The notes under the pieces were generated by a model that was not told the origin of the DNA, did no database searches, and worked only from the letters and a program-made list of their open reading frames with translations. Both the position numbers and the translations under genes were made by a program. A stretch of DNA of 64,000 bases from Candidatus Poribacteria bacterium (lineage in GTDB: Bacteria; Poribacteria; WGA-4E; WGA-3G): NCBI GenBank assembly GCA_022827185.1, contig JAJDTM010000005.1, forward strand, positions 1-64,000. The letters are read 5' to 3'. Of the stretch, positions 1 through 64,000 are shown one piece after another. Numbering within the stretch: position 1 is the first letter of the stretch; each line of letters opens with the position of its first letter.

Positions 1-80
1 GTCCGTTCAGCCTCTGCTTTACTGCCACCCTCATTGATGAAATCAAGCACGCATTTGCGCAAATCTGTTGAATAAGTCAT
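1..80 (-). CDS. IS630-type transposase, N-terminal fragment cut by window edge
   Basis: Reading down from the ATG at 80 gives MTYSTDLRKCVLDFINEGG followed by SKAEAER. This is the usual opening helix-turn-helix of IS630/Tc1-type transposases (MxYSxDLRxxVLxFVxEGGSxxEAAR). Only about 26 codons lie in the window and the rest is to the left. The start is 54 bp from the point where the neighbouring permease gene breaks off, as expected for the first gene of a short IS. Family assignment rests on this N-terminal pattern only. Confidence 0.65.
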   Translation of the reverse strand, partial: MTYSTDLRKCVLDFINEGGSKAEAER

Positions 81-134
81 AATCATAAAGACTGACATAA
101 ATCTCAAAAAATGTAAACTTATTTTCGGGATCCA
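1..134. mobile_element. End of an IS630-like insertion sequence
   Basis: The transposase start, plus about 54 bp of noncoding sequence, abuts the abrupt end of a permease reading frame. IS630 elements insert at TA, and the sequence at 133-138 (acTATAag) offers such a site, so the element probably ends near 134. The partner end is outside the window and the inverted repeat cannot be verified here. Confidence 0.45.
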
Positions 135-845
135 CTATAAGTCATCTAGTGATTGATAATAGGGGGTTGATTTATCCATTATATCTCTTAAGTCATCTGG
201 TGATGGGTAATAGAGGAAGATGCACAACAAGGGTAAGAAGCCCAGAAATATAAACTGTACGTATTTCACAATATTTCGGAACGTCTTTTTGGTGTATAGT
301 TTTGTCCAATACCCTGCGAATGTCGTCATCACGCCAACTGTGAAGAAACCTGACATGAAGGCGACAGGCAAGTAAACCAGAGGAAAAAAGTATTGGAACT
401 GAGAAGATTCATCCGCACGAATCCAGATACCACCGATAGCAGGCATCAGATTTAGACAGGCTAACAACGGGATTGTATACTTTAAGAGCTGCGTTAGTTT
501 TACGAGAAAGTAGGTTCGCGATGATACTGGCGTGTGAGCAATGACAGGATAGTTTATCGGACTCAGAAGGATGTCGAAGTATGGGTTCATATAGATGCCT
601 ATCACTATCATAGACAGGGTTATCCCCATAAGTGCATAAGAGAATATGTCTATAGGGAAAAAGAGTGGTATAGCCGTAAGTGGGATGCTGATGATAAAAC
701 AGAAAAACCAACCCGCAGCAAGCGAAAAGTTAGCAAATTTGTTTTTCCCCTCAAGTGCGCGCTTCTCCACTAATTTTTCTGTCTGTAGGAGATACCTGTA
801 TTGGGTTGGAGAGGCACCCAACATTTCGACGATTTTTTCAAGCAT
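135..845 (-). pseudogene. ABC-2 type permease, truncated second copy
   Basis: The 236-residue product closely matches the first part of the adjacent 552-residue permease, sharing runs such as PVIAHTPVSSRTYFLVKLT, LMPAIGGIW and GVMTTFAGY. It stops where the neighbour continues for another 300 residues, next to the IS630-type element. It keeps about six hydrophobic segments and lacks the C-terminal half. Its ATG overlaps the stop of the upstream permease by 8 bp, so it was the third gene of a translationally coupled exporter operon. The last residues hold a 17-codon imperfect tandem repeat (YYPSPDDL then YYQSLDDL) just before the break. It is probably nonfunctional unless the missing half is supplied beyond the element. 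Confidence 0.7.
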
Positions 846-2496
846 TTACGGTTTCCTCCACCCGTCTATTTTTTTGTAGAAAATGAATAAAACTGATAAG
901 ACCGCCCACAACCATAACGCAATAAAAACCGTAATAGACCCATATATTCAGCAGATACGTCACAAATTGGATGCCTATGAAGATACCGATGCTGAAAAGA
1001 CTCGCTAAGAAAGGAATTAAAGTCTCACCAGCCATCTGGCTTTGGACGAATTCTTCGGCAAGTGGTAAGCCGGATAGGGGTTTTGGGAAAAGGATGACGT
1101 AATTGAGTAAAATAATTAATCCCGGTAGGACGTAAAGTATACCTAAAGTGCCCCAAATGAACGTAGCCATGCAAAACATAAGGAGCGTGCAGGGGACAAC
1201 AAAGTAGAGAAAGGCAGCTGCCTGCACGCCTCGCCACAAGTCGTATGTTGTCGATAGCGGTGCGAGTTTTAACATCCAAGACGCTTTCCAATGTTCTGAG
1301 TATCTGATCGGTAAAATGAAACTGCTGACAATGCCCATTCCCACGAAATAGAATATCATAGAAAAACCTGGACTGAGCCCAATAGCGAAGGCATGAAAAA
1401 CCCACTCTTGGTCAAGTATAACTACGAGCATGACAAGGCTTCCAAGTGAAGCAAAAAACTGTCGCAATAGATGCTTATCGCGACGTATATAGACAAAACT
1501 GAGGCAAAGTCCCGCACGGATCGTCCGGTTTTGAAACATTCTCCCAAACAGCGGCGTTTTCACCTGAATTTTAGATTTTTGCCGACTCCCAGATTCCAAC
1601 AGGTAGGAGAGATATTCAGCGTAACTCTTCGCGATACTCCGAAGCGGAACCAACACCAAAATGAGCGTTGTAGCGATAGCCAGTCCTGCTAAAATCAAGA
1701 AATGTGGTTCTATTTGTCCGAGTGCAAGGGATACAGTTCCAGCGAACCAACCGTTCGGAAGTGCGTAGAACCATTTCAGAGACGAGACGAGTTTATCCAT
1801 TGGAAGATACGGTAATAGGCGAGAAAGGAGGATAAGCGTCACGGGGAAGAGCGCGGGAAATATAAATTGCGCGTATTGTGCGACATTTCGGAATGTTTTT
1901 TTGCTGTAAAGTTTTGTCAAATACCCAGCAAATGTGGTCATTACACCAATTGTGAAGAACCCCGACATAAAAACAGTAGGGAGATAGACGAAAGGAAACA
2001 GGAGTCGAAACAGAGAAAATTCGCCTTTATGAACCCAGATACCACCGATGGCAGGCATCAGATTTAAACTGCCTAACAGCAGCGCGGTGTAAGTGAGTAT
2101 CCGCGTTAGTTTCACGAGAAAGTAGGTTCGCGATGATACCGGTGTATGGGCAATAACAGGATAGTGTACAGGTATAAGAAGGATATCAAAGTACGGGATC
2201 ATCCAGATGACTATCATCATCATAGACATCGTTATGCCGATAAGCGAAAAAGTAAATGTGTCCATTGATAAGATGAACGGCATAAATGTGAATAAGACAC
2301 TCATTATAAAACCGATAACACAGGTCACAGCGAAGGACATATTGGATAGGTCGTTTCTTCCCTCAAGTGCCCGTTTTTCGATCAACTTTTCGGTTTTTAG
2401 GAGATACCTGTACTGGGTTGGTGCGTCGCAGAATCTTTCTACAACTTTTTGGCGTAGCTTGCCAGCCGAAAACTTGCTGTTAGAAGTCTCAAGCAT
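838..2496 (-). CDS. ABC-2 type transporter permease
   Basis: A 552-residue polytopic inner-membrane protein with a hydrophilic N-terminus of about 55 residues and then roughly a dozen hydrophobic segments in two clusters, separated by a charged stretch near residues 290-320 (SRQKSKIQVKTPLFGRMFQ). It would form the membrane channel of an exporter driven by the ATPase encoded just upstream. Its ATG overlaps the ATPase stop by 8 bp, and its own stop overlaps the next permease start by 8 bp, so all three are coupled. No substrate can be read from the sequence. The promoter at 3471-3503 resembles those of the sigma genes in this window. Confidence 0.8.
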   Translation of the reverse strand: MLETSNSKFSAGKLRQKVVERFCDAPTQYRYLLKTEKLIEKRALEGRNDLSNMSFAVTCVIGFIMSVLFTFMPFILSMDTFTFSLIGITMSMMMIVIWMIPYFDILLIPVHYPVIAHTPVSSRTYFLVKLTRILTYTALLLGSLNLMPAIGGIWVHKGEFSLFRLLFPFVYLPTVFMSGFFTIGVMTTFAGYLTKLYSKKTFRNVAQYAQFIFPALFPVTLILLSRLLPYLPMDKLVSSLKWFYALPNGWFAGTVSLALGQIEPHFLILAGLAIATTLILVLVPLRSIAKSYAEYLSYLLESGSRQKSKIQVKTPLFGRMFQNRTIRAGLCLSFVYIRRDKHLLRQFFASLGSLVMLVVILDQEWVFHAFAIGLSPGFSMIFYFVGMGIVSSFILPIRYSEHWKASWMLKLAPLSTTYDLWRGVQAAAFLYFVVPCTLLMFCMATFIWGTLGILYVLPGLIILLNYVILFPKPLSGLPLAEEFVQSQMAGETLIPFLASLFSIGIFIGIQFVTYLLNIWVYYGFYCVMVVGGLISFIHFLQKNRRVEETVNA

Positions 2497-3268
2497 TCGG
2501 GGTGCCCTCCATCACAATCCGAATGACTTCCTCGGTTTTTTCATCGATCCCTGTTGTGTCGGTCAACTGTGTGAAAATCTCATTGAGTGCTGTTTGATTG
2601 GTCTGCTCTCGCAACTCTGTCACCGGTGCATCGGCGATAAGTTTCCCGGCATCGATAATCATAATTCGCGGGCAGAGCGTTTCAGCGACTTCGAGAATGT
2701 GTGTACAATAGAGAATCGTTTTGCCTAAACTGGCTAAACGTTGTAGTAACGCTTTCATGAGGGTTACCGTCCCGACATCCAGATTGGTGAAGGGTTCATC
2801 TAAAAACAGGACATCTGGGTTGTGCATGAGCGCAGACATAATGATGCACTTCTGACGCATGCCTTGTGAGAAACCGCTGACCCTTTGATTCGCCTGAGAC
2901 GCCATATCAAACAACTGCGCGAGTTCTGTTACTTTCCGCGCGATGAGGCGTTCCTCTAAATGATAGAGTCTGCCGATTAACTGGAGGTGTTCTACTAAGG
3001 TGAGGTGTTCGTAGAGTTGCGCTTCTTCAGGCACGTATCCGATATGTCGTTTTAGTTCGAGCAGCTCGGTTTCGGCATCGTATCCTGCCACAGAGATTTC
3101 TCCAGATGTCGGCTGCAGCAAACCGACGAGCATTTTGAGCGTCGTGCTTTTTCCCGCTCCGTTGGGACCGAGATAACCGACAATTTCGCCTTGTTGCACC
3201 TCAAAGCTAATGTCGTCAACTGCCGTATTTTGTCCATATCTTTTCGTGAGATGCGAAACTTGTATCAT
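2489..3268 (-). CDS. ABC transporter ATP-binding protein
   Basis: A complete 259-residue nucleotide-binding domain. Walker A is GPNGAGKST (residues about 34-42), the signature is a weak SGFSQGM, Walker B is VLFLDEP, and the H-loop histidine is in YCTHILE. The C-terminal tail after residue 215 is typical of ABC-2 exporter ATPases of the CcmA/NatA type. An AAGGA ribosome binding site precedes the ATG. It powers the permease(s) encoded downstream. A palindromic MITE-like repeat (3298-3390) sits in the leader between this gene and its ECF-type promoter. Confidence 0.9.
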   Translation of the reverse strand: MIQVSHLTKRYGQNTAVDDISFEVQQGEIVGYLGPNGAGKSTTLKMLVGLLQPTSGEISVAGYDAETELLELKRHIGYVPEEAQLYEHLTLVEHLQLIGRLYHLEERLIARKVTELAQLFDMASQANQRVSGFSQGMRQKCIIMSALMHNPDVLFLDEPFTNLDVGTVTLMKALLQRLASLGKTILYCTHILEVAETLCPRIMIIDAGKLIADAPVTELREQTNQTALNEIFTQLTDTTGIDEKTEEVIRIVMEGTPNA

Positions 3269-3297
3269 ATTTTTCCTTACCCTCGTAGTTTAGAACT

Positions 3298-3390
3298 ATA
3301 GGACTTACGCAATTTGCGGATGAGGACCTACGGTCCGCACGCCGCTGGCGAGGTTTAAAACCTCGCCAGCAAAGGACACTGCGTAAGTTT
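3298..3390. repeat. MITE-like element with ACTTACGCA terminal inverted repeats
   Basis: The left end ATAGGACTTACGCA (3298-3311) is answered by TGCGTAAGT (3380-3388). Inside are a GGACC-tac-GGTCC hairpin and a near-perfect 27-bp palindrome with arms GCTGGCGAGGTTT (13 bp each side of one base). No ORF fits in it. The same terminal motif recurs at 28148-28281 and, in part, at 52634-52646, so this is a dispersed family. Confidence 0.7.
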
Positions 3391-3470
3391 TGACTTGCGG
3401 ATGTTAACGTTTTTATCGAAGATTGTGTGACTTTTCACGTCATTTTGTCAAAGGAAACCCACTATAATAG

Positions 3471-3503
3471 TTAAAGACGCTATTTTGTGGAAGAAAGGGT
3501 GCA
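3471..3503 (-). promoter_or_regulatory. ECF-type promoter of the ABC exporter operon
   Basis: On the minus strand TGCACC (3503-3498) is followed by an 18-bp AT-rich spacer and CGTC (3479-3476), then TTTAA. It matches the elements upstream of all four sigma genes and of the FG-GAP gene. It lies about 208 bp from the ATPase start, with the MITE-like repeat in between. Confidence 0.6.
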
Positions 3504-3652
3504 TAATTTCAGACACTTTCTCGGTATTAGTAGATTTCTATTTTAATTCATGATACCATATTTAGACATTTCTATCACCTTGATTTCTTGAGGACTTGAG
3601 GAAAAGGAGATGTTTCTAAACATATCTAAATCTGTATAAATCTATAACAAAC

Positions 3653-3681
3653 TTGATAAACCTGTATTTGTGTGATATAAT
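3653..3681 (+). promoter_or_regulatory. Sigma70-type promoter of tnpA (leaderless)
   Basis: TTGATA (3653-3658), a 17-bp spacer and a perfect TATAAT (3676-3681). The expected transcription start, six or seven bases after the -10, coincides with the tnpA ATG at 3688, and there is no Shine-Dalgarno sequence. The mRNA is therefore predicted to be leaderless. Confidence 0.65.
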
Positions 3682-3687
3682 GATAGT

Positions 3688-4296
3688 ATGAAAAACTATA
3701 AACCCCCACGAGAAGCAGCGCAGACGCTCGGAATAACAGTAGAACATCTGCGTAGAATGGAACGTGCGGGAGAAATCACCTGCATAAGAACAGGAGGCGG
3801 GCATCGGAGATATGATGTCCAAAGTTTCATAGATGCACAAACCCGAACAGATATTACTACCGTTGGATATTGCAGGGTTAGCGGACAGGGACAGTCAGAC
3901 GATCTTGCCTCCCAAGTGGCACACTTGCAGCAACACTACCCGGAAGCAGAAATCATCAAAGACTTCGGTAGCGGTATCAACTTCAACCGAAAAGGACTTA
4001 GAACCTTATTGGAACGCATCTTGCGAGGCGATAAGCTCCGCGTTGTTGTTGCCCATCGGGATCGACTCGCCCGCTTCGGCAGTGAAGTCATACAGTTCTT
4101 GGTCGAACAAAACGGTGGAGAAGTCGTGGTTCTCAACGAAACTGTTTATGGTTCCCCCGAAGAAGAGCTTACTGCCGATCTCCTCGCAATTCTGCATGTC
4201 TTTTCCTGTAGAATGCCCGGACTCCGGCGATACCGTGCCCAAATCAAGGAAGATAGAAATCTTTCCGACAGTGGAACAGAAAGCGATGCTTCGTAG
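3688..4296 (+). CDS. tnpA: IS607-type serine recombinase (transposase TnpA)
   Basis: 202 residues. Residues 1-50 are a MerR-like helix-turn-helix (PREAAQTLGITVEHLRRMER then GGGHRRY), followed by a small serine-recombinase catalytic domain. The nucleophile is Ser65 in YCRVS, with the downstream conserved arginine region AHRDRLARFG. This order, DNA-binding domain before catalytic domain, defines IS607 TnpA and is reversed relative to resolvases. The end (AILHVFSCRMPGLRRYRAQI) is family-typical, so the protein looks intact. The last 101 bp overlap tnpB in another frame. Confidence 0.9.
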   Translation: MKNYKPPREAAQTLGITVEHLRRMERAGEITCIRTGGGHRRYDVQSFIDAQTRTDITTVGYCRVSGQGQSDDLASQVAHLQQHYPEAEIIKDFGSGINFNRKGLRTLLERILRGDKLRVVVAHRDRLARFGSEVIQFLVEQNGGEVVVLNETVYGSPEEELTADLLAILHVFSCRMPGLRRYRAQIKEDRNLSDSGTESDAS

Positions 4297-5383
4297 ATGG
4301 TTTGGCACTTCGAGATATGTTTACAATACGGCAGTTTCCTTGTTGGATGACAAGGCAACTCCGACAAACTTCAAAGGACTTGTTCCTGTCGTCTTTGATG
4401 AACTTCCTGAGTGGCACACCGAAACGCCGCGGCAGATAAAAGTGGGTGCGGTGATGGATGCGTGTCAGGCGGTCAGCAATGCGAAGATCAAGTGTAAAGA
4501 GACTGGCAAGTTTCAAAAGGTTTCGTTTCGGTCAAGAAAACGCAAACAGACGCTTTACCTACGCGCAGATTCATTGAAAAGAAATGGGTTCTATGTGCGG
4601 TTGTTAGGGGAAATGAAGATGGCAGAACCGCTGCCAGCGAAACCCCAAGGAACAGGCAAGGTGTCAGAACGTGATACGGATGCAGAGGTCAAGGATTCTC
4701 AACTGATTTTTGAAAATGGACGCTATTTCCTTTGCGTTGCTTATGTTGAGAAGAAAAAGACGCGAGAACCAAGTGGCAGAATTGTAGCACTTGATCCAGG
4801 TGTCCGTGATTTCATGACATTTTTCGCTGAAGATTGCTTCGGTTGGTTAGGTCAGCAGTGTATCAACCGTATTCAAAGACTTTGTCAACACTGTGATAAT
4901 CTCTACGCACGCGCGACGCAAGAGAAACGCCCGCTACGGCGTGCTTTGCGTAAAGCTGCGAATAAAATAAAGGTAAAAATCCGTAATCTCATTGATGAAC
5001 TTCATAAGAAGGTCGCCCACTTCCTTGTAACGAACTTTGACATCATTTTGCTCCCAACTTTTGAGACGCAACAGATGACGAAGCGAGGTGCGCGGAAGTT
5101 GCGAAAGAAATCTGTTAGACAGATGCTAACGCTCTCACACTACCGTTTCAAAGTTTTCTTGAAACAAAAAGCGAAAGAATATGGTGTTCAAGTGGTAGAT
5201 GTTTGTGAGGCGTATACTTCCAAAACGGTGTCTTGGACTGGAGAAATCGTTGCGAACCTCGGTGGCTCTAAAGTTATCAAGTCATCGGAGGGTCATCGTA
5301 TGGATAGGGATTTGAACGGCGCACGTGGGATATTTATTAAGAATATCGCCCGTGCTTTGACGGTTCGTCCATACCTCGCGTAA
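4196..5383 (+). CDS. tnpB: TnpB, RNA-guided nuclease of IS607 element, zinc finger degenerate
   Basis: Starting at the ATG at 4196 gives 395 residues, the normal TnpB size; the open frame upstream of it only shadows tnpA. The RuvC residues are present: Asp200 in VALDPGVRDF, Glu290 in LPTFETQQM and Asp370 in the MDRDLNGA motif. The zinc ribbon between the second and third RuvC motifs normally reads KTCSxCG ... CPxCG; here it reads KTVSWTG ... KSSEGHRMDRD, so all four cysteines are gone although the surrounding residues (YTSKT, NLGGSKV, DRDLNGAR) are kept. TnpB cuts DNA guided by an RNA from the element's right end and helps the element persist. Whether this variant still cuts is uncertain. Confidence 0.88.
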   Translation: MSFPVECPDSGDTVPKSRKIEIFPTVEQKAMLRRWFGTSRYVYNTAVSLLDDKATPTNFKGLVPVVFDELPEWHTETPRQIKVGAVMDACQAVSNAKIKCKETGKFQKVSFRSRKRKQTLYLRADSLKRNGFYVRLLGEMKMAEPLPAKPQGTGKVSERDTDAEVKDSQLIFENGRYFLCVAYVEKKKTREPSGRIVALDPGVRDFMTFFAEDCFGWLGQQCINRIQRLCQHCDNLYARATQEKRPLRRALRKAANKIKVKIRNLIDELHKKVAHFLVTNFDIILLPTFETQQMTKRGARKLRKKSVRQMLTLSHYRFKVFLKQKAKEYGVQVVDVCEAYTSKTVSWTGEIVANLGGSKVIKSSEGHRMDRDLNGARGIFIKNIARALTVRPYLA

Positions 5384-5490
5384 CCTTGAGGTATGCAAGT
5401 CGAGTATCATTTCTGATGACGTATCAGACGACATTGATGGTATTCAGGCTTAGATACTGACGAGTATCGTAACAGGGGATTAGGACCCCT
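5384..5490 (+). ncRNA. Candidate omega RNA 3' part / IS607 right end
   Basis: TnpB guide RNAs are transcribed from the 3' end of tnpB into the right end of the element. This stretch has two clear hairpins, GATACT-gacg-AGTATC (5453-5468) and AGGGG-n7-CCCCT (5474-5490). Sequence just after about 5500 would be the guide. Position is inferred from TnpB biology; no conserved covariance can be tested here. Confidence 0.4.
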
Positions 5491-5546
5491 TTAGGAATCT
5501 ATCGTTTTGGACAGAAAAACATAGATTTCTAAGAACAGCATATACC

Positions 5547-6362
5547 ATGGAATTCGTCGAGTTGACAGAAGCACAACGGCAGGAATTTGAAGAGAACGGA
5601 TACTTCATTATGCGCTCGGTCCTTGACGACGAGATGATAGGTCGTTTAACCGAGGCAGGCGATCGCTTAATGGCATCGCTGAATCTCAACGGTGGACATT
5701 ATGGACATAGGCGAGACGGGTTGGTGCAAGAACCCGCCTTCGCGGAACTTGTATCACAAACGAAAGCGATCCCCTTGGTGATTCAACTTCTTGGTACGAA
5801 TCTGCACATTACCAATACCGCGCTTCTCTATAAGCATCCGCAGCCACACGAACTCCCTGAGCAGCGTGGGTGGCACCGGGATGCAGGTGTGCATCTGGAT
5901 CTCGGACACAAGTGTCCGCGCGTTGGGTTGAAGGTGGCTTACTGTTTAACGGACTGTGATGTGCCGAATTCTGGCGCGACGTTGTTTATTCCAAAGAGCC
6001 ACAAGTCGGGTGAACCCTTGGGCATTCCTGAAGGTGAGATTGATCCGATTGAACCTTACGCTGAACCGCTGCTCCGCGCTGGGGACGCGTATTTCTTTGA
6101 AAGTCGTATCTACCATACAACCGGACTCAACTTTACCGATAAGACTGCTAAGATTGTTATCTACGGCTACCATTACGCATGGCTCAAGCCGGAAGGGTAT
6201 TTGATGTATTACAATGACAGACAACAGCCTGACGAAGAGGTCCTGGCAAACGTTGATGATTTGGGGAAACAGTTTCTCGGTGGCGGTGGCGGTGCGGCAG
6301 CACAGTGGGCAGCAGCACATAATCTAAACTTAGAGCAGGCACCACACGTCGTCACAATCTGA
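5547..6362 (+). CDS. Phytanoyl-CoA dioxygenase family protein
   Basis: 271 residues, a complete PhyH-type Fe(II)/2-oxoglutarate dioxygenase. The iron triad is visible as His110 and Asp112 (GWHRDAGVH) and His190 (ESRIYHTTGLNF). The arginine that usually binds 2-oxoglutarate is not obvious after the distal histidine, where a lysine (TAKIVIYGY) stands instead. It is a close paralog of the protein at 27294-28142 and converges on an amidohydrolase gene. The substrate is unknown; such enzymes hydroxylate small organic substrates in the cytoplasm. No strong ribosome binding site precedes the ATG. Confidence 0.9.
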   Translation: MEFVELTEAQRQEFEENGYFIMRSVLDDEMIGRLTEAGDRLMASLNLNGGHYGHRRDGLVQEPAFAELVSQTKAIPLVIQLLGTNLHITNTALLYKHPQPHELPEQRGWHRDAGVHLDLGHKCPRVGLKVAYCLTDCDVPNSGATLFIPKSHKSGEPLGIPEGEIDPIEPYAEPLLRAGDAYFFESRIYHTTGLNFTDKTAKIVIYGYHYAWLKPEGYLMYYNDRQQPDEEVLANVDDLGKQFLGGGGGAAAQWAAAHNLNLEQAPHVVTI

Positions 6363-6382
6363 TTGACTTTAACGCTCTCTTC

Positions 6383-7462
6383 TTAGAACTTGTAGAAGGC
6401 ACGGGCATTTTCCGCCATGATCTTGCGTTTGAGTGTCGGTGCGAGGTTTTTCGGGAGTGCCTGATCGGGGGAATCGAAGTCCCAATGTGGATAGTCTGTC
6501 GCGAACATCAATCTATCATCTAAGTTGAGGTGCGCGAGGAGTTGATCGAAGTATTCTTGTTTGGGGGGTTCTTCGATGGGTTGTGTGGTAATCCAGAAGT
6601 GTTCTCGGATATATTCAGACGGTAACTTTTTCAGATCTGGCACCTCATCGTGTAACTTCTTCCATGCACGATCAAGTCGCCACATCAACGGCGGTAGCCA
6701 AGCGAATCCGCCTTCAATCAGAGCGACCTTAAGTGTCGGGAATTGTTCAAAGACACCTTCGCAGACGAGGCTGGTTACTTGTGTCTGAAACGCCTGCGTC
6801 ATCCCCGCGTGGTCTTCGATGTAGTGCGAAGGTCTACCAACAGCGGTAATGGGTCCCACACCGACACCGGTGAAGTGGATGCCGATTGGTAGGTCGTGCG
6901 CCACAGCTGCCTCGTACATTTTCCAGTATTTACGTCGTCCTAACGGTTCCATTGTTCGAGCGAGCAGCAATATTTGCACGAATCCTGGATGGTCTGCAAG
7001 TCGGTTAATCTCGGAGACGGTGAATTCTGCGTCATCGCATGCGACGATGATTGAAGCGCGGAGTCTCGGTTCCTTTTCCAGCCATTCTTCGATTTGCCAG
7101 TCGTTCACAGCAGCTGCCCACGCTGCTGCGTAAGCGAGGTTAGGCATCTCGCAGACGGGTGTCAAGCAGTTGAGGACGCCGTATTCGATGTTGAATGCAT
7201 CCAGTAGTTGCTCGCGCAGGAAATCGAGATCGGAACCCGGACGGTGTCCGGAGGGTGTCCATGCATCGTATCTTGCGCCGAAGGGATGGGCGCGTGGGAT
7301 GTATGCACCGACGCGGTCGGTTGTGCCGATCATGCCGTGATGCTTGCGCCAACGTTCCGAAAGATAAGGGTATAGCACCGTCTCGGATGCGAGGGTGTTG
7401 TGGATATCGCAGTCGATGATGGATGGTTTTTGCTGTTGTTTGGGTTTTGCTGTTTTCATCAT
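6383..7462 (-). CDS. Amidohydrolase family protein (Amidohydro_2-like)
   Basis: A TIM-barrel metal-dependent hydrolase opening with IIDCDIHN (first strand, metal-binding Asp/His) and ending with MFATDYPHWDFDSPDQALP, both hallmarks of the amidohydrolase-2/ACMSD-like group. Histidines in GIHFTGVGVG are likely further ligands. The frame is open to 7525, but I place the start at the ATG at 7462 (359 residues) because the paralog at 22080-23165 begins at the equivalent point, shortly before its own IIDCDLHN. Members cut C-N or C-C bonds in carboxylic acid or aromatic breakdown; the substrate here is unknown. Confidence 0.85.
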   Translation of the reverse strand: MMKTAKPKQQQKPSIIDCDIHNTLASETVLYPYLSERWRKHHGMIGTTDRVGAYIPRAHPFGARYDAWTPSGHRPGSDLDFLREQLLDAFNIEYGVLNCLTPVCEMPNLAYAAAWAAAVNDWQIEEWLEKEPRLRASIIVACDDAEFTVSEINRLADHPGFVQILLLARTMEPLGRRKYWKMYEAAVAHDLPIGIHFTGVGVGPITAVGRPSHYIEDHAGMTQAFQTQVTSLVCEGVFEQFPTLKVALIEGGFAWLPPLMWRLDRAWKKLHDEVPDLKKLPSEYIREHFWITTQPIEEPPKQEYFDQLLAHLNLDDRLMFATDYPHWDFDSPDQALPKNLAPTLKRKIMAENARAFYKF

Positions 7463-7739
7463 TCTGGTATTCTCGTGTGCGGTGCGAAGTTTATGAACAA
7501 GTGGGTCAATAAGTACAAGTAACATCCGTGAAAATATCGCGTCAATTACTAGTTACTACTCTCAATAACTCACCAAGTTCTGAAACAATTCCGTCAAGAA
7601 ATGCTCTTTCTTTTACTGTGTTAGTCATTGTAAAGTACCGTCCGGACTTTTACTACATTTGACTGGAATGGTCTATGGTTAGTTTGGGAGAAGTAGCATT
7701 TGTCCCTTGAGGGCTCTTATTGTTTTTACCCATAGTTCT

Positions 7740-8672
7740 TCAGTTACTTTTCTTTGATTGGCTAATGTGTCCAGTTACTCTTTTTACAAAACTCCATGCT
7801 CCGTTTTTTTCAGAGGGCTTAATTATCTTCCAGTGAACAAGAAGTTGGGTAGAATACTTGAGTTCACCGGTTTCGTTATATTTCGCCTGCATCTCAGCGA
7901 TTTGCTCGGCGTTGACGGTACGTTTTATTCCGTTGACCGTAAAAGACTCTTCGCCTTTAGTCGTCGGGACAGTTGCTGCAGCAGACTTTGATGGTGTCGG
8001 TGCAGAAGGTATGTCTAACTTTTTCAGAAAACTTAATACTTGCTCATCGGTAGGTTTATGCTCACACAGACTTTCCACTTTCTCTGCCACAACTTCTAGC
8101 AAAAGTTCATCTGCTTCCTCCACTAATTTGCCCCATGCTTCTGGTAACCGTGTTGCAACTTGTCTTTGCTGAACAATTTTCTCATAATCCTTCTTGATTG
8201 TTTCAACGCCTTTCCCTGTACGGATTGACTCGTAGTTTAGGTATCTGTTAAGTATCTCGGCATTTTCTGCACTCTCTCCTGTGATGAGATCCAACTCACA
8301 AACCTTGCGTTCTGCCCATGTTCCTTCTCCTGTTGGGTGGAAAAATTGCCATTCCCGACCATCGGTGAGGACAGCGATTGGCACTCTAATACGAGAATCA
8401 TATCCGAACAATTGTTCCTCTGCTCCTTTAATGTTCCCAACTTGCTTCGCCTCAATGAAGACGCGAGGTGTTGACGAAGGATGGCAAAGTGCATAATCCA
8501 CATGTCCGCTCCCGACGGGATATTCTGGAAAGACAACCAGAGTATCGTCTGTCGGCCAACCTAAACTTCTAAGGAGCGGATCTACAATGCCTTGACGAAC
8601 TGCTGTTTCACTTTTAAAAATGTTTTGTTCTAAACGCTTGCGTATATCGTCAATGTGTTCCTTAAGTGTCAT
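7740..8672 (-). CDS. Orphan HsdR_N-like PD-(D/E)XK nuclease domain protein
   Basis: 310 residues. The N-terminal half resembles the nuclease domain of type I restriction subunits: Asp59 in GHVDYAL and Glu74-Ala-Lys76 in VFIEAKQVG form the D...ExK active site, followed by LFGYDSR and VLTDGREWQFF as in HSDR_N proteins. The C-terminal 70 residues (NGIKRTVNAEQIAEMQAKY region) are a separate unrecognised small domain. No helicase, HsdM or HsdS gene is nearby, so this is a stand-alone protein, perhaps a defence or repair nuclease. It is divergent from the toxin-antitoxin pair at 8931-9523. Confidence 0.75.
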   Translation of the reverse strand: MTLKEHIDDIRKRLEQNIFKSETAVRQGIVDPLLRSLGWPTDDTLVVFPEYPVGSGHVDYALCHPSSTPRVFIEAKQVGNIKGAEEQLFGYDSRIRVPIAVLTDGREWQFFHPTGEGTWAERKVCELDLITGESAENAEILNRYLNYESIRTGKGVETIKKDYEKIVQQRQVATRLPEAWGKLVEEADELLLEVVAEKVESLCEHKPTDEQVLSFLKKLDIPSAPTPSKSAAATVPTTKGEESFTVNGIKRTVNAEQIAEMQAKYNETGELKYSTQLLVHWKIIKPSEKNGAWSFVKRVTGHISQSKKSN

Positions 8673-8930
8673 TGCCTAATGAAGACTTCCTTTCCGTTTC
8701 AACATAAAATCCGGTTGCGGTGTAGGTGCGCCGAGAGTTTTCTGACAAACTAATAAGTTTAATTTTCCCATTATATAAGATTTTGTTTCCATGTCAAGAA
8801 AAAATCCGTTGACGAGTGTATAAGGTTTTTGACAGAGGTTTGAAATGAAGTTGAAATAATTTTCTTTGAAAATGGGTTTCGGATATGCTATTCTATCAAT
8901 GACGTAATTTCTATATTTGGGAGGGGACAC

Positions 8931-9155
8931 ATGCCAATTCATTGGAGAGATCACATTGTTAGCACGCCGGATATATTACGCGGTAAACCCCGTATCAAGG
9001 GAACAAGAATCCCTGTAAGCCTTCTCCTCGGATACTTGGCGGCGGGTCATACAATAGACGAAATCATCGCTGAATTTCCGGATGTCAAAGCGGTACAGAT
9101 TCAAGCCTGTCTTGATTACGCGCGCGAATTAGCAGAATTTGAGGAAGTTGCCTAA
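8931..9155 (+). CDS. DUF433 family antitoxin
   Basis: 74 residues, typical DUF433: the N-terminus (HIVSTPDILRGKPRIKGTRI) is followed by a winged-helix segment (VSLLLGYLAAGHTIDEIIAE, FPDVKAVQIQACLDYA). Such proteins pair with PIN-like toxins and probably repress their operon. A strong GGGAGGGG ribosome binding site precedes the ATG. The TAA stop overlaps the toxin ATG by one base (taATG), so the pair is coupled. Confidence 0.88.
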   Translation: MPIHWRDHIVSTPDILRGKPRIKGTRIPVSLLLGYLAAGHTIDEIIAEFPDVKAVQIQACLDYARELAEFEEVA

Positions 9156-9523
9156 TGGGGTTGCGATTTTTCGCTGATCAGTGTGTTCCTACTGTTGTTA
9201 TTGAAATCCTTTGTGATGCTGGTTATGAAGTTTGCTGCCTCAGAGATTATCTTCCTATTGAATCACCGGATTTAGTTGTCATTTCAAAGGCACAAGAGCT
9301 GGGGATGGTTCTTATATCTTTGAACGGCGATTTCGCCAATATATTTGACTACCCACCAAGTGACTATAAGGGCATTGTAGCCCTTCAAGTTAGAAACCAC
9401 CCCGAAGTCTTGCCACAAATTGTGTCACGCTTGAAAGACTATCTGTCCGCCAACCCTGACCTTGAGCACTATAGCGGCAAACTGTTCTTGGTAGAAGTAC
9501 ATCGAATTAGAATCCGCCAATAA
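9155..9523 (+). CDS. PIN-like toxin (DUF5615 family)
   Basis: 122 residues. The N-terminus (RFFADQCVPTVVIEIL) with its acidic residue, then ESPDLVVISKAQELGMVLIS and LNGDFANIF with Asp, fit the DUF5615/Mut7-C-like PIN fold, a predicted metal-dependent RNase. It is the toxin partner of the DUF433 gene it overlaps. Usual length and complete. Confidence 0.85.
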   Translation: MGLRFFADQCVPTVVIEILCDAGYEVCCLRDYLPIESPDLVVISKAQELGMVLISLNGDFANIFDYPPSDYKGIVALQVRNHPEVLPQIVSRLKDYLSANPDLEHYSGKLFLVEVHRIRIRQ

Positions 9524-9687
9524 ACAGAATTACGCCAGAAAGAAATCGTTCGGTTTTCGGTGGATGAGAGTTTCTGGTTTTCTGGGGCGGCTTGGGTTAT
9601 CAGAACGGGTGTGAGCAGTGCCGTTCAACCTGGAGAAACACCCAATCAAAACACCTACAAGAATTCCGCTCTTTTATCAAACTCACG

Positions 9688-11049
9688 TTAGCGCGTCTTT
9701 TTTTGAAAATATAAGTTTCTGACGCGTCCTCCTGTCAACTTAAATCCTGTGACGTGTCCAGTATCGTCTCGTGTGAAATGAATCTTTGGGAAAAACCATG
9801 TGTTTCCAAGGAAATGACCATCGGTGTAGGTTAGCAGTACGTCATCGTGCCGTATGTGTTGTGCTACAAGCTGGTTTCCGTGCACGCGAATGCTATAGGT
9901 TGTATCGAGTTCTTCGGTATAATAGTCGCCTTCAAATTCTGACAACTGTTCGGGGGTCAGTGTTTCAGATTTGGTGTCTTCAGTGGGTTCGGCTGCTTTC
10001 TCTGGCTCGGATGCTTTTACGGGTGCGAGAATATCAGCAAGATAGAGATCCGCGACCTTTTCTGTCAAACGGAGCGGGTTAAAGGTATCCAGATTGCATA
10101 AGATAACAACGCCAAATTTCTGTTCTGGAAAACGGATGAGATGACTCCGAAATCCGCGCCACGATCCGCTATGTCCTACTGTTTGCAATCCTCTGTATTC
10201 ACCGATATTCAATCCCAAAGCGTAACTAATTTGCTCTCCGTTGTTAAGCACACCCTGCTGATGCATCTGCTCAATCACTACCTGTTCACCAATTTGTGTG
10301 TTGTCAAAATTCAGGATCCATTTCGCGAGGTCTTCCACTGTTGAATAGAGAGAGCTTGAACCGAGGGCAGTTGTATTGTTAACGGCGTGCTTAAATCCAT
10401 TGTTTTCGACGGCTTGATACGAATATGCTCGGTTTTTCAGAATCATTTGGTGGTCATCGTGAAAATGGGAGTTAGTCATAGCGAGAGGTTTGAAGATGCG
10501 AGTATCTGTCCACTCCCTGAATGAATTTCCCGTTACCTTTTCGACGATTTCCGCGAGCAGATTGTACCCCGTATTGCTGTATAGATACGCCTCCCCTGGT
10601 TCAAAATTGAGCGCCTTCTGATGTCGTGCCATTTTCAAGATGTGTTTGAACGAAATAACATCTTCCATTGCGACCCCGGCGATGACAAGAGATTGTACCC
10701 AATCCCGTAGTCCGCTGGTGTGATGCAGGAGATGTCGGATTGTTATTGTGTTTCCAAAATCTGGTAGATCAGACAGGTGTGCTCGGATGTCGTCATCTAA
10801 CGAAAGTTTTCCTTCGTGCGCTAAGGTAGCAATAGCGAAGGCAGCGAATTGTTTGGACACTGAGGCGATATCGAAGATGGTTGTCGGCGTAATGGGGATG
10901 TCGTATTCCAGGTTCGCTGTCCCGTAGCCTTGTGTATAGATGGTTTCGCCGTCTCTGGTAACCGCTAAGGCGGCACCCGGAGTGTCTGGGTTGTTCCATT
11001 CTGCAAACAGTTGATCGACTTTTGCTTCAAGAGTCTCATGCGTTGTCAT
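9688..11049 (-). CDS. Serine hydrolase, beta-lactamase class C-like
   Basis: 453 residues. The catalytic Ser63-Val-Ser-Lys66 (IASVSKQFAA), the Tyr157-Ser-Asn motif (YLYSNTGYN) and HSGSWRGF, which replaces the KTG box, mark a class C beta-lactamase/esterase/D-aminopeptidase fold. There is no signal peptide, so it is probably cytoplasmic. After about residue 345 comes an acidic, Glu/Lys-rich linker and a C-terminal lipocalin-like domain (ELSEFEGDYYTEELDTTYSI) common in this group. It is more likely an esterase or peptidase than an antibiotic-resistance enzyme. An AAAGGA ribosome binding site precedes the ATG. Confidence 0.88.
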   Translation of the reverse strand: MTTHETLEAKVDQLFAEWNNPDTPGAALAVTRDGETIYTQGYGTANLEYDIPITPTTIFDIASVSKQFAAFAIATLAHEGKLSLDDDIRAHLSDLPDFGNTITIRHLLHHTSGLRDWVQSLVIAGVAMEDVISFKHILKMARHQKALNFEPGEAYLYSNTGYNLLAEIVEKVTGNSFREWTDTRIFKPLAMTNSHFHDDHQMILKNRAYSYQAVENNGFKHAVNNTTALGSSSLYSTVEDLAKWILNFDNTQIGEQVVIEQMHQQGVLNNGEQISYALGLNIGEYRGLQTVGHSGSWRGFRSHLIRFPEQKFGVVILCNLDTFNPLRLTEKVADLYLADILAPVKASEPEKAAEPTEDTKSETLTPEQLSEFEGDYYTEELDTTYSIRVHGNQLVAQHIRHDDVLLTYTDGHFLGNTWFFPKIHFTRDDTGHVTGFKLTGGRVRNLYFQKKTR

Positions 11050-11197
11050 AGTCGTTCCTTTTAGTAAACTCTCTCAAAATTATTTTGTAATACCTCGTAT
11101 GGATTCAGCCAGTAATTGCGTTTAATTATGATACCACACCCCTCGCTGAAAATTGAGATTTTTTTGACTGTTTCTTATTACGCTGAGACAAAAATAT

Positions 11198-11219
11198 AGG
11201 TGCGGTTTTCACCGCACCT
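11198..11219. terminator. Hairpin terminator, probably bidirectional
   Basis: A perfect 9-bp stem AGGTGCGGT / ACCGCACCT closes a GAAA-type tetraloop. On the minus strand it is followed by a TATATTTTTG run, which would end the tRNA transcript; on the plus strand a T6 run follows ten bases later. Confidence 0.7.
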
Positions 11220-11240
11220 GTCAGTTTTTTAAAGTAAGAA

Positions 11241-11310
11241 AATCGCTACCTGAGAGATCAAGCATGTAAGCATTGGAGGACTTTCATGTATAGGATATCA
11301 GGTAGCGATT
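11241..11310. repeat. 13-bp inverted repeat abutting the tRNA 3' end
   Basis: AATCGCTACCTGA (11241-11253) and its exact inverse (11298-11310) flank 44 bp. The inner copy touches the last bases of the tRNA. It could be a processing stem, an attachment-site remnant or an element end; no integrase is nearby. Confidence 0.55.
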
Positions 11311-11381
11311 GCAGTGGAAGGACTCGAACCCCCAGCCTCGTGGGTATGAACCACGCGAGATACCAATTTCTCTACACTGCG
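11309..11381 (-). tRNA. tRNA-Met (CAT), initiator-like
   Basis: The cloverleaf folds fully: acceptor CGCAGTG/CACTGCA, D-stem GAGA/TCTC, anticodon arm CGTGG-TTCATAC-CCACG with anticodon CAT, 5-base variable loop, T-arm GGGGG-TTCGAGT-CCTTC, discriminator A. CCA is not encoded. Pair 1-72 is a C.A mismatch and pair 11-24 is A-U, two marks of bacterial initiator tRNA. The third mark, three G-C pairs at 29-31/39-41, is incomplete because the first of them is U-A. It is therefore initiator-like, with an unusual anticodon stem. Confidence 0.85.
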
Positions 11382-11407
11382 TTAAGTCAATTAGCGATAT
11401 TTCCTTA

Positions 11408-12277
11408 CTACTGCTTAAGTTGCCCCCATGTAGTGGCGAGTTTTTCTTCTGCTTCAACTGCGAGTGTGCCATCGGTCATTGCACCATTTTTACCGACCAG
11501 GTGGTAGGCGTTGCCGGATGTATCCGAGAACTCCCGTGTTCCCCTCGGTTCATCAAAATGCCACAATGCAACCGTTCTTGCGTCATCCTTGAACTTTGTG
11601 CGCGGTGTGAAACCGCGTTTGGCGATATCGTAACGCGCAATCTTTGAGATGCGGACCTCATCAATATAGCCCGTAAAATGACCCCAAAAATGAAAATGAT
11701 CGCCGTGAAAGAAACGCTTAATTTTCTTTCCAAACCCTCCGATTGTAAAATCCTGTGGATGCTCAGCGTGTGAGATATCAGGTGCGAGAGTTATTTGCTG
11801 CGCTGTGACGCGCACCAACTCGTTAAGGATGATTGTCGTCTTCTGTTTCTTTCCCCCCTGAAAAGCGATGTGATGCCATTGATTCGGGGCAAGGTCTATT
11901 ATCCAGCCGAACGTCATTGGAGCGTTCACTTCGCCAAAATCAATGTGTGCTCCACCTGTTAGTTTTACAAATCCGTCAAGATCATGGCTCACGACATCCA
12001 TCCGCACCTGTTGGCTGAAAATTATTGCGTTTACATTCTCGTCCTCGTCAGCCAGTGTGGTTGGATATATCCACGCTTCAAAGGTGAATGCATTTGTGCC
12101 TTTTGGTATGAGGAGACCGAAGGTCTCAAAGTCCAAAATGGCGTGGTCGTCTACACCATCAAGTGCCAAATAGTTGCCACCCGCAGGTGAAGGCGGTGGA
12201 AGTGCTTCAGCACGCATCGGCATGAAAACGAACAGGAAAAGGCAAGCAAAAATTGACAGATTTCGTAGATTTTTCAT
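11408..12277 (-). CDS. Secreted LamG-like (concanavalin A-fold) protein with C-terminal TWG motif
   Basis: 289 residues with a signal peptide (SIFACLFLFVFMPMRAEA). One jelly-roll LamG/pentraxin-like domain follows: YLALDGVDDHAILDF, FTFEAWIYPT, NQWHHIAFQGG, GYIDEVRISKIARYD and ALWHFDEP are the classic strands of LamG-type glycan-binding domains. It ends EKLATTWGQLKQ, the TWGxxK motif seen on six other proteins in the window. It is the last gene of the run that starts with the sigma/propeller gene at 15357-18269 and is a near-duplicate of 18847-19752. The role is likely surface carbohydrate or matrix binding. Confidence 0.85.
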   Translation of the reverse strand: MKNLRNLSIFACLFLFVFMPMRAEALPPPSPAGGNYLALDGVDDHAILDFETFGLLIPKGTNAFTFEAWIYPTTLADEDENVNAIIFSQQVRMDVVSHDLDGFVKLTGGAHIDFGEVNAPMTFGWIIDLAPNQWHHIAFQGGKKQKTTIILNELVRVTAQQITLAPDISHAEHPQDFTIGGFGKKIKRFFHGDHFHFWGHFTGYIDEVRISKIARYDIAKRGFTPRTKFKDDARTVALWHFDEPRGTREFSDTSGNAYHLVGKNGAMTDGTLAVEAEEKLATTWGQLKQ

Positions 12278-12394
12278 CTTCGTAGGTCTCCTTATCAGTA
12301 AACAGCGAGCCTCGATGGGGCTAAGTACTGAAAACTCGGGACTGACGACTGGGAAAAAACCCTTGCTGCAAGCGTATACAGCACGGATTTTTGT

Positions 12395-13228
12395 TTAGTG
12401 ATTCTGCTTAATATCTGCCCAAGTTGTTGTCGCCTTTCCTATAGGATCGACTGGAAGGCCACCAGTAACCTCCCTAAAGAAACCTTTCTGGTCCTCCGAT
12501 TTGTCAGGATAGATTTTGCAGACCTTGTGCGTGTTATCGTCAAAGTGTAAATTGATATAAGCAGCACCAGCCGTTTCGCTGCACCGGTAAAGAACGACAT
12601 TGGTACCTTTTTTCAGTTTGACTTCAACGTTATAATTAACGACCTGCGCGCCGCCTGTCCAAGCCGTATTGTTATACCACTTATCCCCATTAATCCAGAT
12701 TTGGGCATAGTCATCGTGTGCAGGCGACATCACCGCCTTCATCTCTTTAGGCGCAGCAATGACACACATAACATAGGTATCAATCTTATCAGCAGGTCCC
12801 CCTCGGTTCATATTGTCTTGGCTCGCTGGGTCAAGTTCAAACACTGTCCAATTTCGAGTGCCACCGTGGTCGCCGCCCCACGCCATTTTAGTAGTTTGGG
12901 TTTTCTTTAAGCCTGCAAGGGTTGAGAGTGATAGTTGTGTGAGTTTACCTTTAGTTCCTTCGTCAATAAGGTCTCTCCGACCTGATTTTTTGAAACCTTC
13001 ATTGTTTTCATAATTTCCGTCGGGTCCGTACCACTTGGTAATCCAGTTTTCGTTTTCAACATGGGATTCGCCCAATGCGGCTTCGTGAGGATTTTTGAGC
13101 CAATCTTCCTCTTTTAAAGGACCATCGTCAATATTAACTTTTCCCTGTGCAAATGCAAAATGTGAAGTTCCAATAACCAATGTAAAAACAACGACTATCG
13201 TAAGTATGAGTTGGTAAAACCTTTTCAT
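12395..13228 (-). CDS. Secreted protein of unknown function with C-terminal TWG motif
   Basis: 277 residues from the ATG at 13228, which has an AAGGAGG site; the open frame to 13252 adds eight residues without one. The signal peptide (LILTIVVVFTLVIGTSHFAFA) is clear. The middle (DDYAQIWINGDKWYNN, then VEVKLKKGTNVVLYRCSE and AAYINLHF) looks like the beta-sandwich carbohydrate-binding or PA14-like domains attached to glycosidases. The end is VDPIGKATTTWADIKQNH, the shared C-terminal motif. No catalytic residues are recognised. Confidence 0.75.
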   Translation of the reverse strand: MKRFYQLILTIVVVFTLVIGTSHFAFAQGKVNIDDGPLKEEDWLKNPHEAALGESHVENENWITKWYGPDGNYENNEGFKKSGRRDLIDEGTKGKLTQLSLSTLAGLKKTQTTKMAWGGDHGGTRNWTVFELDPASQDNMNRGGPADKIDTYVMCVIAAPKEMKAVMSPAHDDYAQIWINGDKWYNNTAWTGGAQVVNYNVEVKLKKGTNVVLYRCSETAGAAYINLHFDDNTHKVCKIYPDKSEDQKGFFREVTGGLPVDPIGKATTTWADIKQNH

Positions 13229-13327
13229 TAAAATTCGCCTCCTTATGAACAATAAAAAATGCGAAAGCAGATTTTGGGAATCCGCGTGTTAGGTCAGAAA
13301 GTTAAGTAAACCTGAATCTAATTTCAG

Positions 13328-14215
13328 TTAATCCGAAAACTGAATGTCTCTGGATTCCAACTTGATTTGTCCCCATGTCGTGGTTATAGAAGTATTAGCA
13401 GGATTGACAGCAAGTGGGCCACTGGTAGTAGCACCATTCATGCCGATTAATGTATACCCATTCCCCGACGTATCTTCAAAGCGATCTGCACCTTCCTCGT
13501 CATTAAAATCCCAGAGTGCCAACGTGTGTTTATCGCTTGAGAACCGGTGTGGCGGATCAAAAGGCGAGGTCCCCTGCGCGGCAGGTAAATCATATCGAGC
13601 GATATTGGAAAACCTTATCGCATCAATTTCGCCATGAAAGTAAGGTATATGTTGGACTAATTCTTTTTTCGCAAAGCCGCCCACACAGAAATTTTTAAAC
13701 CATTCAGGGAAACGCAGCTCCGCAGCTATTACGTTCAGAAAGTGCTTCTGTCTTCGAACAATTTGATCGTTGTATGCCAAATGAAACGTGCTGTCCGTGA
13801 AAATGACCGCCATATAGTTCCATTGATCCTTCTTGATGGCAGCCCTATTGCTTCTGACACCGTGCGCTGCTCCGCTTTCAAGCCACGCTGTACCATAGGA
13901 ACACACTTGATCCTTCTCACTGATCCTATCCCCACACTTATTATCTGGCAGCAATCCGAAGCGAACTTGCTGACTCAGAATAATATTTGACTTTCCTGGC
14001 TCCTCCGGTTCAGCTTTCGGATAGAACCATACCTCAACCGTAAATTCATCGGTGTTTCTGGGGAAAATATAGCCGTGTTCGGCAAATCGGAGGATCGCAT
14101 AGTCATCCTCACCATCCAGCATTAAAATACCACCAGAAGGCTCGAAAGGAAATACTGGCAAAACTAAACTAAACAAGAACACCGCACTGAGTAACAATTT
14201 ACAGTTAATAAACAT
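13328..14215 (-). CDS. Secreted LamG-like protein with TWG motif
   Basis: 295 residues from the ATG at 14215 (AAAGGAG site seven bases away). After a signal peptide comes a concanavalin-like domain: GGILMLDGEDDYAILRF, FTVEVWFYPK, NYMAVIFTDSTFHLAYN, GEIDAIRFSNIARYD and LALWDFNDEEG. It is diverged from the other two LamG proteins but has the same layout. The TWG motif (ITTTWGQIKLESRD) sits 11 residues before the end rather than at the end. Confidence 0.8.
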   Translation of the reverse strand: MFINCKLLLSAVFLFSLVLPVFPFEPSGGILMLDGEDDYAILRFAEHGYIFPRNTDEFTVEVWFYPKAEPEEPGKSNIILSQQVRFGLLPDNKCGDRISEKDQVCSYGTAWLESGAAHGVRSNRAAIKKDQWNYMAVIFTDSTFHLAYNDQIVRRQKHFLNVIAAELRFPEWFKNFCVGGFAKKELVQHIPYFHGEIDAIRFSNIARYDLPAAQGTSPFDPPHRFSSDKHTLALWDFNDEEGADRFEDTSGNGYTLIGMNGATTSGPLAVNPANTSITTTWGQIKLESRDIQFSD

Positions 14216-14261
14216 GAACACTCCTTTTATCGCGCCTCACTCTACTCAACCTATGGGACCA

Positions 14262-15344
14262 CTATTGCCTTGTTTTGATTGCACCCCAAGTTTCGACAAG
14301 TTTTCCGACCGGATCGACACTCTGAGGGAGTTCATCTGTGCCGTATACCTCAACATCTGTAAGTGGTGCCCAAACGCCAGCCGCACTGCCCCCAAAAATA
14401 TAGATATTTCCGTTTATTACCTCAGCCTCATGTCCAGATTTGCCAACTGGCATGTCGGGTTCCTGTGTCCAACGGTCAGTTTCAGGGTCGTAAACTTCAA
14501 CGGTTGAGAGGTACATGTACGGACCGTTGCCCCGAAAGCCACCCCCTATCACATAGATTTTTCCATCGATCACGCTTGCCGTGTGCCCTGATTTCGGTGC
14601 AGGCATCTCAGTTTTTTCAGTCCATCGATTGGTTTTTGGATCATACACTTCAATACTGGAATGGAAGGGGCCTGGATGATTGGGAATCTGGGGCCATCCG
14701 TTTCCACCCATGACATAAATTTTTCCATCTACGACACTAACTGATGCGCTAGAACGCGCATGGTTCATACTTTTCGCTTTTGCCCATGTATCGGTTGCTG
14801 GATCATATACGTCCACGATATCTAATCGCCACTCTTCTCTGTTGCCTGCCACTCCACCAATGATATAAATCTTTCCATCTACGACGCAGGTACCACCATC
14901 CCTCCATACAGGCATGTCCGCTTTCTGGGCCCATGTGTCGGTGATTGGATCATACATTTCCACAACGGGAAGGCGTTCAAACCTGTCCCGCCTACCCGGG
15001 CCAACCGGAAATTTTTCTCTTTCTGCGCCACCTATGGCATAGATTTTCCCGTCTACAACCAAGGTTTCCACACTGGACCGGGCTGTCGGCATATCCGCCT
15101 TGCGTTCCCATGTATCGGTTTTCGGGTCGTACACTTCTACCGTTGCAATGGATATCTCACCAAATGCATCAATTTCGCCGCCGATTGCGAATACTTTTCC
15201 GTCCACGACACACGTGTCAAAGTTATATCGGGCTGTCGGCATGTCTGCTCTTTGCGTCCACGTTTTCTCGGCAGCGAGTTCGCCTATATTGATAACGAAT
15301 AGAACACAGATAGCCAAAATACCGAACGTCCAACGAATTTTCAC
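14262..15344 (-). CDS. Secreted Kelch-repeat beta-propeller with C-terminal TWG motif
   Basis: 360 residues with a GTG start (GGAGG six bases upstream) and a signal peptide (FGILAICVLFVINIGELAA). Six Kelch blades follow, each with VVDGKIYAIGG and VEVYDPKTDTWERKADMP elements, so the propeller is complete. It ends SVDPVGKLVETWGAIKTRQ. It starts 12 bp after the sigma/propeller gene and is certainly in its operon. Its sequence is nearly that of the Kelch domain fused to the sigma factor at 19864-21813, so the same propeller occurs both free and sigma-fused. It probably sits on the cell surface. Confidence 0.88.
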   Translation of the reverse strand: MKIRWTFGILAICVLFVINIGELAAEKTWTQRADMPTARYNFDTCVVDGKVFAIGGEIDAFGEISIATVEVYDPKTDTWERKADMPTARSSVETLVVDGKIYAIGGAEREKFPVGPGRRDRFERLPVVEMYDPITDTWAQKADMPVWRDGGTCVVDGKIYIIGGVAGNREEWRLDIVDVYDPATDTWAKAKSMNHARSSASVSVVDGKIYVMGGNGWPQIPNHPGPFHSSIEVYDPKTNRWTEKTEMPAPKSGHTASVIDGKIYVIGGGFRGNGPYMYLSTVEVYDPETDRWTQEPDMPVGKSGHEAEVINGNIYIFGGSAAGVWAPLTDVEVYGTDELPQSVDPVGKLVETWGAIKTRQ

Positions 15345-15356
15345 GGTTTACCTCCA

Positions 15357-18269
15357 TTATTTCTCTTCATTCTCTTCAAGCGAGATGTAAAACAGTCCGC
15401 GCTCTTTCGCGCGAGTGATCATATCGGTAGCACTATAGAGTCTATCGTTAGCGATGACGAGATCACTGATTGCATTTGGCACTTCTGAAGAAATCTGTTC
15501 CCACTGCGTCCGCGCATTCAAACGATACCCTCCAGCATCGCCAGCCCCATAAACCGTTGTGCCATCCACACCCAATTTGTCTATGACGACGCGTGTCCCT
15601 ATTTCATCCGTAAGTATGCGCCAGTTTACCCCGGTTTGCGAAGCCATGACCCCATTATCTGTTGCGACGTAAACCGATGCCCCTGCAAAGACGATATCTT
15701 TGAAGTGCGTGAAGCGGAGCGGCAGGGTTGATGTAACGTCTCTCCAACTCTCCCCGTCATCAAGCGATTGAAACAGCTGACCATTCCATTTGCCTGCGTA
15801 GACGGTTTCTCCGAAAACCGCTACTTTGAACACCTCGGAGGACCTGTATATCGGATGATCCTCTACCAATCCAGTGCTTGTCCATTCTGGATCACCGAGT
15901 TTCCATTTGAAAAGTTCTCCCAGATATTCTACATAAAAGGTATCACGACTCGCCACAGCCGTCTCAGTTCTCAGACGAGATACATGCCGACTCTCTCGCT
16001 CTTTTGACTCATATTTTTCATCGCTAAGTTTTTCGCGATCCAAAATTGGGACACCTTGAAGCGGAATGAACCTACCGCCATCAGTAGATAAACGGAAAAT
16101 TCTCACATTGTCTCCTGAACATGAAAGCGAATAAAGCACGTTGCCAACAACGATCAGTTTTGCATCAGCCCTCACACTGGTCCTGGAATTATTGGATCCA
16201 TCTTTCTGCCCATCCGTCGGAATTTTTTTCCAGGACCCGCCCGCATCCGTTGATTGATAAATGTCATAGCCAGTATGGGTATATAATCTATTGTCAAACG
16301 CGACCAAATCGGTTATAAGTGTTCCCATTATCCCGTTCATAAATAGGTGCCATGACTCACCACCGTCAGTCGTGCGATGAATGCTGAATACATCGGTTTT
16401 GTAACACGTTTTCTCGTTTACTATCACAGATGGCAGGCGGATATCGCGCAAAAAACCCCAGTCATCTTTGAGTTTCGTCCAAGTCTGTCCACCGTCTGTT
16501 GAACGAGATTGCGTGAGACTCAATGCCAAGAGCGTTTTATCAGCGGCTAAAACCGTTATACCCGCCAGTACACCGCTGGGCAGATCTTGATTTTCACGCC
16601 ATATTTCAGTCCACGACGCGCCCAAGTCAGCCGAATGGAAAATTTTAACAAAATCTGACCTATTATTCCACATTACCTCTTTTATTTTCTCTGGCGTTAA
16701 TCTCACCAAAAACTCGTGCCCTATTCCAGCATAGAGATTATTCCCTGAGACTGTCAAGGAACAGACGGCACCGGATGTATCCAATGGCAATTTTTCCCAG
16801 ATGCCTGAAGTGAAACGATAAAGACCGTTCCCTGTACCCGCAAAAACTGTTTTTCCAACAGCAGCCACTACGGAAATCTTTTCGGAAACTGTCAGTCCGT
16901 CGTTAAGAGGGTGCCATAGTGCACCACCGTCTGTGGATCGAAAAATCCCTTTATCTCTAAGCGCGAGATACATCGTAATAGGCATTTGTGAACTGGAAGC
17001 TTTTTCGGCATCTGTGATGACGAATCCAACAGCATCCCCTTTGGGTCGGGGACCCAGTGTCCTCCACATCTCACCTCTGTTATCAGAAGCAAATACCTCG
17101 TCAGTCGAAACAATATAAAGCCTACCGCTATGTGCTGCCATCGGCATCAAAAATTCGCCAATTGGGACACTGGCGTTGACGCGCATCCACGCGGTTGCAT
17201 CTGCCGTTAATCTGTATATTCCTGTTTGTGTAACGGCATAGACCGTTCCTTCAGGTGTAGCAAAGATATCGCGGACAGGTCCCGCTGGCGGTCCGTTTCC
17301 TTGTGCCCATTGTGCAGTAGAAAACTTGGCAGCATTTTCCGATGTAACAGATGTTGAGGTAACATTAGAGACTTGGGTGCCAGGACGGCTGGTTTTACCG
17401 AGAGTGGTATCCCGTCCGACCCTATTTCGCACAGTGGGTTTCGTTGCTATATCAAGGATGATGGGTGCATCGACGATTTCAATCGTCGGTTCAGATCGCG
17501 CCTCGAAACTATACGGCTTCTGGAAACGGGTGAGGTATTGTTCACTTGCGCCGAGTAGCAAGGCGATCAAAACGGCAGCCGCTCCCACAGCCATCCATGG
17601 GAGGAACGGTTTAGAAGTCGGCGTCAGTGTGGGGGTCATATCAGTGATTTGTCGCATGACGTTCTGGCTTAAACTTGCCGGTATTTGCACGCCGCCGAGC
17701 ACTTCCTGGATCATCAGTTCCTCGTCCTCTTGCAAACGCTTCCGGCCGCGACGAAGTCTACTTTTAATTGTACCTACTGACACGCCTAAGAATTTCCCAA
17801 TCTCTCTGGTCGTCATTTCGCCGAGATAATAAAGTGTAACCACCGTTCGTTCACTTTCTGGGAGTTTTGCGAGCAGCTTTTTGACAAGTTCACGGCGACG
17901 CTTAGTGCGTTCTACTTCGCGCTGCTTTGATACGTGATGTATATAAGAGGCTCTCTCGATTTCTTCCACAGGTGTATCCTCCAGCGATTGCGTTGTGAGT
18001 CTTCTCTTCCGACTCCAATCAATGCAAAGCCGATCTGCGATGACATACAGCCATCCGGCAAACTGATTGTGATTCTTGAGCGTTGAGAGTTTTTTATATG
18101 CTTGAAGGAAAGTGTCTTGGGTAATATCTTCAGCAGTGTGAAAATCCTCGATCTTTCGCCATACGAGCGCGTGCACGCTTTTCTGGTATCTTTGGAGTAA
18201 GATACCAAATGCTGTATCGTCACCCGATAAGGTTCTCTGAATCAGTTGAACATCGTCTTCTCTCTCCAC
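15357..18269 (-). CDS. ECF sigma factor fused via membrane helix to Asp-box beta-propeller
   Basis: 970 residues with a GTG start and an AGGAGG site. Residues 1-90 are sigma region 2 (EDITQDTFLQAYKKL, GWLYVIADRLCIDWSRK) and 130-182 are region 4 with its helix-turn-helix (MTTREIGKFLGVSVGTIKSR). A linker (GGVQIPASLSQNVMRQITD) leads to one transmembrane helix at about 225-242, then the conserved RFQKPYSFEARSE segment and, from about 315, a long propeller with many Asp-boxes (STDGGALW, STDGGQTW, TTDGGESW, SLDDGESW). The sigma part should be cytoplasmic and the propeller outside the membrane: a one-protein sensor. It heads an operon of secreted propeller and LamG genes and has its own ECF-type promoter at 18413-18444. 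Confidence 0.88.
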   Translation of the reverse strand: MEREDDVQLIQRTLSGDDTAFGILLQRYQKSVHALVWRKIEDFHTAEDITQDTFLQAYKKLSTLKNHNQFAGWLYVIADRLCIDWSRKRRLTTQSLEDTPVEEIERASYIHHVSKQREVERTKRRRELVKKLLAKLPESERTVVTLYYLGEMTTREIGKFLGVSVGTIKSRLRRGRKRLQEDEELMIQEVLGGVQIPASLSQNVMRQITDMTPTLTPTSKPFLPWMAVGAAAVLIALLLGASEQYLTRFQKPYSFEARSEPTIEIVDAPIILDIATKPTVRNRVGRDTTLGKTSRPGTQVSNVTSTSVTSENAAKFSTAQWAQGNGPPAGPVRDIFATPEGTVYAVTQTGIYRLTADATAWMRVNASVPIGEFLMPMAAHSGRLYIVSTDEVFASDNRGEMWRTLGPRPKGDAVGFVITDAEKASSSQMPITMYLALRDKGIFRSTDGGALWHPLNDGLTVSEKISVVAAVGKTVFAGTGNGLYRFTSGIWEKLPLDTSGAVCSLTVSGNNLYAGIGHEFLVRLTPEKIKEVMWNNRSDFVKIFHSADLGASWTEIWRENQDLPSGVLAGITVLAADKTLLALSLTQSRSTDGGQTWTKLKDDWGFLRDIRLPSVIVNEKTCYKTDVFSIHRTTDGGESWHLFMNGIMGTLITDLVAFDNRLYTHTGYDIYQSTDAGGSWKKIPTDGQKDGSNNSRTSVRADAKLIVVGNVLYSLSCSGDNVRIFRLSTDGGRFIPLQGVPILDREKLSDEKYESKERESRHVSRLRTETAVASRDTFYVEYLGELFKWKLGDPEWTSTGLVEDHPIYRSSEVFKVAVFGETVYAGKWNGQLFQSLDDGESWRDVTSTLPLRFTHFKDIVFAGASVYVATDNGVMASQTGVNWRILTDEIGTRVVIDKLGVDGTTVYGAGDAGGYRLNARTQWEQISSEVPNAISDLVIANDRLYSATDMITRAKERGLFYISLEENEEK

Positions 18270-18412
18270 GAGATTCCCTCCTGATGAAAAGATGGCGTTG
18301 CGTTCTATTTACTACGGTAAAACCTATAAATTACATCTTCAATGGACTTCTTTTTTTCTGATATCAAGTCTTGTAAAATTAAGCAATGCGATACGCTTTA
18401 TACCCTCTATTA

Positions 18413-18444
18413 TTAAAGACGAATTTTGAGGCTAAAAAGATGCA
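18413..18444 (-). promoter_or_regulatory. ECF-type promoter of the sigma/Asp-box propeller gene
   Basis: On the minus strand TGCATC (18444-18439), a 17-bp spacer TTTTT...AAAATT and CGTC (18421-18418), then TTTAATAA. It is shared with the other sigma genes and lies about 150 bp upstream of the start codon, which suggests autoregulation. Confidence 0.6.
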
Positions 18445-18846
18445 TCATGGGAAAAAAATCGAATTCCAATTAGGAGATACCGCTACAGAAAACCTCGAAT
18501 TTCGTCTGGACATCGTGTATAATTGGCGCAAATTTTATATATGAAAATAAATAATTGAAGAATGCTTTGGAAAATACAGCGGCGGAGAGGAGAAGATATG
18601 GGCAAAATCATACACTGTTTCAGTGAAGCGTCAGACGTTACCTATTTTGAACCGTGGTTGGCAACGCCTGAATTGGATCCTGTTGTGTGAGGTATATCAA
18701 AGGTCGGATGTATAAATATCTTTCACCACCGGATTGTCTACGCGGGACTTTCCGTGCTGACGCTCAGAATTGGCATTTCCGATCATCAGGAAACATATGA
18801 ACCTCTTTGTCAGATGAAGGACCGACTGACTCAGACGTGAACCGTT
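18445..18846. other. Intergenic region with a small ORF with strong ribosome binding site
   Basis: Plus-strand ORF 18598-18690 (30 codons, MGKIIHCFSEASDVTYF...) has an ideal AGGAG site five bases before its ATG and a TATAAT at 18518-18523. After its TGA the same frame stays open for 49 more codons, but these look noncoding. I do not recognise it; it may be the 5' remnant of a lost gene. Nothing else is visible in this stretch. Confidence 0.3.
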
Positions 18847-19752
18847 TCATTGCTTCAGTCGCCCCCATATGGTTGCGAGTTTTCCTTCCGCGTCAACTGC
18901 GAGTGTGCCATCGGTCATTGCCCCATTTTTCCCGAGCAGATGGTAGGCGTTGCCGGATGTATCCGAGAACTCCCGTGTTCCCCTCGGTTCATCAAAATGC
19001 CACAAAGCAATTGTTTTGGCATCATTCTTGAACTTTTTCTGCGGCGTGAAACTGTGTTTGGCGGTATTGTAACGCACAACCTTTGAGATACGGACCTCAT
19101 CAATATAGCCTGCAAAATAGCCCCAAGAATGCCGTTTGTGACCCGGAATTTTTGCGTCACACCCACCAAGTGTAAAATCCTGTGGATGCCCTCCGAATTT
19201 GGTGATCTTGTCTGCGTCGTGTGCAAGCGTTATTCCTTGCCCTCCACCTGAAACGCGCGCGAAATCATTAACAATGACTGCCGTCTTCTGTCCCTTTCCG
19301 CCCTGAAAGACAATGTGATTCCACTGATTCGCGGGAAACCTTATCGGGGCTTTCGACATCATAGCATGCCCTACGTCACGTGCAAGGTGCGCTGAACCTT
19401 GTAGCATGAAATCTTCCTTCGACAGATTTAGAAACACCTTTAGTCCCCCGAATTCCTCGTGATCATGGCTCACGACATCCATCATCACTTGTTGACTGAG
19501 AACCAGTGTGTGTATATCCTTGTTAGGCTGCGTAGTTGGATATACCCACGCTTCAAAGGTGAATGTATCTGTGCCTTCTGGTATGAGAAGACCGAAAGTC
19601 TCAAAATCCAAAATGGCGTGGTCGTCCACACCATCAAGGACTAAATAGTTCCCACCCGCGGGTGAAGGCGGTGGAAGTGCTTCAGCACGCATCAGCATGA
19701 AAACGAGCAGAAAAAGACAAGCAAAAATTGACAACTTTCGTAGATTTTTCAT
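18847..19752 (-). CDS. Secreted LamG-like protein with C-terminal TWG motif (duplicate)
   Basis: 301 residues, a close duplicate of 11408-12277, with the same signal peptide, the same GNYLVLDGVDDHAILDF start of the jelly roll, FTFEAWVYPT, GYIDEVRISKVVRYN and ALWHFDEPRGTREFSD. It ends GKLATIWGRLKQ. An insertion near residues 105-130 (LSKEDFMLQGSAHLARDVGH) distinguishes the two. It follows the sigma/Kelch gene (19864-21813) by 111 bp, so both sigma loci end in the same LamG gene, evidence that the loci arose by duplication. Confidence 0.85.
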   Translation of the reverse strand: MKNLRKLSIFACLFLLVFMLMRAEALPPPSPAGGNYLVLDGVDDHAILDFETFGLLIPEGTDTFTFEAWVYPTTQPNKDIHTLVLSQQVMMDVVSHDHEEFGGLKVFLNLSKEDFMLQGSAHLARDVGHAMMSKAPIRFPANQWNHIVFQGGKGQKTAVIVNDFARVSGGGQGITLAHDADKITKFGGHPQDFTLGGCDAKIPGHKRHSWGYFAGYIDEVRISKVVRYNTAKHSFTPQKKFKNDAKTIALWHFDEPRGTREFSDTSGNAYHLLGKNGAMTDGTLAVDAEGKLATIWGRLKQ

Positions 19753-19863
19753 CTTTGTAAGTCTCCTTGATTTTATAGTGGATTCTGTAATTACTTGAGG
19801 AGGGAAAATGCATAAGTTCTAAAAATTTTTAGTATAAAGTTTAAAATAAAACACATTGGAGGT

Positions 19864-21813
19864 TCAATGATTGCTGCTTTTAATCGTTTCCCACGTTTGC
19901 ACAAGTTTTCCCATTGGGTCGACGCTCCGAGAAACCTCGCCTGTGCCGTATACTTCAATCATTGTAAGTGGTCTAAAAACAGCACTATTGCCCCCAAAGA
20001 TATAGATCTTCTCGTTTATTACCTCAGCCCTATGTGCCCATTTGCCAATCGGCATATCTGGTTCTTGTGTCCAACGGTCAGTTTCAGGGTCGTAAACTTC
20101 AACTGTTGAGAGATACTTGAACCGATCATTGCCTCGAAAACCACCCCCTATTACGTAAATTTTTCCGTTGATTACACTTGCCGTGTGAAATGCTTTTGGG
20201 GTAGGCATCTCTGCTATTTCCTTCCAATGATTTGTTTCTGGATTGAAAACTTCAACACTGGAAAGAAAGGGACCTGGATGATTTGGAATCTGGGGCCATC
20301 CCACTCCACCCATCACATAAATCTTTCCATTCACAACACTCACTGACGCGCCACCACGAGCATGATTCATACTTTTTGCTTCTGTCCACGTATCAGTGGC
20401 TGGATCGTAGATGTCCACGCTATCTAAGCGCCCCTGTTTTCCGTTGGCTGCCACGCCGCCAATGATATAGATTTTTCCATCCACGATACAGGTACTGTTA
20501 CTACACCTCGGCACAGGCATGTCCGCTTTCCGGGTCCATGTATCGGTGACTGGATCATACATTTCTATAGTTGGGAGAAGTTTACCACTGTGCACCCAAC
20601 CGGCACCAACCTGATATTTCTTTCCCTTTCCTCCACCAATGGCATAGATTTTCCCATCCACAACCAAGGTAGACACGCCAGACCGGGCTGTCGGCATATC
20701 TGCCTTTCGTTCCCATGTATCGGTTTTCGGGTCGTACATTTCTACCGTTGCAATGGCTGTGTCACCAAACTTGTCAACCTCGCCGCCTATTGCGAATACT
20801 TTTCCGTCCACAACACACGTGCCAAAGAGAAATCGGGCTGTTGGCATGTCTGTTCTCGGCATCCACTGTTTGACAGCATTTTCCAGCGCGACAGATACTG
20901 AGGTTACATTAGAGACTTGGGCGCCGACACGGCTGGTTTTGCCGGGAGTGGTATCCCGTCCGACCCGATTTCGCAGAGCAGGTTTGGTTGCTATATCAAG
21001 GATGATAGGTGCATCAACGATTTCGATCCTCGGTTCAGATTGCGCCTCAAAACTATACGGCTTCTGGAAACGGGTGAGGTATCGATTGCTCGCGCCGAGG
21101 AGTAAGGCAACCAAAACCGCAGCCGTCCCTAAAGCCATCCATGGGAGGAACGGTTTGGAAGCCGGAGCCGGTGTAGGAGTCATGTCAGTGATTTGTTGCA
21201 TGACGTTCTGGCTTAAACTTGCCGGTATTTGTACGCCGCCGAGAACTTCTTGGATTAACGCCTCCTGTTGTTTTTGTAAACGCTTGCGCGCTCGCTGAAG
21301 CCGGCTTGTAATGGTGTGCACAGACACACCTAAAAACTTACTAATCTCTTTGGTCGTCATTTTACCGAGATAATAGAGCGTCACGACGGTGCGTTCGCTT
21401 TCCGGGAGTTTTGCGAGCAGCTTTTTGACGAGTTCATGGCGATGTTCAGTGTCTTCTGTTTCTCGCTGTTCTGTTACGTGATGTGCATAAGAGGCTCTCT
21501 CGATTTCTTCCACAGGTGTGTCCTCCAGTGATTGCATGACAGGTTTATTCTTTTCGAGCCATTTAAGGCAGAGCCGATTGGCAATGACATACATCCATCC
21601 TGAGAGTTGGTTCGGATTCCTTAGCTGCGAGAGGTTCTTGTATACTTGGAGGAAAGTGTCTTGGGTAATCTCTTGAGCAATGTGAAAATCACCAATTTTT
21701 CGCCACGCAAGTGCATGAATACTATCTTGATGTTTTTGAACTAAGATTTCAAACGCTGTATCGTCGCCTGACAAAATTCTATGAATAAGTTGAATATCGT
21801 CTTCTCTTTCCAT
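19864..21813 (-). CDS. ECF sigma factor fused via membrane helix to Kelch propeller, TWG C-terminus
   Basis: 649 residues. Region 2 (residues 1-90, EITQDTFLQVYKNL) and region 4 (MTTKEISKFLGVSVHTITSR) are intact. The GGVQIPASLSQNVMQQITD linker and transmembrane helix (PWMALGTAAVLVALLLGA, about 225-242) match the sigma at 15357-18269 almost residue for residue, as does RFQKPYSFEAQSE. From about 318 the protein is a six-blade Kelch propeller (VVDGKIYAIGGG, VEVYDPETDRWTQEPDMP) ending SVDPMGKLVQTWETIKSSNH. The propeller should face outward. The swap of Asp-box for Kelch on an otherwise identical sigma-membrane module is clear domain shuffling. Confidence 0.9.
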   Translation of the reverse strand: MEREDDIQLIHRILSGDDTAFEILVQKHQDSIHALAWRKIGDFHIAQEITQDTFLQVYKNLSQLRNPNQLSGWMYVIANRLCLKWLEKNKPVMQSLEDTPVEEIERASYAHHVTEQRETEDTEHRHELVKKLLAKLPESERTVVTLYYLGKMTTKEISKFLGVSVHTITSRLQRARKRLQKQQEALIQEVLGGVQIPASLSQNVMQQITDMTPTPAPASKPFLPWMALGTAAVLVALLLGASNRYLTRFQKPYSFEAQSEPRIEIVDAPIILDIATKPALRNRVGRDTTPGKTSRVGAQVSNVTSVSVALENAVKQWMPRTDMPTARFLFGTCVVDGKVFAIGGEVDKFGDTAIATVEMYDPKTDTWERKADMPTARSGVSTLVVDGKIYAIGGGKGKKYQVGAGWVHSGKLLPTIEMYDPVTDTWTRKADMPVPRCSNSTCIVDGKIYIIGGVAANGKQGRLDSVDIYDPATDTWTEAKSMNHARGGASVSVVNGKIYVMGGVGWPQIPNHPGPFLSSVEVFNPETNHWKEIAEMPTPKAFHTASVINGKIYVIGGGFRGNDRFKYLSTVEVYDPETDRWTQEPDMPIGKWAHRAEVINEKIYIFGGNSAVFRPLTMIEVYGTGEVSRSVDPMGKLVQTWETIKSSNH

Positions 21814-21970
21814 CAGGATACTCCATAATTATTAATGAATAGATTGAAGTGTAATTGTGTTCCACTGCTATGGCGATTTTCATCCACTGCTTTTCGGTTT
21901 CTTGAAAGACTATACCAAATGCTTCAATAAACCGAAACCGTCAAATTTAAAACACTGTGTTAGCCTTTAT

Positions 21971-22005
21971 AATTAAAGATACGCTTTTGGGGTCGAAAAC
22001 GTGCA
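21971..22005 (-). promoter_or_regulatory. ECF-type promoter of the sigma/Kelch gene
   Basis: On the minus strand TGCACG (22005-22000), a TTTT...CCCCAAAAG spacer, CGTATC (around 21983-21978) and TTTAATTA. The -10 block is less regular than in the other copies, but the flanks TTTTC...AAAA and TTTAAT are conserved. It lies about 165 bp from the ATG. Confidence 0.5.
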
Positions 22006-22079
22006 TAATGAAAAAAATAAGTGAGATAAGGGCAACATGTGTACGGACACTGACAATTAGGAGCCTTCCGTATTTCGCT

Positions 22080-23165
22080 TTAGAGACGATAGAATTCTCT
22101 TGCGTTTTCGGACAGAATTTTGCGTGTCAGCGATTGCGGTAACTGTGCGGGGAAAGCCTCGTCCGCGGCATCAAAGTGCCAGTGCGGGTAGTCGCTTGAG
22201 AACATTAACATATCCTCTGAATCAAGCTGCCCGACAATCTGAAGGAGTTCTGTCGCAGTGGGTGGTGCGTCAATCGGTTGGAGTGTCAAGCGGATATGTT
22301 CTCGAATATATGCCGATGGAGGTCGCTTTACCCAAGGTGTCAAATTTCGTAAACCGCGCCACTCTTTATCGAACCGCCACATCAGCGACGGCATCCATGT
22401 GACACCTGTTTCTATGAGCGCGACGCGTAAGTCGGGGAACTTGTCGAAAACCCCCTCGGATACGAGACTCAGCACCTGTGCCTGAAACACCTGCGACATA
22501 CCGACGTATTCTTCCAGATAGGTTGAGGGCCATCCTACGGACGTCGGTGGCAGCCCGGGCGCGCCGCCGTAATGGATACCGATTACGAGTTGATGACGCA
22601 CGGCTGCAGCATAGATCGGATGATAGCGTCTATTGCCGTAGGGTACTTGTGATCGGGCAGGCAGCATTACTTGTACAAATCCCGGATGTCTTCCTAAGCG
22701 TTCAATTTCTCGTGCTGCGAGTTCGGGGTTCTGGCTTGGCACAATCAATGAGGCACGTAAACGCGGTTCGGGATCAAGCCAATGCTCAATCTGCCAGTCG
22801 TTGACTGCCGAGGCGAGTGCCGCCGCTAAGTCTTCATTGTGGACGCTCTGTACCCGATACCCACAGGTGAGTATCCCGTATTCGACATTCCAGAAGTCAA
22901 GTGCGTGCTTGCGGAGTAGTGCTAAGTCTGATGCCGGACGGTCTTCTGACGGATGTGTAATTTCTGGACGTGTTGAGGTCGATACACCCTCTGGATAGTC
23001 GTTTGCATCGGGTCCGGGGAAACCGGATTCTTCGCAATAGTCGCACCAGTAATCGGGTAGGTATGGATAGAGCATTTGGTGTGAGGGTAACCGGTTGTGA
23101 AGGTCGCAGTCGATGATAGACGTACCTGCCTGAACGAAATTCGGTTTGTTGTTCTCTGTTCCCAT
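22080..23165 (-). CDS. Amidohydrolase family protein (Amidohydro_2-like)
   Basis: 361 residues, a paralog of 6383-7462. The N-terminal metal site is IIDCDLHN, internal histidines lie in IGIHYGGAPG and the C-terminal motif is MFSSDYPHWHFDAADEAFP. It has a GAGAGGA site before the ATG. Cytoplasmic TIM-barrel hydrolase or decarboxylase with unknown substrate. Both copies share the phrase AVNDWQIE(E/H)WL near residue 130, so they are likely to act on related compounds. Confidence 0.87.
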   Translation of the reverse strand: MGTENNKPNFVQAGTSIIDCDLHNRLPSHQMLYPYLPDYWCDYCEESGFPGPDANDYPEGVSTSTRPEITHPSEDRPASDLALLRKHALDFWNVEYGILTCGYRVQSVHNEDLAAALASAVNDWQIEHWLDPEPRLRASLIVPSQNPELAAREIERLGRHPGFVQVMLPARSQVPYGNRRYHPIYAAAVRHQLVIGIHYGGAPGLPPTSVGWPSTYLEEYVGMSQVFQAQVLSLVSEGVFDKFPDLRVALIETGVTWMPSLMWRFDKEWRGLRNLTPWVKRPPSAYIREHIRLTLQPIDAPPTATELLQIVGQLDSEDMLMFSSDYPHWHFDAADEAFPAQLPQSLTRKILSENAREFYRL

Positions 23166-23220
23166 ATATTCCTCTCGTGTTTATGATTAATAAGACTTAT
23201 GCAAATTTAGCAGCCGCTCT

Positions 23221-23287
23221 TAACCCCCTAAAGAATCAACGGTATGAATGCCTTATGGCATTCACCGCCCCTTATCAGGGGACTTTA
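23221..23287. repeat. Palindromic repeat with embedded TGAATGCC hairpin
   Basis: It begins AACCCCCTAAAG and ends CCCCTTATCAGGGGACTTT, the two halves of a unit that appears whole at 28226, 58916 and 58962. Between them is an insertion with hairpin TGAATGCC-ttat-GGCATTCA. The same mosaic, with the hairpin doubled, is at 52524-52625. Confidence 0.7.
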
Positions 23288-23293
23288 AATTTG

Positions 23294-24343
23294 TTATGCG
23301 CCACCACCGTATGTATGCCAGAAAAGTATCGGTTGGTCTTCATGCCTTCGTGCTTTTACGCAGTGGATGAGTCCTGCCAGTGTTTTTCCGGTATAGGTGT
23401 TTTCGAGTGCGATCCCTTCATGTTCAGCCATCATCTCGACCGCTTGGGTGCCTGCTTTTGTCGGGATGGCATATCCTTCACCAAAATCGCCGTGCCAGAG
23501 TTCAATGTCGCTTGTGTGAATATCCGGGACATCGGTCGCACCGATGAGATGAAGGGTCCGTCGCACCATCCGCGAGATTGCTAACGGGTTTGCCACCACT
23601 CGGTCAGCGACACGGATACCAACAACCTCGGTTTTCAGTCCGGCGAGCTGCACCCCTCCTATCAAGCCTGCCATTGTCCCGCATGTTCCTACTGGCACAA
23701 AGATAAATCGTGGTTCTGGGAGGATGCCTGCCTCAATCTGTGATTTCAGTTCTGAAACTGCTTTCACATAGCCGACAGAACCGAGCGGCGACGAACCCCC
23801 CGCTGGAATGAAATAGCGTTCCGCTCCGATGCCGAAAGCCGTTTTTATTTGTTCATACGCGTAACGGGCAAACATTGTCTCCATACGTTTAACCTCGTAG
23901 ACCTGAGCGGCGTGTTCACAGATTGTGCGATAGTTTGCTTCGGAATATTCGGTAGGCGGTTGTTTAAAGAGCAGACATTGGACTCGGAACCCAGATGCTT
24001 TGCCGTAGACTGCCGTTGCCCGAACGTGATTAGAGCCTGTTGGCCCGATTGTGAAGAGTGTTTTCTTTTTTTCGCCATCAGGGTGTGCTGCTGCGAACAT
24101 GTACTCCAGTTTTCGGACCTTATTACCTCCACCTAACGGACCGCTCAGATCATCTCGTTTTATCCAGAGCGATTTGAAACCGAGAGCATGCTCAAGATTA
24201 GATAGACGCTGTACTGGGGTTGGGAAGTTTCCGAGTGGAAGGAACGGAATGGAAGATTGGAAGGGTGGAAGATTGGAGGGGGGACTTTCCTTCCATTTTT
24301 CAGTCCGTTTATGCTTCCTGTCTTTTTCTTTCATCTTTTTCAT
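23294..24343 (-). CDS. PLP-dependent D-cysteine desulfhydrase / ACC deaminase family enzyme
   Basis: 349 residues of the tryptophan-synthase-beta fold. The PLP lysine is Lys75 in LGGGNKVRKLEY, GPTGSNHVRATA contacts the substrate carboxylate, and VPVGTCGTMAGL is the phosphate-binding glycine loop. It resembles 1-aminocyclopropane-1-carboxylate deaminase and D-cysteine desulfhydrase; these cannot be told apart here. The first 20 residues are lysine-rich and low in complexity, so the true start may be later. The coding DNA at 24240-24290 has GGAAGATTGGA repeats. Confidence 0.87.
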   Translation of the reverse strand: MKKMKEKDRKHKRTEKWKESPPSNLPPFQSSIPFLPLGNFPTPVQRLSNLEHALGFKSLWIKRDDLSGPLGGGNKVRKLEYMFAAAHPDGEKKKTLFTIGPTGSNHVRATAVYGKASGFRVQCLLFKQPPTEYSEANYRTICEHAAQVYEVKRMETMFARYAYEQIKTAFGIGAERYFIPAGGSSPLGSVGYVKAVSELKSQIEAGILPEPRFIFVPVGTCGTMAGLIGGVQLAGLKTEVVGIRVADRVVANPLAISRMVRRTLHLIGATDVPDIHTSDIELWHGDFGEGYAIPTKAGTQAVEMMAEHEGIALENTYTGKTLAGLIHCVKARRHEDQPILFWHTYGGGA

Positions 24344-24356
24344 CTTTTCATCTGTT

Positions 24357-24442
24357 TATAGTAAATACGTTACGGCACGACGGCGCGTGTCTACTACCTT
24401 ATAGTAAATACGTTACGACACGACGGCGCGTGCCTACTACCT
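24357..24442. repeat. 43-bp tandem direct repeat, two copies
   Basis: Two adjacent 43-bp units (24357-24399, 24400-24442) start TATAGTAAATACGTTACG and end GCCTACTACCT or GTCTACTACCT, differing at only two positions. They fill the gap upstream of the PLP enzyme gene. Function unknown; possibly a dispersed repeat family or protein-binding site. Confidence 0.8.
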
Positions 24443-24453
24443 TAACGCAAACG

Positions 24454-25995
24454 CTACACAATACCACTCTCAATGATTTGACTTGCGACATGTTCAGCAA
24501 GTGCTGCGATGGTCAACGTCGGCGGTACGCCGATAGAGGTTGGGAAGAGGCTTGCATCAGCGACAAATAAGCCGTTCACGGCGTGGGATTCCCCCGAAAG
24601 TTTGACAACGCTTCTGTTCGAGTATTCACCCATTGGGAGTGTGCCTTGCGGATGACTGGAAGCGAGCATGATGTCATTTGGCACGATCCCGCGTTGCCGG
24701 ACAATCTCAAGATCCGCTTCTGTTTTAATAGGGAAATGTTGTGTATAGGGCATCACAATTTCTGTCGCGCCGGCGGCAAAAAGTAGGCGGGCGGCGTTGA
24801 TTGCCCCTTCTACTAACATCCTTTTATCTGACCGTCGGAGCCGGTATGCGATGTTTGGTTCACCTTTGTAATTAACTGAGACTTGTCCGGTTGTTCGGTC
24901 ATGTAAGAGGACAAGGAGTGCTGCGATGTGGCGATAGCGTTCCATCAGTTCTCGGTGGCTGTCACCGAATCCTGGTAGGCTTGCGGCGACTATCATCTGC
25001 GAACCGAAAGCCGGCATGAGTAGGTAGCCACTGCTTCGAGACTTTTCTAAATCGAGGAACTCATCAATATAGTAGCTTTGCGGAATACCGAGGTGCCCGT
25101 CGATCATTTCGTTGAAGACCCCACCGACGAAGACAGCGGGATGCAGATGGAGATTTGTCCCGACTCGTCGGTTTGTGTTCGGCAGTCTGCTTTTTAACCA
25201 GAGTTGTGGTGAGTTGATAGCCCCCGCGGCGAGAACCACCACCTTGCTTTGAACGGACAAATCACCTGATGGCAGTTGTGCAGAAACACCAACGACCCTC
25301 CCTTTTTCGGTATGAATTTTCTCAGCTATGCAATTGCTATAGAGCTGAGCATCAGCGGCGAGTGCCAAAGGGATATACGTAACCGCCATGCTCTGTTTGC
25401 CACTTCTTGTTGGGTTGTCCTGCGTTGATTTCGAGAGTGGACATCCGAAAAGGCACTGCGATCCGCATGTAGGGCATGCCGCCCTATTGTGCCTTTGCAC
25501 GATACCGCGCCATTTCATTAATTCGCATCCGCGGCGGATAACAGCGTTTAATCGGTTTACGTCTGTCTCTTGTATCTGTGTAACACCGAGAGTCTGCTCT
25601 ACACGTTCAAAGTTTGCGGAGAGGTCTGGAACACCCCATCTGTCCAGTAGTACCTGTGGTGGACGGACAGCGTAGCAGAGGTTATGTATAGTTGAACCAC
25701 CGACACCTCTGCCTTGCGAGATAATAATCGCACCGTCGCGTGTGCGCCGTAAGCCGCTATCCCAGAAGAGGCGACGTAGCATCTCCGGTTCGTAGCTGCC
25801 GAAAGTACTCGGATCGTGATTTTCTCCTGCCTCTAAAATAATCACCGATAATCCGGCTTCAGCAAGCACCTTTGCAACGACCGCACCCCCGGCACCAGAG
25901 CCGATAATACACACGTCGGCATGCTCTTGTTGGTGCTGCTGCGAGGCGCGGGAATTATTGGTGGCACTTGAGGGCTGAGACTGTGAGTTGTTCAT
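24454..25995 (-). CDS. GMC-family FAD-dependent oxidoreductase
   Basis: 513 residues. The FAD dinucleotide-binding motif is GSGAGGAVVAKVLAEAG (from residue 32), preceded by a polar, Gln-rich tail of about 25 residues. GRGVGGSTIHN is the second GMC signature, and the end (GLFVADASLFPTSIGVPP) contains the conserved GMC C-terminal region. A CPTCGSQCLFGCP cysteine cluster near residue 170-185 is unusual for GMC enzymes and could bind a metal or Fe-S centre, as in some multi-subunit sugar dehydrogenases. It oxidises an alcohol or sugar; the substrate is unknown. Confidence 0.87.
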   Translation of the reverse strand: MNNSQSQPSSATNNSRASQQHQQEHADVCIIGSGAGGAVVAKVLAEAGLSVIILEAGENHDPSTFGSYEPEMLRRLFWDSGLRRTRDGAIIISQGRGVGGSTIHNLCYAVRPPQVLLDRWGVPDLSANFERVEQTLGVTQIQETDVNRLNAVIRRGCELMKWRGIVQRHNRAACPTCGSQCLFGCPLSKSTQDNPTRSGKQSMAVTYIPLALAADAQLYSNCIAEKIHTEKGRVVGVSAQLPSGDLSVQSKVVVLAAGAINSPQLWLKSRLPNTNRRVGTNLHLHPAVFVGGVFNEMIDGHLGIPQSYYIDEFLDLEKSRSSGYLLMPAFGSQMIVAASLPGFGDSHRELMERYRHIAALLVLLHDRTTGQVSVNYKGEPNIAYRLRRSDKRMLVEGAINAARLLFAAGATEIVMPYTQHFPIKTEADLEIVRQRGIVPNDIMLASSHPQGTLPMGEYSNRSVVKLSGESHAVNGLFVADASLFPTSIGVPPTLTIAALAEHVASQIIESGIV

Positions 25996-26023
25996 AGTGT
26001 CATGTGGACTTGTAATCTGAAAC

Positions 26024-27166
26024 TTACTTTGTCAGAGAGCGATAGCGTTGATACGCCTGTTTTGCTTTTGCCTCTTCGCCGATTTCTCGGTAGGCGTTTG
26101 CTAAATTACGATAAAATTGCGGGTTTGTTGTGTTAAGACGTATAGCCGTTTCAAATTGCGTAATCGCCTGTTGCGGTTTTTTCAGCATCATATAGGCAAT
26201 ACCGAGGCTATTCCGGTATACCGCGCTTTTCGGATGTGCTTCCACAAGGTTCCCATAGACCTCAAGTGCGTCCGCGTAAGATTCCGTTTGAAGATAGGTA
26301 TAACCGAGCAGTTCAGATGCCTTTTCGTCGTGCGGCGAGATGGTCAGACACACTTTGAGCTCCACCATAGCGAGTTCCCATTCTGTTCGTTTGATGTGTA
26401 GTTCCGCGAGTTGATAACGGGGTTGTAGGCGTTGTGGATTGTCGAGAATCAGACGTTGGAATGTCGCTAATTGTTCCTCTTCGCGGATAAGTTTCTCGAA
26501 TGTGCGGAGTGCAGCGCGTCCCTCAGCGATTTTTCCGGTGCGTAGATAGCAGTTCCCGATATTAAAATGTGCTTTCGCGTGTCGGCTTTGGCGTTTAATC
26601 ACTGCCTCAAAGTGTGGTATCGCTTGGATAAAGTCGTCCGCTTGAAAGTAAGCGAGACCGAGCATGTAGCGTGCTTCACTGTCTTGTTGTGCCTGTTTAA
26701 GATGGTGGATTGCTTCATCGGTTCGGTGCTGACGGAGGTAAGCGGTGCCTAAGAGTCGGCGTGCGCGAGAGAGGTCGGGTTGCAACTGTAAAGCGCGTTG
26801 CAGCGGTTCAACAGCATTTTTTGCGTTTGCCATACCGATCAGATAAGCCTCACCAAGACGAACCTGGGCATCCACGAAATTGGGTCTAAGTTTGACTGCA
26901 GTCTGGAGCGCGTGAATTGTGGGTTTCCATTGCGAGCGTTTGCCGTAAAGGACACCGAGTTGATAGTGTGCCTCAGCGTAGGACGCGTCGATTTTTACTG
27001 CCCGCTGAAACGCCGCAAGCGCATTGTGATCCTTTTTTTTGGCGAGCGCTTGCATACCTGCCTGATATGCGCGTGCTGCCTCGGCGGGTGTGTCTTGTCC
27101 TGCTGATGTTAGACACACAGCTGATAGAAAAATTAGTAGAGAAAAACGGAGAAGATTTATTTTCAT
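26024..27166 (-). CDS. Secreted TPR-repeat protein
   Basis: 380 residues with a signal peptide (LLRFSLLIFLSAVCLTSA). From residue 30 onward it consists of about ten TPR units (AEAHYQLGVLYGKRSQWKPT, AKAHFNIGNCYLRTGKIAEG, YRNSLGIAYMMLKKPQQAIT). A periplasmic scaffold for protein-protein contacts; no enzymatic motif. It stands alone, 28 bp from the GMC oxidoreductase start and divergent from the PhyH gene. Confidence 0.85.
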   Translation of the reverse strand: MKINLLRFSLLIFLSAVCLTSAGQDTPAEAARAYQAGMQALAKKKDHNALAAFQRAVKIDASYAEAHYQLGVLYGKRSQWKPTIHALQTAVKLRPNFVDAQVRLGEAYLIGMANAKNAVEPLQRALQLQPDLSRARRLLGTAYLRQHRTDEAIHHLKQAQQDSEARYMLGLAYFQADDFIQAIPHFEAVIKRQSRHAKAHFNIGNCYLRTGKIAEGRAALRTFEKLIREEEQLATFQRLILDNPQRLQPRYQLAELHIKRTEWELAMVELKVCLTISPHDEKASELLGYTYLQTESYADALEVYGNLVEAHPKSAVYRNSLGIAYMMLKKPQQAITQFETAIRLNTTNPQFYRNLANAYREIGEEAKAKQAYQRYRSLTK

Positions 27167-27293
27167 GATTCTGTTTATGAGTGGACATCATTTTAGATTC
27201 ATGATAGCATACTTCCACGTGTCTATCAACCCTTCTATTGAGGTGTAACTTGCAAGCCCATCCAGAAAAGTCAGAGAACAAAGGAGAAGACCG

Positions 27294-28142
27294 ATGGAAT
27301 TTGTTCAGTTGACAGATGCACAACGTGAGGAATTTGATGAGAACGGTTACCTCATCGTGCGCTCAGCAATTGATAGCGAGATGATTGGTCGCTTGACTGA
27401 GACAGGCGATCGGCTCATGGAGTCGTTTGAATATCACAACTATTACGCGCATCGGCGGGACGGTCTGGTGCAAGAACCCGCATTTGCTGATCTTGCGACG
27501 CAGTCGAAGGCAGTCCCGTTGATTCTTCAGATGCTCGGCACAAATATCCACATTACCAATACTGCGCTTATTTACAAACACCCACAAGCACCTGAGAAAC
27601 CAGACAACCGTAACTGGCACCGGGATGTCGGTGTGCATTTGGATGTCGGGCATGAGGGATGTCCACGTGTTGGATTGAAGGTAGGCTATTGCTTAACAGA
27701 TTTCAGCGTGCCGAACTCAGGTGCGACGTGGTTTGTTCGGCAGAGCCATAAGTTGGGTGAACCGCTGCGTATCCAAGAAGGCGAAGTTGATCCGCCTGCG
27801 TATGATGAACCACTACTCCAAGCAGGCGATGCGTTCCTGTTTGAAAGCCGTATCTACCATGCTGCGGGGTTGAATTTCAGAGAAAATGTGTCTAAAGTGG
27901 TTATCTACGGATACCACTATCGCTGGATTAAGCCTGATTATTATCTGCGATATTATAACGACAGTCTGCAACCGGATGAAACGGTAGTTGAAAATCTGGA
28001 TGACCTCGGCAGGCAGTTTCTTGGTGCCTCAACGGATACACAAGGCAGGCGCGACCCGAACGGTGTGCACTGGGCTGGTACAGAATGGGCAACGACGCAC
28101 GATCTGAACTTAGAACAGGCACCACAAGTGGTGACCGTTTAA
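27294..28142 (+). CDS. Phytanoyl-CoA dioxygenase family protein
   Basis: 282 residues, about two-thirds identical to the protein at 5547-6362. Iron ligands are His109 and Asp111 (NWHRDVGVH) and His189 (ESRIYHAAGLNF), again with lysine (VSKVVIYGYHY) where an arginine is common. AAAGGAG precedes the ATG. A Gly/Asp-rich insertion near residue 248 (STDTQGRRDPNG) is the main difference. The substrate is unknown. A MITE-like repeat starts six bases after its stop. Confidence 0.9.
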   Translation: MEFVQLTDAQREEFDENGYLIVRSAIDSEMIGRLTETGDRLMESFEYHNYYAHRRDGLVQEPAFADLATQSKAVPLILQMLGTNIHITNTALIYKHPQAPEKPDNRNWHRDVGVHLDVGHEGCPRVGLKVGYCLTDFSVPNSGATWFVRQSHKLGEPLRIQEGEVDPPAYDEPLLQAGDAFLFESRIYHAAGLNFRENVSKVVIYGYHYRWIKPDYYLRYYNDSLQPDETVVENLDDLGRQFLGASTDTQGRRDPNGVHWAGTEWATTHDLNLEQAPQVVTV

Positions 28143-28147
28143 ATTAG

Positions 28148-28281
28148 ATAAGACTTACGCAAATTGACGAGAGAAAAGTGGTATTTTGCTGAAAATGCCT
28201 CGCAGTGAGCATATATCACTGTATGTAACCCCCTAAATCCCCCTTATCAGGGGCACTTTAAGAGGAATGCGTCAGTCCTAT
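28148..28281. repeat. MITE-like element with terminal inverted repeats
   Basis: ATAAGACTTACGCA (28148-28161) pairs with TGCGTCAGTCCTAT (28268-28281) at 12 of 14 positions. The inside carries the AACCCCCTAAATCCCCC ... TTATCAGGGG palindromic unit (28226-28260). It has no coding capacity and lies between a PhyH and an oxidoreductase gene. Confidence 0.75.
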
Positions 28282-28306
28282 TAGAATGAGTGAAGAAGGA
28301 GCGAAA

Positions 28307-29344
28307 ATGGCTAAGGTTAAAGAAGTTAAGGTAGGTATCGTTGGGTGTGGTGGTATTGCTGGTGGTAAACACCTTCCGGGACATAAAGGTGTCAAGGGTG
28401 TCTCGATTATCGCCGCGTGCGACATCGACGAAGCGCGTGCGAAAGCGTTTGCGAAACAGCACGATATTCCAAACGTTTTCAGTGATTATGAGGAATTGGC
28501 TGCGATGGATGAACTCGATGCAGTGAGTGTCTGCACGCCGAATAACTTCCACGCCGGACCGACTATCGCAGCATTGAACGCTGGAAAACACGTTATCTGT
28601 GAAAAACCGATTGCTGCCAATGCGATTGATGGGCAAGCGATGGTAGATGCACAGAAAGCGAGTGGCAAAGTACTACAGATCGGTTTGCAATCCCGATTCC
28701 GCGCTGAAGCACGGACGCTTCGGAAACTCTACGATGAAGGGTTTTTCGGGGACATCTACTATGCACGTGCAATGGCAATGCGACGGCGTGGTGTTCCTGC
28801 CTCACCATCGTTTTTGAGTAAAGCGATCGCAGGTGGTGGACCGCTGATTGATATCGGTGTGCATATCCTTGATGTGTTGCTCTGGATGATCGGCTGTCCG
28901 AAACCGATTGAGGCGTTTGGGATGACAGCGACGAAGTTTGGACATAAAAAAGATGTCATCAATCCGTGGGGCAAATGGGATCCTGAAGATTTTGAAGTCG
29001 AAGATTTCGCAATGGGGACCATCCGCTTTGAAAGTGGATTAACAGTGACTTTAGAGACCGCTTGGGCATCACACATTGAGAACATCGGTGGGACGTTCTT
29101 CATGGGGGATTTAGCGGGTGCGACTTATGAACCGCTTCAGATCTACCTTGATAAGAAAGATGAGATGGTCAATTACGAACCCAAGCTTCTTACAGGATTA
29201 CCGAGTGAATTTGAGTCGTTCCACAAGGCGGTTCGTGAGGGTTTGCCGTCTCCGGTGCCTGCAGAAGAGGTGCTAAACGTCGCAAAAATCTTTGATGCGC
29301 TCTATGAATCCGCTCGAATCGGTCGTTCTGTACCGATTGCCTGA
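28307..29344 (+). CDS. Gfo/Idh/MocA family oxidoreductase
   Basis: 345 residues from the ATG at 28307, chosen because AAGGAG lies five bases before it; the frame is open from 28286. An N-terminal Rossmann fold (VGIVGCGGIAGGKHLPG), the EKPIAANA motif with its conserved lysine, and the C-terminal alpha/beta domain (IDIGVHILDVLLWMIG) are typical. It is an NAD(P)-dependent sugar or inositol dehydrogenase; the specific substrate is unknown. Confidence 0.9.
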   Translation: MAKVKEVKVGIVGCGGIAGGKHLPGHKGVKGVSIIAACDIDEARAKAFAKQHDIPNVFSDYEELAAMDELDAVSVCTPNNFHAGPTIAALNAGKHVICEKPIAANAIDGQAMVDAQKASGKVLQIGLQSRFRAEARTLRKLYDEGFFGDIYYARAMAMRRRGVPASPSFLSKAIAGGGPLIDIGVHILDVLLWMIGCPKPIEAFGMTATKFGHKKDVINPWGKWDPEDFEVEDFAMGTIRFESGLTVTLETAWASHIENIGGTFFMGDLAGATYEPLQIYLDKKDEMVNYEPKLLTGLPSEFESFHKAVREGLPSPVPAEEVLNVAKIFDALYESARIGRSVPIA

Positions 29345-29363
29345 TGTATACCTATTGCTGCGT

Positions 29364-29756
29364 TTATTTTTGATAACTTGCCCGCACGACTGTTTTGATA
29401 CCGCCGCGGATGTTGAAGTTACCGATGACTTCCGCCTTCCGCGGCTGGCAGGCTTTAACAAAGTCCTCTAACACCTTGTTCACGACATGCTCATGGAAGA
29501 TACCGACATCGCGGTAGAAAAGGAAGTACTCCTTCAGCGATTTCAGTTCGATGCAGTGTTGGTCTGGAACATAGGTAATACAGAGTGTGGCGAAATCGGG
29601 TAATCCGGTTTTGGGGCATACGGCAGTAAACTCCAAGTTGGTGATTTCGATTGTGTAATCTCGGTGGCTATACTGATTTTCCCATGTCTCGATTGGAGGT
29701 GTTTCTAATTCAGGGATATGGGTTTGTAAATCATCATAGCCGTTGTGCTGGCTCAT
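29364..29756 (-). CDS. queF: NADPH-dependent 7-cyano-7-deazaguanine reductase (preQ0 to preQ1)
   Basis: 130 residues, short type-I QueF. The catalytic Cys47 lies in FTAVCPKTGLPDF with Asp54, and His88-Glu89 in FHEHVVN; the spacing (7, then 34-35 residues) matches characterised QueF. The tunnel-fold motif GGIKTVVRASY is at the end. It reduces preQ0 to preQ1 in queuosine biosynthesis. The last-step gene queG is in the same window at 43510-44670, not adjacent. Confidence 0.95.
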   Translation of the reverse strand: MSQHNGYDDLQTHIPELETPPIETWENQYSHRDYTIEITNLEFTAVCPKTGLPDFATLCITYVPDQHCIELKSLKEYFLFYRDVGIFHEHVVNKVLEDFVKACQPRKAEVIGNFNIRGGIKTVVRASYQK

Positions 29757-29869
29757 TTAATATCTCCATCTAATAAGAATCGACTTGCAGTATACCTTAG
29801 AAATAACGGATGTGCAACTGAAAAATGCACCACGCACGCTTGAGACCATCGCGTCCGTCTATCGAAAAA

Positions 29870-31279
29870 TTAGACTTCAACACGGACAAACGCGAGATAT
29901 GCTCCCGATAGCAGGACTATGACAAACAACGTTAGCAACAGCAGATCCACTGCTGCTGTGTTGAAATCCTTGCTGAGACTCAAGGTGTCTTCAAATTTGG
30001 GGACTGCCGCTGGCGAGACCTTCCTCTTTGTCATACCTTCACGCACACCAATAATATGGAGACTCTCTGGATCGGATCTATCAATGTCAACGACAAATTC
30101 ACGGTATTGCCGAGCGTAACGTTCCACGTTCTCCACAAATTGCGAATGCCGCTCAAAACCTGTTCCGGCAAAGGATTCCAGAAGATGTTGGAGAAGTATA
30201 GCAGGCGAAAAGTGAGTGATAGACCGCGCATGTTGCACCTGTGCAATCTGGCTGGTGAGGTATTCTTGGTTTAGACGTTCTATCATTTCTGCTTTTTCAG
30301 TGAAGAACGCGCGCTTCGCTGTCAGCGTTTTTCTATCTACTTCATCTGACCAGGCCACATAATTGTATTTATCCCAGATTTCTTCTTGCCTTTGGCTATA
30401 CCGCGCCCATTTTTCATCAGCGGACATTGATGATGAGAATTCACTTGCGATTGAAGCAAGCGGACCCGGCATAAAAACAACGAAAGTGACCCAAATCAAT
30501 AGGAGTATCACCAGACTCACAGCACTCCGTTGTACACGCGCAGAGACTAACAGCCCCAATGCAAGAAAAAAACACGTGTATAGGAGTGCGATAAAGCAGA
30601 TGATACCTAATCGTCCCCACGCTTCTATGTTAAGGTGAACAGCACTTGTGGTGGAAATCATCAAAAGGTTTATCAATGCCGCAAGTGTAAAAGGGATACT
30701 AACGCTTATCAACGCTCCTAAAAACTTGCCGATCAATATAGTGTGGCGTGGCACCGCATTCGCTAACATCAACCGAAGCGTGCCGCTTTCGCGATCACTG
30801 GAGATGGCATCGAAAGTGAATAAGAGCGCAATCAAACTCAAAACATAAGCGATAATAAATGCCCAATCTACTTTGGTTATATCCGGCCCAACGCGCTTCA
30901 GATTTATGTTGACATCCGGATATTTCAGTTGCCAGACACCTATTATACCGGTGGAGTATACATAAGGGCTGCCGCCTTCAATAATGTTTGGCATCAAGTG
31001 TTCTCCGCCTTCTGCGCAGAAATGCAAAGGTGACGGCTTTTTGTAGAGTTTTCCCGGTCCCTGTTGTGCGAGTTTATACAAACTGTCGTCGGCGTGAGAC
31101 GACAAGAGATCCAGCGATTCGGCGACAGCCTCGTTATACTGCTGTATCCGCTTTGGATGCTCGTGGAGATGTCCGATGGCATTGGTTAACATCAATGCTA
31201 ACAGCAAGAGGGTTGTCAGTGCGAATCGAAGGCTATTGAGGTTGTCGTAGAGTTCGCGTTTTGTGATATGTAATATCAT
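29870..31279 (-). CDS. ABC-2 type permease, second of a pair
   Basis: 469 residues from the ATG at 31279 (GAGG six bases upstream); the frame is open to 31291. A first transmembrane helix (SLRFALTTLLLLALMLTNA), a large soluble loop, then a membrane domain with RESGTLRLMLANAVPRHTIL, typical of ABC-2 permeases of the NosY/GldF type. A second large loop precedes the last helix (VDLLLLTLFVIVLLSGAYLAFV). One base separates it from the preceding permease gene, so they are coupled. No ATPase gene is adjacent. Confidence 0.82.
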   Translation of the reverse strand: MILHITKRELYDNLNSLRFALTTLLLLALMLTNAIGHLHEHPKRIQQYNEAVAESLDLLSSHADDSLYKLAQQGPGKLYKKPSPLHFCAEGGEHLMPNIIEGGSPYVYSTGIIGVWQLKYPDVNINLKRVGPDITKVDWAFIIAYVLSLIALLFTFDAISSDRESGTLRLMLANAVPRHTILIGKFLGALISVSIPFTLAALINLLMISTTSAVHLNIEAWGRLGIICFIALLYTCFFLALGLLVSARVQRSAVSLVILLLIWVTFVVFMPGPLASIASEFSSSMSADEKWARYSQRQEEIWDKYNYVAWSDEVDRKTLTAKRAFFTEKAEMIERLNQEYLTSQIAQVQHARSITHFSPAILLQHLLESFAGTGFERHSQFVENVERYARQYREFVVDIDRSDPESLHIIGVREGMTKRKVSPAAVPKFEDTLSLSKDFNTAAVDLLLLTLFVIVLLSGAYLAFVRVEV

Positions 31280-31280
31280 T

Positions 31281-32783
31281 CTACACCTCACTCCGAACGA
31301 AAATCAGGAATATTATTACGAACAGGACCAGGTTAATCATCAATAGCAGGCATAAATCGGGGAACGCCCGCTTAGCGTTGATACCGATATCACTTCTTGT
31401 AAATGAAAACTGCGGCAGCAGGTCCCAATCAATCTCATTTTCGGCACCAACGAACCATAGGCGAGATTCAAATATCTTTTTGTCAAGATAATAGTTAATG
31501 ACTGCCTGATGATACCGTTGAATCGCAGTGAAAAAATCTTGGAGTCCATTTAAGTCTGTGCCTGTCCACGCTTCGGTTGCCGCGTCATACAGACCGACGG
31601 GTGAAAACTTCAATAGCATCTGCTCCATTTTTGCGGGTTGTGTGTAGAGTGCGTCGAGTGCAGGCTTTCGGACAAGCCACATGCGTTCTGCGGTGTTGGT
31701 AACCTGTGTACCCAAAAAGCGATGATAATTCTGAAGATGTGGCACCTGCGGTTCAGATTCCGCCTCAAGCGTCTTATAATGGAATCCAGTAATATCGTGA
31801 TATCGTAATGCTGATGGATAGTGCCGGAGCCCCCGAAAAGTGTAGCCTTTACCCCGCAAACTAAAATCCCATTTTTCGCCGGGTACGGGGTCATTGGCGA
31901 GATACTGCAGCCGATCTCTCTCAAATTCCTCCCATATCTGTTTGATCCGATTGTAAGTGGAGATTTGCGTATCGGGATGCGGTTCAGTTTTAATCGCTGT
32001 TAGAATCATATTTGGATACACTAACACCAAAAAGCCCCAGACAAACATGGCAAGCATGAGGGCAGTGCCGGTTCGGTGAGTCGCCGCTGAAATCAGCATG
32101 CCGATTAGATAGAACAGCGATAGATAGACAAACGACGTAAAAACGACTCCACCGATACGCAGAAAATCATCGGCACTCAGGAAAACAGAGGCGGATGTCG
32201 TTAGCATAATTAGCACGAGGAGAATACACATCAATAGAGGTATCAGCAGGCATATCATGCCACTAATGTATTTGGCAAATAGGACTTGCCCGCGCCGAAC
32301 AGGATGTGTCAGCACGAGTCGTAATGTGCCATGTTCGCGTTCCCCCGCAATCGTATCGTAGGCAAAAACAAGTGCTAACAGGCTCAGAATACCCTGAAAA
32401 ATAAAAACAAGATCAATCGAAGAAAAGAGGTTGAGAAACGGGTTATCTGCCCCATGTTTCCGAGCATCCCACAGTGTTGGCACGAAGAAATGGTTAACAC
32501 CGAGTGTGTTCCCTAATCGTTTGTCTAAACCGACATTAAAGATGCTCAGCGGGTTGGGTGGACGATCAATCCTTAACCGTGCTGCTGAATAAGTTGTCTG
32601 TTCCAGCATTTCTTGCCGATGTTTTTTGATAGCAGTATCGTAACTTGCCAATCGTCGCTCGTAATCCTTGATAAGCACAGTCGTCGTAGCAACAACAAGC
32701 AACAACATAATCAAGACGGCTGCTGCGAATCGAAAGGTCATTAGATTGTCAAGGAGTTCTCGGCGGATGAGTGTTGTTAGCAT
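31281..32783 (-). CDS. ABC-2 type permease, first of a pair
   Basis: 500 residues with the same layout as the following gene: an N-terminal helix, a soluble loop of about 100 residues, a membrane core with EREHGTLRLVLTHPVRRGQV, a second loop, and a final helix ending IIFLIFVRSEV, nearly the same tail (LAFVRVEV) as its partner. They probably heterodimerise. It starts 49 bp after the sigma/clamp gene and is probably in its transcript. The required ATPase must be encoded elsewhere. Confidence 0.82.
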   Translation of the reverse strand: MLTTLIRRELLDNLMTFRFAAAVLIMLLLVVATTTVLIKDYERRLASYDTAIKKHRQEMLEQTTYSAARLRIDRPPNPLSIFNVGLDKRLGNTLGVNHFFVPTLWDARKHGADNPFLNLFSSIDLVFIFQGILSLLALVFAYDTIAGEREHGTLRLVLTHPVRRGQVLFAKYISGMICLLIPLLMCILLVLIMLTTSASVFLSADDFLRIGGVVFTSFVYLSLFYLIGMLISAATHRTGTALMLAMFVWGFLVLVYPNMILTAIKTEPHPDTQISTYNRIKQIWEEFERDRLQYLANDPVPGEKWDFSLRGKGYTFRGLRHYPSALRYHDITGFHYKTLEAESEPQVPHLQNYHRFLGTQVTNTAERMWLVRKPALDALYTQPAKMEQMLLKFSPVGLYDAATEAWTGTDLNGLQDFFTAIQRYHQAVINYYLDKKIFESRLWFVGAENEIDWDLLPQFSFTRSDIGINAKRAFPDLCLLLMINLVLFVIIFLIFVRSEV

Positions 32784-32832
32784 GAAGTTATCTCTGCGTT
32801 GTGGGCGGTCAAAATGTCCGTCTATAAATGCC

Positions 32833-34206
32833 TTAGGCGTTCACGCCTGGTATCGTTAGTACCGACTCTAAAAAATACCTATCTCCGACCGGAAATATCA
32901 AAGTCGCGTGTTCATCTGCAAAGAGCATCTGGTTCTCAATGCGAGAAATCCTGACCTCTGAGGAATTAACAAAAGTTCGCTCGATTTCTTCAAGAATTTT
33001 GAACGGGACCATAAATCCCTGGCTATCTTCAGACAGTTTAAGCGGATCACAACGTGCGAGAGCCAGTTGCTTTCTAACAATTGCCTCAACACCACTTCCA
33101 TCCAAATGGAGCCCGTTTAGAAAGAAGTAGCGGATTTCCTGTGTATCCAGAGCAACTTCAAGTCTATAGAGGACCGACCGCAGGGTTTCTCCATCGATGA
33201 TGAAAGCTTCTGTGCCAACGGAAGGCAGTTGTGGGAACTCTTTATCAGAAAGTTCAACAATTTTGTAAACGTCATTCCCACAAGTGATTTCAACCTGGCC
33301 GTCAGCGGTAGTTGCCAAGTTTACCGGTTTTTCATCGGATAACGCTTTAACGGTATCCTCCAATTTTTCGGCGGAGACAACAATGGATCCTTCCGCCTTG
33401 ACTGTCCCTTCAATCTTCATTCTGACACCGATTTCCATGTCCGTTGCCATGCACTCAATCGTACTTCCTTCGGCGTGAATGAGAATATTTGGGAGAATAG
33501 GTGGGGTCTGCTGCTTACTCGCGACATCCCTCATCACTTGTAGGGAGGACAAAAGGGCATTTCTTTCAAGCGTTAATTTCATTCCAAAACCTCCGTTTAA
33601 ATGTTCTTGGGAGCGACGTTTTCCTTCAATTGTAGTGTCTGATCCCTCTTGAATCATGAATCCATATTTTTTTAACTGTTGCCGCGCTCGGCGAATACGA
33701 CTCTTAATCGTACCTTCTGATACCCCTAAAAAGTTGCCTATTTCTGTGCAGGTCATCCCTTTGAAGTAGTGGAGCGTGATGACTGTCCGGCTGCTCTCCT
33801 GTAACTTTGCGAGCAGCTTTTCGACCACATCGCGTCGTGCCTCAGCAGAAATTTGTGCGTTTTGCCTGGCGACAAATTGGGAATACGCCTCTGTTTCTAT
33901 TTCCAAAGTAGCAGGGTCTTCCAGCGGTTCGGTCTGTAGCCGGTTTTTTCGGTGCCAAGCGATACAGAGACGATCTGCAATCACATAAAGCCACTTTGAA
34001 AACCGCGTCGGATCTTCCAAAGTTTCCAATTTCTGATAAACTTGCAGGAAGGTTTCCTGTGTAATATCTTCGGCGATATGGAAATCCCCAATTTTTCGGT
34101 ATACAAATGCGTGAATCTCTTTCTGATACTTTCTAACCAGACTCGCAAAAGCACTCTCATCACCTGAGAGGATGCGTTGGATCAACGCAATATCATCGTT
34201 TTTCAT
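32833..34206 (-). CDS. ECF sigma factor fused to two-domain DNA sliding clamp (DnaN-like)
   Basis: 457 residues. Residues 1-182 are an ECF sigma factor (EDITQETFLQVYQKL, KWLYVIADRLCIAWHRK; region 4 MTCTEIGNFLGVSEGTIKSR). From residue 209 the chain reads like DNA polymerase III beta: MKLTLERNALLSSLQ, PPILPNILI, MATDMEIGVRM, DKEFPQLP (domain 1) and then IRYFFLNGLHL ... FMVPFKILEEIERTF (domain 2). Domain 3 of the normal clamp, which carries the partner-binding cleft, is absent, and the usual ATDGHRLA of domain 2 has become IVRKQLALA. No membrane helix is present, unlike the other sigma fusions here. It has an ECF-type promoter at 34320-34350. Phage T4 couples a clamp to a sigma for late transcription; a similar role is only inference. 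Confidence 0.9.
   Translation of the reverse strand: MKNDDIALIQRILSGDESAFASLVRKYQKEIHAFVYRKIGDFHIAEDITQETFLQVYQKLETLEDPTRFSKWLYVIADRLCIAWHRKNRLQTEPLEDPATLEIETEAYSQFVARQNAQISAEARRDVVEKLLAKLQESSRTVITLHYFKGMTCTEIGNFLGVSEGTIKSRIRRARQQLKKYGFMIQEGSDTTIEGKRRSQEHLNGGFGMKLTLERNALLSSLQVMRDVASKQQTPPILPNILIHAEGSTIECMATDMEIGVRMKIEGTVKAEGSIVVSAEKLEDTVKALSDEKPVNLATTADGQVEITCGNDVYKIVELSDKEFPQLPSVGTEAFIIDGETLRSVLYRLEVALDTQEIRYFFLNGLHLDGSGVEAIVRKQLALARCDPLKLSEDSQGFMVPFKILEEIERTFVNSSEVRISRIENQMLFADEHATLIFPVGDRYFLESVLTIPGVNA
33582..33594 (-). promoter_or_regulatory. Internal ribosome binding site and start codon for the clamp part
   Basis: On the minus strand GGAGG (33594-33590) stands seven bases before an in-frame ATG (33582-33580) that is codon 209, exactly the first residue of the DnaN-like domain (MKLTLERNALL). 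This would yield a separate 249-residue clamp protein in addition to the fusion. Confidence 0.7.
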
Positions 34207-34319
34207 CAGACATCTCCAGAAAGGCTACTTTTATCAAGGGAACTTATCAATTTCTATGTTTCATAGGTAGGTGCGCCTACACATCGTGAAGAGGCACTCT
34301 ATTCATTCACGTCACTATA

Positions 34320-34350
34320 TAATGACGCGAATTTAAAAAAAAAAGATGCA
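34320..34350 (-). promoter_or_regulatory. ECF-type promoter of the sigma/clamp gene
   Basis: On the minus strand TGCATC (34350-34345), a 17-bp spacer starting with ten T, and CGTC (34327-34324) followed by ATTATA. It lies about 118 bp from the ATG. Upstream sequence (34351-34415) is homologous to 39381-39450 at the next sigma locus. Confidence 0.6.
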
Positions 34351-34726
34351 TTATTTGGGAAAGAAAATAAAAAAATCGCTGAAGGTAAAAAAATTAATTG
34401 GGTAATTTCATAAGCATGCCCAGCGCAGTTTGAAACCGGAGTCCCCAACTATTACTCATAAGTTTTGGGTTTGGAACAACGTGAGCTTAACATAAAGGTT
34501 AGAGAAATTCGACACAATATATCATACCTATTGGCGGCGGGCTGTCAGGGGAGGCTTTTAGAATTATGAAATACGAGGCACAAACTGACAGTTTATGCTA
34601 CAAGGGCACACTTCTCATAAGTGCGTGTCAAAAATTTTACACACTTATGAAAAAAAATTGGAGGACACAGCAGGCAAACAATAGGAATGGTTTCTGCAAT
34701 ACGTTGTGTTAACCAGCGAGAGGGTT
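34351..34726. other. Intergenic region with sigma-locus homology block and long hairpin
   Basis: 34351-34415 shares blocks TATTTGGGAAAGAAA and AATCGCTGAAG and TTGGGT..TTTCAT with 39381-39450. At about 34615-34650 a CATAAGTG(c)GTGT / ACAC(a)CTTATG inverted repeat lies just past the 3' end of the lipoprotein gene and may terminate it. No gene is seen. Confidence 0.5.
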
Positions 34727-36085
34727 TCATCTTTGTGAATCTTCCGGATGAGATAACACATACGCATAATGTCCACCTTCATCAACCGCGAGACTTATCG
34801 GGCGGCCCATCCGAAACGGTAAAAATCCGGGATTCTGTTCAATCCAGTGAGGTTTCGTGCTCTCTTCACTATTGTAAAGCGTGAGCAGAACATGCTTGTT
34901 GATAACAGGTCGAATAAAAAAGAACCCGTTTGCGGTGACGATGTAAAGTTGATACCCGGAAACTTGAAAATCTGTGACAGGCCCTATTAATTGTTTTAAG
35001 CGTTTGGCTTTAACGTCCATCGTCTCGCTTGCGGGCTCTGGGCGGATTTCCTGCATCTTTCCGTTTGCCACCGCATACGCACGCGCGGGCGTGCTGCGAG
35101 TGAGGGTCTTTTGCTCGGTCTCGGTAAGATGCGTGCGAAAATCCAACGCCAGATTATGGTAGCCTTCCAGTGGGCGTGTAAAGACAGGCTCATCAAAGCT
35201 GCGGTATGTATCGAAACTGAACAGATCGTATGTTGGGTCTCTCAGCGACTCCACTACCAGAAAAATCGATGCGCGGACTTTCTCTTGTTTGCTGCTGCGG
35301 ATTTGTAAATACTGGCGTTCAGACATGATTGGCTCCTCAAATCCGAGGGGATCCCCAAGTTCTGCAGGAAAATTTTCTGACGTCGGGAGCCGGATCTGTT
35401 CCACTTCAGGACTGCCGCGTTTTAAGCTGAGCAACCACCACCATTTCTCCAGTTCAATAGATTTGACGAGTCGCGCCTGCCCGAAATCTATGGAAAAAAC
35501 GTATAGGGTGTCATTCGCACCCAGAACATAGAGGTGAGATTCCCTCACATCAAAGTCCTTGATGGTGTTCTGATCGGGTAAATGTGCCGTAGATCCAAGC
35601 ACGGGGGACATGGGATGCTCTATATTCACGAGATACAACTCTTTTTTTCCTGAGATAACCACGTAGTGTCCCGTGATCAGTGCCTTACCGATAACATTGC
35701 CGAACGGGAGGGATGTCAGATAGGACGGACGTTGCGGGATAGAAACATCAATAACATGCAAGTGCCTTTTGGTCGTCAGATATGCGTGTTTTTCTGTGAG
35801 GCAGACCGTGTTGTTTGGGCGGACACCAAAGGGGAGATGAATAGAAACCGCGAGTGTCGGATATTCGACATCTTCTATCTCTATCACGCTGAAAATGCTC
35901 GTCTCTTTGGGTTTTGCAGAGATAACCGTCTTTTGAGGCTGCTCAGGTGCGTTTTCTTGAGGCTGCTCAAGAATGCTTTGCGAATTCTGTTCAAGACTCC
36001 TTGAACTACACCCTATGTGAATAACGGAAAGTAGTAGCGTCGCCGTCATAAACGAAAAGATTGATTTGGCAAAAATTTTTAGCAT
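34727..36085 (-). CDS. Lipoprotein with LVIVD-like beta-propeller
   Basis: 452 residues. A lipoprotein signal peptide (TATLLLSVIHIGCSS, lipobox cysteine) is followed by a Gln/Pro/Glu-rich linker and a propeller whose blades read HLHVIDVSIPQRPSYLTSLP, LYLVNIEHPMSPVLGS and LYVFSIDFGQARLVKS, like LVIVD repeats. A less repetitive C-terminal part ends HYAYVLSHPEDSQR. It is the next gene after the frameshifted sigma/propeller gene (65 bp gap) and is probably co-transcribed. Location: outer-membrane or periplasmic face. Function unknown. Confidence 0.78.
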   Translation of the reverse strand: MLKIFAKSIFSFMTATLLLSVIHIGCSSRSLEQNSQSILEQPQENAPEQPQKTVISAKPKETSIFSVIEIEDVEYPTLAVSIHLPFGVRPNNTVCLTEKHAYLTTKRHLHVIDVSIPQRPSYLTSLPFGNVIGKALITGHYVVISGKKELYLVNIEHPMSPVLGSTAHLPDQNTIKDFDVRESHLYVLGANDTLYVFSIDFGQARLVKSIELEKWWWLLSLKRGSPEVEQIRLPTSENFPAELGDPLGFEEPIMSERQYLQIRSSKQEKVRASIFLVVESLRDPTYDLFSFDTYRSFDEPVFTRPLEGYHNLALDFRTHLTETEQKTLTRSTPARAYAVANGKMQEIRPEPASETMDVKAKRLKQLIGPVTDFQVSGYQLYIVTANGFFFIRPVINKHVLLTLYNSEESTKPHWIEQNPGFLPFRMGRPISLAVDEGGHYAYVLSHPEDSQR

Positions 36086-36150
36086 TGTTTTCTCTTATAG
36101 GGAAGCATCGCATTCGCAACACCAAGTGATTACTGCCCTGATAATCTGTT

Positions 36151-37980
36151 TCACTCTTCGTTGAGGGTGAAGTGAAGCATACCGCTGCTTTGTGTCCCGA
36201 CGTACAACACGTTCCTATCAACAGCAAGGGAGGTCACTCTATCTGGCACTTCCGGTGTGAGTTGTTTCCATGTGACATCATCACTTTCCAACCGATAGAC
36301 ACTCTTCTCGGAAGCCCCATAAACATTTGTGCCATCAACAGCCAATCGTTCCATGATAAGGTGTGTTCCCGCTGTATCGGTGATAGCACGCCAACGTTTT
36401 CCTTCACTTGATGTAGCGACACCGGCATCTGTTGCCACATACACCGTGGAACTAGCAAACACAATCTCTTTGAAAACCTTAACAGGGAATGGCAGGATCG
36501 GAGTGACATCAATCCAATTATTCCCCCTATCAAACGAGACGACGAGGTGCCCATCCCGTTTTCCGACGTAAACGGTGTTCCCTGAAACGGTAAGTTTGAA
36601 CCCTTTCATTTGCCATACATCAACGTCAAGCTCAGCGGTTTCCTCCAGTTCGGTGTCGTACCATTCTGTAGCCCCTGACTCCCATCGGAAGAGTTTAAAG
36701 TTGTATTCCATATAGAACGTGTCGTCACTGACAGCAAACGCGCCACGCAATCCCCCAGAGATAAGTCGATTCGTTTGCAACGGCTCCGCTTGTGCGAGTT
36801 GTTTGAAAAACTGGGTTGCCCCCGGAAAACTTTTTTGTAAGTGTTCAGCGAGCGACCTACCTTGTAAATCAAGACGGCCCATTTCTTTTAGTATATCAAG
36901 ACGGCCGATTTTTCTTAGATACAACTCACTCCTCAACATTCCTGAGTTAAAGCGCGGTATCTCTTGAACCGGCACAAGCCTATTATCATTCGCGGACACG
37001 CGATACAAGTGCACATTATCAGGCGTGCCACCTTTTGCATAAAGCACACCATCAGATTTGGTTACGTGTACTATAGGTGGATGTGGATTTCTAACAGGCA
37101 TTTTCATCGGTATCTCTGCATGAACAGCCTTCCAAGAATGCCCAGAGTCAGTAGTTTTCATTATCCCTTCTTCCATTCTTCCATAGAGCGTCGTAGGCGT
37201 ATCTTGTCCGTTCCCGGTTTCTTTAAAGGCGACCAGGTCAAGGACTTGTGCAGGACGACCTATATTGACAAGGTCCCACGATTCACCGCCATTAGTGGTA
37301 CGATAGAGGCCAGTATCTCCGGCAACATAAATAGTATTTTCAGCCACTGTGGCGGCGGCGTATATAGGGGACAAAGGAAAAGAAGTCCCCAGTAGTTGCG
37401 GAGCCAGCCATGTCCGTCCACCATCCGTAGAACGCACTATACCTCCGTTCTCGCTTGCCAAAAGCGTTTCACCGACAGCAAAGAGTTGAATCCAAGGTGC
37501 TCTCCCTTTTATGGGCCAAGCGTTGGTTGGTGTTATATCTTCCCATGAATTCCCAAAGTCGCTCGAGCGGAACATCCACCACGTCCGCTGCTGTTCACGG
37601 TCTACTTTTTGACGATCTATTTGATCCGAATCTAACTCTACTGAAACATAGAGTCGTTTCTCAGTCGTCGCGACTGCCCGAATGACCTTGGCTGGCACGG
37701 GGAGTTCCAAGCGTTGCCAACCACCACCCTCAAGCCGATAAAGTCCATCTTTCGTTCCAGCAAATACTGGCGGTGATCCCAAATGGACTGTATTCCGGAT
37801 CGTCACCAAGGATACTATTTCGCCTGTCAACCCATCGTTTATCGCCTCCCAGGTCTTACCGCCATCTTCAGAACGAAAAATACCGTTCTCAAAAGCGAGA
37901 TAAAAGCTTGATCCGTTAGCACCAATGCAACCGGATTCCAATACTGATTTTCTTCCTGCCAAGAGTAGAGCAAATCCCAT
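36151..37980 (-). CDS. Asp-box propeller, C-terminal part of a frameshifted sigma fusion
   Basis: An open frame of 609 codons whose first 20-odd residues are probably not natural. From SSFYLAFENGIFRSEDGGKT onward it aligns with residues of the intact sigma/propeller at 15357-18269 (MYLALRDKGIFRSTDGGALW). Asp-boxes include SSDFGNSW, STDGGRTW, TTNGGESW, TTDSGHSW and SFDRGNNW. It overlaps the sigma part by 142 bp in another frame. A single -1 shift near the TTTT run at 37902-37905 joins the two into one protein of about 1013 residues. Alone it has no start signal or signal peptide. Confidence 0.8.
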   Translation of the reverse strand: MGFALLLAGRKSVLESGCIGANGSSFYLAFENGIFRSEDGGKTWEAINDGLTGEIVSLVTIRNTVHLGSPPVFAGTKDGLYRLEGGGWQRLELPVPAKVIRAVATTEKRLYVSVELDSDQIDRQKVDREQQRTWWMFRSSDFGNSWEDITPTNAWPIKGRAPWIQLFAVGETLLASENGGIVRSTDGGRTWLAPQLLGTSFPLSPIYAAATVAENTIYVAGDTGLYRTTNGGESWDLVNIGRPAQVLDLVAFKETGNGQDTPTTLYGRMEEGIMKTTDSGHSWKAVHAEIPMKMPVRNPHPPIVHVTKSDGVLYAKGGTPDNVHLYRVSANDNRLVPVQEIPRFNSGMLRSELYLRKIGRLDILKEMGRLDLQGRSLAEHLQKSFPGATQFFKQLAQAEPLQTNRLISGGLRGAFAVSDDTFYMEYNFKLFRWESGATEWYDTELEETAELDVDVWQMKGFKLTVSGNTVYVGKRDGHLVVSFDRGNNWIDVTPILPFPVKVFKEIVFASSTVYVATDAGVATSSEGKRWRAITDTAGTHLIMERLAVDGTNVYGASEKSVYRLESDDVTWKQLTPEVPDRVTSLAVDRNVLYVGTQSSGMLHFTLNEE

Positions 37981-39191
37981 GTCACACCACCATCTGTTGA
38001 AGCAAAAAGTTGGTCAGATGGAACAACATAGAAGGTATCGTTCCACTTTGCGACAAGTGATCTTGGGGCCCAATTGGTATCCAATGACCTCATGTCGGAG
38101 ATGTGCTGCCATTTCTTTTCATCGGCTGATAATTTGTGTATATCCAGGTCATCATCAACTATGTAAAGTTCATCTTTAAGTGTCGTAAATACCGTAGTTA
38201 GCCAAGTGCCTCTGGCAGGCTTCGCCTGTACCCACTGTCGTTTAGAGACAGAAATGTCTTCACCCTCTGTCTGCGCAGCAGCAAACAAAATCTCATCAGG
38301 TTGCTGTCCAGCACTATTGTTTTTGCCCTGCGCGTTGGTATTTTCAAGTTGTGTCCGGTCATCCGGTTCGGATTCAAGATTTAACACGACGGGTGCCTCA
38401 ATCAGTTCAACCTTCATCTCTGACGCAGCATCAAAGCTATATGGCTTTTGGAAACGTGATAAGGATTGCGTGCCAACACCCAACAGCAAAAGGACGACTG
38501 CTAACGTGGAAACACCTATTGCCCACGGGACCAACGGTTTGCCGCCAGACGGTGCAGCCGGTTTTAGACGTGAAATCCCTTGCATGATATTTTCTGTAAG
38601 ACTTGGCGTGATTTGAAAATTCTCTAAAGCCTCTCGTATCATCGGTTCCTCTTTCTTCAAACGTTGCTGGACGCGGTAAACGCGAGTTTTAATCGCGCCT
38701 ACCGATACGCCTAAAAACTTGCTGATCTCTTGATAAGTCATTCCACCGAAGTAATAAAGTGTGATGACTGTTCGATCACTTTCCTGTAATTTTGCGAGGA
38801 GTTTCTTGACGACTTCGCGTTGTGTTTCAACCGCCATTCGCTCGTTTTCTTCAATGACATATCCAGAGTACGTCGCTTTTTCTAACTGTACACTGCTTGT
38901 GTCTTCCAGCGATTGTATCCACAGACGTTTTTTACGGAGCCACGTGCTGCAATGGTTCGCTGCTATCACATACAGCCAACTCGCAAAACGCTGCGGCTTC
39001 TTCAGTGTTGAAAGTTTCTGATACGCTTTCAGGAATGTATCCTGTGTAATATCCTCGGCGATGTGGAAATCTCCAACCTTTCGCCACGCCAGTGCGTGAA
39101 CGGACTTTTGGTATTTTTTCACAAGCACAGAAAACGCGGTATCGTCGCCGTCAAGGACACACTGGATGAGTTCAGGATCGTCGTTTTTCAT
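37839..39191 (-). CDS. ECF sigma factor with membrane helix, N-terminal part of a frameshifted propeller fusion
   Basis: 450 residues in frame. Region 2 (EDITQDTFLKAYQKL) and region 4 (MTYQEISKFLGVSVGAIKTR) are intact, a transmembrane helix lies at about 222-240 (PWAIGVSTLAVVLLLLGVG), and RFQKPYSFDAASE follows as in the two sister proteins. The first Asp-box (STDGGVTW) is present; the reading then leaves the homologous frame at about residue 430 and ends in an arginine-rich tail (FVLKMAVRPGRR). The sigma and membrane parts could still work; the propeller continues in the -1 frame (36151-37980). Promoter at 39237-39268. Confidence 0.85.
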   Translation of the reverse strand: MKNDDPELIQCVLDGDDTAFSVLVKKYQKSVHALAWRKVGDFHIAEDITQDTFLKAYQKLSTLKKPQRFASWLYVIAANHCSTWLRKKRLWIQSLEDTSSVQLEKATYSGYVIEENERMAVETQREVVKKLLAKLQESDRTVITLYYFGGMTYQEISKFLGVSVGAIKTRVYRVQQRLKKEEPMIREALENFQITPSLTENIMQGISRLKPAAPSGGKPLVPWAIGVSTLAVVLLLLGVGTQSLSRFQKPYSFDAASEMKVELIEAPVVLNLESEPDDRTQLENTNAQGKNNSAGQQPDEILFAAAQTEGEDISVSKRQWVQAKPARGTWLTTVFTTLKDELYIVDDDLDIHKLSADEKKWQHISDMRSLDTNWAPRSLVAKWNDTFYVVPSDQLFASTDGGVTWDLLYSWQEENQYWNPVALVLTDQAFISLLRTVFFVLKMAVRPGRR

Positions 39192-39236
39192 CGGACACCT
39201 CTGAAAAGGGGATGTTCATCATTTCATATCAACACA

Positions 39237-39268
39237 TAGTGACGCTATTTAAGATGAAAAAGTCACAC
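39237..39268 (-). promoter_or_regulatory. ECF-type promoter of the frameshifted sigma gene
   Basis: On the minus strand TGTGAC (39267-39262), a 17-bp spacer TTTTTCATCTTAAATAG and CGTC (39244-39241). Only about 50 bp from the ATG, closer than in the other copies. Confidence 0.6.
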
Positions 39269-39289
39269 AATTCTGCAAACTTTTGTTTA

Positions 39290-39316
39290 GTAGGGATTGG
39301 GTAACCCAACCCCTAC
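39290..39316. repeat. 27-bp near-perfect palindrome
   Basis: Arms GTAGGGATTGGGT and ACCCAACCCCTAC with one mismatch around a single base. It sits immediately upstream of the sigma promoter, where the sister locus has no such sequence, so it is probably a mobile palindromic repeat. Confidence 0.7.
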
Positions 39317-39374
39317 AGGAAGATACAGGTTCATGTAAAGAGGGTTGAGATTCCATTTTGATGATAACGAGGGG

Positions 39375-39602
39375 TAAAGAGGCGTTATTTGGGAAAGAAA
39401 GCGAAAAAAAATCGCTGAAGATAAAAAAAAATAATTGGGTGGTTTCATGACGATGCTCAGTAGGCACGGTTTTGCGGTATACTCGCCCAAATTTTGCCCA
39501 CACGCGGCAAAATTTGTCTTAGCTTTACATTTGCGACCTGCATTCAAACCGCGCCTACCGAGCTTGGATTAGCGTTGGTTTTTTGCTAAAGAGGCGTTAT
39601 TT
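39375..39602. repeat. Direct-repeat-flanked element with inner inverted repeat
   Basis: The 16-bp sequence TAAAGAGGCGTTATTT occurs at 39375-39390 and again at 39587-39602, where it forms the stop-codon end of the FG-GAP gene. Between them, GCTCAGTAGGCACGGTTT (39455-39472) and its inverse at 39546-39563 (16 of 18 match) bound a 109-bp MITE-like unit. No gene fits. Confidence 0.6.
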
Positions 39603-42380
39603 CAGAATTACCATCCGGCGGGTGCTTTGGAAATCGCCTGCGGTGAATGTATAGAAATAGATACCACTTGCGACTTTCGTTCCAAATTCATTTCTGCCGT
39701 CCCAATACGCGGCTTTCTCTTGACTCCGATAACTACCCGGTTCCTGTAACCCGATATTCAATTGACGGACAAGCGCACCGGCGACATCGTAGATTTTTAC
39801 GGTGACTTCGGCTTGCTCTGCTAAGTTATAGGGAAACCATGTTTCAGGGTTAAAAGGGTTCGGATAGTTCTGGAAAATCATCGTCTGTTTAATATGTCCG
39901 AGCAGTGTGAGTGTCTTCGATTTTGGATCAACAGCGAACGGAACATCCGCTGATTGGAATCCGAGATCGATCGGGTTATAGATAAACGCGGAACCGGCGT
40001 TATCACCAGCATTATCATTGCCTGCAGCTCCAACGATAGCGAACGCGCCCCTGATTGCAACCGAGGCACCGAACAGATCTGACCGATTTGTTCCACTTGC
40101 AATAATTCTGCGTTTCTGTACCCAAGTCAATCCATCTCTCAGAAAAGAGTAGGCTGAACCTTTGTCGATCTGTAGGGGTTCTAAGGCATTATCTCTGCTG
40201 TCAGTCACGGGATGATCGTCTTTCCATGCTCCAACGACTGCTGTGTCTTGATGAATAGAGACTGCTGATCCGAATTCGTCGCCTGCCTCTGCCTCAGTGG
40301 CGGTGAGTTTTGACTGTTGCAGCCAAGCCGTTCGTGTCTCCACGAAAACATAAGCCGCCCCCATATCCGGTTCACTTCGATCTTCCTTAGGTGCGCCGAT
40401 GATAGCGATACCGTTGGTTAAATCCACAGCATAACCGAATTCGTCGCCGAGTCCGCTATCATTTGGGATGAGTTCAAAGTCTTGGTTCCATGTCCCGCCG
40501 TTGCGCGTAAAGATGTATGCGGCACCAGAATCAGGTCCTGTTGCGTCACTCCGATGTGCGCCGATGAGTGCGTTATCTCCGTAGATAGCCACAGCATAAC
40601 CGAACTGATCCCCGGGTACAGCGTTCCGATGCGCGAGTTTTGCCTGTTGTATCCAAGAAACCCCGTTTCGGACGAAGATGTATGCGGCACCAGAATCTTC
40701 AGCACCTTCATCTTTTCCGTGCGCTCCGATAAGAGCGGTATTTTCATGGACAGCGACAGCTGTCCCGAAGTGGTCGAACATGCTGGTATCGTCTCCGATT
40801 AACTTTGCGCGTTGAACCCATTCGTCGCCTAAATAGGTGAAGACGTACGCCGCGCCGGACTCCGGTCCGGCATCATCAGCACCAGGCGCGCCAACAACCA
40901 CGGTTTCGCCACTGATAGCGACAGTATTCCCGAACAGATCCCCTGCCTTTGCATCGTCAGCGACAAGTTTTGTGCGTTGTAGCCAGAGGGTACCACTCCG
41001 CTCAAAAATGTAAGCGGCCCCGGCGTTTGGTGCAACATCATCATCTTGTTGCGCGCCAGAAATGGCTAAATTGCCACTAATTGCGACAGAGATTCCAAAC
41101 TGATCTTCGGATGCGGTTTCGCCATCGCTTAACTTGATAGTCTCTACCCAAGTTCCATCTTCTTTTTGTTCATAGATGTAGGCAGCCCCGGAACCGAGTC
41201 CACCTGCGCTATGTTTAGGCGCGCCTGCGATAACTTCGCTTCCACTGAGTGCGACAGCATATCCAAGTTGGTCACCGCCGCGACTATCGCTTGCGGTGAG
41301 TTTTGTGTGTTGGTTCCAGAATGGGGGCTCGTTTCGTGTAAAGACATAAGCGGCACCGACTATGTCTTGACCGACCTTACCGCCCGTTGCTCCGATGACA
41401 GCAGTTTCGCCATTGATAGCAACAGAGGTCCCGAAGGCGGAGGCACCATCGCGATCGATCGGGATCATACGGATACGGACACGATTTCTTTTTTGCTCCC
41501 ATACGGTCCCCTCGCGCTCGTAGATGTAAGCGGCACCCGCGCCTTTATTTTTCGGTGAGGTTACAATCGCGAAATTACCATCAACATCAACTGCATATCC
41601 AAAGTTATCTTCTGATTCGGTGTTGTTCCCGAGGAGTTTCGCTTGGAATGTCCATTCGATGCCTTTGCGTACGAAGACATAGGCAGCCCCGGCATCCGAA
41701 CCCGCTTCATCATCACGGATTGCTCCGATGATAGCAGTGTCGTCGTCAATACCGACAGAAAAGCCGAAGTATGCGAATTTGGTAGCATCCGGAGCCGTGA
41801 GATGATCTGTCAGGAGCCAACTGTTGCCAAGCCGCTCGAACACATAAACGGATCCTGCGTCGGCGGTGGGTTTATTGATACGATGCCCTCCAACGAGGAC
41901 GGTATCTTCATCAATAGCGACCGAGACCCCAAAATAGTCGCCTGCGCGTGCATCGGGCGCGACCAGTTTCGCTTGTTCCACCCATGCCGTGCCCTGCCGC
42001 GTAAAGATATAAGCGGCACCTGAGTTATTTCCTGCGTCGTCTTTCCTCGGTGCACCAACGATAGCATAATCACCACTCATTGCGAGTGCCGTTCCAAACT
42101 CGTCGCCCCTTACGCCGTCACTGGCGAGCAGTTTTTGATGTTGCACCCATCCAGTTTCACTCCGGAAAAAGACTTGGAGTGAACCGGTATCTCTGCCGTT
42201 GTCGGTATCATCTTCTGGAACACCTATCATCGCGTAATCGCCACTGATACCGACACTTGCCCCGAGGTTGTCGTGAAGAACGGCGGCACTTGTATTGAGT
42301 TGCACTCGATCCGCACTGCTTTGTATGACTAACCCGATTCCGAGGAGCAGGGTTAGCATCGTTATCTGTAATTTTCTCAA
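39597..42380 (-). CDS. Secreted FG-GAP beta-propeller protein with FlgD-like C-terminal domain
   Basis: I place the start at TTG 42380, which has GGGGGAG four bases upstream; the frame is open to a GTG at 42395 without such a site. After a signal peptide (TMLTLLLGIGLVIQSSA) there are about 13 repeats of the form DxFGxSVAISGDTAVIGAxxDDxxGxxxGAAYVFxRxGxxW, integrin-like FG-GAP blades with Ca-binding DxDxDG-like loops. The last 90 residues (FQNYPNPFNPETWFPYNLAE, then IYDVAGALVRQLN and GIYFYTFTAGDF) are a FlgD-type Ig domain often found at the end of type IX-like secreted proteins. An ECF-type promoter lies at 42529-42561. Confidence 0.85.
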   Translation of the reverse strand: MRKLQITMLTLLLGIGLVIQSSADRVQLNTSAAVLHDNLGASVGISGDYAMIGVPEDDTDNGRDTGSLQVFFRSETGWVQHQKLLASDGVRGDEFGTALAMSGDYAIVGAPRKDDAGNNSGAAYIFTRQGTAWVEQAKLVAPDARAGDYFGVSVAIDEDTVLVGGHRINKPTADAGSVYVFERLGNSWLLTDHLTAPDATKFAYFGFSVGIDDDTAIIGAIRDDEAGSDAGAAYVFVRKGIEWTFQAKLLGNNTESEDNFGYAVDVDGNFAIVTSPKNKGAGAAYIYEREGTVWEQKRNRVRIRMIPIDRDGASAFGTSVAINGETAVIGATGGKVGQDIVGAAYVFTRNEPPFWNQHTKLTASDSRGGDQLGYAVALSGSEVIAGAPKHSAGGLGSGAAYIYEQKEDGTWVETIKLSDGETASEDQFGISVAISGNLAISGAQQDDDVAPNAGAAYIFERSGTLWLQRTKLVADDAKAGDLFGNTVAISGETVVVGAPGADDAGPESGAAYVFTYLGDEWVQRAKLIGDDTSMFDHFGTAVAVHENTALIGAHGKDEGAEDSGAAYIFVRNGVSWIQQAKLAHRNAVPGDQFGYAVAIYGDNALIGAHRSDATGPDSGAAYIFTRNGGTWNQDFELIPNDSGLGDEFGYAVDLTNGIAIIGAPKEDRSEPDMGAAYVFVETRTAWLQQSKLTATEAEAGDEFGSAVSIHQDTAVVGAWKDDHPVTDSRDNALEPLQIDKGSAYSFLRDGLTWVQKRRIIASGTNRSDLFGASVAIRGAFAIVGAAGNDNAGDNAGSAFIYNPIDLGFQSADVPFAVDPKSKTLTLLGHIKQTMIFQNYPNPFNPETWFPYNLAEQAEVTVKIYDVAGALVRQLNIGLQEPGSYRSQEKAAYWDGRNEFGTKVASGIYFYTFTAGDFQSTRRMVILK

Positions 42381-42528
42381 TTCTCTCCCCCTCACTATTT
42401 GACGTTATCCCGATACGCTGAACCTACAGAAATGCGTCTAAACTAAGGTGAAACAATTTTTAAATTGGTAGCGTTTCTTCGGAAATTTATTCTTCTTTTC
42501 CGTTATCCATCAATGCGTATTCCAATTA

Positions 42529-42561
42529 TTAATGACACAATTTAGGACCCAAAAGGGTGCA
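42529..42561 (-). promoter_or_regulatory. ECF-type promoter of the FG-GAP gene
   Basis: On the minus strand TGCACC (42561-42556), an 18-bp spacer CTTTTGGGTCCTAAATTG and TGTC (42537-42534) with ATTAAT after it. It matches the ABC-operon copy (TGCACCCTTT) most closely. Confidence 0.55.
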
Positions 42562-42893
42562 TATTATAATCTAAATTGCCATCATATAACCTTGCGATTT
42601 TCTACAATTCTACAAAACACAGAGAAACATTGCCCGAAATGGGGCATACTTATATTCGATTGCCCGAAATGGGGCGTACTTCACTGTTTACCTTTGGAAA
42701 CTTTGATTTATAAACCACCCTCATAAGACTTATAGCAAATTCCATGCCACCCAAAAGTCCATATAAAGTTGGCAAATTTCGACATATCTCCAGTATAATC
42801 TATAGTTTGCTGTTCATTTATTGAACACTACTATCAATTATAGGAGTAAACGCGATCATCGTAGTTCCTCAATTCTTCGCCTTGTACTTGTTG
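42562..42893. other. Intergenic region with a 30-bp direct repeat
   Basis: TGCCCGAAATGGGGC occurs twice, 30 bp apart (42631-42645, 42661-42675), each half-palindromic (GCCC...GGGC), with CATACTT or CGTACTT following. It may be a protein-binding site. Otherwise AT-rich; no gene is seen. Confidence 0.5.
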
Positions 42894-43517
42894 TTACTCC
42901 GATATACTGAGCCTATGGATTGTTTGTGCTTTATCTTCACCATACCATAACGCCGTGCCATCCCAAGTCAATCCATGGGGTTCGCTTGGACATGAGACAG
43001 AATTTAGCACCTCACCGGATTCGGGGTGGATTCGGTAAACGACGTGGTCATTTGTATCGGCGTTCCAAAGTGCTTCGCCATCCCATGCGAGTCCGTGTGC
43101 GCGTCCGCCTGGTGTTGACAATTCGGCAAGGATTTCCCCAGTTTCAGGACACTGTTTGATGAACCGTCCCGTGTTCATATCAACGCTCCAGAGATGCTCG
43201 CCATCCCATGCCAATCCGTGTGGTCCTTCCGCAGGCGATGAGAATGTTGTAACGACTTCCAGATCAGGAATCGAGAGTTTGTAAAATGTTTGCTGCCATA
43301 TACTGTTATACCAGAGATACTCACCAGCCCATTCCAAACCAGCCCCCCCTGGATAGGGTGGCGTTAGCGTTAGCAAAACCTCGCCGGTCTCAGGATTAAT
43401 TTCATGGATGGGGCCGACACCTTCAACACTCCAGAGTGATGTGCCTCGCCACGCGAGCCCATTGGTACCAGCACCGGGAGATGGAATTTGATGATGTCCA
43501 TTTGTTGTTTCACGCAT
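42894..43517 (-). CDS. Small beta-propeller protein (gluconolactonase/YncE-like), cytoplasmic
   Basis: 207 residues without a signal peptide. Five blades repeat PHGLAWDGEHLWSVD and a TGEVL turn (GTNGLAWRGTSLW, GAGLEWAGEYLW, HGLAWDGEALWNAD, HGLTWDGTALWYGE). No catalytic residues are obvious; comparable repeats occur in glutamine cyclotransferase-like and SMP-30-like propellers. Its ATG overlaps the queG stop by 8 bp (ATGCGTGA), so it is translationally coupled to queG, an unexpected pairing. Confidence 0.75.
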   Translation of the reverse strand: MRETTNGHHQIPSPGAGTNGLAWRGTSLWSVEGVGPIHEINPETGEVLLTLTPPYPGGAGLEWAGEYLWYNSIWQQTFYKLSIPDLEVVTTFSSPAEGPHGLAWDGEHLWSVDMNTGRFIKQCPETGEILAELSTPGGRAHGLAWDGEALWNADTNDHVVYRIHPESGEVLNSVSCPSEPHGLTWDGTALWYGEDKAQTIHRLSISE

Positions 43518-44670
43518 TGCTTTTATACCTCCGTGATGATTGCTTTGTTTCTAAAAGCGCGTCCTGAATTTCAGTGATTACTTCTTGCTCAGTTTCAACA
43601 GTGAGTCGCGTCTGTAGTATCTGTTTAGCAGTATCGCCGCCGATTCTGCCTAACGCCCATGCGGCATGGCTGCGAACTAAAGGCTCATCGTCGGTGAGTG
43701 CGTCTTTGAGTGCGGGGACAGCGCGTCGATCCCCCCAATTACCGATAGCAACGAGGACATTTCGCAAGAACCCACGGCGTTTGGTGCGTTTGATGGGACT
43801 CTGCTTGAACCTTCGGCTAAACTCCTGCTGCGTCATGCCCATAAGTGATAGCAACTTAGGGACGAAATTTTCCGCACGCGGTTGGAACGCCGGTTCGTCC
43901 GTTGGAACGGCTTTACTGTTCCATGGACAGACTTCTTGACAGATGTCGCATCCAAAAATTAAGTTGCCGATTTTGGGACGTAGTGCCTTTGGAATTCCGT
44001 CCTTCAGTTCGATTGTTAGATAAGAGATGCAAAGCCGAGAATCAAGGACATTCGGTTCAATAATCGCATCTGTTGGGCACGCTTCAATGCAAAGTGTGCA
44101 AGTCCCACAACTCCCACGGACCGCGGGTGTGTCTGATTCCAAGTCGATATTGATAAGCACCTCCGCGAGGAAATACCAAGAGCCGGAACGCCAATGGATG
44201 AGATTGGTATTCTTACCGATCCAACCAAGCCCCGCTTTTTGGGCATATTCCCTTTCGATAATGGGTGCAGTATCTACACAGACCCGTGTTCTCAATTCGG
44301 TTTCAGCAGTCTGTTTAATAAAGTCAATAAGTTCTGATAGGCGTTGACGGATGACATCGTGATAATCGTCCCCCCAGGCATAACGGGAGATCTGTCCACG
44401 TGCGGGATCCTCAGCGAGTGCCTTCGGTGGATCGAGCGTGTAATAATTTATTCCGAGGCTAATGACAGACTTCGCCTCTGCCAGAAGTTGGCGAACATCA
44501 GCCTTTAGCGGAAGATGTCTTTCGAGATAGCTCATCTTCCCGGCATATCCATTTTCTATCCATTGTCGATACCGCGCGATTGTTTCACTCTGCGCTGCGG
44601 GTGTAATTCCAACGAGTTCAAATCCGAGTTTATTTGCACGCTGATAAATTTGTTGCGTTAGCGTTGACAT
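43510..44670 (-). CDS. queG: Epoxyqueuosine reductase
   Basis: 386 residues from the ATG at 44670, which overlaps the pheA stop (TAATG); upstream in-frame codons lie inside pheA. The catalytic Asp133 is in RVCVDTAPIIEREYA. Two [4Fe-4S] clusters are supplied by CGTCTLCIEACP (from 188) and CDICQEVCPWN (from 241). The C-terminus has HEAT-like repeats (RRAVPALKDALTDDEPLVRS, HAAWALGRIGGD) as in many QueG proteins. It performs the last step of queuosine synthesis with cobalamin, reducing epoxyqueuosine in tRNA. Confidence 0.95.
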   Translation of the reverse strand: MSTLTQQIYQRANKLGFELVGITPAAQSETIARYRQWIENGYAGKMSYLERHLPLKADVRQLLAEAKSVISLGINYYTLDPPKALAEDPARGQISRYAWGDDYHDVIRQRLSELIDFIKQTAETELRTRVCVDTAPIIEREYAQKAGLGWIGKNTNLIHWRSGSWYFLAEVLINIDLESDTPAVRGSCGTCTLCIEACPTDAIIEPNVLDSRLCISYLTIELKDGIPKALRPKIGNLIFGCDICQEVCPWNSKAVPTDEPAFQPRAENFVPKLLSLMGMTQQEFSRRFKQSPIKRTKRRGFLRNVLVAIGNWGDRRAVPALKDALTDDEPLVRSHAAWALGRIGGDTAKQILQTRLTVETEQEVITEIQDALLETKQSSRRYKSNA

Positions 44671-45737
44671 TAAGGCGTCCCACGCGGATAGGATCCGATA
44701 ACATTGACATTCGCACACAATTTTTCAAGCTGCTCAATCGCCACGAGGACGCGTTCTTCAGCAATATGACCTTCCATCTCAGCGAAGAAAACATATTCCC
44801 ACGGTTTGGTCCGTGACGGAAGAGATTCCAGGTAAGTTAGATTTAACTGGGCATCCTCTAAAATACCGAGGGCTTGGTGCAAAGCACCGATCTTGTCCTG
44901 AATTGCGAAAAAGAGCGAAGTCCGATCGTATCCGCTTGGATCTGCCATCTGACTCCCGATGATAAAGAATCGGGTTGTATTATCGGGTTCATCCATAATG
45001 GCGTTTGCCACAATTGGGATCTGATAAATCTCGCTTGCGAGTTCACTTGCAATGGCAGCTGCGAATGGTTCTTGTGAAGCTCGCTGCGCCGCTTCAGATG
45101 TGCTGACAACTTCAATCTGTTCAACATCACCCAGATATCGATTTAGCCATACCCTGCATTGTGCGAAAGGTTGCGGATGCGAGTAGATACACTGAATTTC
45201 TGTGATCGACGACTTTGACAACAAATGCTGTTTTATCGGCTGAAATGTTTCCGCACAAATCCATAACGGTGTGCGTTGGAAACGTTCCAAGACATCCCGA
45301 ACAGTGCCCTGCAGCGAATTTTCGATAGCGACGACACCGTAATCTGCCCTACCGGATTCGACCTCATTAAAAATGTCCACTTGCGGGTGAACAGGGATGA
45401 ACTCCGTTGACGCGCCGAAATGACTTCGAGCCGCCAAGTGCCCGAAACTCCCCACGGGACCGAGAAAGGCGACCCGCTCCGCCTCCTGCAAAGAACGGGA
45501 GGCAGATAAAATCTCTGTCCAGATCGATTCAAGCGCGGCTTCCGGGAATTTGCCTTGATTTTGCGCCTTCAAGCGTTCAATCACCTGCTTCTGCCGATGC
45601 GGAACATAGACCTGTGCGGTCCCTGTTTCTGCTTTCACCGCACCGACCTTTTTCGAAATTTCCGCGCGTCTCTGTAGCAAGGCTAAAATCTGGTCATCAA
45701 TCTCGTTAATCTGGTCTCGGTATTCAGTTAATTCCAA
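44670..45737 (-). CDS. pheA: Chorismate mutase / prephenate dehydratase (P-protein)
   Basis: 355 residues with a TTG start and a GGAGA site. Residues 1-85 are an AroQ chorismate mutase (RDQINEIDDQILALLQRRAE), 90-270 the prephenate dehydratase (VAFLGPVGSFGHLAA, TTRFFIIG with the catalytic Thr), and 275-355 an ACT domain for phenylalanine feedback (GALHQALGILEDAQLNLTYL). The regulatory ESRP motif is altered to ESLPSR. It converts chorismate to phenylpyruvate in the cytoplasm. It heads the pheA-queG-propeller overlap operon. Confidence 0.96.
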   Translation of the reverse strand: MELTEYRDQINEIDDQILALLQRRAEISKKVGAVKAETGTAQVYVPHRQKQVIERLKAQNQGKFPEAALESIWTEILSASRSLQEAERVAFLGPVGSFGHLAARSHFGASTEFIPVHPQVDIFNEVESGRADYGVVAIENSLQGTVRDVLERFQRTPLWICAETFQPIKQHLLSKSSITEIQCIYSHPQPFAQCRVWLNRYLGDVEQIEVVSTSEAAQRASQEPFAAAIASELASEIYQIPIVANAIMDEPDNTTRFFIIGSQMADPSGYDRTSLFFAIQDKIGALHQALGILEDAQLNLTYLESLPSRTKPWEYVFFAEMEGHIAEERVLVAIEQLEKLCANVNVIGSYPRGTP

Positions 45738-45758
45738 AAAAAGATCTCCGTGTTAATA

Positions 45759-45795
45759 GCTGTCAGCCATCAGCCATCAGCCATCAGCAATTAGC
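45759..45795. repeat. Short tandem repeat (CAGCCAT units)
   Basis: Four consecutive 7-bp CAGCCAT units start after AGCTGT, followed by CAGCAATTAGCAATT. AGCTGTCAGCCAT also begins a stretch at 60138. It lies between pheA and the DUF5069-like gene. Similar simple word repeats (CAGTTAACAGTT) lie at 49303-49327. Confidence 0.6.
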
Positions 45796-45839
45796 AATTC
45801 CGGCCGAAAGCCGATTGCTGATCGCCGATGGCTATTCTG

Positions 45840-46085
45840 CTATGCATTCAATTTCTTCATAGCAGCAATCATCTCATCATCTGACGGGTTGTCTTTTACC
45901 ATTTCAACAAACGCTTCAGCCGTTAACTTATGTTCCTCCAGGAACATTTTATCCTGCGGTCACGGATAGATATACTCACCGATGATGCCTTGCAATTGTG
46001 CGCTGGCTTTATCGCTGATTCTGGCTAACCACGGGATCCCCCCAATAATCATATCCCTATGGCGTGGCTTCCAATCGAGTGCCAT
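45840..46085 (-). CDS. DUF5069-like small protein, probable selenoprotein (in-frame TGA, Sec42)
   Basis: Too short and interrupted for an ordinary gene call. From the ATG at 46085 (GGAGG eight bases upstream) the frame reads MALDWKPRHRDMIIGGIPW, LARISDKASAQLQGIIGEYI, YP, then TGA, then PQDKMFLEEHKLTAEAF and on to TAG at 45842, 81 codons in all. The sequence on both sides of the TGA matches DUF5069 proteins, where, as I recall them, YIYxCPLD places a cysteine exactly at the TGA. Twelve bases after the TGA an ATGTTCC/GGAACAT hairpin with loop TGGA fits a bacterial SECIS. The protein is therefore probably full-length with selenocysteine 42. Function of the family is unknown; the site suggests redox chemistry. 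Confidence 0.75.
45930..45947 (-). promoter_or_regulatory. Candidate bacterial SECIS hairpin for Sec42
   Basis: A perfect 7-bp stem ATGTTCC/GGAACAT with loop TGGA (G in the first two loop bases). The loop begins 20 nt after the TGA (45960-45962), inside the 16-37 nt range known for bacterial SECIS elements. Confidence 0.65.
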
Positions 46086-46116
46086 CTGTTTCACCTCCTT
46101 TTTAATAGTTTTTAGT

Positions 46117-49100
46117 TTACTGTGTGTTTCTGTCAAGTTGTTGTAAGGTTTCCTCTAACAGTTTCAAGGAGCGTCCGTATTCTGTCCAGTCGCCTGCACG
46201 TTGTGCGTTCTGTGCCTGATTGAAATACTGGTTTGCTTGTTCAATGCGTTCACGTACGGATGACTGCTCTGTTCCGCGGTCGGCTGTTGTTTCAGGTGTC
46301 GCAGTTGTCTCTGTGGTTTGGAATCGTGTTCCCTGTCCGAACATCCTGCGGAGTGCCTCTTCAAGGCTCTCACCCCAAACGACCTCGTTTTCATATCCGA
46401 TGACGACCCGCCGCAGTTCGGGAATAGCGGTTTTCTCATCTTCGGACTGGATATAGATGGGTTCAACATAGAGCAGGGAGTTGTTCATCGGAAGAATCAA
46501 AAGATTTCCGCGTAGGACGCGAGACCCCTGCGTATTCCAGAGGCTAATCTGCTGTGAAATATCCGGTTCTTGGCTAATAAAGTTTTCTACTTGCATCGGT
46601 CCTGCTATCTGTTTCCCTTTCGGGAAACGATAGACGAGGAGCTGCCCATATTGGGGTTGGTCGCACCGTGCGGCAAGCCATGCTGTGAGATTCGGCTTAT
46701 TGAGAGGTGTGAACGGCAACATCAACATGAATTCGGCTTTTTCTTCCCCGGGTAACCTAATGACAACGTAATAAGGTTCAACAGGTTGTCCCTCCGCTGC
46801 TGAACGTTGGACAGTCTGTTGTTGCGGTACGAACGGGCTTCTCGGTTGTTGTGGGGCTTGTTGTACTTGTGCGTCCGTATTGTCGTAGAGTTCCCTGCCA
46901 ATTTCCCATTTATCTTCGCCAGCATAAAAGGTTACCGGGTCCTTCATGTGGTAATCCTGATAGACCCGGGCTTGGATGAGGAACATAGCCATCGGATACC
47001 GGATATGTGCTTTGAGTTCATCCGGCATCTCTTCAAACGACTTAAAGAGGTTAGGGAAGATGTTCCGATAACATTCCACAATCGGATCCTGTTCCTGTTC
47101 CATAATGTAAAAGTCAGTGGTGCCATCATAAGCGTCAACAACGACCTTAACAGAGTTTCGGATGTAGTTGCCCCATGACTCATCGTTGCGTTGTGCATTT
47201 GCGAGTTGTCTTCTTCTCTCGTCGTCGAACTCTCTCATCGAAACGGAATAGGGGTATCGATGTGTGATCGTATAAGCATCAATCATCCAGACGAGTTTGC
47301 CGTTATGGATAACGATGTAGGGATCCCCATCGTATCGCAAGAAGGGCGCGATTTTGTGAATCCGTTTTTTGATATTCCGATTGTAGAGGATTCGGCTTGT
47401 CGATGAAATTTCGCCCGGTAGGACGAAGTTAATTTCGTTATCGAACTTGAGCATATACACCATTTTCCGCCAAAAGGAGTTCAATAGTACGCCTCCTTTC
47501 CCCTGATACGCGTATTCGGCGTATTTTTGTTCATCTTGTGGATAATCAAATTCGAGGGGTTCTGGGCGGTCAGGATTTACGATGACATATCGGTTGGTAC
47601 GTTCTCCATAATAGATGCGGGGGCCCGGCGTTTCGGTAAAGCGGTGGTTCCACTCTTCTTTGTATTGAATCGGTGGCAATTCCTGAATGTACATGTTGGG
47701 TTTGCCCCTATCAATTTCATTCACAGGACTCACAACGGCACCGTATCCATGGGTGTAGACATAGGTCTGCTTATACCAATCGTTTCTAATTTCTGCGGGG
47801 AGTTCATTGATATTGAGTTCTCGTCCGGAGAGCATCACCTGTCGGATTTCGTCACCAACGACATAGCGATCGATATCGACGTCGTTAAAGTCATACTGTG
47901 AACGCAGTTCTTGGAGTTGCCGGAAGACTCTGCGCAGGGGTCGCCAATCCCAGAGACGGACACTGTTGAAGACAGGTTTGTTCTCCTCGCTGGTTATATC
48001 ATCGTAGCTGAGCTGCTCCGTCAGTGGATACTCTTCTTCAGTTACCGTGTTCTCGGCTAAGCCGTAAGCTTGGAGTGTTGCTTTGATGTTATAGTTGATG
48101 TAATCCGCTTCTAACACCTGTTTGTTGGGTTCAACCTGCCATCTCTGTATCGCGGCTGGATAAACTTGTCCAAGGAAACCGGCAATTAAAAATACAATGA
48201 ATCCACCAAAAGCATAAGTATTGCGTTTTAAGAAGATGCTAATGATGAAAATCAGGGCACAGACGATTGTGAGCCAGAGCATAATATTCAGGACAGGTAA
48301 GCGTGCCTGTATAGCGGCATATCCGCCGCCGCCTCGCACAATATTATTTGAGGCGTACAGCAGGTCATACATAACGAATTGATAGTTCCATGCCCGACAA
48401 AGGAGTGTCACACCGACGAGCGTAAACAGATGGGCTTTGACGTTGAAAGGCGGACGGAATCGGAACTGACTGGTATCCCCTGTGATCAGTCCGTGGAAAA
48501 AATAGATGACGGTTGCAAATATCGTCACCAACATAAAGATGCCGAAAAGCGTCCCACAGATATAGCGCAACAAAGGCATTTCAAAGACGTAGAAAGCGAC
48601 ATCTTTTTTAAAGATCGGATCGCGTGCGGGGGCTGTGAGAAACGCCTTTTGTCCGGGTTCTATTTGGACATCTGTGTCCAATCGGATCGTATTTTGTAAT
48701 ACCGCTTCAATGCGTGTATCCTGATTTGTGCCATCTATCTGCACGTTCACCGGATCCCCAACTTTTATGTTTTTTGCTTGGAGTTCCAATTGTGAGACAG
48801 GTATTTCGTTTGAATCAATCGTTTCATCTGCGACAATAGGTATAGCAGTAGGGAAGACGAGTTCGTTCGAGTTAGTATAACGCAGATAAATCTCCCACCG
48901 ATCACTGGCTGTGTAACCCATCAGGATACTGAAAAGTATTGCGAGGAGTGTAAGTCCACCATAAATCATTTTTCGCGTGGCACCAGGATCACTTGCAGTG
49001 CCGCCGACGAATTCAGCCCCTCCCATAAAAGCGGGACTCAGATGTGCGGGTGTGAATCGATAGATTAAGAAAACGTTTACCAAAAGAATGGCTAAGTAGC

Positions 49101-49281
49101 AAAGTCCAACGATTACGCCGACGAGTATTTTTGTTGTAAGAATTTTAGCGAAAACATCAAAATGATCCACCATCTTAAACCAGAGATAATCTGGATAAAG
49201 GTTAACCCAGATGGCACCTAATCCCCCCACAACGGCGAGGACGACGATAGTGATCATAAAGCGTTTGGTTCGTGATTCCAT
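46117..49281 (-). CDS. UPF0182 family membrane protein
   Basis: 1054 residues from the ATG at 49281 (AAAGGAGA site); the frame is open to 49296. The N-terminal 340 residues contain about seven transmembrane helices (VVLAVVGGLGAIWVNLYPDY, LVGVIVGLCYLAILLVNVFL and others), followed by a large extracytoplasmic domain with motifs of COG1615/UPF0182 proteins (YVYTHGYGAVVSPVNE, GPRIYYGERTNRYVIV, KIAPFLRYDGDPYIVI). The end is a Gln/Thr-rich linker and a coiled helix (NQYFNQAQNAQRAGDWTEYG). Slightly longer than usual. Function unknown. Confidence 0.92.
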   Translation of the reverse strand: MESRTKRFMITIVVLAVVGGLGAIWVNLYPDYLWFKMVDHFDVFAKILTTKILVGVIVGLCYLAILLVNVFLIYRFTPAHLSPAFMGGAEFVGGTASDPGATRKMIYGGLTLLAILFSILMGYTASDRWEIYLRYTNSNELVFPTAIPIVADETIDSNEIPVSQLELQAKNIKVGDPVNVQIDGTNQDTRIEAVLQNTIRLDTDVQIEPGQKAFLTAPARDPIFKKDVAFYVFEMPLLRYICGTLFGIFMLVTIFATVIYFFHGLITGDTSQFRFRPPFNVKAHLFTLVGVTLLCRAWNYQFVMYDLLYASNNIVRGGGGYAAIQARLPVLNIMLWLTIVCALIFIISIFLKRNTYAFGGFIVFLIAGFLGQVYPAAIQRWQVEPNKQVLEADYINYNIKATLQAYGLAENTVTEEEYPLTEQLSYDDITSEENKPVFNSVRLWDWRPLRRVFRQLQELRSQYDFNDVDIDRYVVGDEIRQVMLSGRELNINELPAEIRNDWYKQTYVYTHGYGAVVSPVNEIDRGKPNMYIQELPPIQYKEEWNHRFTETPGPRIYYGERTNRYVIVNPDRPEPLEFDYPQDEQKYAEYAYQGKGGVLLNSFWRKMVYMLKFDNEINFVLPGEISSTSRILYNRNIKKRIHKIAPFLRYDGDPYIVIHNGKLVWMIDAYTITHRYPYSVSMREFDDERRRQLANAQRNDESWGNYIRNSVKVVVDAYDGTTDFYIMEQEQDPIVECYRNIFPNLFKSFEEMPDELKAHIRYPMAMFLIQARVYQDYHMKDPVTFYAGEDKWEIGRELYDNTDAQVQQAPQQPRSPFVPQQQTVQRSAAEGQPVEPYYVVIRLPGEEKAEFMLMLPFTPLNKPNLTAWLAARCDQPQYGQLLVYRFPKGKQIAGPMQVENFISQEPDISQQISLWNTQGSRVLRGNLLILPMNNSLLYVEPIYIQSEDEKTAIPELRRVVIGYENEVVWGESLEEALRRMFGQGTRFQTTETTATPETTADRGTEQSSVRERIEQANQYFNQAQNAQRAGDWTEYGRSLKLLEETLQQLDRNTQ

Positions 49282-49389
49282 ATTTCTCCTTTTCAAGTTA
49301 CCAGTTAACAGTTTCCAGTTAACAGTTAAAGAAAGAAGAGGTCTTTTCTTCTCTTAACGGGCTACTGGTGACTGGTTACTCCTTTGCTA

Positions 49390-52300
49390 TTAAAAAGCTT
49401 GCCCCAATCCGAAGTGATATTTGAAACCGGGTTCCAGTCGAGTGAGGTCAGTATTTCGCGCTGCGGCGAAGTCTACTGAAAACACCCCGAGTTGCAGCCG
49501 CATCCCGATCCCAATCGAGGCTTTGACATCATCGAGTCGGATTCGTTTTTCTGCCTCATCTCGGATAAAGATATCAAAACGGTTCTCCGGTCCATATTGC
49601 CAATCTGACCATGCGCCCCCGAGATCCGCGAAAGCGATACCACGGATACCACCGATCGACCACCTGACGGGCCAGCCAAAGTGGAGCGCATCTATCAAAG
49701 GGATACGAACTTCCAAGTTGATCAAGCCGATGCGTGTGCCGACTAACTCCTCATAATCATAACCGCGTATGGTGTCAATCCCACCGAGATAGAAATAGGA
49801 TTTATCATCCCCGAAACTCCCGCCGAGTAGCAACCGTGCTGCAATGGTAGAACGTCTGCCGACACCAAAATAGCGTCGTGCGTCAAAGATAACGTTTGTT
49901 AGCGACAATTCACTGCCGAGTGCTCGGAAAGATTGTTCAAGTTCAATACGGTAGCGTGAACCGGTATACGGAGACCACTCTCGCCACATCGTTGTATCTC
50001 CAACGAACGCGATAGAGCCTGTTGTGAGCAAGCCTCTATCGTCATAGGGATCCAACGGTTGGCTTGTTTGGTAGTTAAAAGAAAATGGCTGTGAGTACAT
50101 TGAGAAGTTAAGATCGAGTCGGTGGTATCTGTCAAACGGGTAATTGAGATATGCCCCGAGCCCGGTAATCCGTTGTAGGATACCGCGTCGCCTCTGGATG
50201 CCGCCTAAAATATGATATTCATGGTAATTGTAAACCATCGCCCCGATATCGGTTCGGTGGGTCAAGAACCCATATTGTGCGATGAAATCTGGTGCGAGAT
50301 AACTCGACTGGTTCATCACACTGACCCCGATACGGTGGTTGCCCAGCATATCGCTGCCGACGATTTGCACCGTGCTCCTCAGGATGCCATCAGCTCCGAA
50401 AGTGAAATCGGGGAAAATTGCATCTAAGGCGAAAGAGGATTTTGTGCTGTACTTCCGCCTCGCTATCCTATAATTCTCTGGTTCTTCTGCTGTCAAAATG
50501 ACCGAGGGTTCCGCTATATCTGTGACCTCAACTTTTTCTTGCGTCGTTTTGGAAACCTGCATAGTGCAGACATCGTATTTTCCGTTCTGATAGGCACTAA
50601 ATAGCAGTTGCTTTCCATCAGGAGACAAACTCGGATTAAAACAACCCGTCATCATGTTGGTCAGACGCGTCAGTTCAACCTGCCACATTCGATTTGCGAG
50701 TTCCGTTCTATCGTCTTCAGTGAACAGTGATACTTCGTGTGCTGTGCTACGGGTCTGTTGTCCGGGTTGCGTATCCGTCTCCGTAACCGTATCCTCTCCG
50801 ACGCTCGCTTTCTCTACAATTTCGAGTTTGTATACATCATAAATACTCTGTCTGTCTGAACAGAAGAGAATTGATTCTCCGTCTGGGGTCCATGTTGGGC
50901 TGATAGTGTTATAGGTGCCGTCGGTTAACACCCGTTCTGTCCCGTAGTTAAGGTCTATCAGCACGAGTCTATTCTTGCCACCCCGCTCGGAGGTATAGAC
51001 GATTTTACCGGTTGTTGGATGCCATGAAGGATGCGTATCATTAAATGGATCGAAAGTGAGTCTCTCAATTTCACCGGTCAGGAGTTCAATAATGTAGAGA
51101 TCTGTTTGTCCCTCTTTTAGTGCGGAGAAAATGATCCGTTCACCGCTGCCATCATAGTCTGGAGAGGTGACGTTATCATAATCGAGTTTGAAGTATTGCG
51201 TGAGTTCCTCAGTCAGAATGTTGACTTCAAGAAGGTAGTTAGCGTCGTGATGCTTGGCGACAAAGGCGATTCTGTCGCCATCGGGTGCCCATGCGAGACT
51301 TCTGCCGAATCCACTGAAATCTGTCCGGATCTCCTCGTATTTCTCACGGAAAAATTGCTTGGTGACCCGCTCAATGCGTTCACCGGTTTTTGCGGACATC
51401 AGGACAATCTCAAGAAATCCATCGTTTCCTGTGACGTAAGCAATAATATCACCACTCGGTGACCAGACGGGCTTAATATTATGTGAATATCGTGCTTCCT
51501 CGGTAAGATTTTTTGCGACAAGATCGGGCAATTCTCGGTCTACGATAAGGGGCCAATAACGTTTCCGCATCGTCTGCCGCCACGCCTTATCGAATTCTTC
51601 GAGTTCCACACCCAGTACTTCTCTGAACACGCGGTCAATGTCTTTCGTGCGGCTCTGTCGCAATCCCTGTAAAATCTCAGCAATTTTTTCACGTCCATAA
51701 GTTTCCGTGAGATACGCCACCGCTAATTGCCCCAACTTATACCCAACGAAGGGTGAACTGAGTCGGTTAAAATTCTGGAGTTGCGGTAACGGCACAATGT
51801 TGTTGTTCATGCTGGCATCACGCACTACCATCTCCCCGATTGCATCGTTATCTTCGGCGAAATAGTCTGCCATCCCCTCTATGAACCAGATGGGTGGTGA
51901 ATACAAGAACTCGCCGCTGTAAATGCGAGCGTGCGGTTTCTGATAGATAATATCGTATTGGAAAATATGAATGAGCTCGTGAAAAATTACCTCTCGAAAC
52001 GCTTCAAGTGAACCCGTGAAAGGTATAACGATGCGGTGCTTAAAAAGTTCGGCAAAACCGCCGATACCTTCATGGAGTTCTTGGAGGATTATGTTGGTTT
52101 CCTGAAAATCCTTATGAGATTTGTAAAGGATAAGGGGTGTTCTATCTTGGAGTTCGTGTTCAAAATCCTCGCTGTGTTGTTCGTAAGCCTCCTCAGCGAT
52201 CGCTGCCATGATAGGTACGAGTTTCGCTTCGCTCGGATAGTAATGTATATCAAAATGCTCCGTGCGATGGATATGCCAATCAAAGCGTTGCCCAGTAATT

Positions 52301-52446
52301 TTATTTTTCCCAAAAGCCTGTGCCCATCCAACATGCGGTACCAGTAGACTCAGAAGGAGGAGGATATGAAGCGTGTATCTACCCAATATTCGTTGTGTAT
52401 TATTGGTGCGCTTTTCAGATAGGATGCTGTCTTTATTTTTTTTCAC
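49390..52446 (-). CDS. Secreted peptidase MA-like / TolB propeller / outer-membrane barrel fusion
   Basis: 1018 residues with a GTG start and a signal peptide (LHILLLLSLLVPHVGWAQA). Residues 60-300 are a zinc gluzincin-type protease domain with His156-Glu-Leu-Ile-His160 (EVIFHELIHIFQ) and Glu190 (FIEGMADYFAE), as in peptidase MA family proteins. Residues 310-660 are PD40/TolB blades (PVWSPSGDIIAYVTGNDG, SLSPDGKQLLFSAYQNG). Residues 660-1018 resemble the Omp85/surface-antigen barrel (GGIDTIRGYDYEELVGTRIG) ending in an aromatic (GLGQAF), as outer-membrane proteins do. One chain thus spans protease, propeller and barrel. Confidence 0.85.
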   Translation of the reverse strand: MKKNKDSILSEKRTNNTQRILGRYTLHILLLLSLLVPHVGWAQAFGKNKITGQRFDWHIHRTEHFDIHYYPSEAKLVPIMAAIAEEAYEQHSEDFEHELQDRTPLILYKSHKDFQETNIILQELHEGIGGFAELFKHRIVIPFTGSLEAFREVIFHELIHIFQYDIIYQKPHARIYSGEFLYSPPIWFIEGMADYFAEDNDAIGEMVVRDASMNNNIVPLPQLQNFNRLSSPFVGYKLGQLAVAYLTETYGREKIAEILQGLRQSRTKDIDRVFREVLGVELEEFDKAWRQTMRKRYWPLIVDRELPDLVAKNLTEEARYSHNIKPVWSPSGDIIAYVTGNDGFLEIVLMSAKTGERIERVTKQFFREKYEEIRTDFSGFGRSLAWAPDGDRIAFVAKHHDANYLLEVNILTEELTQYFKLDYDNVTSPDYDGSGERIIFSALKEGQTDLYIIELLTGEIERLTFDPFNDTHPSWHPTTGKIVYTSERGGKNRLVLIDLNYGTERVLTDGTYNTISPTWTPDGESILFCSDRQSIYDVYKLEIVEKASVGEDTVTETDTQPGQQTRSTAHEVSLFTEDDRTELANRMWQVELTRLTNMMTGCFNPSLSPDGKQLLFSAYQNGKYDVCTMQVSKTTQEKVEVTDIAEPSVILTAEEPENYRIARRKYSTKSSFALDAIFPDFTFGADGILRSTVQIVGSDMLGNHRIGVSVMNQSSYLAPDFIAQYGFLTHRTDIGAMVYNYHEYHILGGIQRRRGILQRITGLGAYLNYPFDRYHRLDLNFSMYSQPFSFNYQTSQPLDPYDDRGLLTTGSIAFVGDTTMWREWSPYTGSRYRIELEQSFRALGSELSLTNVIFDARRYFGVGRRSTIAARLLLGGSFGDDKSYFYLGGIDTIRGYDYEELVGTRIGLINLEVRIPLIDALHFGWPVRWSIGGIRGIAFADLGGAWSDWQYGPENRFDIFIRDEAEKRIRLDDVKASIGIGMRLQLGVFSVDFAAARNTDLTRLEPGFKYHFGLGQAF

Positions 52447-52491
52447 ACTTTTACCCCTTTTTTAGAATAAGGCTACACATTTTTTCGCAGT

Positions 52492-52673
52492 TTTAATTTA
52501 CCAAGTACCTATCTTCCCGAATTTAACCCCCTAAAGAATCAGAATCAACGGTATGAATGCCTTATGGGCATTCACCGGGTATGAATGCCTTATGGGCATT
52601 CACCGCCCCTTATCAGGGGGACTTTGAGAGAAGGTGCGTAAGTCCTATTTAATTTACCAAGTACCTATCTTCC
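52492..52673. repeat. Short palindromic element flanked by 26-bp direct repeats
   Basis: An exact 26-bp sequence beginning TTTAATTTACC and ending TACCTATCTTCC occurs at 52492-52517 and 52648-52673; the right copy is the 3' end and stop codon of the lipoprotein gene. The 130 bp between holds a mosaic repeat (52524-52625) with two copies of a TGAATGCC/GGCATTCA hairpin and ends GTGCGTAAGTCCTAT, the MITE terminal motif. Confidence 0.8.
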
Positions 52674-53365
52674 TGTTCATAGTGTGGAGAGATTTGACGT
52701 GTAAATTCTGATACGGCACGTTTACCGAGTTCCCGCATAGTATTTGCCTGTGGACCCGCCTGAGAGAAGATGAAAGAGCCAATGGTATGTGCCTCGGCGG
52801 TGCTCCGGCGGTAAGCCTCATCCCAAATAATCTGCTCGGTTTCGACATCAATAATCATCACTCTAAGTGAGAGTAGATAGGTTTTCTGCATATAGTCCTG
52901 ATAATCCATCACGTAGCGTTGGCGTTGGACGGAGTATCGCTCGCCATAATACCGTCTTGGGCGGCTATCTGAATAGAAGCGAAAGCTGCCGATGATAATC
53001 CCTTTCACTTCAAAATACTCGCCAAATTCACTCAAACGTTTCATGTCAGTGAGCCAGTCTTCTCCGACGGTTTCTCCTGTGAGCAGTCTCGCTGTCTCTG
53101 GCGTGCTGACGACCTCAAAATGTTTTTGGCGTGCTAAACCTCTACGGAGGATTGCAGCAATTTCCTTGCCGATGTCTTCGGGCAGCTTTTCGTTGCGTGC
53201 CTCTTGCTTTTCCGGCACAAACGGTAGCACGGCAAAATTAGAATATCGGCTAATGTCAATTTCAGATTCAACTCTCACCGGGATAGAGACGCGCGTCACA
53301 TCTTTGCCGCATCCAAAAAGCGTCAGAATTGCTAATAGGATTCCAATCTTTTTTGCTGTTTGCAT
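52649..53365 (-). CDS. Lipoprotein, CsgG/GNA1162-like fold
   Basis: 238 residues with a lipobox (LLAILTLFGCGK). The mature part (NFAVLPFVPEKQEARNEKLP, IAAILRRGLARQKHFEVVST, then VEVKGIIIGSFRFY and LRVMIIDVETEQIIWDEAY) follows the alpha/beta pattern of CsgG, LPP20 and GNA1162-type outer-membrane lipoproteins, which assemble secretion pores or envelope complexes. It is followed upstream-to-downstream by the protease/barrel gene and preceded by a TPR lipoprotein, suggesting one envelope operon. The last nine codons are duplicated beyond the stop at 52492-52517. Confidence 0.75.
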   Translation of the reverse strand: MQTAKKIGILLAILTLFGCGKDVTRVSIPVRVESEIDISRYSNFAVLPFVPEKQEARNEKLPEDIGKEIAAILRRGLARQKHFEVVSTPETARLLTGETVGEDWLTDMKRLSEFGEYFEVKGIIIGSFRFYSDSRPRRYYGERYSVQRQRYVMDYQDYMQKTYLLSLRVMIIDVETEQIIWDEAYRRSTAEAHTIGSFIFSQAGPQANTMRELGKRAVSEFTRQISPHYEQEDRYLVN

Positions 53366-53375
53366 ATCGGTGTCC

Positions 53376-53783
53376 TCACTGTTCTGTAGGCGGTGGTTTT
53401 TCTTCTTCTTCTACGTGTAACGCGGCTTCATCATCAACACCACTTCGCCGAAGGTGTATACGACAGCGTCGATAATTGAGTCTGTAGTATTTATTATCAG
53501 GTTCCAATTCCGCTGCACGCTGGTAAGCGGCGATAGCCTTGTCCATATTTCCGACTGCTTCGTAAGCGACACCGAGGTTGTTATGCGCCTTTGAATCATC
53601 TGGATCGATATTGATCACCTGCTTCCACCGAAAGATGGCTTCGTTCCAGAGTTGTGCCTGCGCGGCGCGTATTGCGAACCGATTGTATGCCTCGGTTTGC
53701 GATGTGTCGCGTAACATAGCACATCCGGACAGCATTAAACAGCCTAAAATAGAAATGAATGCAAGTCGGTTGTAGTTTAACAC
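53376..53783 (-). CDS. TPR-repeat lipoprotein
   Basis: 135 residues with a GTG start (GAGGTGG site) and lipobox (LGCLMLSGCAM). Two to three TPR units follow (EAIFRWKQVINIDPDDSKAH, NNLGVAYEAVGNMDKAIAAY, QRAAELEPDNKYYRLNYRRC), then an acidic, proline-rich tail (EEEEKPPPTEQ). It sits ten bases before the CsgG-like lipoprotein gene. Probably a periplasmic scaffold for the same complex. Confidence 0.85.
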   Translation of the reverse strand: MLNYNRLAFISILGCLMLSGCAMLRDTSQTEAYNRFAIRAAQAQLWNEAIFRWKQVINIDPDDSKAHNNLGVAYEAVGNMDKAIAAYQRAAELEPDNKYYRLNYRRCRIHLRRSGVDDEAALHVEEEEKPPPTEQ

Positions 53784-54111
53784 ACTTCCACCTCAATATT
53801 TAGTGATATTGTTCCACACGTTACATCAATATATATTACATTGAAAGAACCTTTTACGTCAAGAGAAAATTGGGATTGTATAGAGGTATTCAGTTATCAG
53901 CTGTTAGTTAATCTGAATCGCGGATTACACAGATTACGCGGATTGCGCGGATTTTAAGACGTCCTCTTGTCAAATAACTGCTTATATCGAGATTGAAAAC
54001 GCTCTTACAAAAACGTGGGAGTCGTTAATGTCAAAAACTTTACATCCCTCAGGCATAAGATATTGTCAATTTTTCGGATGGTGTGATATACTTTTTTAGG
54101 TGGTGAGAACA
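53784..54111. other. Intergenic region without recognised gene
   Basis: It contains simple word repeats near 53930-53955 (GCGGATTACACAGATTACGCG, one base trimmed at each end as GGATTACACAGATTACGC) and no ORF with a credible start. It separates a minus-strand envelope operon from a plus-strand DUF1828 gene, so both promoters should lie here, but none is clear. Confidence 0.4.
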
Positions 54112-54894
54112 ATGTCAGCCAAAAGAATAGAAAAAGACTTTATTGATAAGGTTTCTGCAGAGATACAACTTTTAGCAGATGGTAAAGACCGTTTCCTCGT
54201 TTTCACGCCCTTCCATTTCAATGACGGAGATCAGTTGGTTATTGTATTGAAAAAAATGGGGGATAGGTGGGTTCTCTCAGACGAGGCACATACCTATATG
54301 CACCTTTCATACTATATGGATGAACAGAGACTTCATAGTGGAAATCGCCAAAAGTTAATTTTAAAAGCCCTATCCATGTTTCAAGTTAAAGATTATGATG
54401 GGGAATTAGTTATTGATGTCTCAGATGGGTGTTATGGGGAAGCACTTTATGATTTTGTCCAAGCCCTACTCAAAGTAATCGACGTTACATATTTGTCACG
54501 AGAAACAGTGAGATCAACATTTATTGAGGATTTTCAAGCCTTTTTGTATGAGAAAATAGAATCAAACCGCATGACTTTCAACTGGCAACATCCAACAAAT
54601 GATCCTGATGGAATTTATAAAGTAGACTGTAGAATAAACGGAAAGATACCTTCACTATTCGTCTTTGCTCTAAATAGTGATACTAAAACCCAAGCAGCAG
54701 CACTCACATTACATCAGTTCAAGGCATGGGGGGTTGAGTGCCAACCGGTAGGTATTTTTGAGAAAGAGAATGCGACGACTCGTGATGTATTCTTACGTTT
54801 CAACGATGTTTGCGATACATATTTCACCGACATAATCAAGAATGGTGAAGAAATCGGACAATATTTGCAAGATTATATATCAGATGAAGCATAA
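54112..54894 (+). CDS. DUF1828 domain protein
   Basis: 260 residues from the ATG at 54112; a GTG at 54100 is also in frame but lacks a site. The N-terminal DUF1828 motif is plain (FTPFHFNDGDQLVIVLKKMG, WVLSDEAHTYMHLSYYMD), and the rest (FNWQHPTNDPDGIYKVDCRI, FVFALNSDTKTQAAALTLHQ) fits the DUF1829 partner domain. Such genes sit in phage and mobile regions and have no known activity. Base composition is more AT-rich than the neighbours, hinting at transfer. Confidence 0.8.
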   Translation: MSAKRIEKDFIDKVSAEIQLLADGKDRFLVFTPFHFNDGDQLVIVLKKMGDRWVLSDEAHTYMHLSYYMDEQRLHSGNRQKLILKALSMFQVKDYDGELVIDVSDGCYGEALYDFVQALLKVIDVTYLSRETVRSTFIEDFQAFLYEKIESNRMTFNWQHPTNDPDGIYKVDCRINGKIPSLFVFALNSDTKTQAAALTLHQFKAWGVECQPVGIFEKENATTRDVFLRFNDVCDTYFTDIIKNGEEIGQYLQDYISDEA

Positions 54895-55054
54895 CAATTG
54901 ATATAGAACTTACCAAAGCCAACTAAACTATCACTTTACTGCTGGCTCCCTTCCAGTAACGGGCGAGGCCCCCTCGGTTTCCTAACCGCACTATTGCCCA
55001 TCCGATCACAATGTATCAGTAATTATGGAATTCACTACAAAAGGAGTATACTGA

Positions 55055-56155
55055 ATGTCTAATACAACCCCAGTCCGTATGGTTATTGTTGGATGTGGTA
55101 TGATTTCCGCGGGTGGTTATCAGCCGCGTTGCCAAGCGTATCCGCATCGTATCGAATTGGTCGGCTTCTATGACCAAGATGAGGCGCGTGCCTCGGCATT
55201 GGCAGAACGCAACGGCGGACACGTTTACAAATCGCTTGAGGAAGTACTGAATGATCCAAATGTAGAGGCGATTGTGAACTTGACGCTTCACATCTCTCAT
55301 TATCCAGTTTCGTTGGCGGCACTGAAGGCGGGGAAACACGTCTATTCTGAAAAACCGATCTCTATCCGCACCGATGAAGCGAACGAACTCGTAGAAACGG
55401 CGGAAGCAAACGGTCTAAAACTGGCGTGCGCGCCATCAGCGATTCTCGGTTATGTGCAGCAGAACGTCTGGCAACGGATACGAGAGGGTGAAATTGGCGA
55501 TGTTATCTCCGCGATTGGGAATTTCGGGGGTCCGTTAGAACATTGGCATCCGAGTGCTGATGCGTTCCTGATGCATGCCGGTCCGTTTCGGGACGTTGCC
55601 CCTTATCCGCTCACAACGATGACAACCATGATTGCTCCCGTCAAGACAGTGCATGGGTTTGCTCGCGTTGCTGTTCCAAAACGGGTGTTAACCCAAGGTC
55701 CGCGTGAAGGCACTGAATTTGAGATAAATGAGAAAGACCACGGGTTCGCTGTTCTGGAGTTCGAGAACGGGGCACACGGGTTTATCTATCACAGTTTTAC
55801 TGTTGTTTCTGGGATTCCGCCTTATGAGATTCACGGTACGGCAGGTGGTTTTTCCCTTCAGGCACATGACGACGGGCGCGGTATCAAGAAATTTACCCCA
55901 TCTGGTGGATGGCAAGATGAACCCTCGCCACCGAAAGCCTTTACCGGTTTGGATTGGGGCAAAGGGGTTGCCGATTTCGCAGATGCGATCCGAGCTGACC
56001 GGAATCCGCGGTGCAACGGGGCACAAGCACGGCATGCATTGGAGATATGTGAACGCGTGATCGAATCGTCAGATGTAGGTAGACCTGTTGATGTCGCGAG
56101 CCGCTTCCCGGCACCGGTGCCTGTTGGTGATGTAGCACCGTGGGAAGATGCCTAA
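55055..56155 (+). CDS. Gfo/Idh/MocA family oxidoreductase
   Basis: 366 residues with AAGGAG before the ATG. Rossmann motif VIVGCGMISAGGYQPRC, conserved EKPISIRTDEA and a C-terminal domain (HGFIYHSFTVVSGIPPYEIH) are typical of NAD(P)-dependent sugar/cyclitol dehydrogenases. It differs from the copy at 28307-29344 in having a Pro-rich tail (SRFPAPVPVGDVAPWEDA). It converges on a PIG-L deacetylase gene and lies near a TIM-barrel isomerase, a common grouping for carbohydrate breakdown. Confidence 0.9.
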   Translation: MSNTTPVRMVIVGCGMISAGGYQPRCQAYPHRIELVGFYDQDEARASALAERNGGHVYKSLEEVLNDPNVEAIVNLTLHISHYPVSLAALKAGKHVYSEKPISIRTDEANELVETAEANGLKLACAPSAILGYVQQNVWQRIREGEIGDVISAIGNFGGPLEHWHPSADAFLMHAGPFRDVAPYPLTTMTTMIAPVKTVHGFARVAVPKRVLTQGPREGTEFEINEKDHGFAVLEFENGAHGFIYHSFTVVSGIPPYEIHGTAGGFSLQAHDDGRGIKKFTPSGGWQDEPSPPKAFTGLDWGKGVADFADAIRADRNPRCNGAQARHALEICERVIESSDVGRPVDVASRFPAPVPVGDVAPWEDA

Positions 56156-56163
56156 TGCTACGG

Positions 56164-58845
56164 TTACTCACCAAGCGTTAGCAAGTTGACGAAAAGGCGA
56201 TACGCGCCTGCTACACCTGCAGGCAGTTGTCGATAGAAAGCGTACGCAGCGTATGTATAAGTGCCTTCGCCATATTGTGCGTAGAGTAGTCCGCCGTGCT
56301 GTGGTTCCTGTTCGCGGTCGTTGCATGTGAGGAGTGCCTGATAGTTTTCGTGCCATTCCGTCAGAAATTTTGAACCGCGCTCCTCGACCCACCCCTCGAA
56401 ATCCGCCGCTGTAATTTGATTCGGATACTGGAAGATCGGGTTGTCTGGCATCAAAATAGTTACCTGTGCGTCCTCTTCGGAGACTTCCTCGGGTCGTCTG
56501 CCCATTGTGTAAGGGTAAGGTCCGAAGGGGGCTGCGTCAAATTCTGGAGTCTGGTATTGGACGATGAGGTTGCCGCCTTTATGCACGTAATCGAGGAGTC
56601 TGCTGTTATAGACGATAAGGTCGCGCCGAACGGCATACGCTCGGATGCCGATGAGAATGGTATCAAATCGGTTCAAATCACCGGTCCGGAGTTCTTCCGT
56701 GCCTAACATCTCCACATCAATCCCAATCTGTTCCAGAGCTTCAGGTATTTTATCGCCTACACCCATGATGTAGCCGACACTCATATTTTCTGGGAGCTTG
56801 AGTGAGATACCGTGAAGTGTCATTGTGGCGGGACGGTAGAGATGACGCGGCTCAAGGTCTGGATGCTCGATTGTCTGATAGCCAGTAGTGTATTCTTTGC
56901 CGTTGGACGTAGCGACTGCCTGAATTGTGTGCGCTTTACCGACTTCCACATTCTCGGCGGATACTTGAAAAGTGAAAGTTTTGCCTGCCCCTTCATGTGT
57001 AAAGGCGAAAGACACGTCTTCAGGTGCCGCATGCCATCCATCCGGAAGTTTGAGTGAAAGCGTTCCTTCCGATTCACCTTTCACGTTATTGAGCATCTCT
57101 ACTGTTGCGAGAAAAGTGGGCTTCTCGTTTGCGATGGTAGATTCGGAGATGGGTATAACACCTATCTGTGGCGAGACAGATAGGCTAATCGCTGGAGCGA
57201 CTGTCAGCAAACGCCGTTTTTCACCCCACGGTCTGTTAATTGAACGCGTTTTTGCGGGTTGCGTCAGTGTGAAATCTACATCGTCCACACGATAGGTTAT
57301 AACACCATGAACATCAGGCGGTGCGGCAGGTAGAAATCGGAATTCTGGTTGCTTAAGTGTATAAACAGCATCGTGGTATTCAGATTCGCGGGTCCAGTAC
57401 GGTTGCGTATACGCTGCATTCTGCGGCACTTCCACTTCAAACGTAATGGAGACGGGTTCATTTGTCGGTATATTTTTTATCTCTTCTGTTACCACTTGCC
57501 GCACGTTCCAACCTTTGTGGGTCTGAAGCGAAACATCAACGAGTTCAGCGGCAACCGGTGCCGGGTTCACCAAGCGCATGCCGATTGCGAATTTTTGACC
57601 AGGAATAGCGACAGTGAAGGTTTCAGACGAACGCGCGTCTGTGGATTGGACTAGCACTTCAAGGGACAATCCGAGTGCAGCGTTTGTGGCTGTCATAAAT
57701 TCTTGTTCTTTATTGCGGAGCAGGAGAAGGAGATGGGATCGGACACTATCATCAAGGTCGGTATTCTGTATCTTCTCGATTAAACTGCGAGTCGTTTTTA
57801 GGCCTGTGGCGAGGTGAGGGACGACTGCCCACGGGTGACGGGCATCATAGTCTTGTCCTGCAGCGTTAACGCTTTCCTGAAGCTGCGTAAATTCTGGGTT
57901 GAGTGTAGGTATATCGGCGAGTTTTGCCATACCCATTATTGTTGTATCAAGCCCGTCAAATAGGCTGTCTTCAGGCTCCTGTTGGTCAGGAAGTGTTGTA
58001 TCAATTAACTGCAGTTCGGTGACCGAAGATCCTTTAGAGGCGAGCGTCTGTCCAACGCCTTGTGAACGCTGGTAACTGAGGCCTTGGCGCGCAATTTGGG
58101 CGTATGAGAGACCCAACAAGGCGTTGTATTCACCGGTATCAATCTTTAGAACGGGTGTATCAGCAGTTTCGGTGTTACTGCGTCTCCATCTTGAACGGGT
58201 GATATAGAGTTTCTTGGGTTGCCACGGTTGTAGTCCTTCGGCGAGGTGTTCTGGGAATCGGGTCGCGTCGCCTGCGACTTTGAATGCTTCTAACGTTACG
58301 ACACCAGAGGCTTGATGGTGCCCGTGTCCATCTCGGCGATTGCCTTGAAATCGAGAGATGATGACATCGGGTCGGTAGTAGCGAATCAGACGAACCATAT
58401 CTTCCAAGAGCATCTGATAGTCCCATTTTTCCAAGGTTTCGTCGAGTCGTTTGGAGTAACCGAAATCGACAGCACTGCTAAAGAAGAGGTCAATGCCGTA
58501 GTAGCGTACGGCGGCGAGGTGTTCTTCTGTCCGGACGATTCCGAGGGCATCGAATAGTTCGGGACCGATGAGGTTTGCGCCGCCTTCGCCACGTGTGGTT
58601 GAATAGAGTGCCGTTCTGACACCCTGCCCACGGCTGAGCCACGTCAAGAGTGCGCCGTTTTCATCGTCCGGATGTGCGACAGTGTGGAGGACGGTAGCGG
58701 TGGTCTGTAGGCGTTGCAGGGCGCGCCAGACTTCTGAAGCGTTTGTTGTGCCTGCCATTTCTCCGGTGTCAGCCATTGTAGCGGTTCCTCCTATTATTCC
58801 GAACAGTGCAAAAGTCAAAACTGGTATTACGATTTTTCTCAGCAT
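56164..58845 (-). CDS. Secreted PIG-L (LmbE-like) deacetylase with C-terminal extension
   Basis: 893 residues with a signal peptide (VIPVLTFALFGIIGGTATMA). The PIG-L domain covers about 50-330 with the zinc/catalytic motif His58-Pro-Asp-Asp-Glu62 (VAHPDDENGALL) and the second ligand in DGHGHHQASG. Residues 400-640 look like immunoglobulin-like beta domains (NEPVSITFEVEVPQNAAYTQ, EGTLSLKLPDGWHAAPEDVS), and the end (NRFDTILIGIRAYAVRRDLI, YVHKGGNLIVQYQTPEF) like a glutamine-amidotransferase-like fold. PIG-L enzymes remove N-acetyl groups from GlcNAc conjugates; here probably periplasmic glycan turnover. Confidence 0.88.
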   Translation of the reverse strand: MLRKIVIPVLTFALFGIIGGTATMADTGEMAGTTNASEVWRALQRLQTTATVLHTVAHPDDENGALLTWLSRGQGVRTALYSTTRGEGGANLIGPELFDALGIVRTEEHLAAVRYYGIDLFFSSAVDFGYSKRLDETLEKWDYQMLLEDMVRLIRYYRPDVIISRFQGNRRDGHGHHQASGVVTLEAFKVAGDATRFPEHLAEGLQPWQPKKLYITRSRWRRSNTETADTPVLKIDTGEYNALLGLSYAQIARQGLSYQRSQGVGQTLASKGSSVTELQLIDTTLPDQQEPEDSLFDGLDTTIMGMAKLADIPTLNPEFTQLQESVNAAGQDYDARHPWAVVPHLATGLKTTRSLIEKIQNTDLDDSVRSHLLLLLRNKEQEFMTATNAALGLSLEVLVQSTDARSSETFTVAIPGQKFAIGMRLVNPAPVAAELVDVSLQTHKGWNVRQVVTEEIKNIPTNEPVSITFEVEVPQNAAYTQPYWTRESEYHDAVYTLKQPEFRFLPAAPPDVHGVITYRVDDVDFTLTQPAKTRSINRPWGEKRRLLTVAPAISLSVSPQIGVIPISESTIANEKPTFLATVEMLNNVKGESEGTLSLKLPDGWHAAPEDVSFAFTHEGAGKTFTFQVSAENVEVGKAHTIQAVATSNGKEYTTGYQTIEHPDLEPRHLYRPATMTLHGISLKLPENMSVGYIMGVGDKIPEALEQIGIDVEMLGTEELRTGDLNRFDTILIGIRAYAVRRDLIVYNSRLLDYVHKGGNLIVQYQTPEFDAAPFGPYPYTMGRRPEEVSEEDAQVTILMPDNPIFQYPNQITAADFEGWVEERGSKFLTEWHENYQALLTCNDREQEPQHGGLLYAQYGEGTYTYAAYAFYRQLPAGVAGAYRLFVNLLTLGE

Positions 58846-58915
58846 TAGAAGATCCTCCCACGGAAAGTGCGTCTGCCGTTATCTGTCGCACAGGAAGATT
58901 ACACCAGTTGATTTT

Positions 58916-58994
58916 TAACCCCCTAAATCCCCCTTATCAGGGCGACTTTAACACAGGTTTTTAACCCCCTAAATCCCCCTTATCAGGGGGACTT
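58916..58994. repeat. Two tandem palindromic repeat units
   Basis: AACCCCCTAAATCCCCC with TTATCAGGG and a GACTT tail appears twice (58916-58950 and 58962-58994), separated by AACACAGGTTTT. Each unit can fold CCCCC against GGGGG. It is part of the family at 23221, 28226 and 52524. Confidence 0.75.
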
Positions 58995-59022
58995 ATGAAC
59001 CAACAGCGTAGTTCTAACTTTG

Positions 59023-59847
59023 CTATTTCGGGAGTGCGTTGCGAAGCATTTCTACGCTCCGTGGAACACCGATATGGGCATCCGCTTTTCCTTCAAATTC
59101 GATGGATACGTACCCCTGAAATCCGACATCTTTTAGAATCTTTCCGATTTTAGCGTAATCCAGATCCAGTGTATACCATTCACCTTCACCATAATAGGTT
59201 TTGGCGTGAACAAGGACTGCCTCATCCGCAATTTGGGTCAATTTTTCATACGGGTCTGAGAGGAAATTGCCACAATCCATTGTTACTTTCAACCATTCCG
59301 AGTCAATAGCGGAGACAATGCGGTTGACACCTTCAGGTGTGCAGGTGAGTCCCCAGTGGTTTTCGAGTCCGAGTACGACCCCGTATTTTTCAGCGTCTGG
59401 GAGGCACTTTTCAATGGATGTGATGACCCACTCGAACGCCTCATCTTCCGTGTGTCCGGGGAGTGCAGGTTCCTGTCCTTCGGTTTTCATGAGTTCGTTG
59501 AAAGACGGGACGGTTCCCCAGCGTCCTGAGTTGAGACGGATGGAGGGGATACCGAGTTCGTGTGCTAATCGGATGCAGTGGATGGTATGATTGATATTTT
59601 TTTGTCGCGTCGTTTCTTCTGGCGAGACGAAGCCTTGATGGATGGAGAGTGCGTAGAGGTCGAGTCCGTGGATGAAAGCGAGTCGTTTCAGTTTCTGAAG
59701 ATACGGATTGGCTTCAGATGCCATCTGTTGATGTAGGATTTCAACGCCGTCAAGTTCAAGCCGTGCGGCTTCTTCAATGACGTGTTCAATCGGGACGCGC
59801 TCAGGTTTGAAATGCCAATAGGAATAAGTGGATACACCGAGTTTCAA
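59023..59847 (-). CDS. Sugar phosphate isomerase/epimerase family protein (TIM barrel)
   Basis: 274 residues with a TTG start (GAGGTG five bases upstream). The AP-endonuclease-2/xylose-isomerase-like barrel is shown by LGVSTYSYWHF, ELDGVEILHQQ, VVLGLENHWG, VTMDCGNFLSD, VLVHAKTYYGEGEW and GYVSIEFEGK; the Glu, Asp, His and Glu in these strands are likely metal ligands. Cytoplasmic isomerase or epimerase; the substrate is unknown. Such genes are often neighbours of Gfo/Idh/MocA enzymes, as here. Confidence 0.88.
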   Translation of the reverse strand: MKLGVSTYSYWHFKPERVPIEHVIEEAARLELDGVEILHQQMASEANPYLQKLKRLAFIHGLDLYALSIHQGFVSPEETTRQKNINHTIHCIRLAHELGIPSIRLNSGRWGTVPSFNELMKTEGQEPALPGHTEDEAFEWVITSIEKCLPDAEKYGVVLGLENHWGLTCTPEGVNRIVSAIDSEWLKVTMDCGNFLSDPYEKLTQIADEAVLVHAKTYYGEGEWYTLDLDYAKIGKILKDVGFQGYVSIEFEGKADAHIGVPRSVEMLRNALPK

Positions 59848-60186
59848 TTTTTCACCTCAATAGGGAACATACGTTTCGTTTATGATAGCATAACTCGGAA
59901 GGCAAATCCACCTTTTTCTCTACAATGCGCAGAAGCATTCAGTTTTGGTTTTCTGTCGGTCATATCGGATAAATCGGGATGCCGAAAAATGGTGTAAAAT
60001 TTCACAGTTTTCATAGCAAATCGAGAATGCTATGAATTTTATGAAGTGCGATAAACCTAATCTACAACTGGGTTTTGGTCGGTTTTCGTAGTAGGCTCGT
60101 TAAAAGCTGCTATGAAATTTGCTATGAAATTTTATATAGCTGTCAGCCATGACTTTTCTGAAATGTAGTATCTATCCGCTATATTG
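59848..60186. other. Intergenic region without recognised gene
   Basis: AT-rich, with repeated GCTATGAAATTT words (60117-60140 and variants near 60022-60045) and another AGCTGTCAGCCAT copy at 60138. No ORF or clear promoter is seen. Confidence 0.4.
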
Positions 60187-61212
60187 TCAATGCTGCTTGA
60201 GTTTGCCCCACGGTATTATTTGCTTTTCTGTGCTCGGTGAGACGGGCAAGAATGCTTCCGGTACCCACTCCGGATGCAACCACAATGACAACTCATTTGC
60301 TATTTCAATAGGTTCGCTGAGTCCACCTGTAGCCTTTACGAGATAGATGGCACTATCTCCAAAGATTTCACCGACGGGGAGTGCTTCACCGGGTGCAGGC
60401 CTTTGGCCTATCCTTTGGAACGCATAGGCAATCCATTGTCCATCAGGTGACCATGCGGGAGAGCTTGCCCATTCACGTGCCCCTAATCGCGTCAGCTGCC
60501 GAAGGTTATTTCCATCTATATCAATGACAAGGATATTCCTGATTTCATTTTCCAAACTCTTAGTAGCATAGGCAATCTGTTTGCCATTGGGAGACCATGT
60601 GCATCCCGCTAACGCACTTTTTCCCAGTTTTCTCAACCTTCCACCATCGGCAGTCATCACATAGAGCAAAAAATTGCCTGCACCATGCTCCGGTCCTCGA
60701 TAGGAGTTGAAGGCGATCCATTGGCTGTCTGGCGACCAAGCCGGATTCGTATTGTCCCATTTTCTTGTCAACTGCTTCAGATTTGAGCCATCCGCATTGA
60801 TTCTATAGATCTGCCGATCCCCGTTTCGATCGGAGACGAAGCCAATCCATTTCCCATTAGGCGACCAAACAGGAGAATGGTTCAGGCTTGGGTGATCTGT
60901 CAACCGACGCGATGCCTTGCTCCGGAGGTCGATGACGTGGATAGCGGTTCTCCCTATTTCTCTGGCTACATAGGCAAGAAAGCGTCCATCAGGTGACCAA
61001 GCGTGCTCGCCCCCTTTTTTGGCTTCATTGGTGTCAATCTTTCGTAGATTCTGACCCGTGCTATCAATGATATAGAGATCTGCAGTCCCTTCGTGTTCGG
61101 AGATAAAAGAGAGTGCCTGAACTCTGGCGTGTGCATTTTCGGTCAAAAGGCTACTGCTTACCAACAACGCGATACCTAACATCACGTAAACCTGTATCTG
61201 TTTGAGTGCCAT
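60187..61212 (-). CDS. Secreted TolB-like PD40 propeller with C-terminal TWG-like motif
   Basis: 341 residues with AAGGAG before the ATG and a signal peptide (VMLGIALLVSSSLLTENAHA). Six blades carry the PD40 signature (AWSPDGRFLAYVAREIG, VWSPNGKWIGFVSDRNG, AWSPDSQWIAFNSYRG, TWSPNGKQIAYATKS). This is the TolB fold without its N-terminal domain. The end is STEKQIIPWGKLKQH, a weaker form of the shared motif (P for T). It starts 35 bp after the selenoprotein gene and is probably in its operon. Confidence 0.87.
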   Translation of the reverse strand: MALKQIQVYVMLGIALLVSSSLLTENAHARVQALSFISEHEGTADLYIIDSTGQNLRKIDTNEAKKGGEHAWSPDGRFLAYVAREIGRTAIHVIDLRSKASRRLTDHPSLNHSPVWSPNGKWIGFVSDRNGDRQIYRINADGSNLKQLTRKWDNTNPAWSPDSQWIAFNSYRGPEHGAGNFLLYVMTADGGRLRKLGKSALAGCTWSPNGKQIAYATKSLENEIRNILVIDIDGNNLRQLTRLGAREWASSPAWSPDGQWIAYAFQRIGQRPAPGEALPVGEIFGDSAIYLVKATGGLSEPIEIANELSLWLHPEWVPEAFLPVSPSTEKQIIPWGKLKQH

Positions 61213-61247
61213 GAGGAGCTCCTTCGCGCCTTTTCGGTGGAACGCGG

Positions 61248-63260
61248 CTATCGGTTCTTAGGTTTATCCGACACCGCCGCTGCCACCAGTTGATCGAGAC
61301 TTGGTTCTCTGCCTTTGTGGGACATCAACTTGTGGTTGGCTTCATAGGCGATCAAGTTGCCATCCCTATCAATAAGCCAACGTACTGGAATAGAGCGAAT
61401 ATCATATTGTTGGGCAAGGGGACTCTGCCGTTCTTGCCCGCGGAAAATCTGCCGCCACGGAATCTGATTTTCTTCAAGGTAGTCGCGTAGTTTTGTTTCA
61501 TCGGTGTCAAGGTTAACCCCGATAACCTCAAATCCTTGATCTTTATAGGTGTCGTAAATCTTTTTGACATTCAGTATATCACTAATACAAAAACTGTTCC
61601 AGACCGCCCAGAAATCGAGCAAAACGACTTTCCCGCGATACTGCTGAAGCGAGATCGGTTTGCCATCAAGGGCGGTTGTGGAAAAATCGGGAACAGATTT
61701 TTCAAGCAACGCCAAGGTAGGCTTAACCTTGCTGAGATATGCCATTGCGAGTTCAGTATTGCCTAACGCTTCATGGATCACGGCAATTCGCCGGGACAGA
61801 CTGCGCTTTTCCGGGTACTGCGCTTCAAGTTTTTTGAAAAGCTGAAGCACATCCGCATCCCGATTTGCCATCTTAAGCAGGTAACTGAGCGTCAAATGAT
61901 CTTGAAGGTTTTCGGGGTTCATGACACCTTTGAAACGGTCGATAAGTTGATCCACATCTTCTTTTCGACCACTTTCAATGTAGAGACGGGTGAGCATTGG
62001 GTAGATATCCAAAAGACTTTCATGGTCTGGCTGTCCCTGAAGTTTCGCCTCCAAATCGGCGATAGATTTTTCGAGAGTTGCCCCGTTGAGGTCTTCGCTT
62101 GATTCTTGTGCGGCACCTTCCACACCCGCAGATGCCCTTAACAATTCTAAATATTGAGGTATCCGCTCACTGCGATGTAGGTAATACGGATGAAACAGAC
62201 TCATATTGTGTAGATGTCCGAGTACTTCCAAGTCGGGGGTAAGGGTCAGAATGTCCACAGAGTCGGTGTAGTTTTGTCGGAGTTTCGTTGCTAAAGCGGC
62301 AGCATCTGCACCTTTAGCACCTGCCTGCAGCTTGGGTAAGTCCGTGAGCAGCACCCAAACGTTCACAAAGTGCGTGTTGAGTAATTTGATAATTTTCGGT
62401 GAGGAGAGCGGACCCGCTCTCAAACTTTTGCCCGACCCTCAGCAGGATTCATCGTCGAGTACACCGAATAAAAGTACCGCATGAATCGGGCGATTCGATG
62501 TTTTCGCGAGTTCAACTGCATCTTCAATGGGAGTCCACTCAATTTCAGTAAATTTGTAGAGCGCGCTCTCAAATTTCTTCCCGGCTTCTTCTGCCGTGAT
62601 GGCTGCTTCCCAAGCAATCGATTTTGGCTGCGGCTCTGATACTGATAGACTGCAGAGTTCCATGCGAGGCACAAACCCTATATCGACAGTTCTAAAGGCT
62701 CCGATATCTACGTTGCCATTGCGGGGTGGGAGCGATAGCGTCCATTGACAAATTGTTCCACTCTTGCGGTTGATGACCAGATGTCCAGCAAATTGGGCGG
62801 GTCTAAAGCGAGCACCGATGGACGCATCCAGTATGAAGTATGCGTGGATTCGGAAGACGATATCAGCATATTCAGGCGAAATTGCCCGTAAGCACGCCTT
62901 TGCACCGTTTTGACCGTGTCTGAGATTCATTGTCGCGCCTGGGTGAAACTGGCGGAGAAAGGGGAGAATCCCCTCTGGATTCAGGTCCCAGACATCGCCG
63001 ACGTTAGCGGTTGATGGTGGCAGAAAGACTTGGAAATCCGTTGTGCTGTAATGTTTCAATGGTTGCGCAGGTCCGGGATTGAATAACTTTAGCCACTGTT
63101 TCCATGTCATATCCACCGGCTCTTGCCATTGTGCCTTAGTTCGATTAAACTTCTCTTCTGTTGCCCACTGCAGGTTATTCGCTGTATTTTCGATCGGATC
63201 CCAATGTGCTTTCACTGCGACAGTTGCTGAAGTGCTTAGCATAGTACGAAGGTCTATCAT
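61248..63260 (-). CDS. Thioredoxin-like selenoprotein (in-frame TGA, Sec274)
   Basis: Two open frames of 273 and 391 codons are in the same frame, split only by a TGA at 62439-62441. Reading through gives VLDDESC-Sec-GSGKSLRAG followed by IIKLLNTHFVNVWVLL, a thioredoxin-like strand-turn-helix with a Cys-Sec pair, in a 670-residue protein. Residues 390-520 are helical repeats and about 522-650 a TlpA-like redoxin (DFSTTALDGKPISLQQYRGK, cis-Pro in SIPVRWLID) whose usual WCxPC is WNSFC, lacking the first cysteine. A SECIS-like hairpin follows the TGA. The ATG overlaps the stop of the upstream gene (TAATG). No signal peptide, so cytoplasmic as read. Likely redox function. Confidence 0.8.
62404..62421 (-). 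promoter_or_regulatory. Candidate bacterial SECIS hairpin for Sec274
   Basis: A perfect 7-bp stem GAGAGCG/CGCTCTC with loop GGTC, the same GGTC that opens the loop of the E. coli fdhF SECIS. The stem starts 17 nt and the loop 25 nt after the TGA, within the known range. Confidence 0.75.
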
Positions 63261-63772
63261 TATTCACGCTTCTCCAAAAATAGTTTCTGAAATTTAGAAA
63301 CGACACCGCTTGCCACGTTTCCTAAATCATTTTTAGGAAATAGATACAAACCTGCTTGAGAATGTTCAATCAGATTTACTGTGAGGTCGTTGACACGTTC
63401 CCAATTGGACACGGCAACATCCGGTTTGAGAATACTGTTGTCAAAGTAGTCAATATACTGAACACAGGCAACAATATTACCGGTCTTTCGCTTATCTTGT
63501 CCGGCGCGTGCTTCCACGAGCACAACGGATACTACGTAGGATACACCTTTTTCTATCTCCAAAACAGCATTTATATTTTCAGTTTTACTAAATGCTTCAA
63601 GCAAATGTTCCGCGACTAAGGGTTTGAGATCGTCGTCACCTGCGATATCCAGAAGGATTTTGATTTTCTGCGGATGTTCTGATAAATCTTGGACAGGTAT
63701 GCCTTCTAATGAGATTGCTATGAAACTTAGTATTACACTAACGACAAGAAAAAGTATCAAAAACCGTTTCAT
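63260..63772 (-). CDS. Small secreted protein, unknown function
   Basis: 170 residues from the ATG at 63772 (AAAGGAG seven bases upstream); the frame is open to 63790. A signal peptide (FLILFLVVSVILSFIAISLEG) is followed by a mixed alpha/beta domain (VAEHLLEAFSKTENINAVLE, then VSYVVSVVLVEARAG) and a C-terminal SKFQKLFLEKRE. The pattern, an envelope protein with a sequential lipoprotein-like alpha/beta fold but no lipobox, is reminiscent of small CsgG-related proteins; I do not recognise the family. It overlaps the selenoprotein gene by one base, so they are coupled. Confidence 0.75.
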   Translation of the reverse strand: MKRFLILFLVVSVILSFIAISLEGIPVQDLSEHPQKIKILLDIAGDDDLKPLVAEHLLEAFSKTENINAVLEIEKGVSYVVSVVLVEARAGQDKRKTGNIVACVQYIDYFDNSILKPDVAVSNWERVNDLTVNLIEHSQAGLYLFPKNDLGNVASGVVSKFQKLFLEKRE

Positions 63773-63831
63773 TTTGTTCTCCTTTGCCAATTTCGACTAT
63801 TCACCAATCTTCAGGGAGGAGACCCTATCCT

Positions 63832-64000
63832 TTAGGTTGGGGAGGAATGCCTGCTCCTATAGTTAAAGTTCAGGCGTGTTAGCACTTTGAAACTGTTTCG
63901 CTTGGCACTTGTTGTTAACCGTTTCCCTTCAAGGTTATAGATAGCAAACAACCCTTTTGCATTGATACCTGCCAAACGTGTTAACCCATGTTTGACATGC
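63832..64000 (-). CDS. C-terminal end of a transposon-type nuclease gene, cut by window edge
   Basis: The frame reads HVKHGLTRLAGINAKGLFAI, YNLEGKRLTTSAKRNSFKVL and on to TAA at 63832. The GLTRLAGI...GKRLTTSA pattern resembles the C-terminal domain of IscB-like or related IS200/IS605-associated proteins, but this is from memory. The stop lies in a CCTATCCtttaGGTTGGGG hairpin region (63822-63843) of the sort found at the ends of such elements. Most of the gene is outside the window. Confidence 0.4.
   Translation of the reverse strand, partial: HVKHGLTRLAGINAKGLFAIYNLEGKRLTTSAKRNSFKVLTRLNFNYRSRHSSPT

What the first reader, a model, noticed from the sequence alone, without database searches (positions are those of the whole stretch)
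32833..34206. ECF sigma factor fused to a DNA sliding clamp
One uninterrupted frame joins a complete ECF sigma factor (regions 2 and 4, residues 1-182) to a DnaN-like clamp (residues 209-457) with recognisable domains 1 and 2 (PPILPNILI, MATDMEIGVRM, DKEFPQLP, IRYFFLNGLHL). Domain 3 is missing. A two-domain clamp could close a ring as a trimer, as PCNA does, rather than as the bacterial dimer. The known precedent for a clamp acting on transcription is phage T4 gp45 with its late sigma; a covalent sigma/clamp in a bacterium is something I do not know of. It could load RNA polymerase by tracking along DNA or link transcription to replication.
Basis: partly seen in the sequence, partly recalled or inferred. 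Interest (0 to 1): 0.93.

Follow-up and report, generated by a model that had tools for sequence, protein, structure and literature searches.

The report
Sigma factor fused to DNA clamp
A bacterium related to the Poribacteria carries one gene that joins a transcription-starting sigma factor to two of the three domains of a DNA sliding clamp; dozens of its relatives carry sigma-clamp genes too, and the clamp part is likely a built-in control domain rather than a ring that slides on DNA.

Summary
On the minus strand (34206-32833) one 457-aa frame joins an ECF sigma factor to DnaN domains 1 and 2; domain 3 is absent. It is no assembly error: sigma-clamp fusions appear in at least 34 of 38 same-genus genomes searched, most simply from two separate joinings with two sigma types. 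Most carry all three clamp domains; the window's two-domain form is a derived paralog.

The sigma half looks functional: lowest Ka/Ks of the parts, and a conserved ECF-type promoter before its own gene. ABC-export genes lie beside 36 of 44 fusions, against 0 of 22 unfused clamps and 0 of 12 unfused ECFs. The clamp half is losing clamp features: no domain 3, cleft largely changed. At the matching locus of one relative a closely related sigma carries an unrelated tail. I therefore judge the clamp a recruited regulatory extension; a T4-like sliding sigma stays possible for three-domain forms.

Unexpected: all 44 junctions read keep a strong ribosome-binding site and ATG at the clamp start, so the gene probably also makes free clamp (one relative known as protein only lacks that Met). 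Sigma genes with unrelated partners show the same design. Nothing was tested at the bench.

The parts
32833..34206 (-). sigma-clamp fusion gene, 457 aa, stop codon included
33940..34140 (-). sigma-70 region 2 (residues 23-89)
   Evidence: Pfam PF04542; own-genome hit
33667..33816 (-). sigma-70 region 4 (residues 131-180)
   Evidence: Pfam PF04545/PF08281
33583..33666 (-). linker, residues 181-208, open in 36 of 36 type-i fusions compared
33590..33594 (-). internal Shine-Dalgarno sequence GGAGG inside the linker
33580..33582 (-). in-frame ATG (M209), native start of the clamp module, predicted second translation start
   Evidence: P0003 has I here
33223..33582 (-). DnaN domain 1 (residues 209-328)
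   Evidence: Pfam PF00712; fold
32911..33198 (-). DnaN domain 2 (residues 337-432), cleft motif degenerate; model confidence under 50 at residues 348-379
   Evidence: Pfam PF02767
34318..34350 (-). ECF-type promoter: -35 TGCATC, 15-base spacer, -10 CGCGTCATTATA
31281..32783 (-). ABC-2 permease, next gene downstream, 49 bases after the fusion's stop codon
   Evidence: Pfam PF12679
29870..31291 (-). second ABC-2 permease, overlaps the first
   Evidence: Pfam PF12679

Best explanation
The gene encodes an ECF sigma factor joined in frame to domains 1 and 2 of a duplicated DNA sliding clamp, and the clamp part likely serves as the sigma factor's on-board regulatory domain, not as a ring on DNA. SHOWN by sequence: the fusion; its spread over the genus; purifying selection; the ECF-type promoter in front of its own gene; ABC-export genes beside it; a Shine-Dalgarno sequence and ATG at the clamp start; absence of domain 3 and change of most cleft positions. 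INFERRED: two separate origins (the simplest reading of the tree and of the two sigma types); the sigma directs RNA polymerase to its own promoter and so switches on the fusion together with the ABC permeases behind it; the clamp module holds or releases the sigma, by a contact or ligand not identified; the inner start supplies free clamp module that could titrate or pair with the fused one. In this lineage the same C-terminal slot is filled by other tails (membrane helix plus WD40, LRR or other propellers, an HTH domain, a crystallin-like domain), so the clamp looks like one of several exchangeable modules.
For: (1) ECF sigma regions 2 and 4 complete; sigma is the most constrained part in each group: median Ka/Ks 0.18 in 6 two-domain pairs (clamp D1 0.27, D2 0.31, tail 0.38) and 0.12 in three-domain pairs (402 of 406 pairs used; D1 0.24, D2 0.17, D3 0.38). 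(2) Motif TTCGCGTCAYTATA: 58 sites against 9 for the reversed control in 38 genomes; of 57 distinct contexts read, 23 precede sigma-clamp genes, 20 other sigma fusions of the family, 4 an ABC-exporter type of gene (one such gene put to Pfam). (3) An ABC-export part within 1.2 kb on the same strand in 36 of 44 fusions, 26 of them starting within 200 bases downstream; 0 of 22 unfused clamps and 0 of 12 unfused ECFs with the same four query proteins, which were taken from fusion loci. (4) Domain 3 absent; cleft columns 7 of 10 changed against 39% overall, Fisher p 0.047. (5) Tail swap: P0269 has a sigma 94% identical to the window's (over 93% of it) but no clamp; L070 (G006) is the syntenic case with a near-identical promoter. 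(6) Sister fusions in the own genome: 12 of 14 long-tailed ones among the 30 best sigma loci have a strongly hydrophobic stretch about 40 residues after region 4, and of 10 put to Pfam several carry WD40, LRR, Reg_prop or BNR-type repeats. (7) ECFs with regulatory C-terminal extensions are an established class (PMC8999054: passages; section 3.5 first part).
Against: No regulation, binding or expression was measured. The D1 half of the ring interface is not specially eroded in the two-domain form (2 of 10 columns changed), and K198 is kept in 4 of 4, so contact with another clamp or DNA is not excluded. In type ii the cleft is fully kept (0 of 16 changed, p 0.007), as a working clamp would keep it. 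Clamp domains stay under purifying selection. One two-domain locus, L147, keeps an AADG motif and ends differently from the rest. The p values come from few, related sequences and several tests, with residue sets recalled from the literature. The 'crystallin-like' label is a sub-threshold Pfam hit (0.0044, 17.5 of 25 bits; no hit in P0269).
Confidence: 0.5

Rival explanations
1. Clamp-tethered sigma: the clamp part closes a ring (with itself, with free clamp from the inner start, or with the replicative clamp) and carries the sigma factor along DNA, a covalent version of T4 late transcription.
For: Clamp fold and homology; three-domain fusions are the majority; type ii keeps the whole cleft; the inner start would supply sigma-free subunits. 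Shi et al. 2021 write that other instances of clamp-driven activation are likely to be found (discussion read).
Against: Window form lacks domain 3. In 29 three-domain type-i clamps, interface and DNA-facing positions recalled as important have changed (L82 to W in 26, residue 273 to R, V, F or H in 27, R24 absent in 18 including 3 gaps, K73 replaced in 27), though as a set they are not changed more than the background (interface 8 of 18, p 0.18; DNA face 5 of 8, p 0.05). The clamp stands exchanged for an unrelated tail at one locus. Sister fusions have tails unrelated to DNA.
Confidence: 0.18
2. Two-in-one gene only: the in-frame joining is a way to couple synthesis; the working products are sigma and free clamp-like protein, and the covalent fusion itself has little function.
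For: SD and ATG at 44 of 44 junctions; the same at 33 of 35 sigma-HTH junctions found by a pattern.
Against: If the joining were idle the linker should gain stops: 36 of 36 type-i linkers are open, while neutral simulations gave all-open trees in 0 of 2000 runs at full and at half the third-position rate and 2 of 2000 at a quarter; but loci were found as open frames, which favours this result. P0003 lacks the inner Met yet keeps the fusion, and P0308 lacks it at the crystallin-like tail.
Confidence: 0.17
3. Decaying pseudo-clamp: the two-domain tail is a relic being lost from an otherwise normal sigma factor.
For: Domain 3 is gone, and the ATDG-type motif is gone in 13 of 13 aligned two-domain proteins (L147 keeps AADG); pLDDT under 50 over residues 348-379; a different tail in relatives; a related fusion in G070 is frameshifted; four listed fusions of 488-509 aa (P0017, P0069, P0100, P0109) also lack a domain-3 hit, with ends that look cut.
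Against: Ka/Ks 0.27 and 0.31 in clamp domains of the 6 pairs; frames of 454-461 aa in all 12 listed relatives; the C-terminus PGVNA is shared by 11 of 13 aligned two-domain proteins, with one change in the other two.
Confidence: 0.12

Closest known systems
[quoted passage not shown] review PMC8999054, passages and part of section 3.5 read)
   Same: ECF regions 2 and 4 followed directly by an extra domain; sister proteins here carry WD40 or membrane tails; none of the neighbours that I put to Pfam was named an anti-sigma
   Different: No extension made of a DNA sliding clamp is named there ('clamp' occurs 0 times in its main text); here a ribosome-binding site and ATG lie at the junction
T4 late transcription: gp55 sigma-like protein, gp33, clamp gp45 (PMC7892883; abstract and discussion read)
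   Same: A sigma-family protein physically tied to a sliding clamp
   Different: There the link is non-covalent, through clamp-binding motifs, and the clamp is a complete ring; here it is covalent and the window's clamp lacks a domain
Bacterial DnaN (beta clamp)
   Same: Domains 1 and 2, fold, and 54-57% identity to the unfused C18 clamp of the same genome
   Different: No domain 3, below the TIGR00663 cut-off, cleft changed, fused to sigma
Extra DnaN copies as self-resistance genes (griR, mypR; PMC10817943, passages read)
   Same: A second, diverged DnaN in addition to the replicative one; export genes nearby in our case
   Different: Nothing in the passages read says those are fused to anything; no griselimycin-type cluster was sought here

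Membership tests
ECF (group 4) sigma factor | Regions 2 and 4 present over Pfam cut-off | tested here: met
   SigW 5wuq aligned over residues 9-180, 2e-26
ECF (group 4) sigma factor | ECF-type promoter before its own gene, conserved -35 and -10 | tested here: met
   TGCANC-N15/16-CGCGTC ahead of the gene and of relatives; that this sigma reads it is inferred
Bacterial DnaN sliding clamp | Domains 1 and 2 with clamp fold | tested here: met
Bacterial DnaN sliding clamp | Third domain | tested here: not met
   no PF02768 hit; protein ends at residue 457
Bacterial DnaN sliding clamp | NCBI equivalog cut-off TIGR00663 (137.65 bits) | tested here: not met
   116 bits
Bacterial DnaN sliding clamp | Conserved protein-binding cleft | tested here: not met
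   7 of 10 testable columns changed in the two-domain group of 4, (cleft residues recalled)
Bacterial DnaN sliding clamp | Closed ring around DNA | not testable with these tools
   no complex prediction on hand
PCNA-like two-domain trimeric clamp | Trimer through head-to-tail contacts of two domains | not testable with these tools
   only single chains could be modelled
ECF with regulatory C-terminal extension | Extra domain directly after region 4 | tested here: met
ECF with regulatory C-terminal extension | Extension controls sigma activity | not testable with these tools
   needs a reporter assay
T4-like clamp-activated transcription | Complete clamp ring acting with the sigma | tested here: inconclusive
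   window form lacks domain 3; three-domain relatives exist but ring formation is untested

The most novel reading that the evidence does not exclude
A sliding clamp turned into a sensor: in this Poribacteria lineage a decoy copy of the replication clamp is welded to an autoregulated sigma factor and placed ahead of drug-type ABC exporters. Ligands of the clamp's peptide cleft (clamp-binding proteins freed at stalled forks, or clamp-targeting antibiotics of the griselimycin kind) would free the sigma and switch on export. This fits best the type-ii fusions, whose cleft is wholly kept while ring-contact and DNA-facing residues drift; type i and the window's two-domain form would be later, re-specialised versions.
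Probability: 0.13. Interest if true: 0.92.

Novelty: new variant of a known kind. Interest (0 to 1): 0.72.

Why it matters
It shows that a core replication part can be recruited, most simply twice, as a module of transcription factors, and gives a natural covalent sigma-clamp pair with which to ask whether clamps can steer RNA polymerase outside phage T4. The restart site at every junction read suggests one gene making two proteins, repeated across sigma genes with unrelated partners, a design that can be tested directly by expressing one gene. The conserved promoter motif makes a reporter assay possible in a laboratory strain.

Tried and rejected
First structure prediction on 32 close relatives failed (pLDDT 45.1) and was not interpreted; a deeper alignment of 80 rows gave 70.2. 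Assembly error: rejected, see observation check. Idea that ring-interface residues were selectively destroyed: not significant (7 of 18 changed in type ii, p 0.28; 8 of 18 in three-domain type i, p 0.18; 9 of 18 in g19, p 0.47), so I say only that they are not protected. Idea of knob-into-hole re-design at residues 82 and 272: dropped, because g19 clamps have W82 with L272. Standalone two-domain clamp in G049: rejected, it is a dnaN cut by the contig end, near dnaA. Literature: searches showed no title or abstract start that names a sigma-clamp fusion or a Poribacteria ECF study; these were listings, and most subscription papers are not held, so this is no proof of absence. Of the genomes held, 82 were searched for fusions (38 same genus, 20 others of the family, 24 others of the class), and the match tables were cut at about 150 rows, so 'none' always means none among listed rows.

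Rows dropped before counts: L134 (runs of N) from the clamp alignment, tree and SD tables; L143 (domain 1 deleted) from the tree and Ka/Ks; identical frames; 4 of 406 three-domain pairs; 1 of 31 promoter sites was not among the 30 loci read. The sigma-HTH junctions were found by a pattern that demands G and M, so they are a biased sample. Fusions were found as open frames, so broken ones are under-counted; one frameshifted case (G070, L289) was seen.

Residue roles in E. coli beta (cleft, interface, DNA contacts), the anti-SD sequence, and griselimycin binding in the cleft are recalled; the 16S end with CACCTCC was checked in the own genome.

Full report

HOW WIDESPREAD. A protein search scored 1575 hits and listed 120: 12 two-domain relatives (454-461 aa, 73-95% identity), then 104 fusions of 550-591 aa with all three clamp domains and 4 of 488-509 aa without a domain-3 hit (P0017, P0069, P0100, P0109); the few with an organism name are Candidatus Poribacteria. 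In whole genomes, rows listed show a fusion in at least 34 of 38 same-genus genomes (27 with the window's sigma type, 6 more with a second type, one, G025, with clamp domain 1 deleted); G011, G013, G028 and G034 show none among the listed rows. In the sister genus g19, 5 of 18 genomes have one (3 complete: G079, G072, G073; G070 frameshifted; G076 cut at a contig end), in g18 0 of 2, and in 24 genomes of other families of the class 0 among the listed rows.

TWO ORIGINS, MOST SIMPLY. I read 44 fusion loci. A tree of their clamps with unfused ones puts 36 fused clamps of the window's sigma type (29 three-domain, 3 from g19, 4 two-domain) in one clade (100/100) and the 7 type-ii clamps in another (100/99), which branches beside the unfused clamps (the bootstrap had not settled). 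Type-ii fusions carry a different ECF sigma (sigma-profile scores 49-59 against 259-380 bits for type i), are 66-72% identical to the type-ii query L066, while type-i rows are 40-45%. One joining followed by losses and a change of sigma is not formally excluded. The two-domain group is one clade (100/99) inside the fused lineage, as sister to the rest (93/80), so a loss of domain 3 there is the simplest reading. The own genome also has a three-domain fusion (G000:C60) and three unfused DnaN genes.

THE JUNCTION. At all 44 junctions a Shine-Dalgarno-like sequence lies about 7 bases ahead of an in-frame ATG at the clamp's own first residue. Predicted pairing with the 16S tail is -6.1 kcal/mol or better in 44 of 44 (median -10.65), stronger than at the fusions' own starts (-6.4) and at unfused dnaN starts (-7.9, n 21), against -2.0 for 368 other in-frame ATGs (p 1.7e-25; the loci are related, so the p value overstates). 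The amino acids there vary (for example NGG, NGD, DGG, KGG, NEG, HEG, KEG, KEA, KED, RGD) while the base motif stays. P0003, known as protein only, has Ile in place of the Met, so the restart is not universal. The own 16S rRNA end carries the matching tail. The same layout is seen where the partner is unrelated: 33 of 35 sigma-HTH junctions picked by a pattern, and the crystallin-like junction of L070 (-7.8), though P0308 has Ile there. Yet the joining itself is kept: all 36 type-i linkers are open, which neutral simulation almost never reproduces, with the caveat that loci were chosen as open frames.

THE SIGMA WORKS, AS FAR AS SEQUENCE TELLS. It has the lowest Ka/Ks of the parts. Ahead of the gene lies TGCATC-N15-CGCGTCATTATA (34350 to 34318). 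In the window alone the -10 pattern with one mismatch is no more than chance would allow (2 matches, 22 of 100 shuffles reach that); the case rests on conservation. TGCANC-N14-17-CGCGTC occurs 31 times in the own genome against 5 for the reversed control; 10 of the 30 sites read sit just ahead of genes of this sigma family. The stricter TTCGCGTCAYTATA gives 58 sites against 9 in 38 genomes; of 57 distinct contexts read, 23 precede sigma-clamp genes, 20 other sigma fusions, 10 other genes (4 of them of one ABC-exporter type, Pfam-confirmed in the L075 copy) and 4 no clear gene. Type-ii fusions do not show this motif in the stretch read. That this sigma reads this promoter is inferred from its place and conservation.

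WHAT IT SITS BESIDE. In the window two ABC-2 permeases follow at once. In 36 of 44 fusions an ABC-2, MacB/FtsX or ABC exporter gene lies within 1.2 kb on the same strand, and in 26 it begins within 200 bases downstream; 0 of 22 unfused clamps and 0 of 12 unfused ECFs of the own genome do so with the same queries. Such permeases are numerous (11 to 45 matches per genome with one query), so which one follows varies.

WHAT BECAME OF THE CLAMP. Using residue sets recalled for E. coli beta, I asked which columns constant in 19 unfused clamps have changed. Type ii: cleft 0 of 16 against 28% overall (p 0.007), interface 7 of 18 (p 0.28), DNA face 3 of 8. Type i three-domain: cleft 5 of 16, interface 8 of 18, DNA face 5 of 8 (p 0.05), 30% overall. 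g19: 5 of 16, 9 of 18, 3 of 8, 42% overall. Two-domain: cleft 7 of 10 against 39% (p 0.047), interface 2 of 10, DNA face 3 of 8. These are few, related sequences and several tests. The fair reading is that type ii keeps a ligand cleft, type i has altered it in part, and the window's group has largely lost it; ring contacts are nowhere shown to be specially protected, and in the window's group domain 3 is gone.

THE TAIL IS EXCHANGEABLE. P0269 has a sigma 94% identical to the window's, then an unrelated tail of about 100 residues; six more such proteins were aligned. In G006 the syntenic locus (similar FG-GAP neighbour, two ABC-2 permeases of which the first is 63% identical, near-identical promoter, sigma 83% identical) has this tail in place of the clamp. 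Pfam suggests a beta/gamma crystallin fold only below its cut-off. In the own genome 105 region-2 matches were found, many in frames of 400 to over 1000 aa; among the 30 best loci, 12 of 14 long-tailed ones have a strongly hydrophobic stretch about 40 residues after region 4, and among 10 put to Pfam there are WD40, LRR, Reg_prop and BNR-type tails as well as tails with no hit.

READING. The parts fit an autoregulated ECF sigma whose regulatory slot was filled by a spare clamp, controlling ABC export. Regulatory C-terminal extensions are an established ECF class (PMC8999054, section 3.5, first part read). The T4 precedent shows that a clamp can drive transcription by tethering RNA polymerase, and its authors expect further cases (PMC7892883, discussion read); for the complete three-domain fusions this remains open, for the two-domain window protein I think it unlikely. 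What the clamp module senses is unknown; clamp-targeting natural products exist (PMC10817943, passages read), which motivates the sensor reading offered as the novel case.

Noticed in passing
L287:926-3007 (-), G061:C2: One 693-aa frame joins a three-domain DnaN clamp to FtsZ (Pfam Tubulin/FtsZ GTPase 3.3e-39, FtsZ_C 3.8e-19): a sliding clamp-FtsZ fusion in the sister genus g18.
   Followed up: partly
window 36151-39191 (-): A sigma-TM-propeller fusion appears broken: the sigma-TM frame (37839-39191) and the propeller frame (36151-37980) overlap in different frames.
   Followed up: no
L143:4802-6220, G025:C152: Type-ii sigma-clamp with clamp domain 1 deleted, leaving sigma plus domains 2 and 3, the mirror image of the window's truncation.
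   Followed up: partly
G000, whole genome: 105 matches to sigma region 2; many lie in frames of 400 to over 1000 aa, and those read often have a hydrophobic stretch and WD40, LRR or propeller repeats, as if single-chain membrane-to-promoter signalling were a habit of this lineage.
   Followed up: partly
L289, G070:C81: A g19 sigma-clamp gene split by a frameshift near the end of clamp domain 1 into frames of 335 and 275 aa.
   Followed up: no
L068:6583-9094, G000:C57: Two extra unfused three-domain-length dnaN genes in tandem, apart from the one on C18; some cleft residues differ from the C18 copy.
   Followed up: no
window 34308-34329: The -10 element lies in an inverted repeat (CGTCATTATA, and CGTCACTATA on the other strand); some relatives share it.
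   Followed up: no
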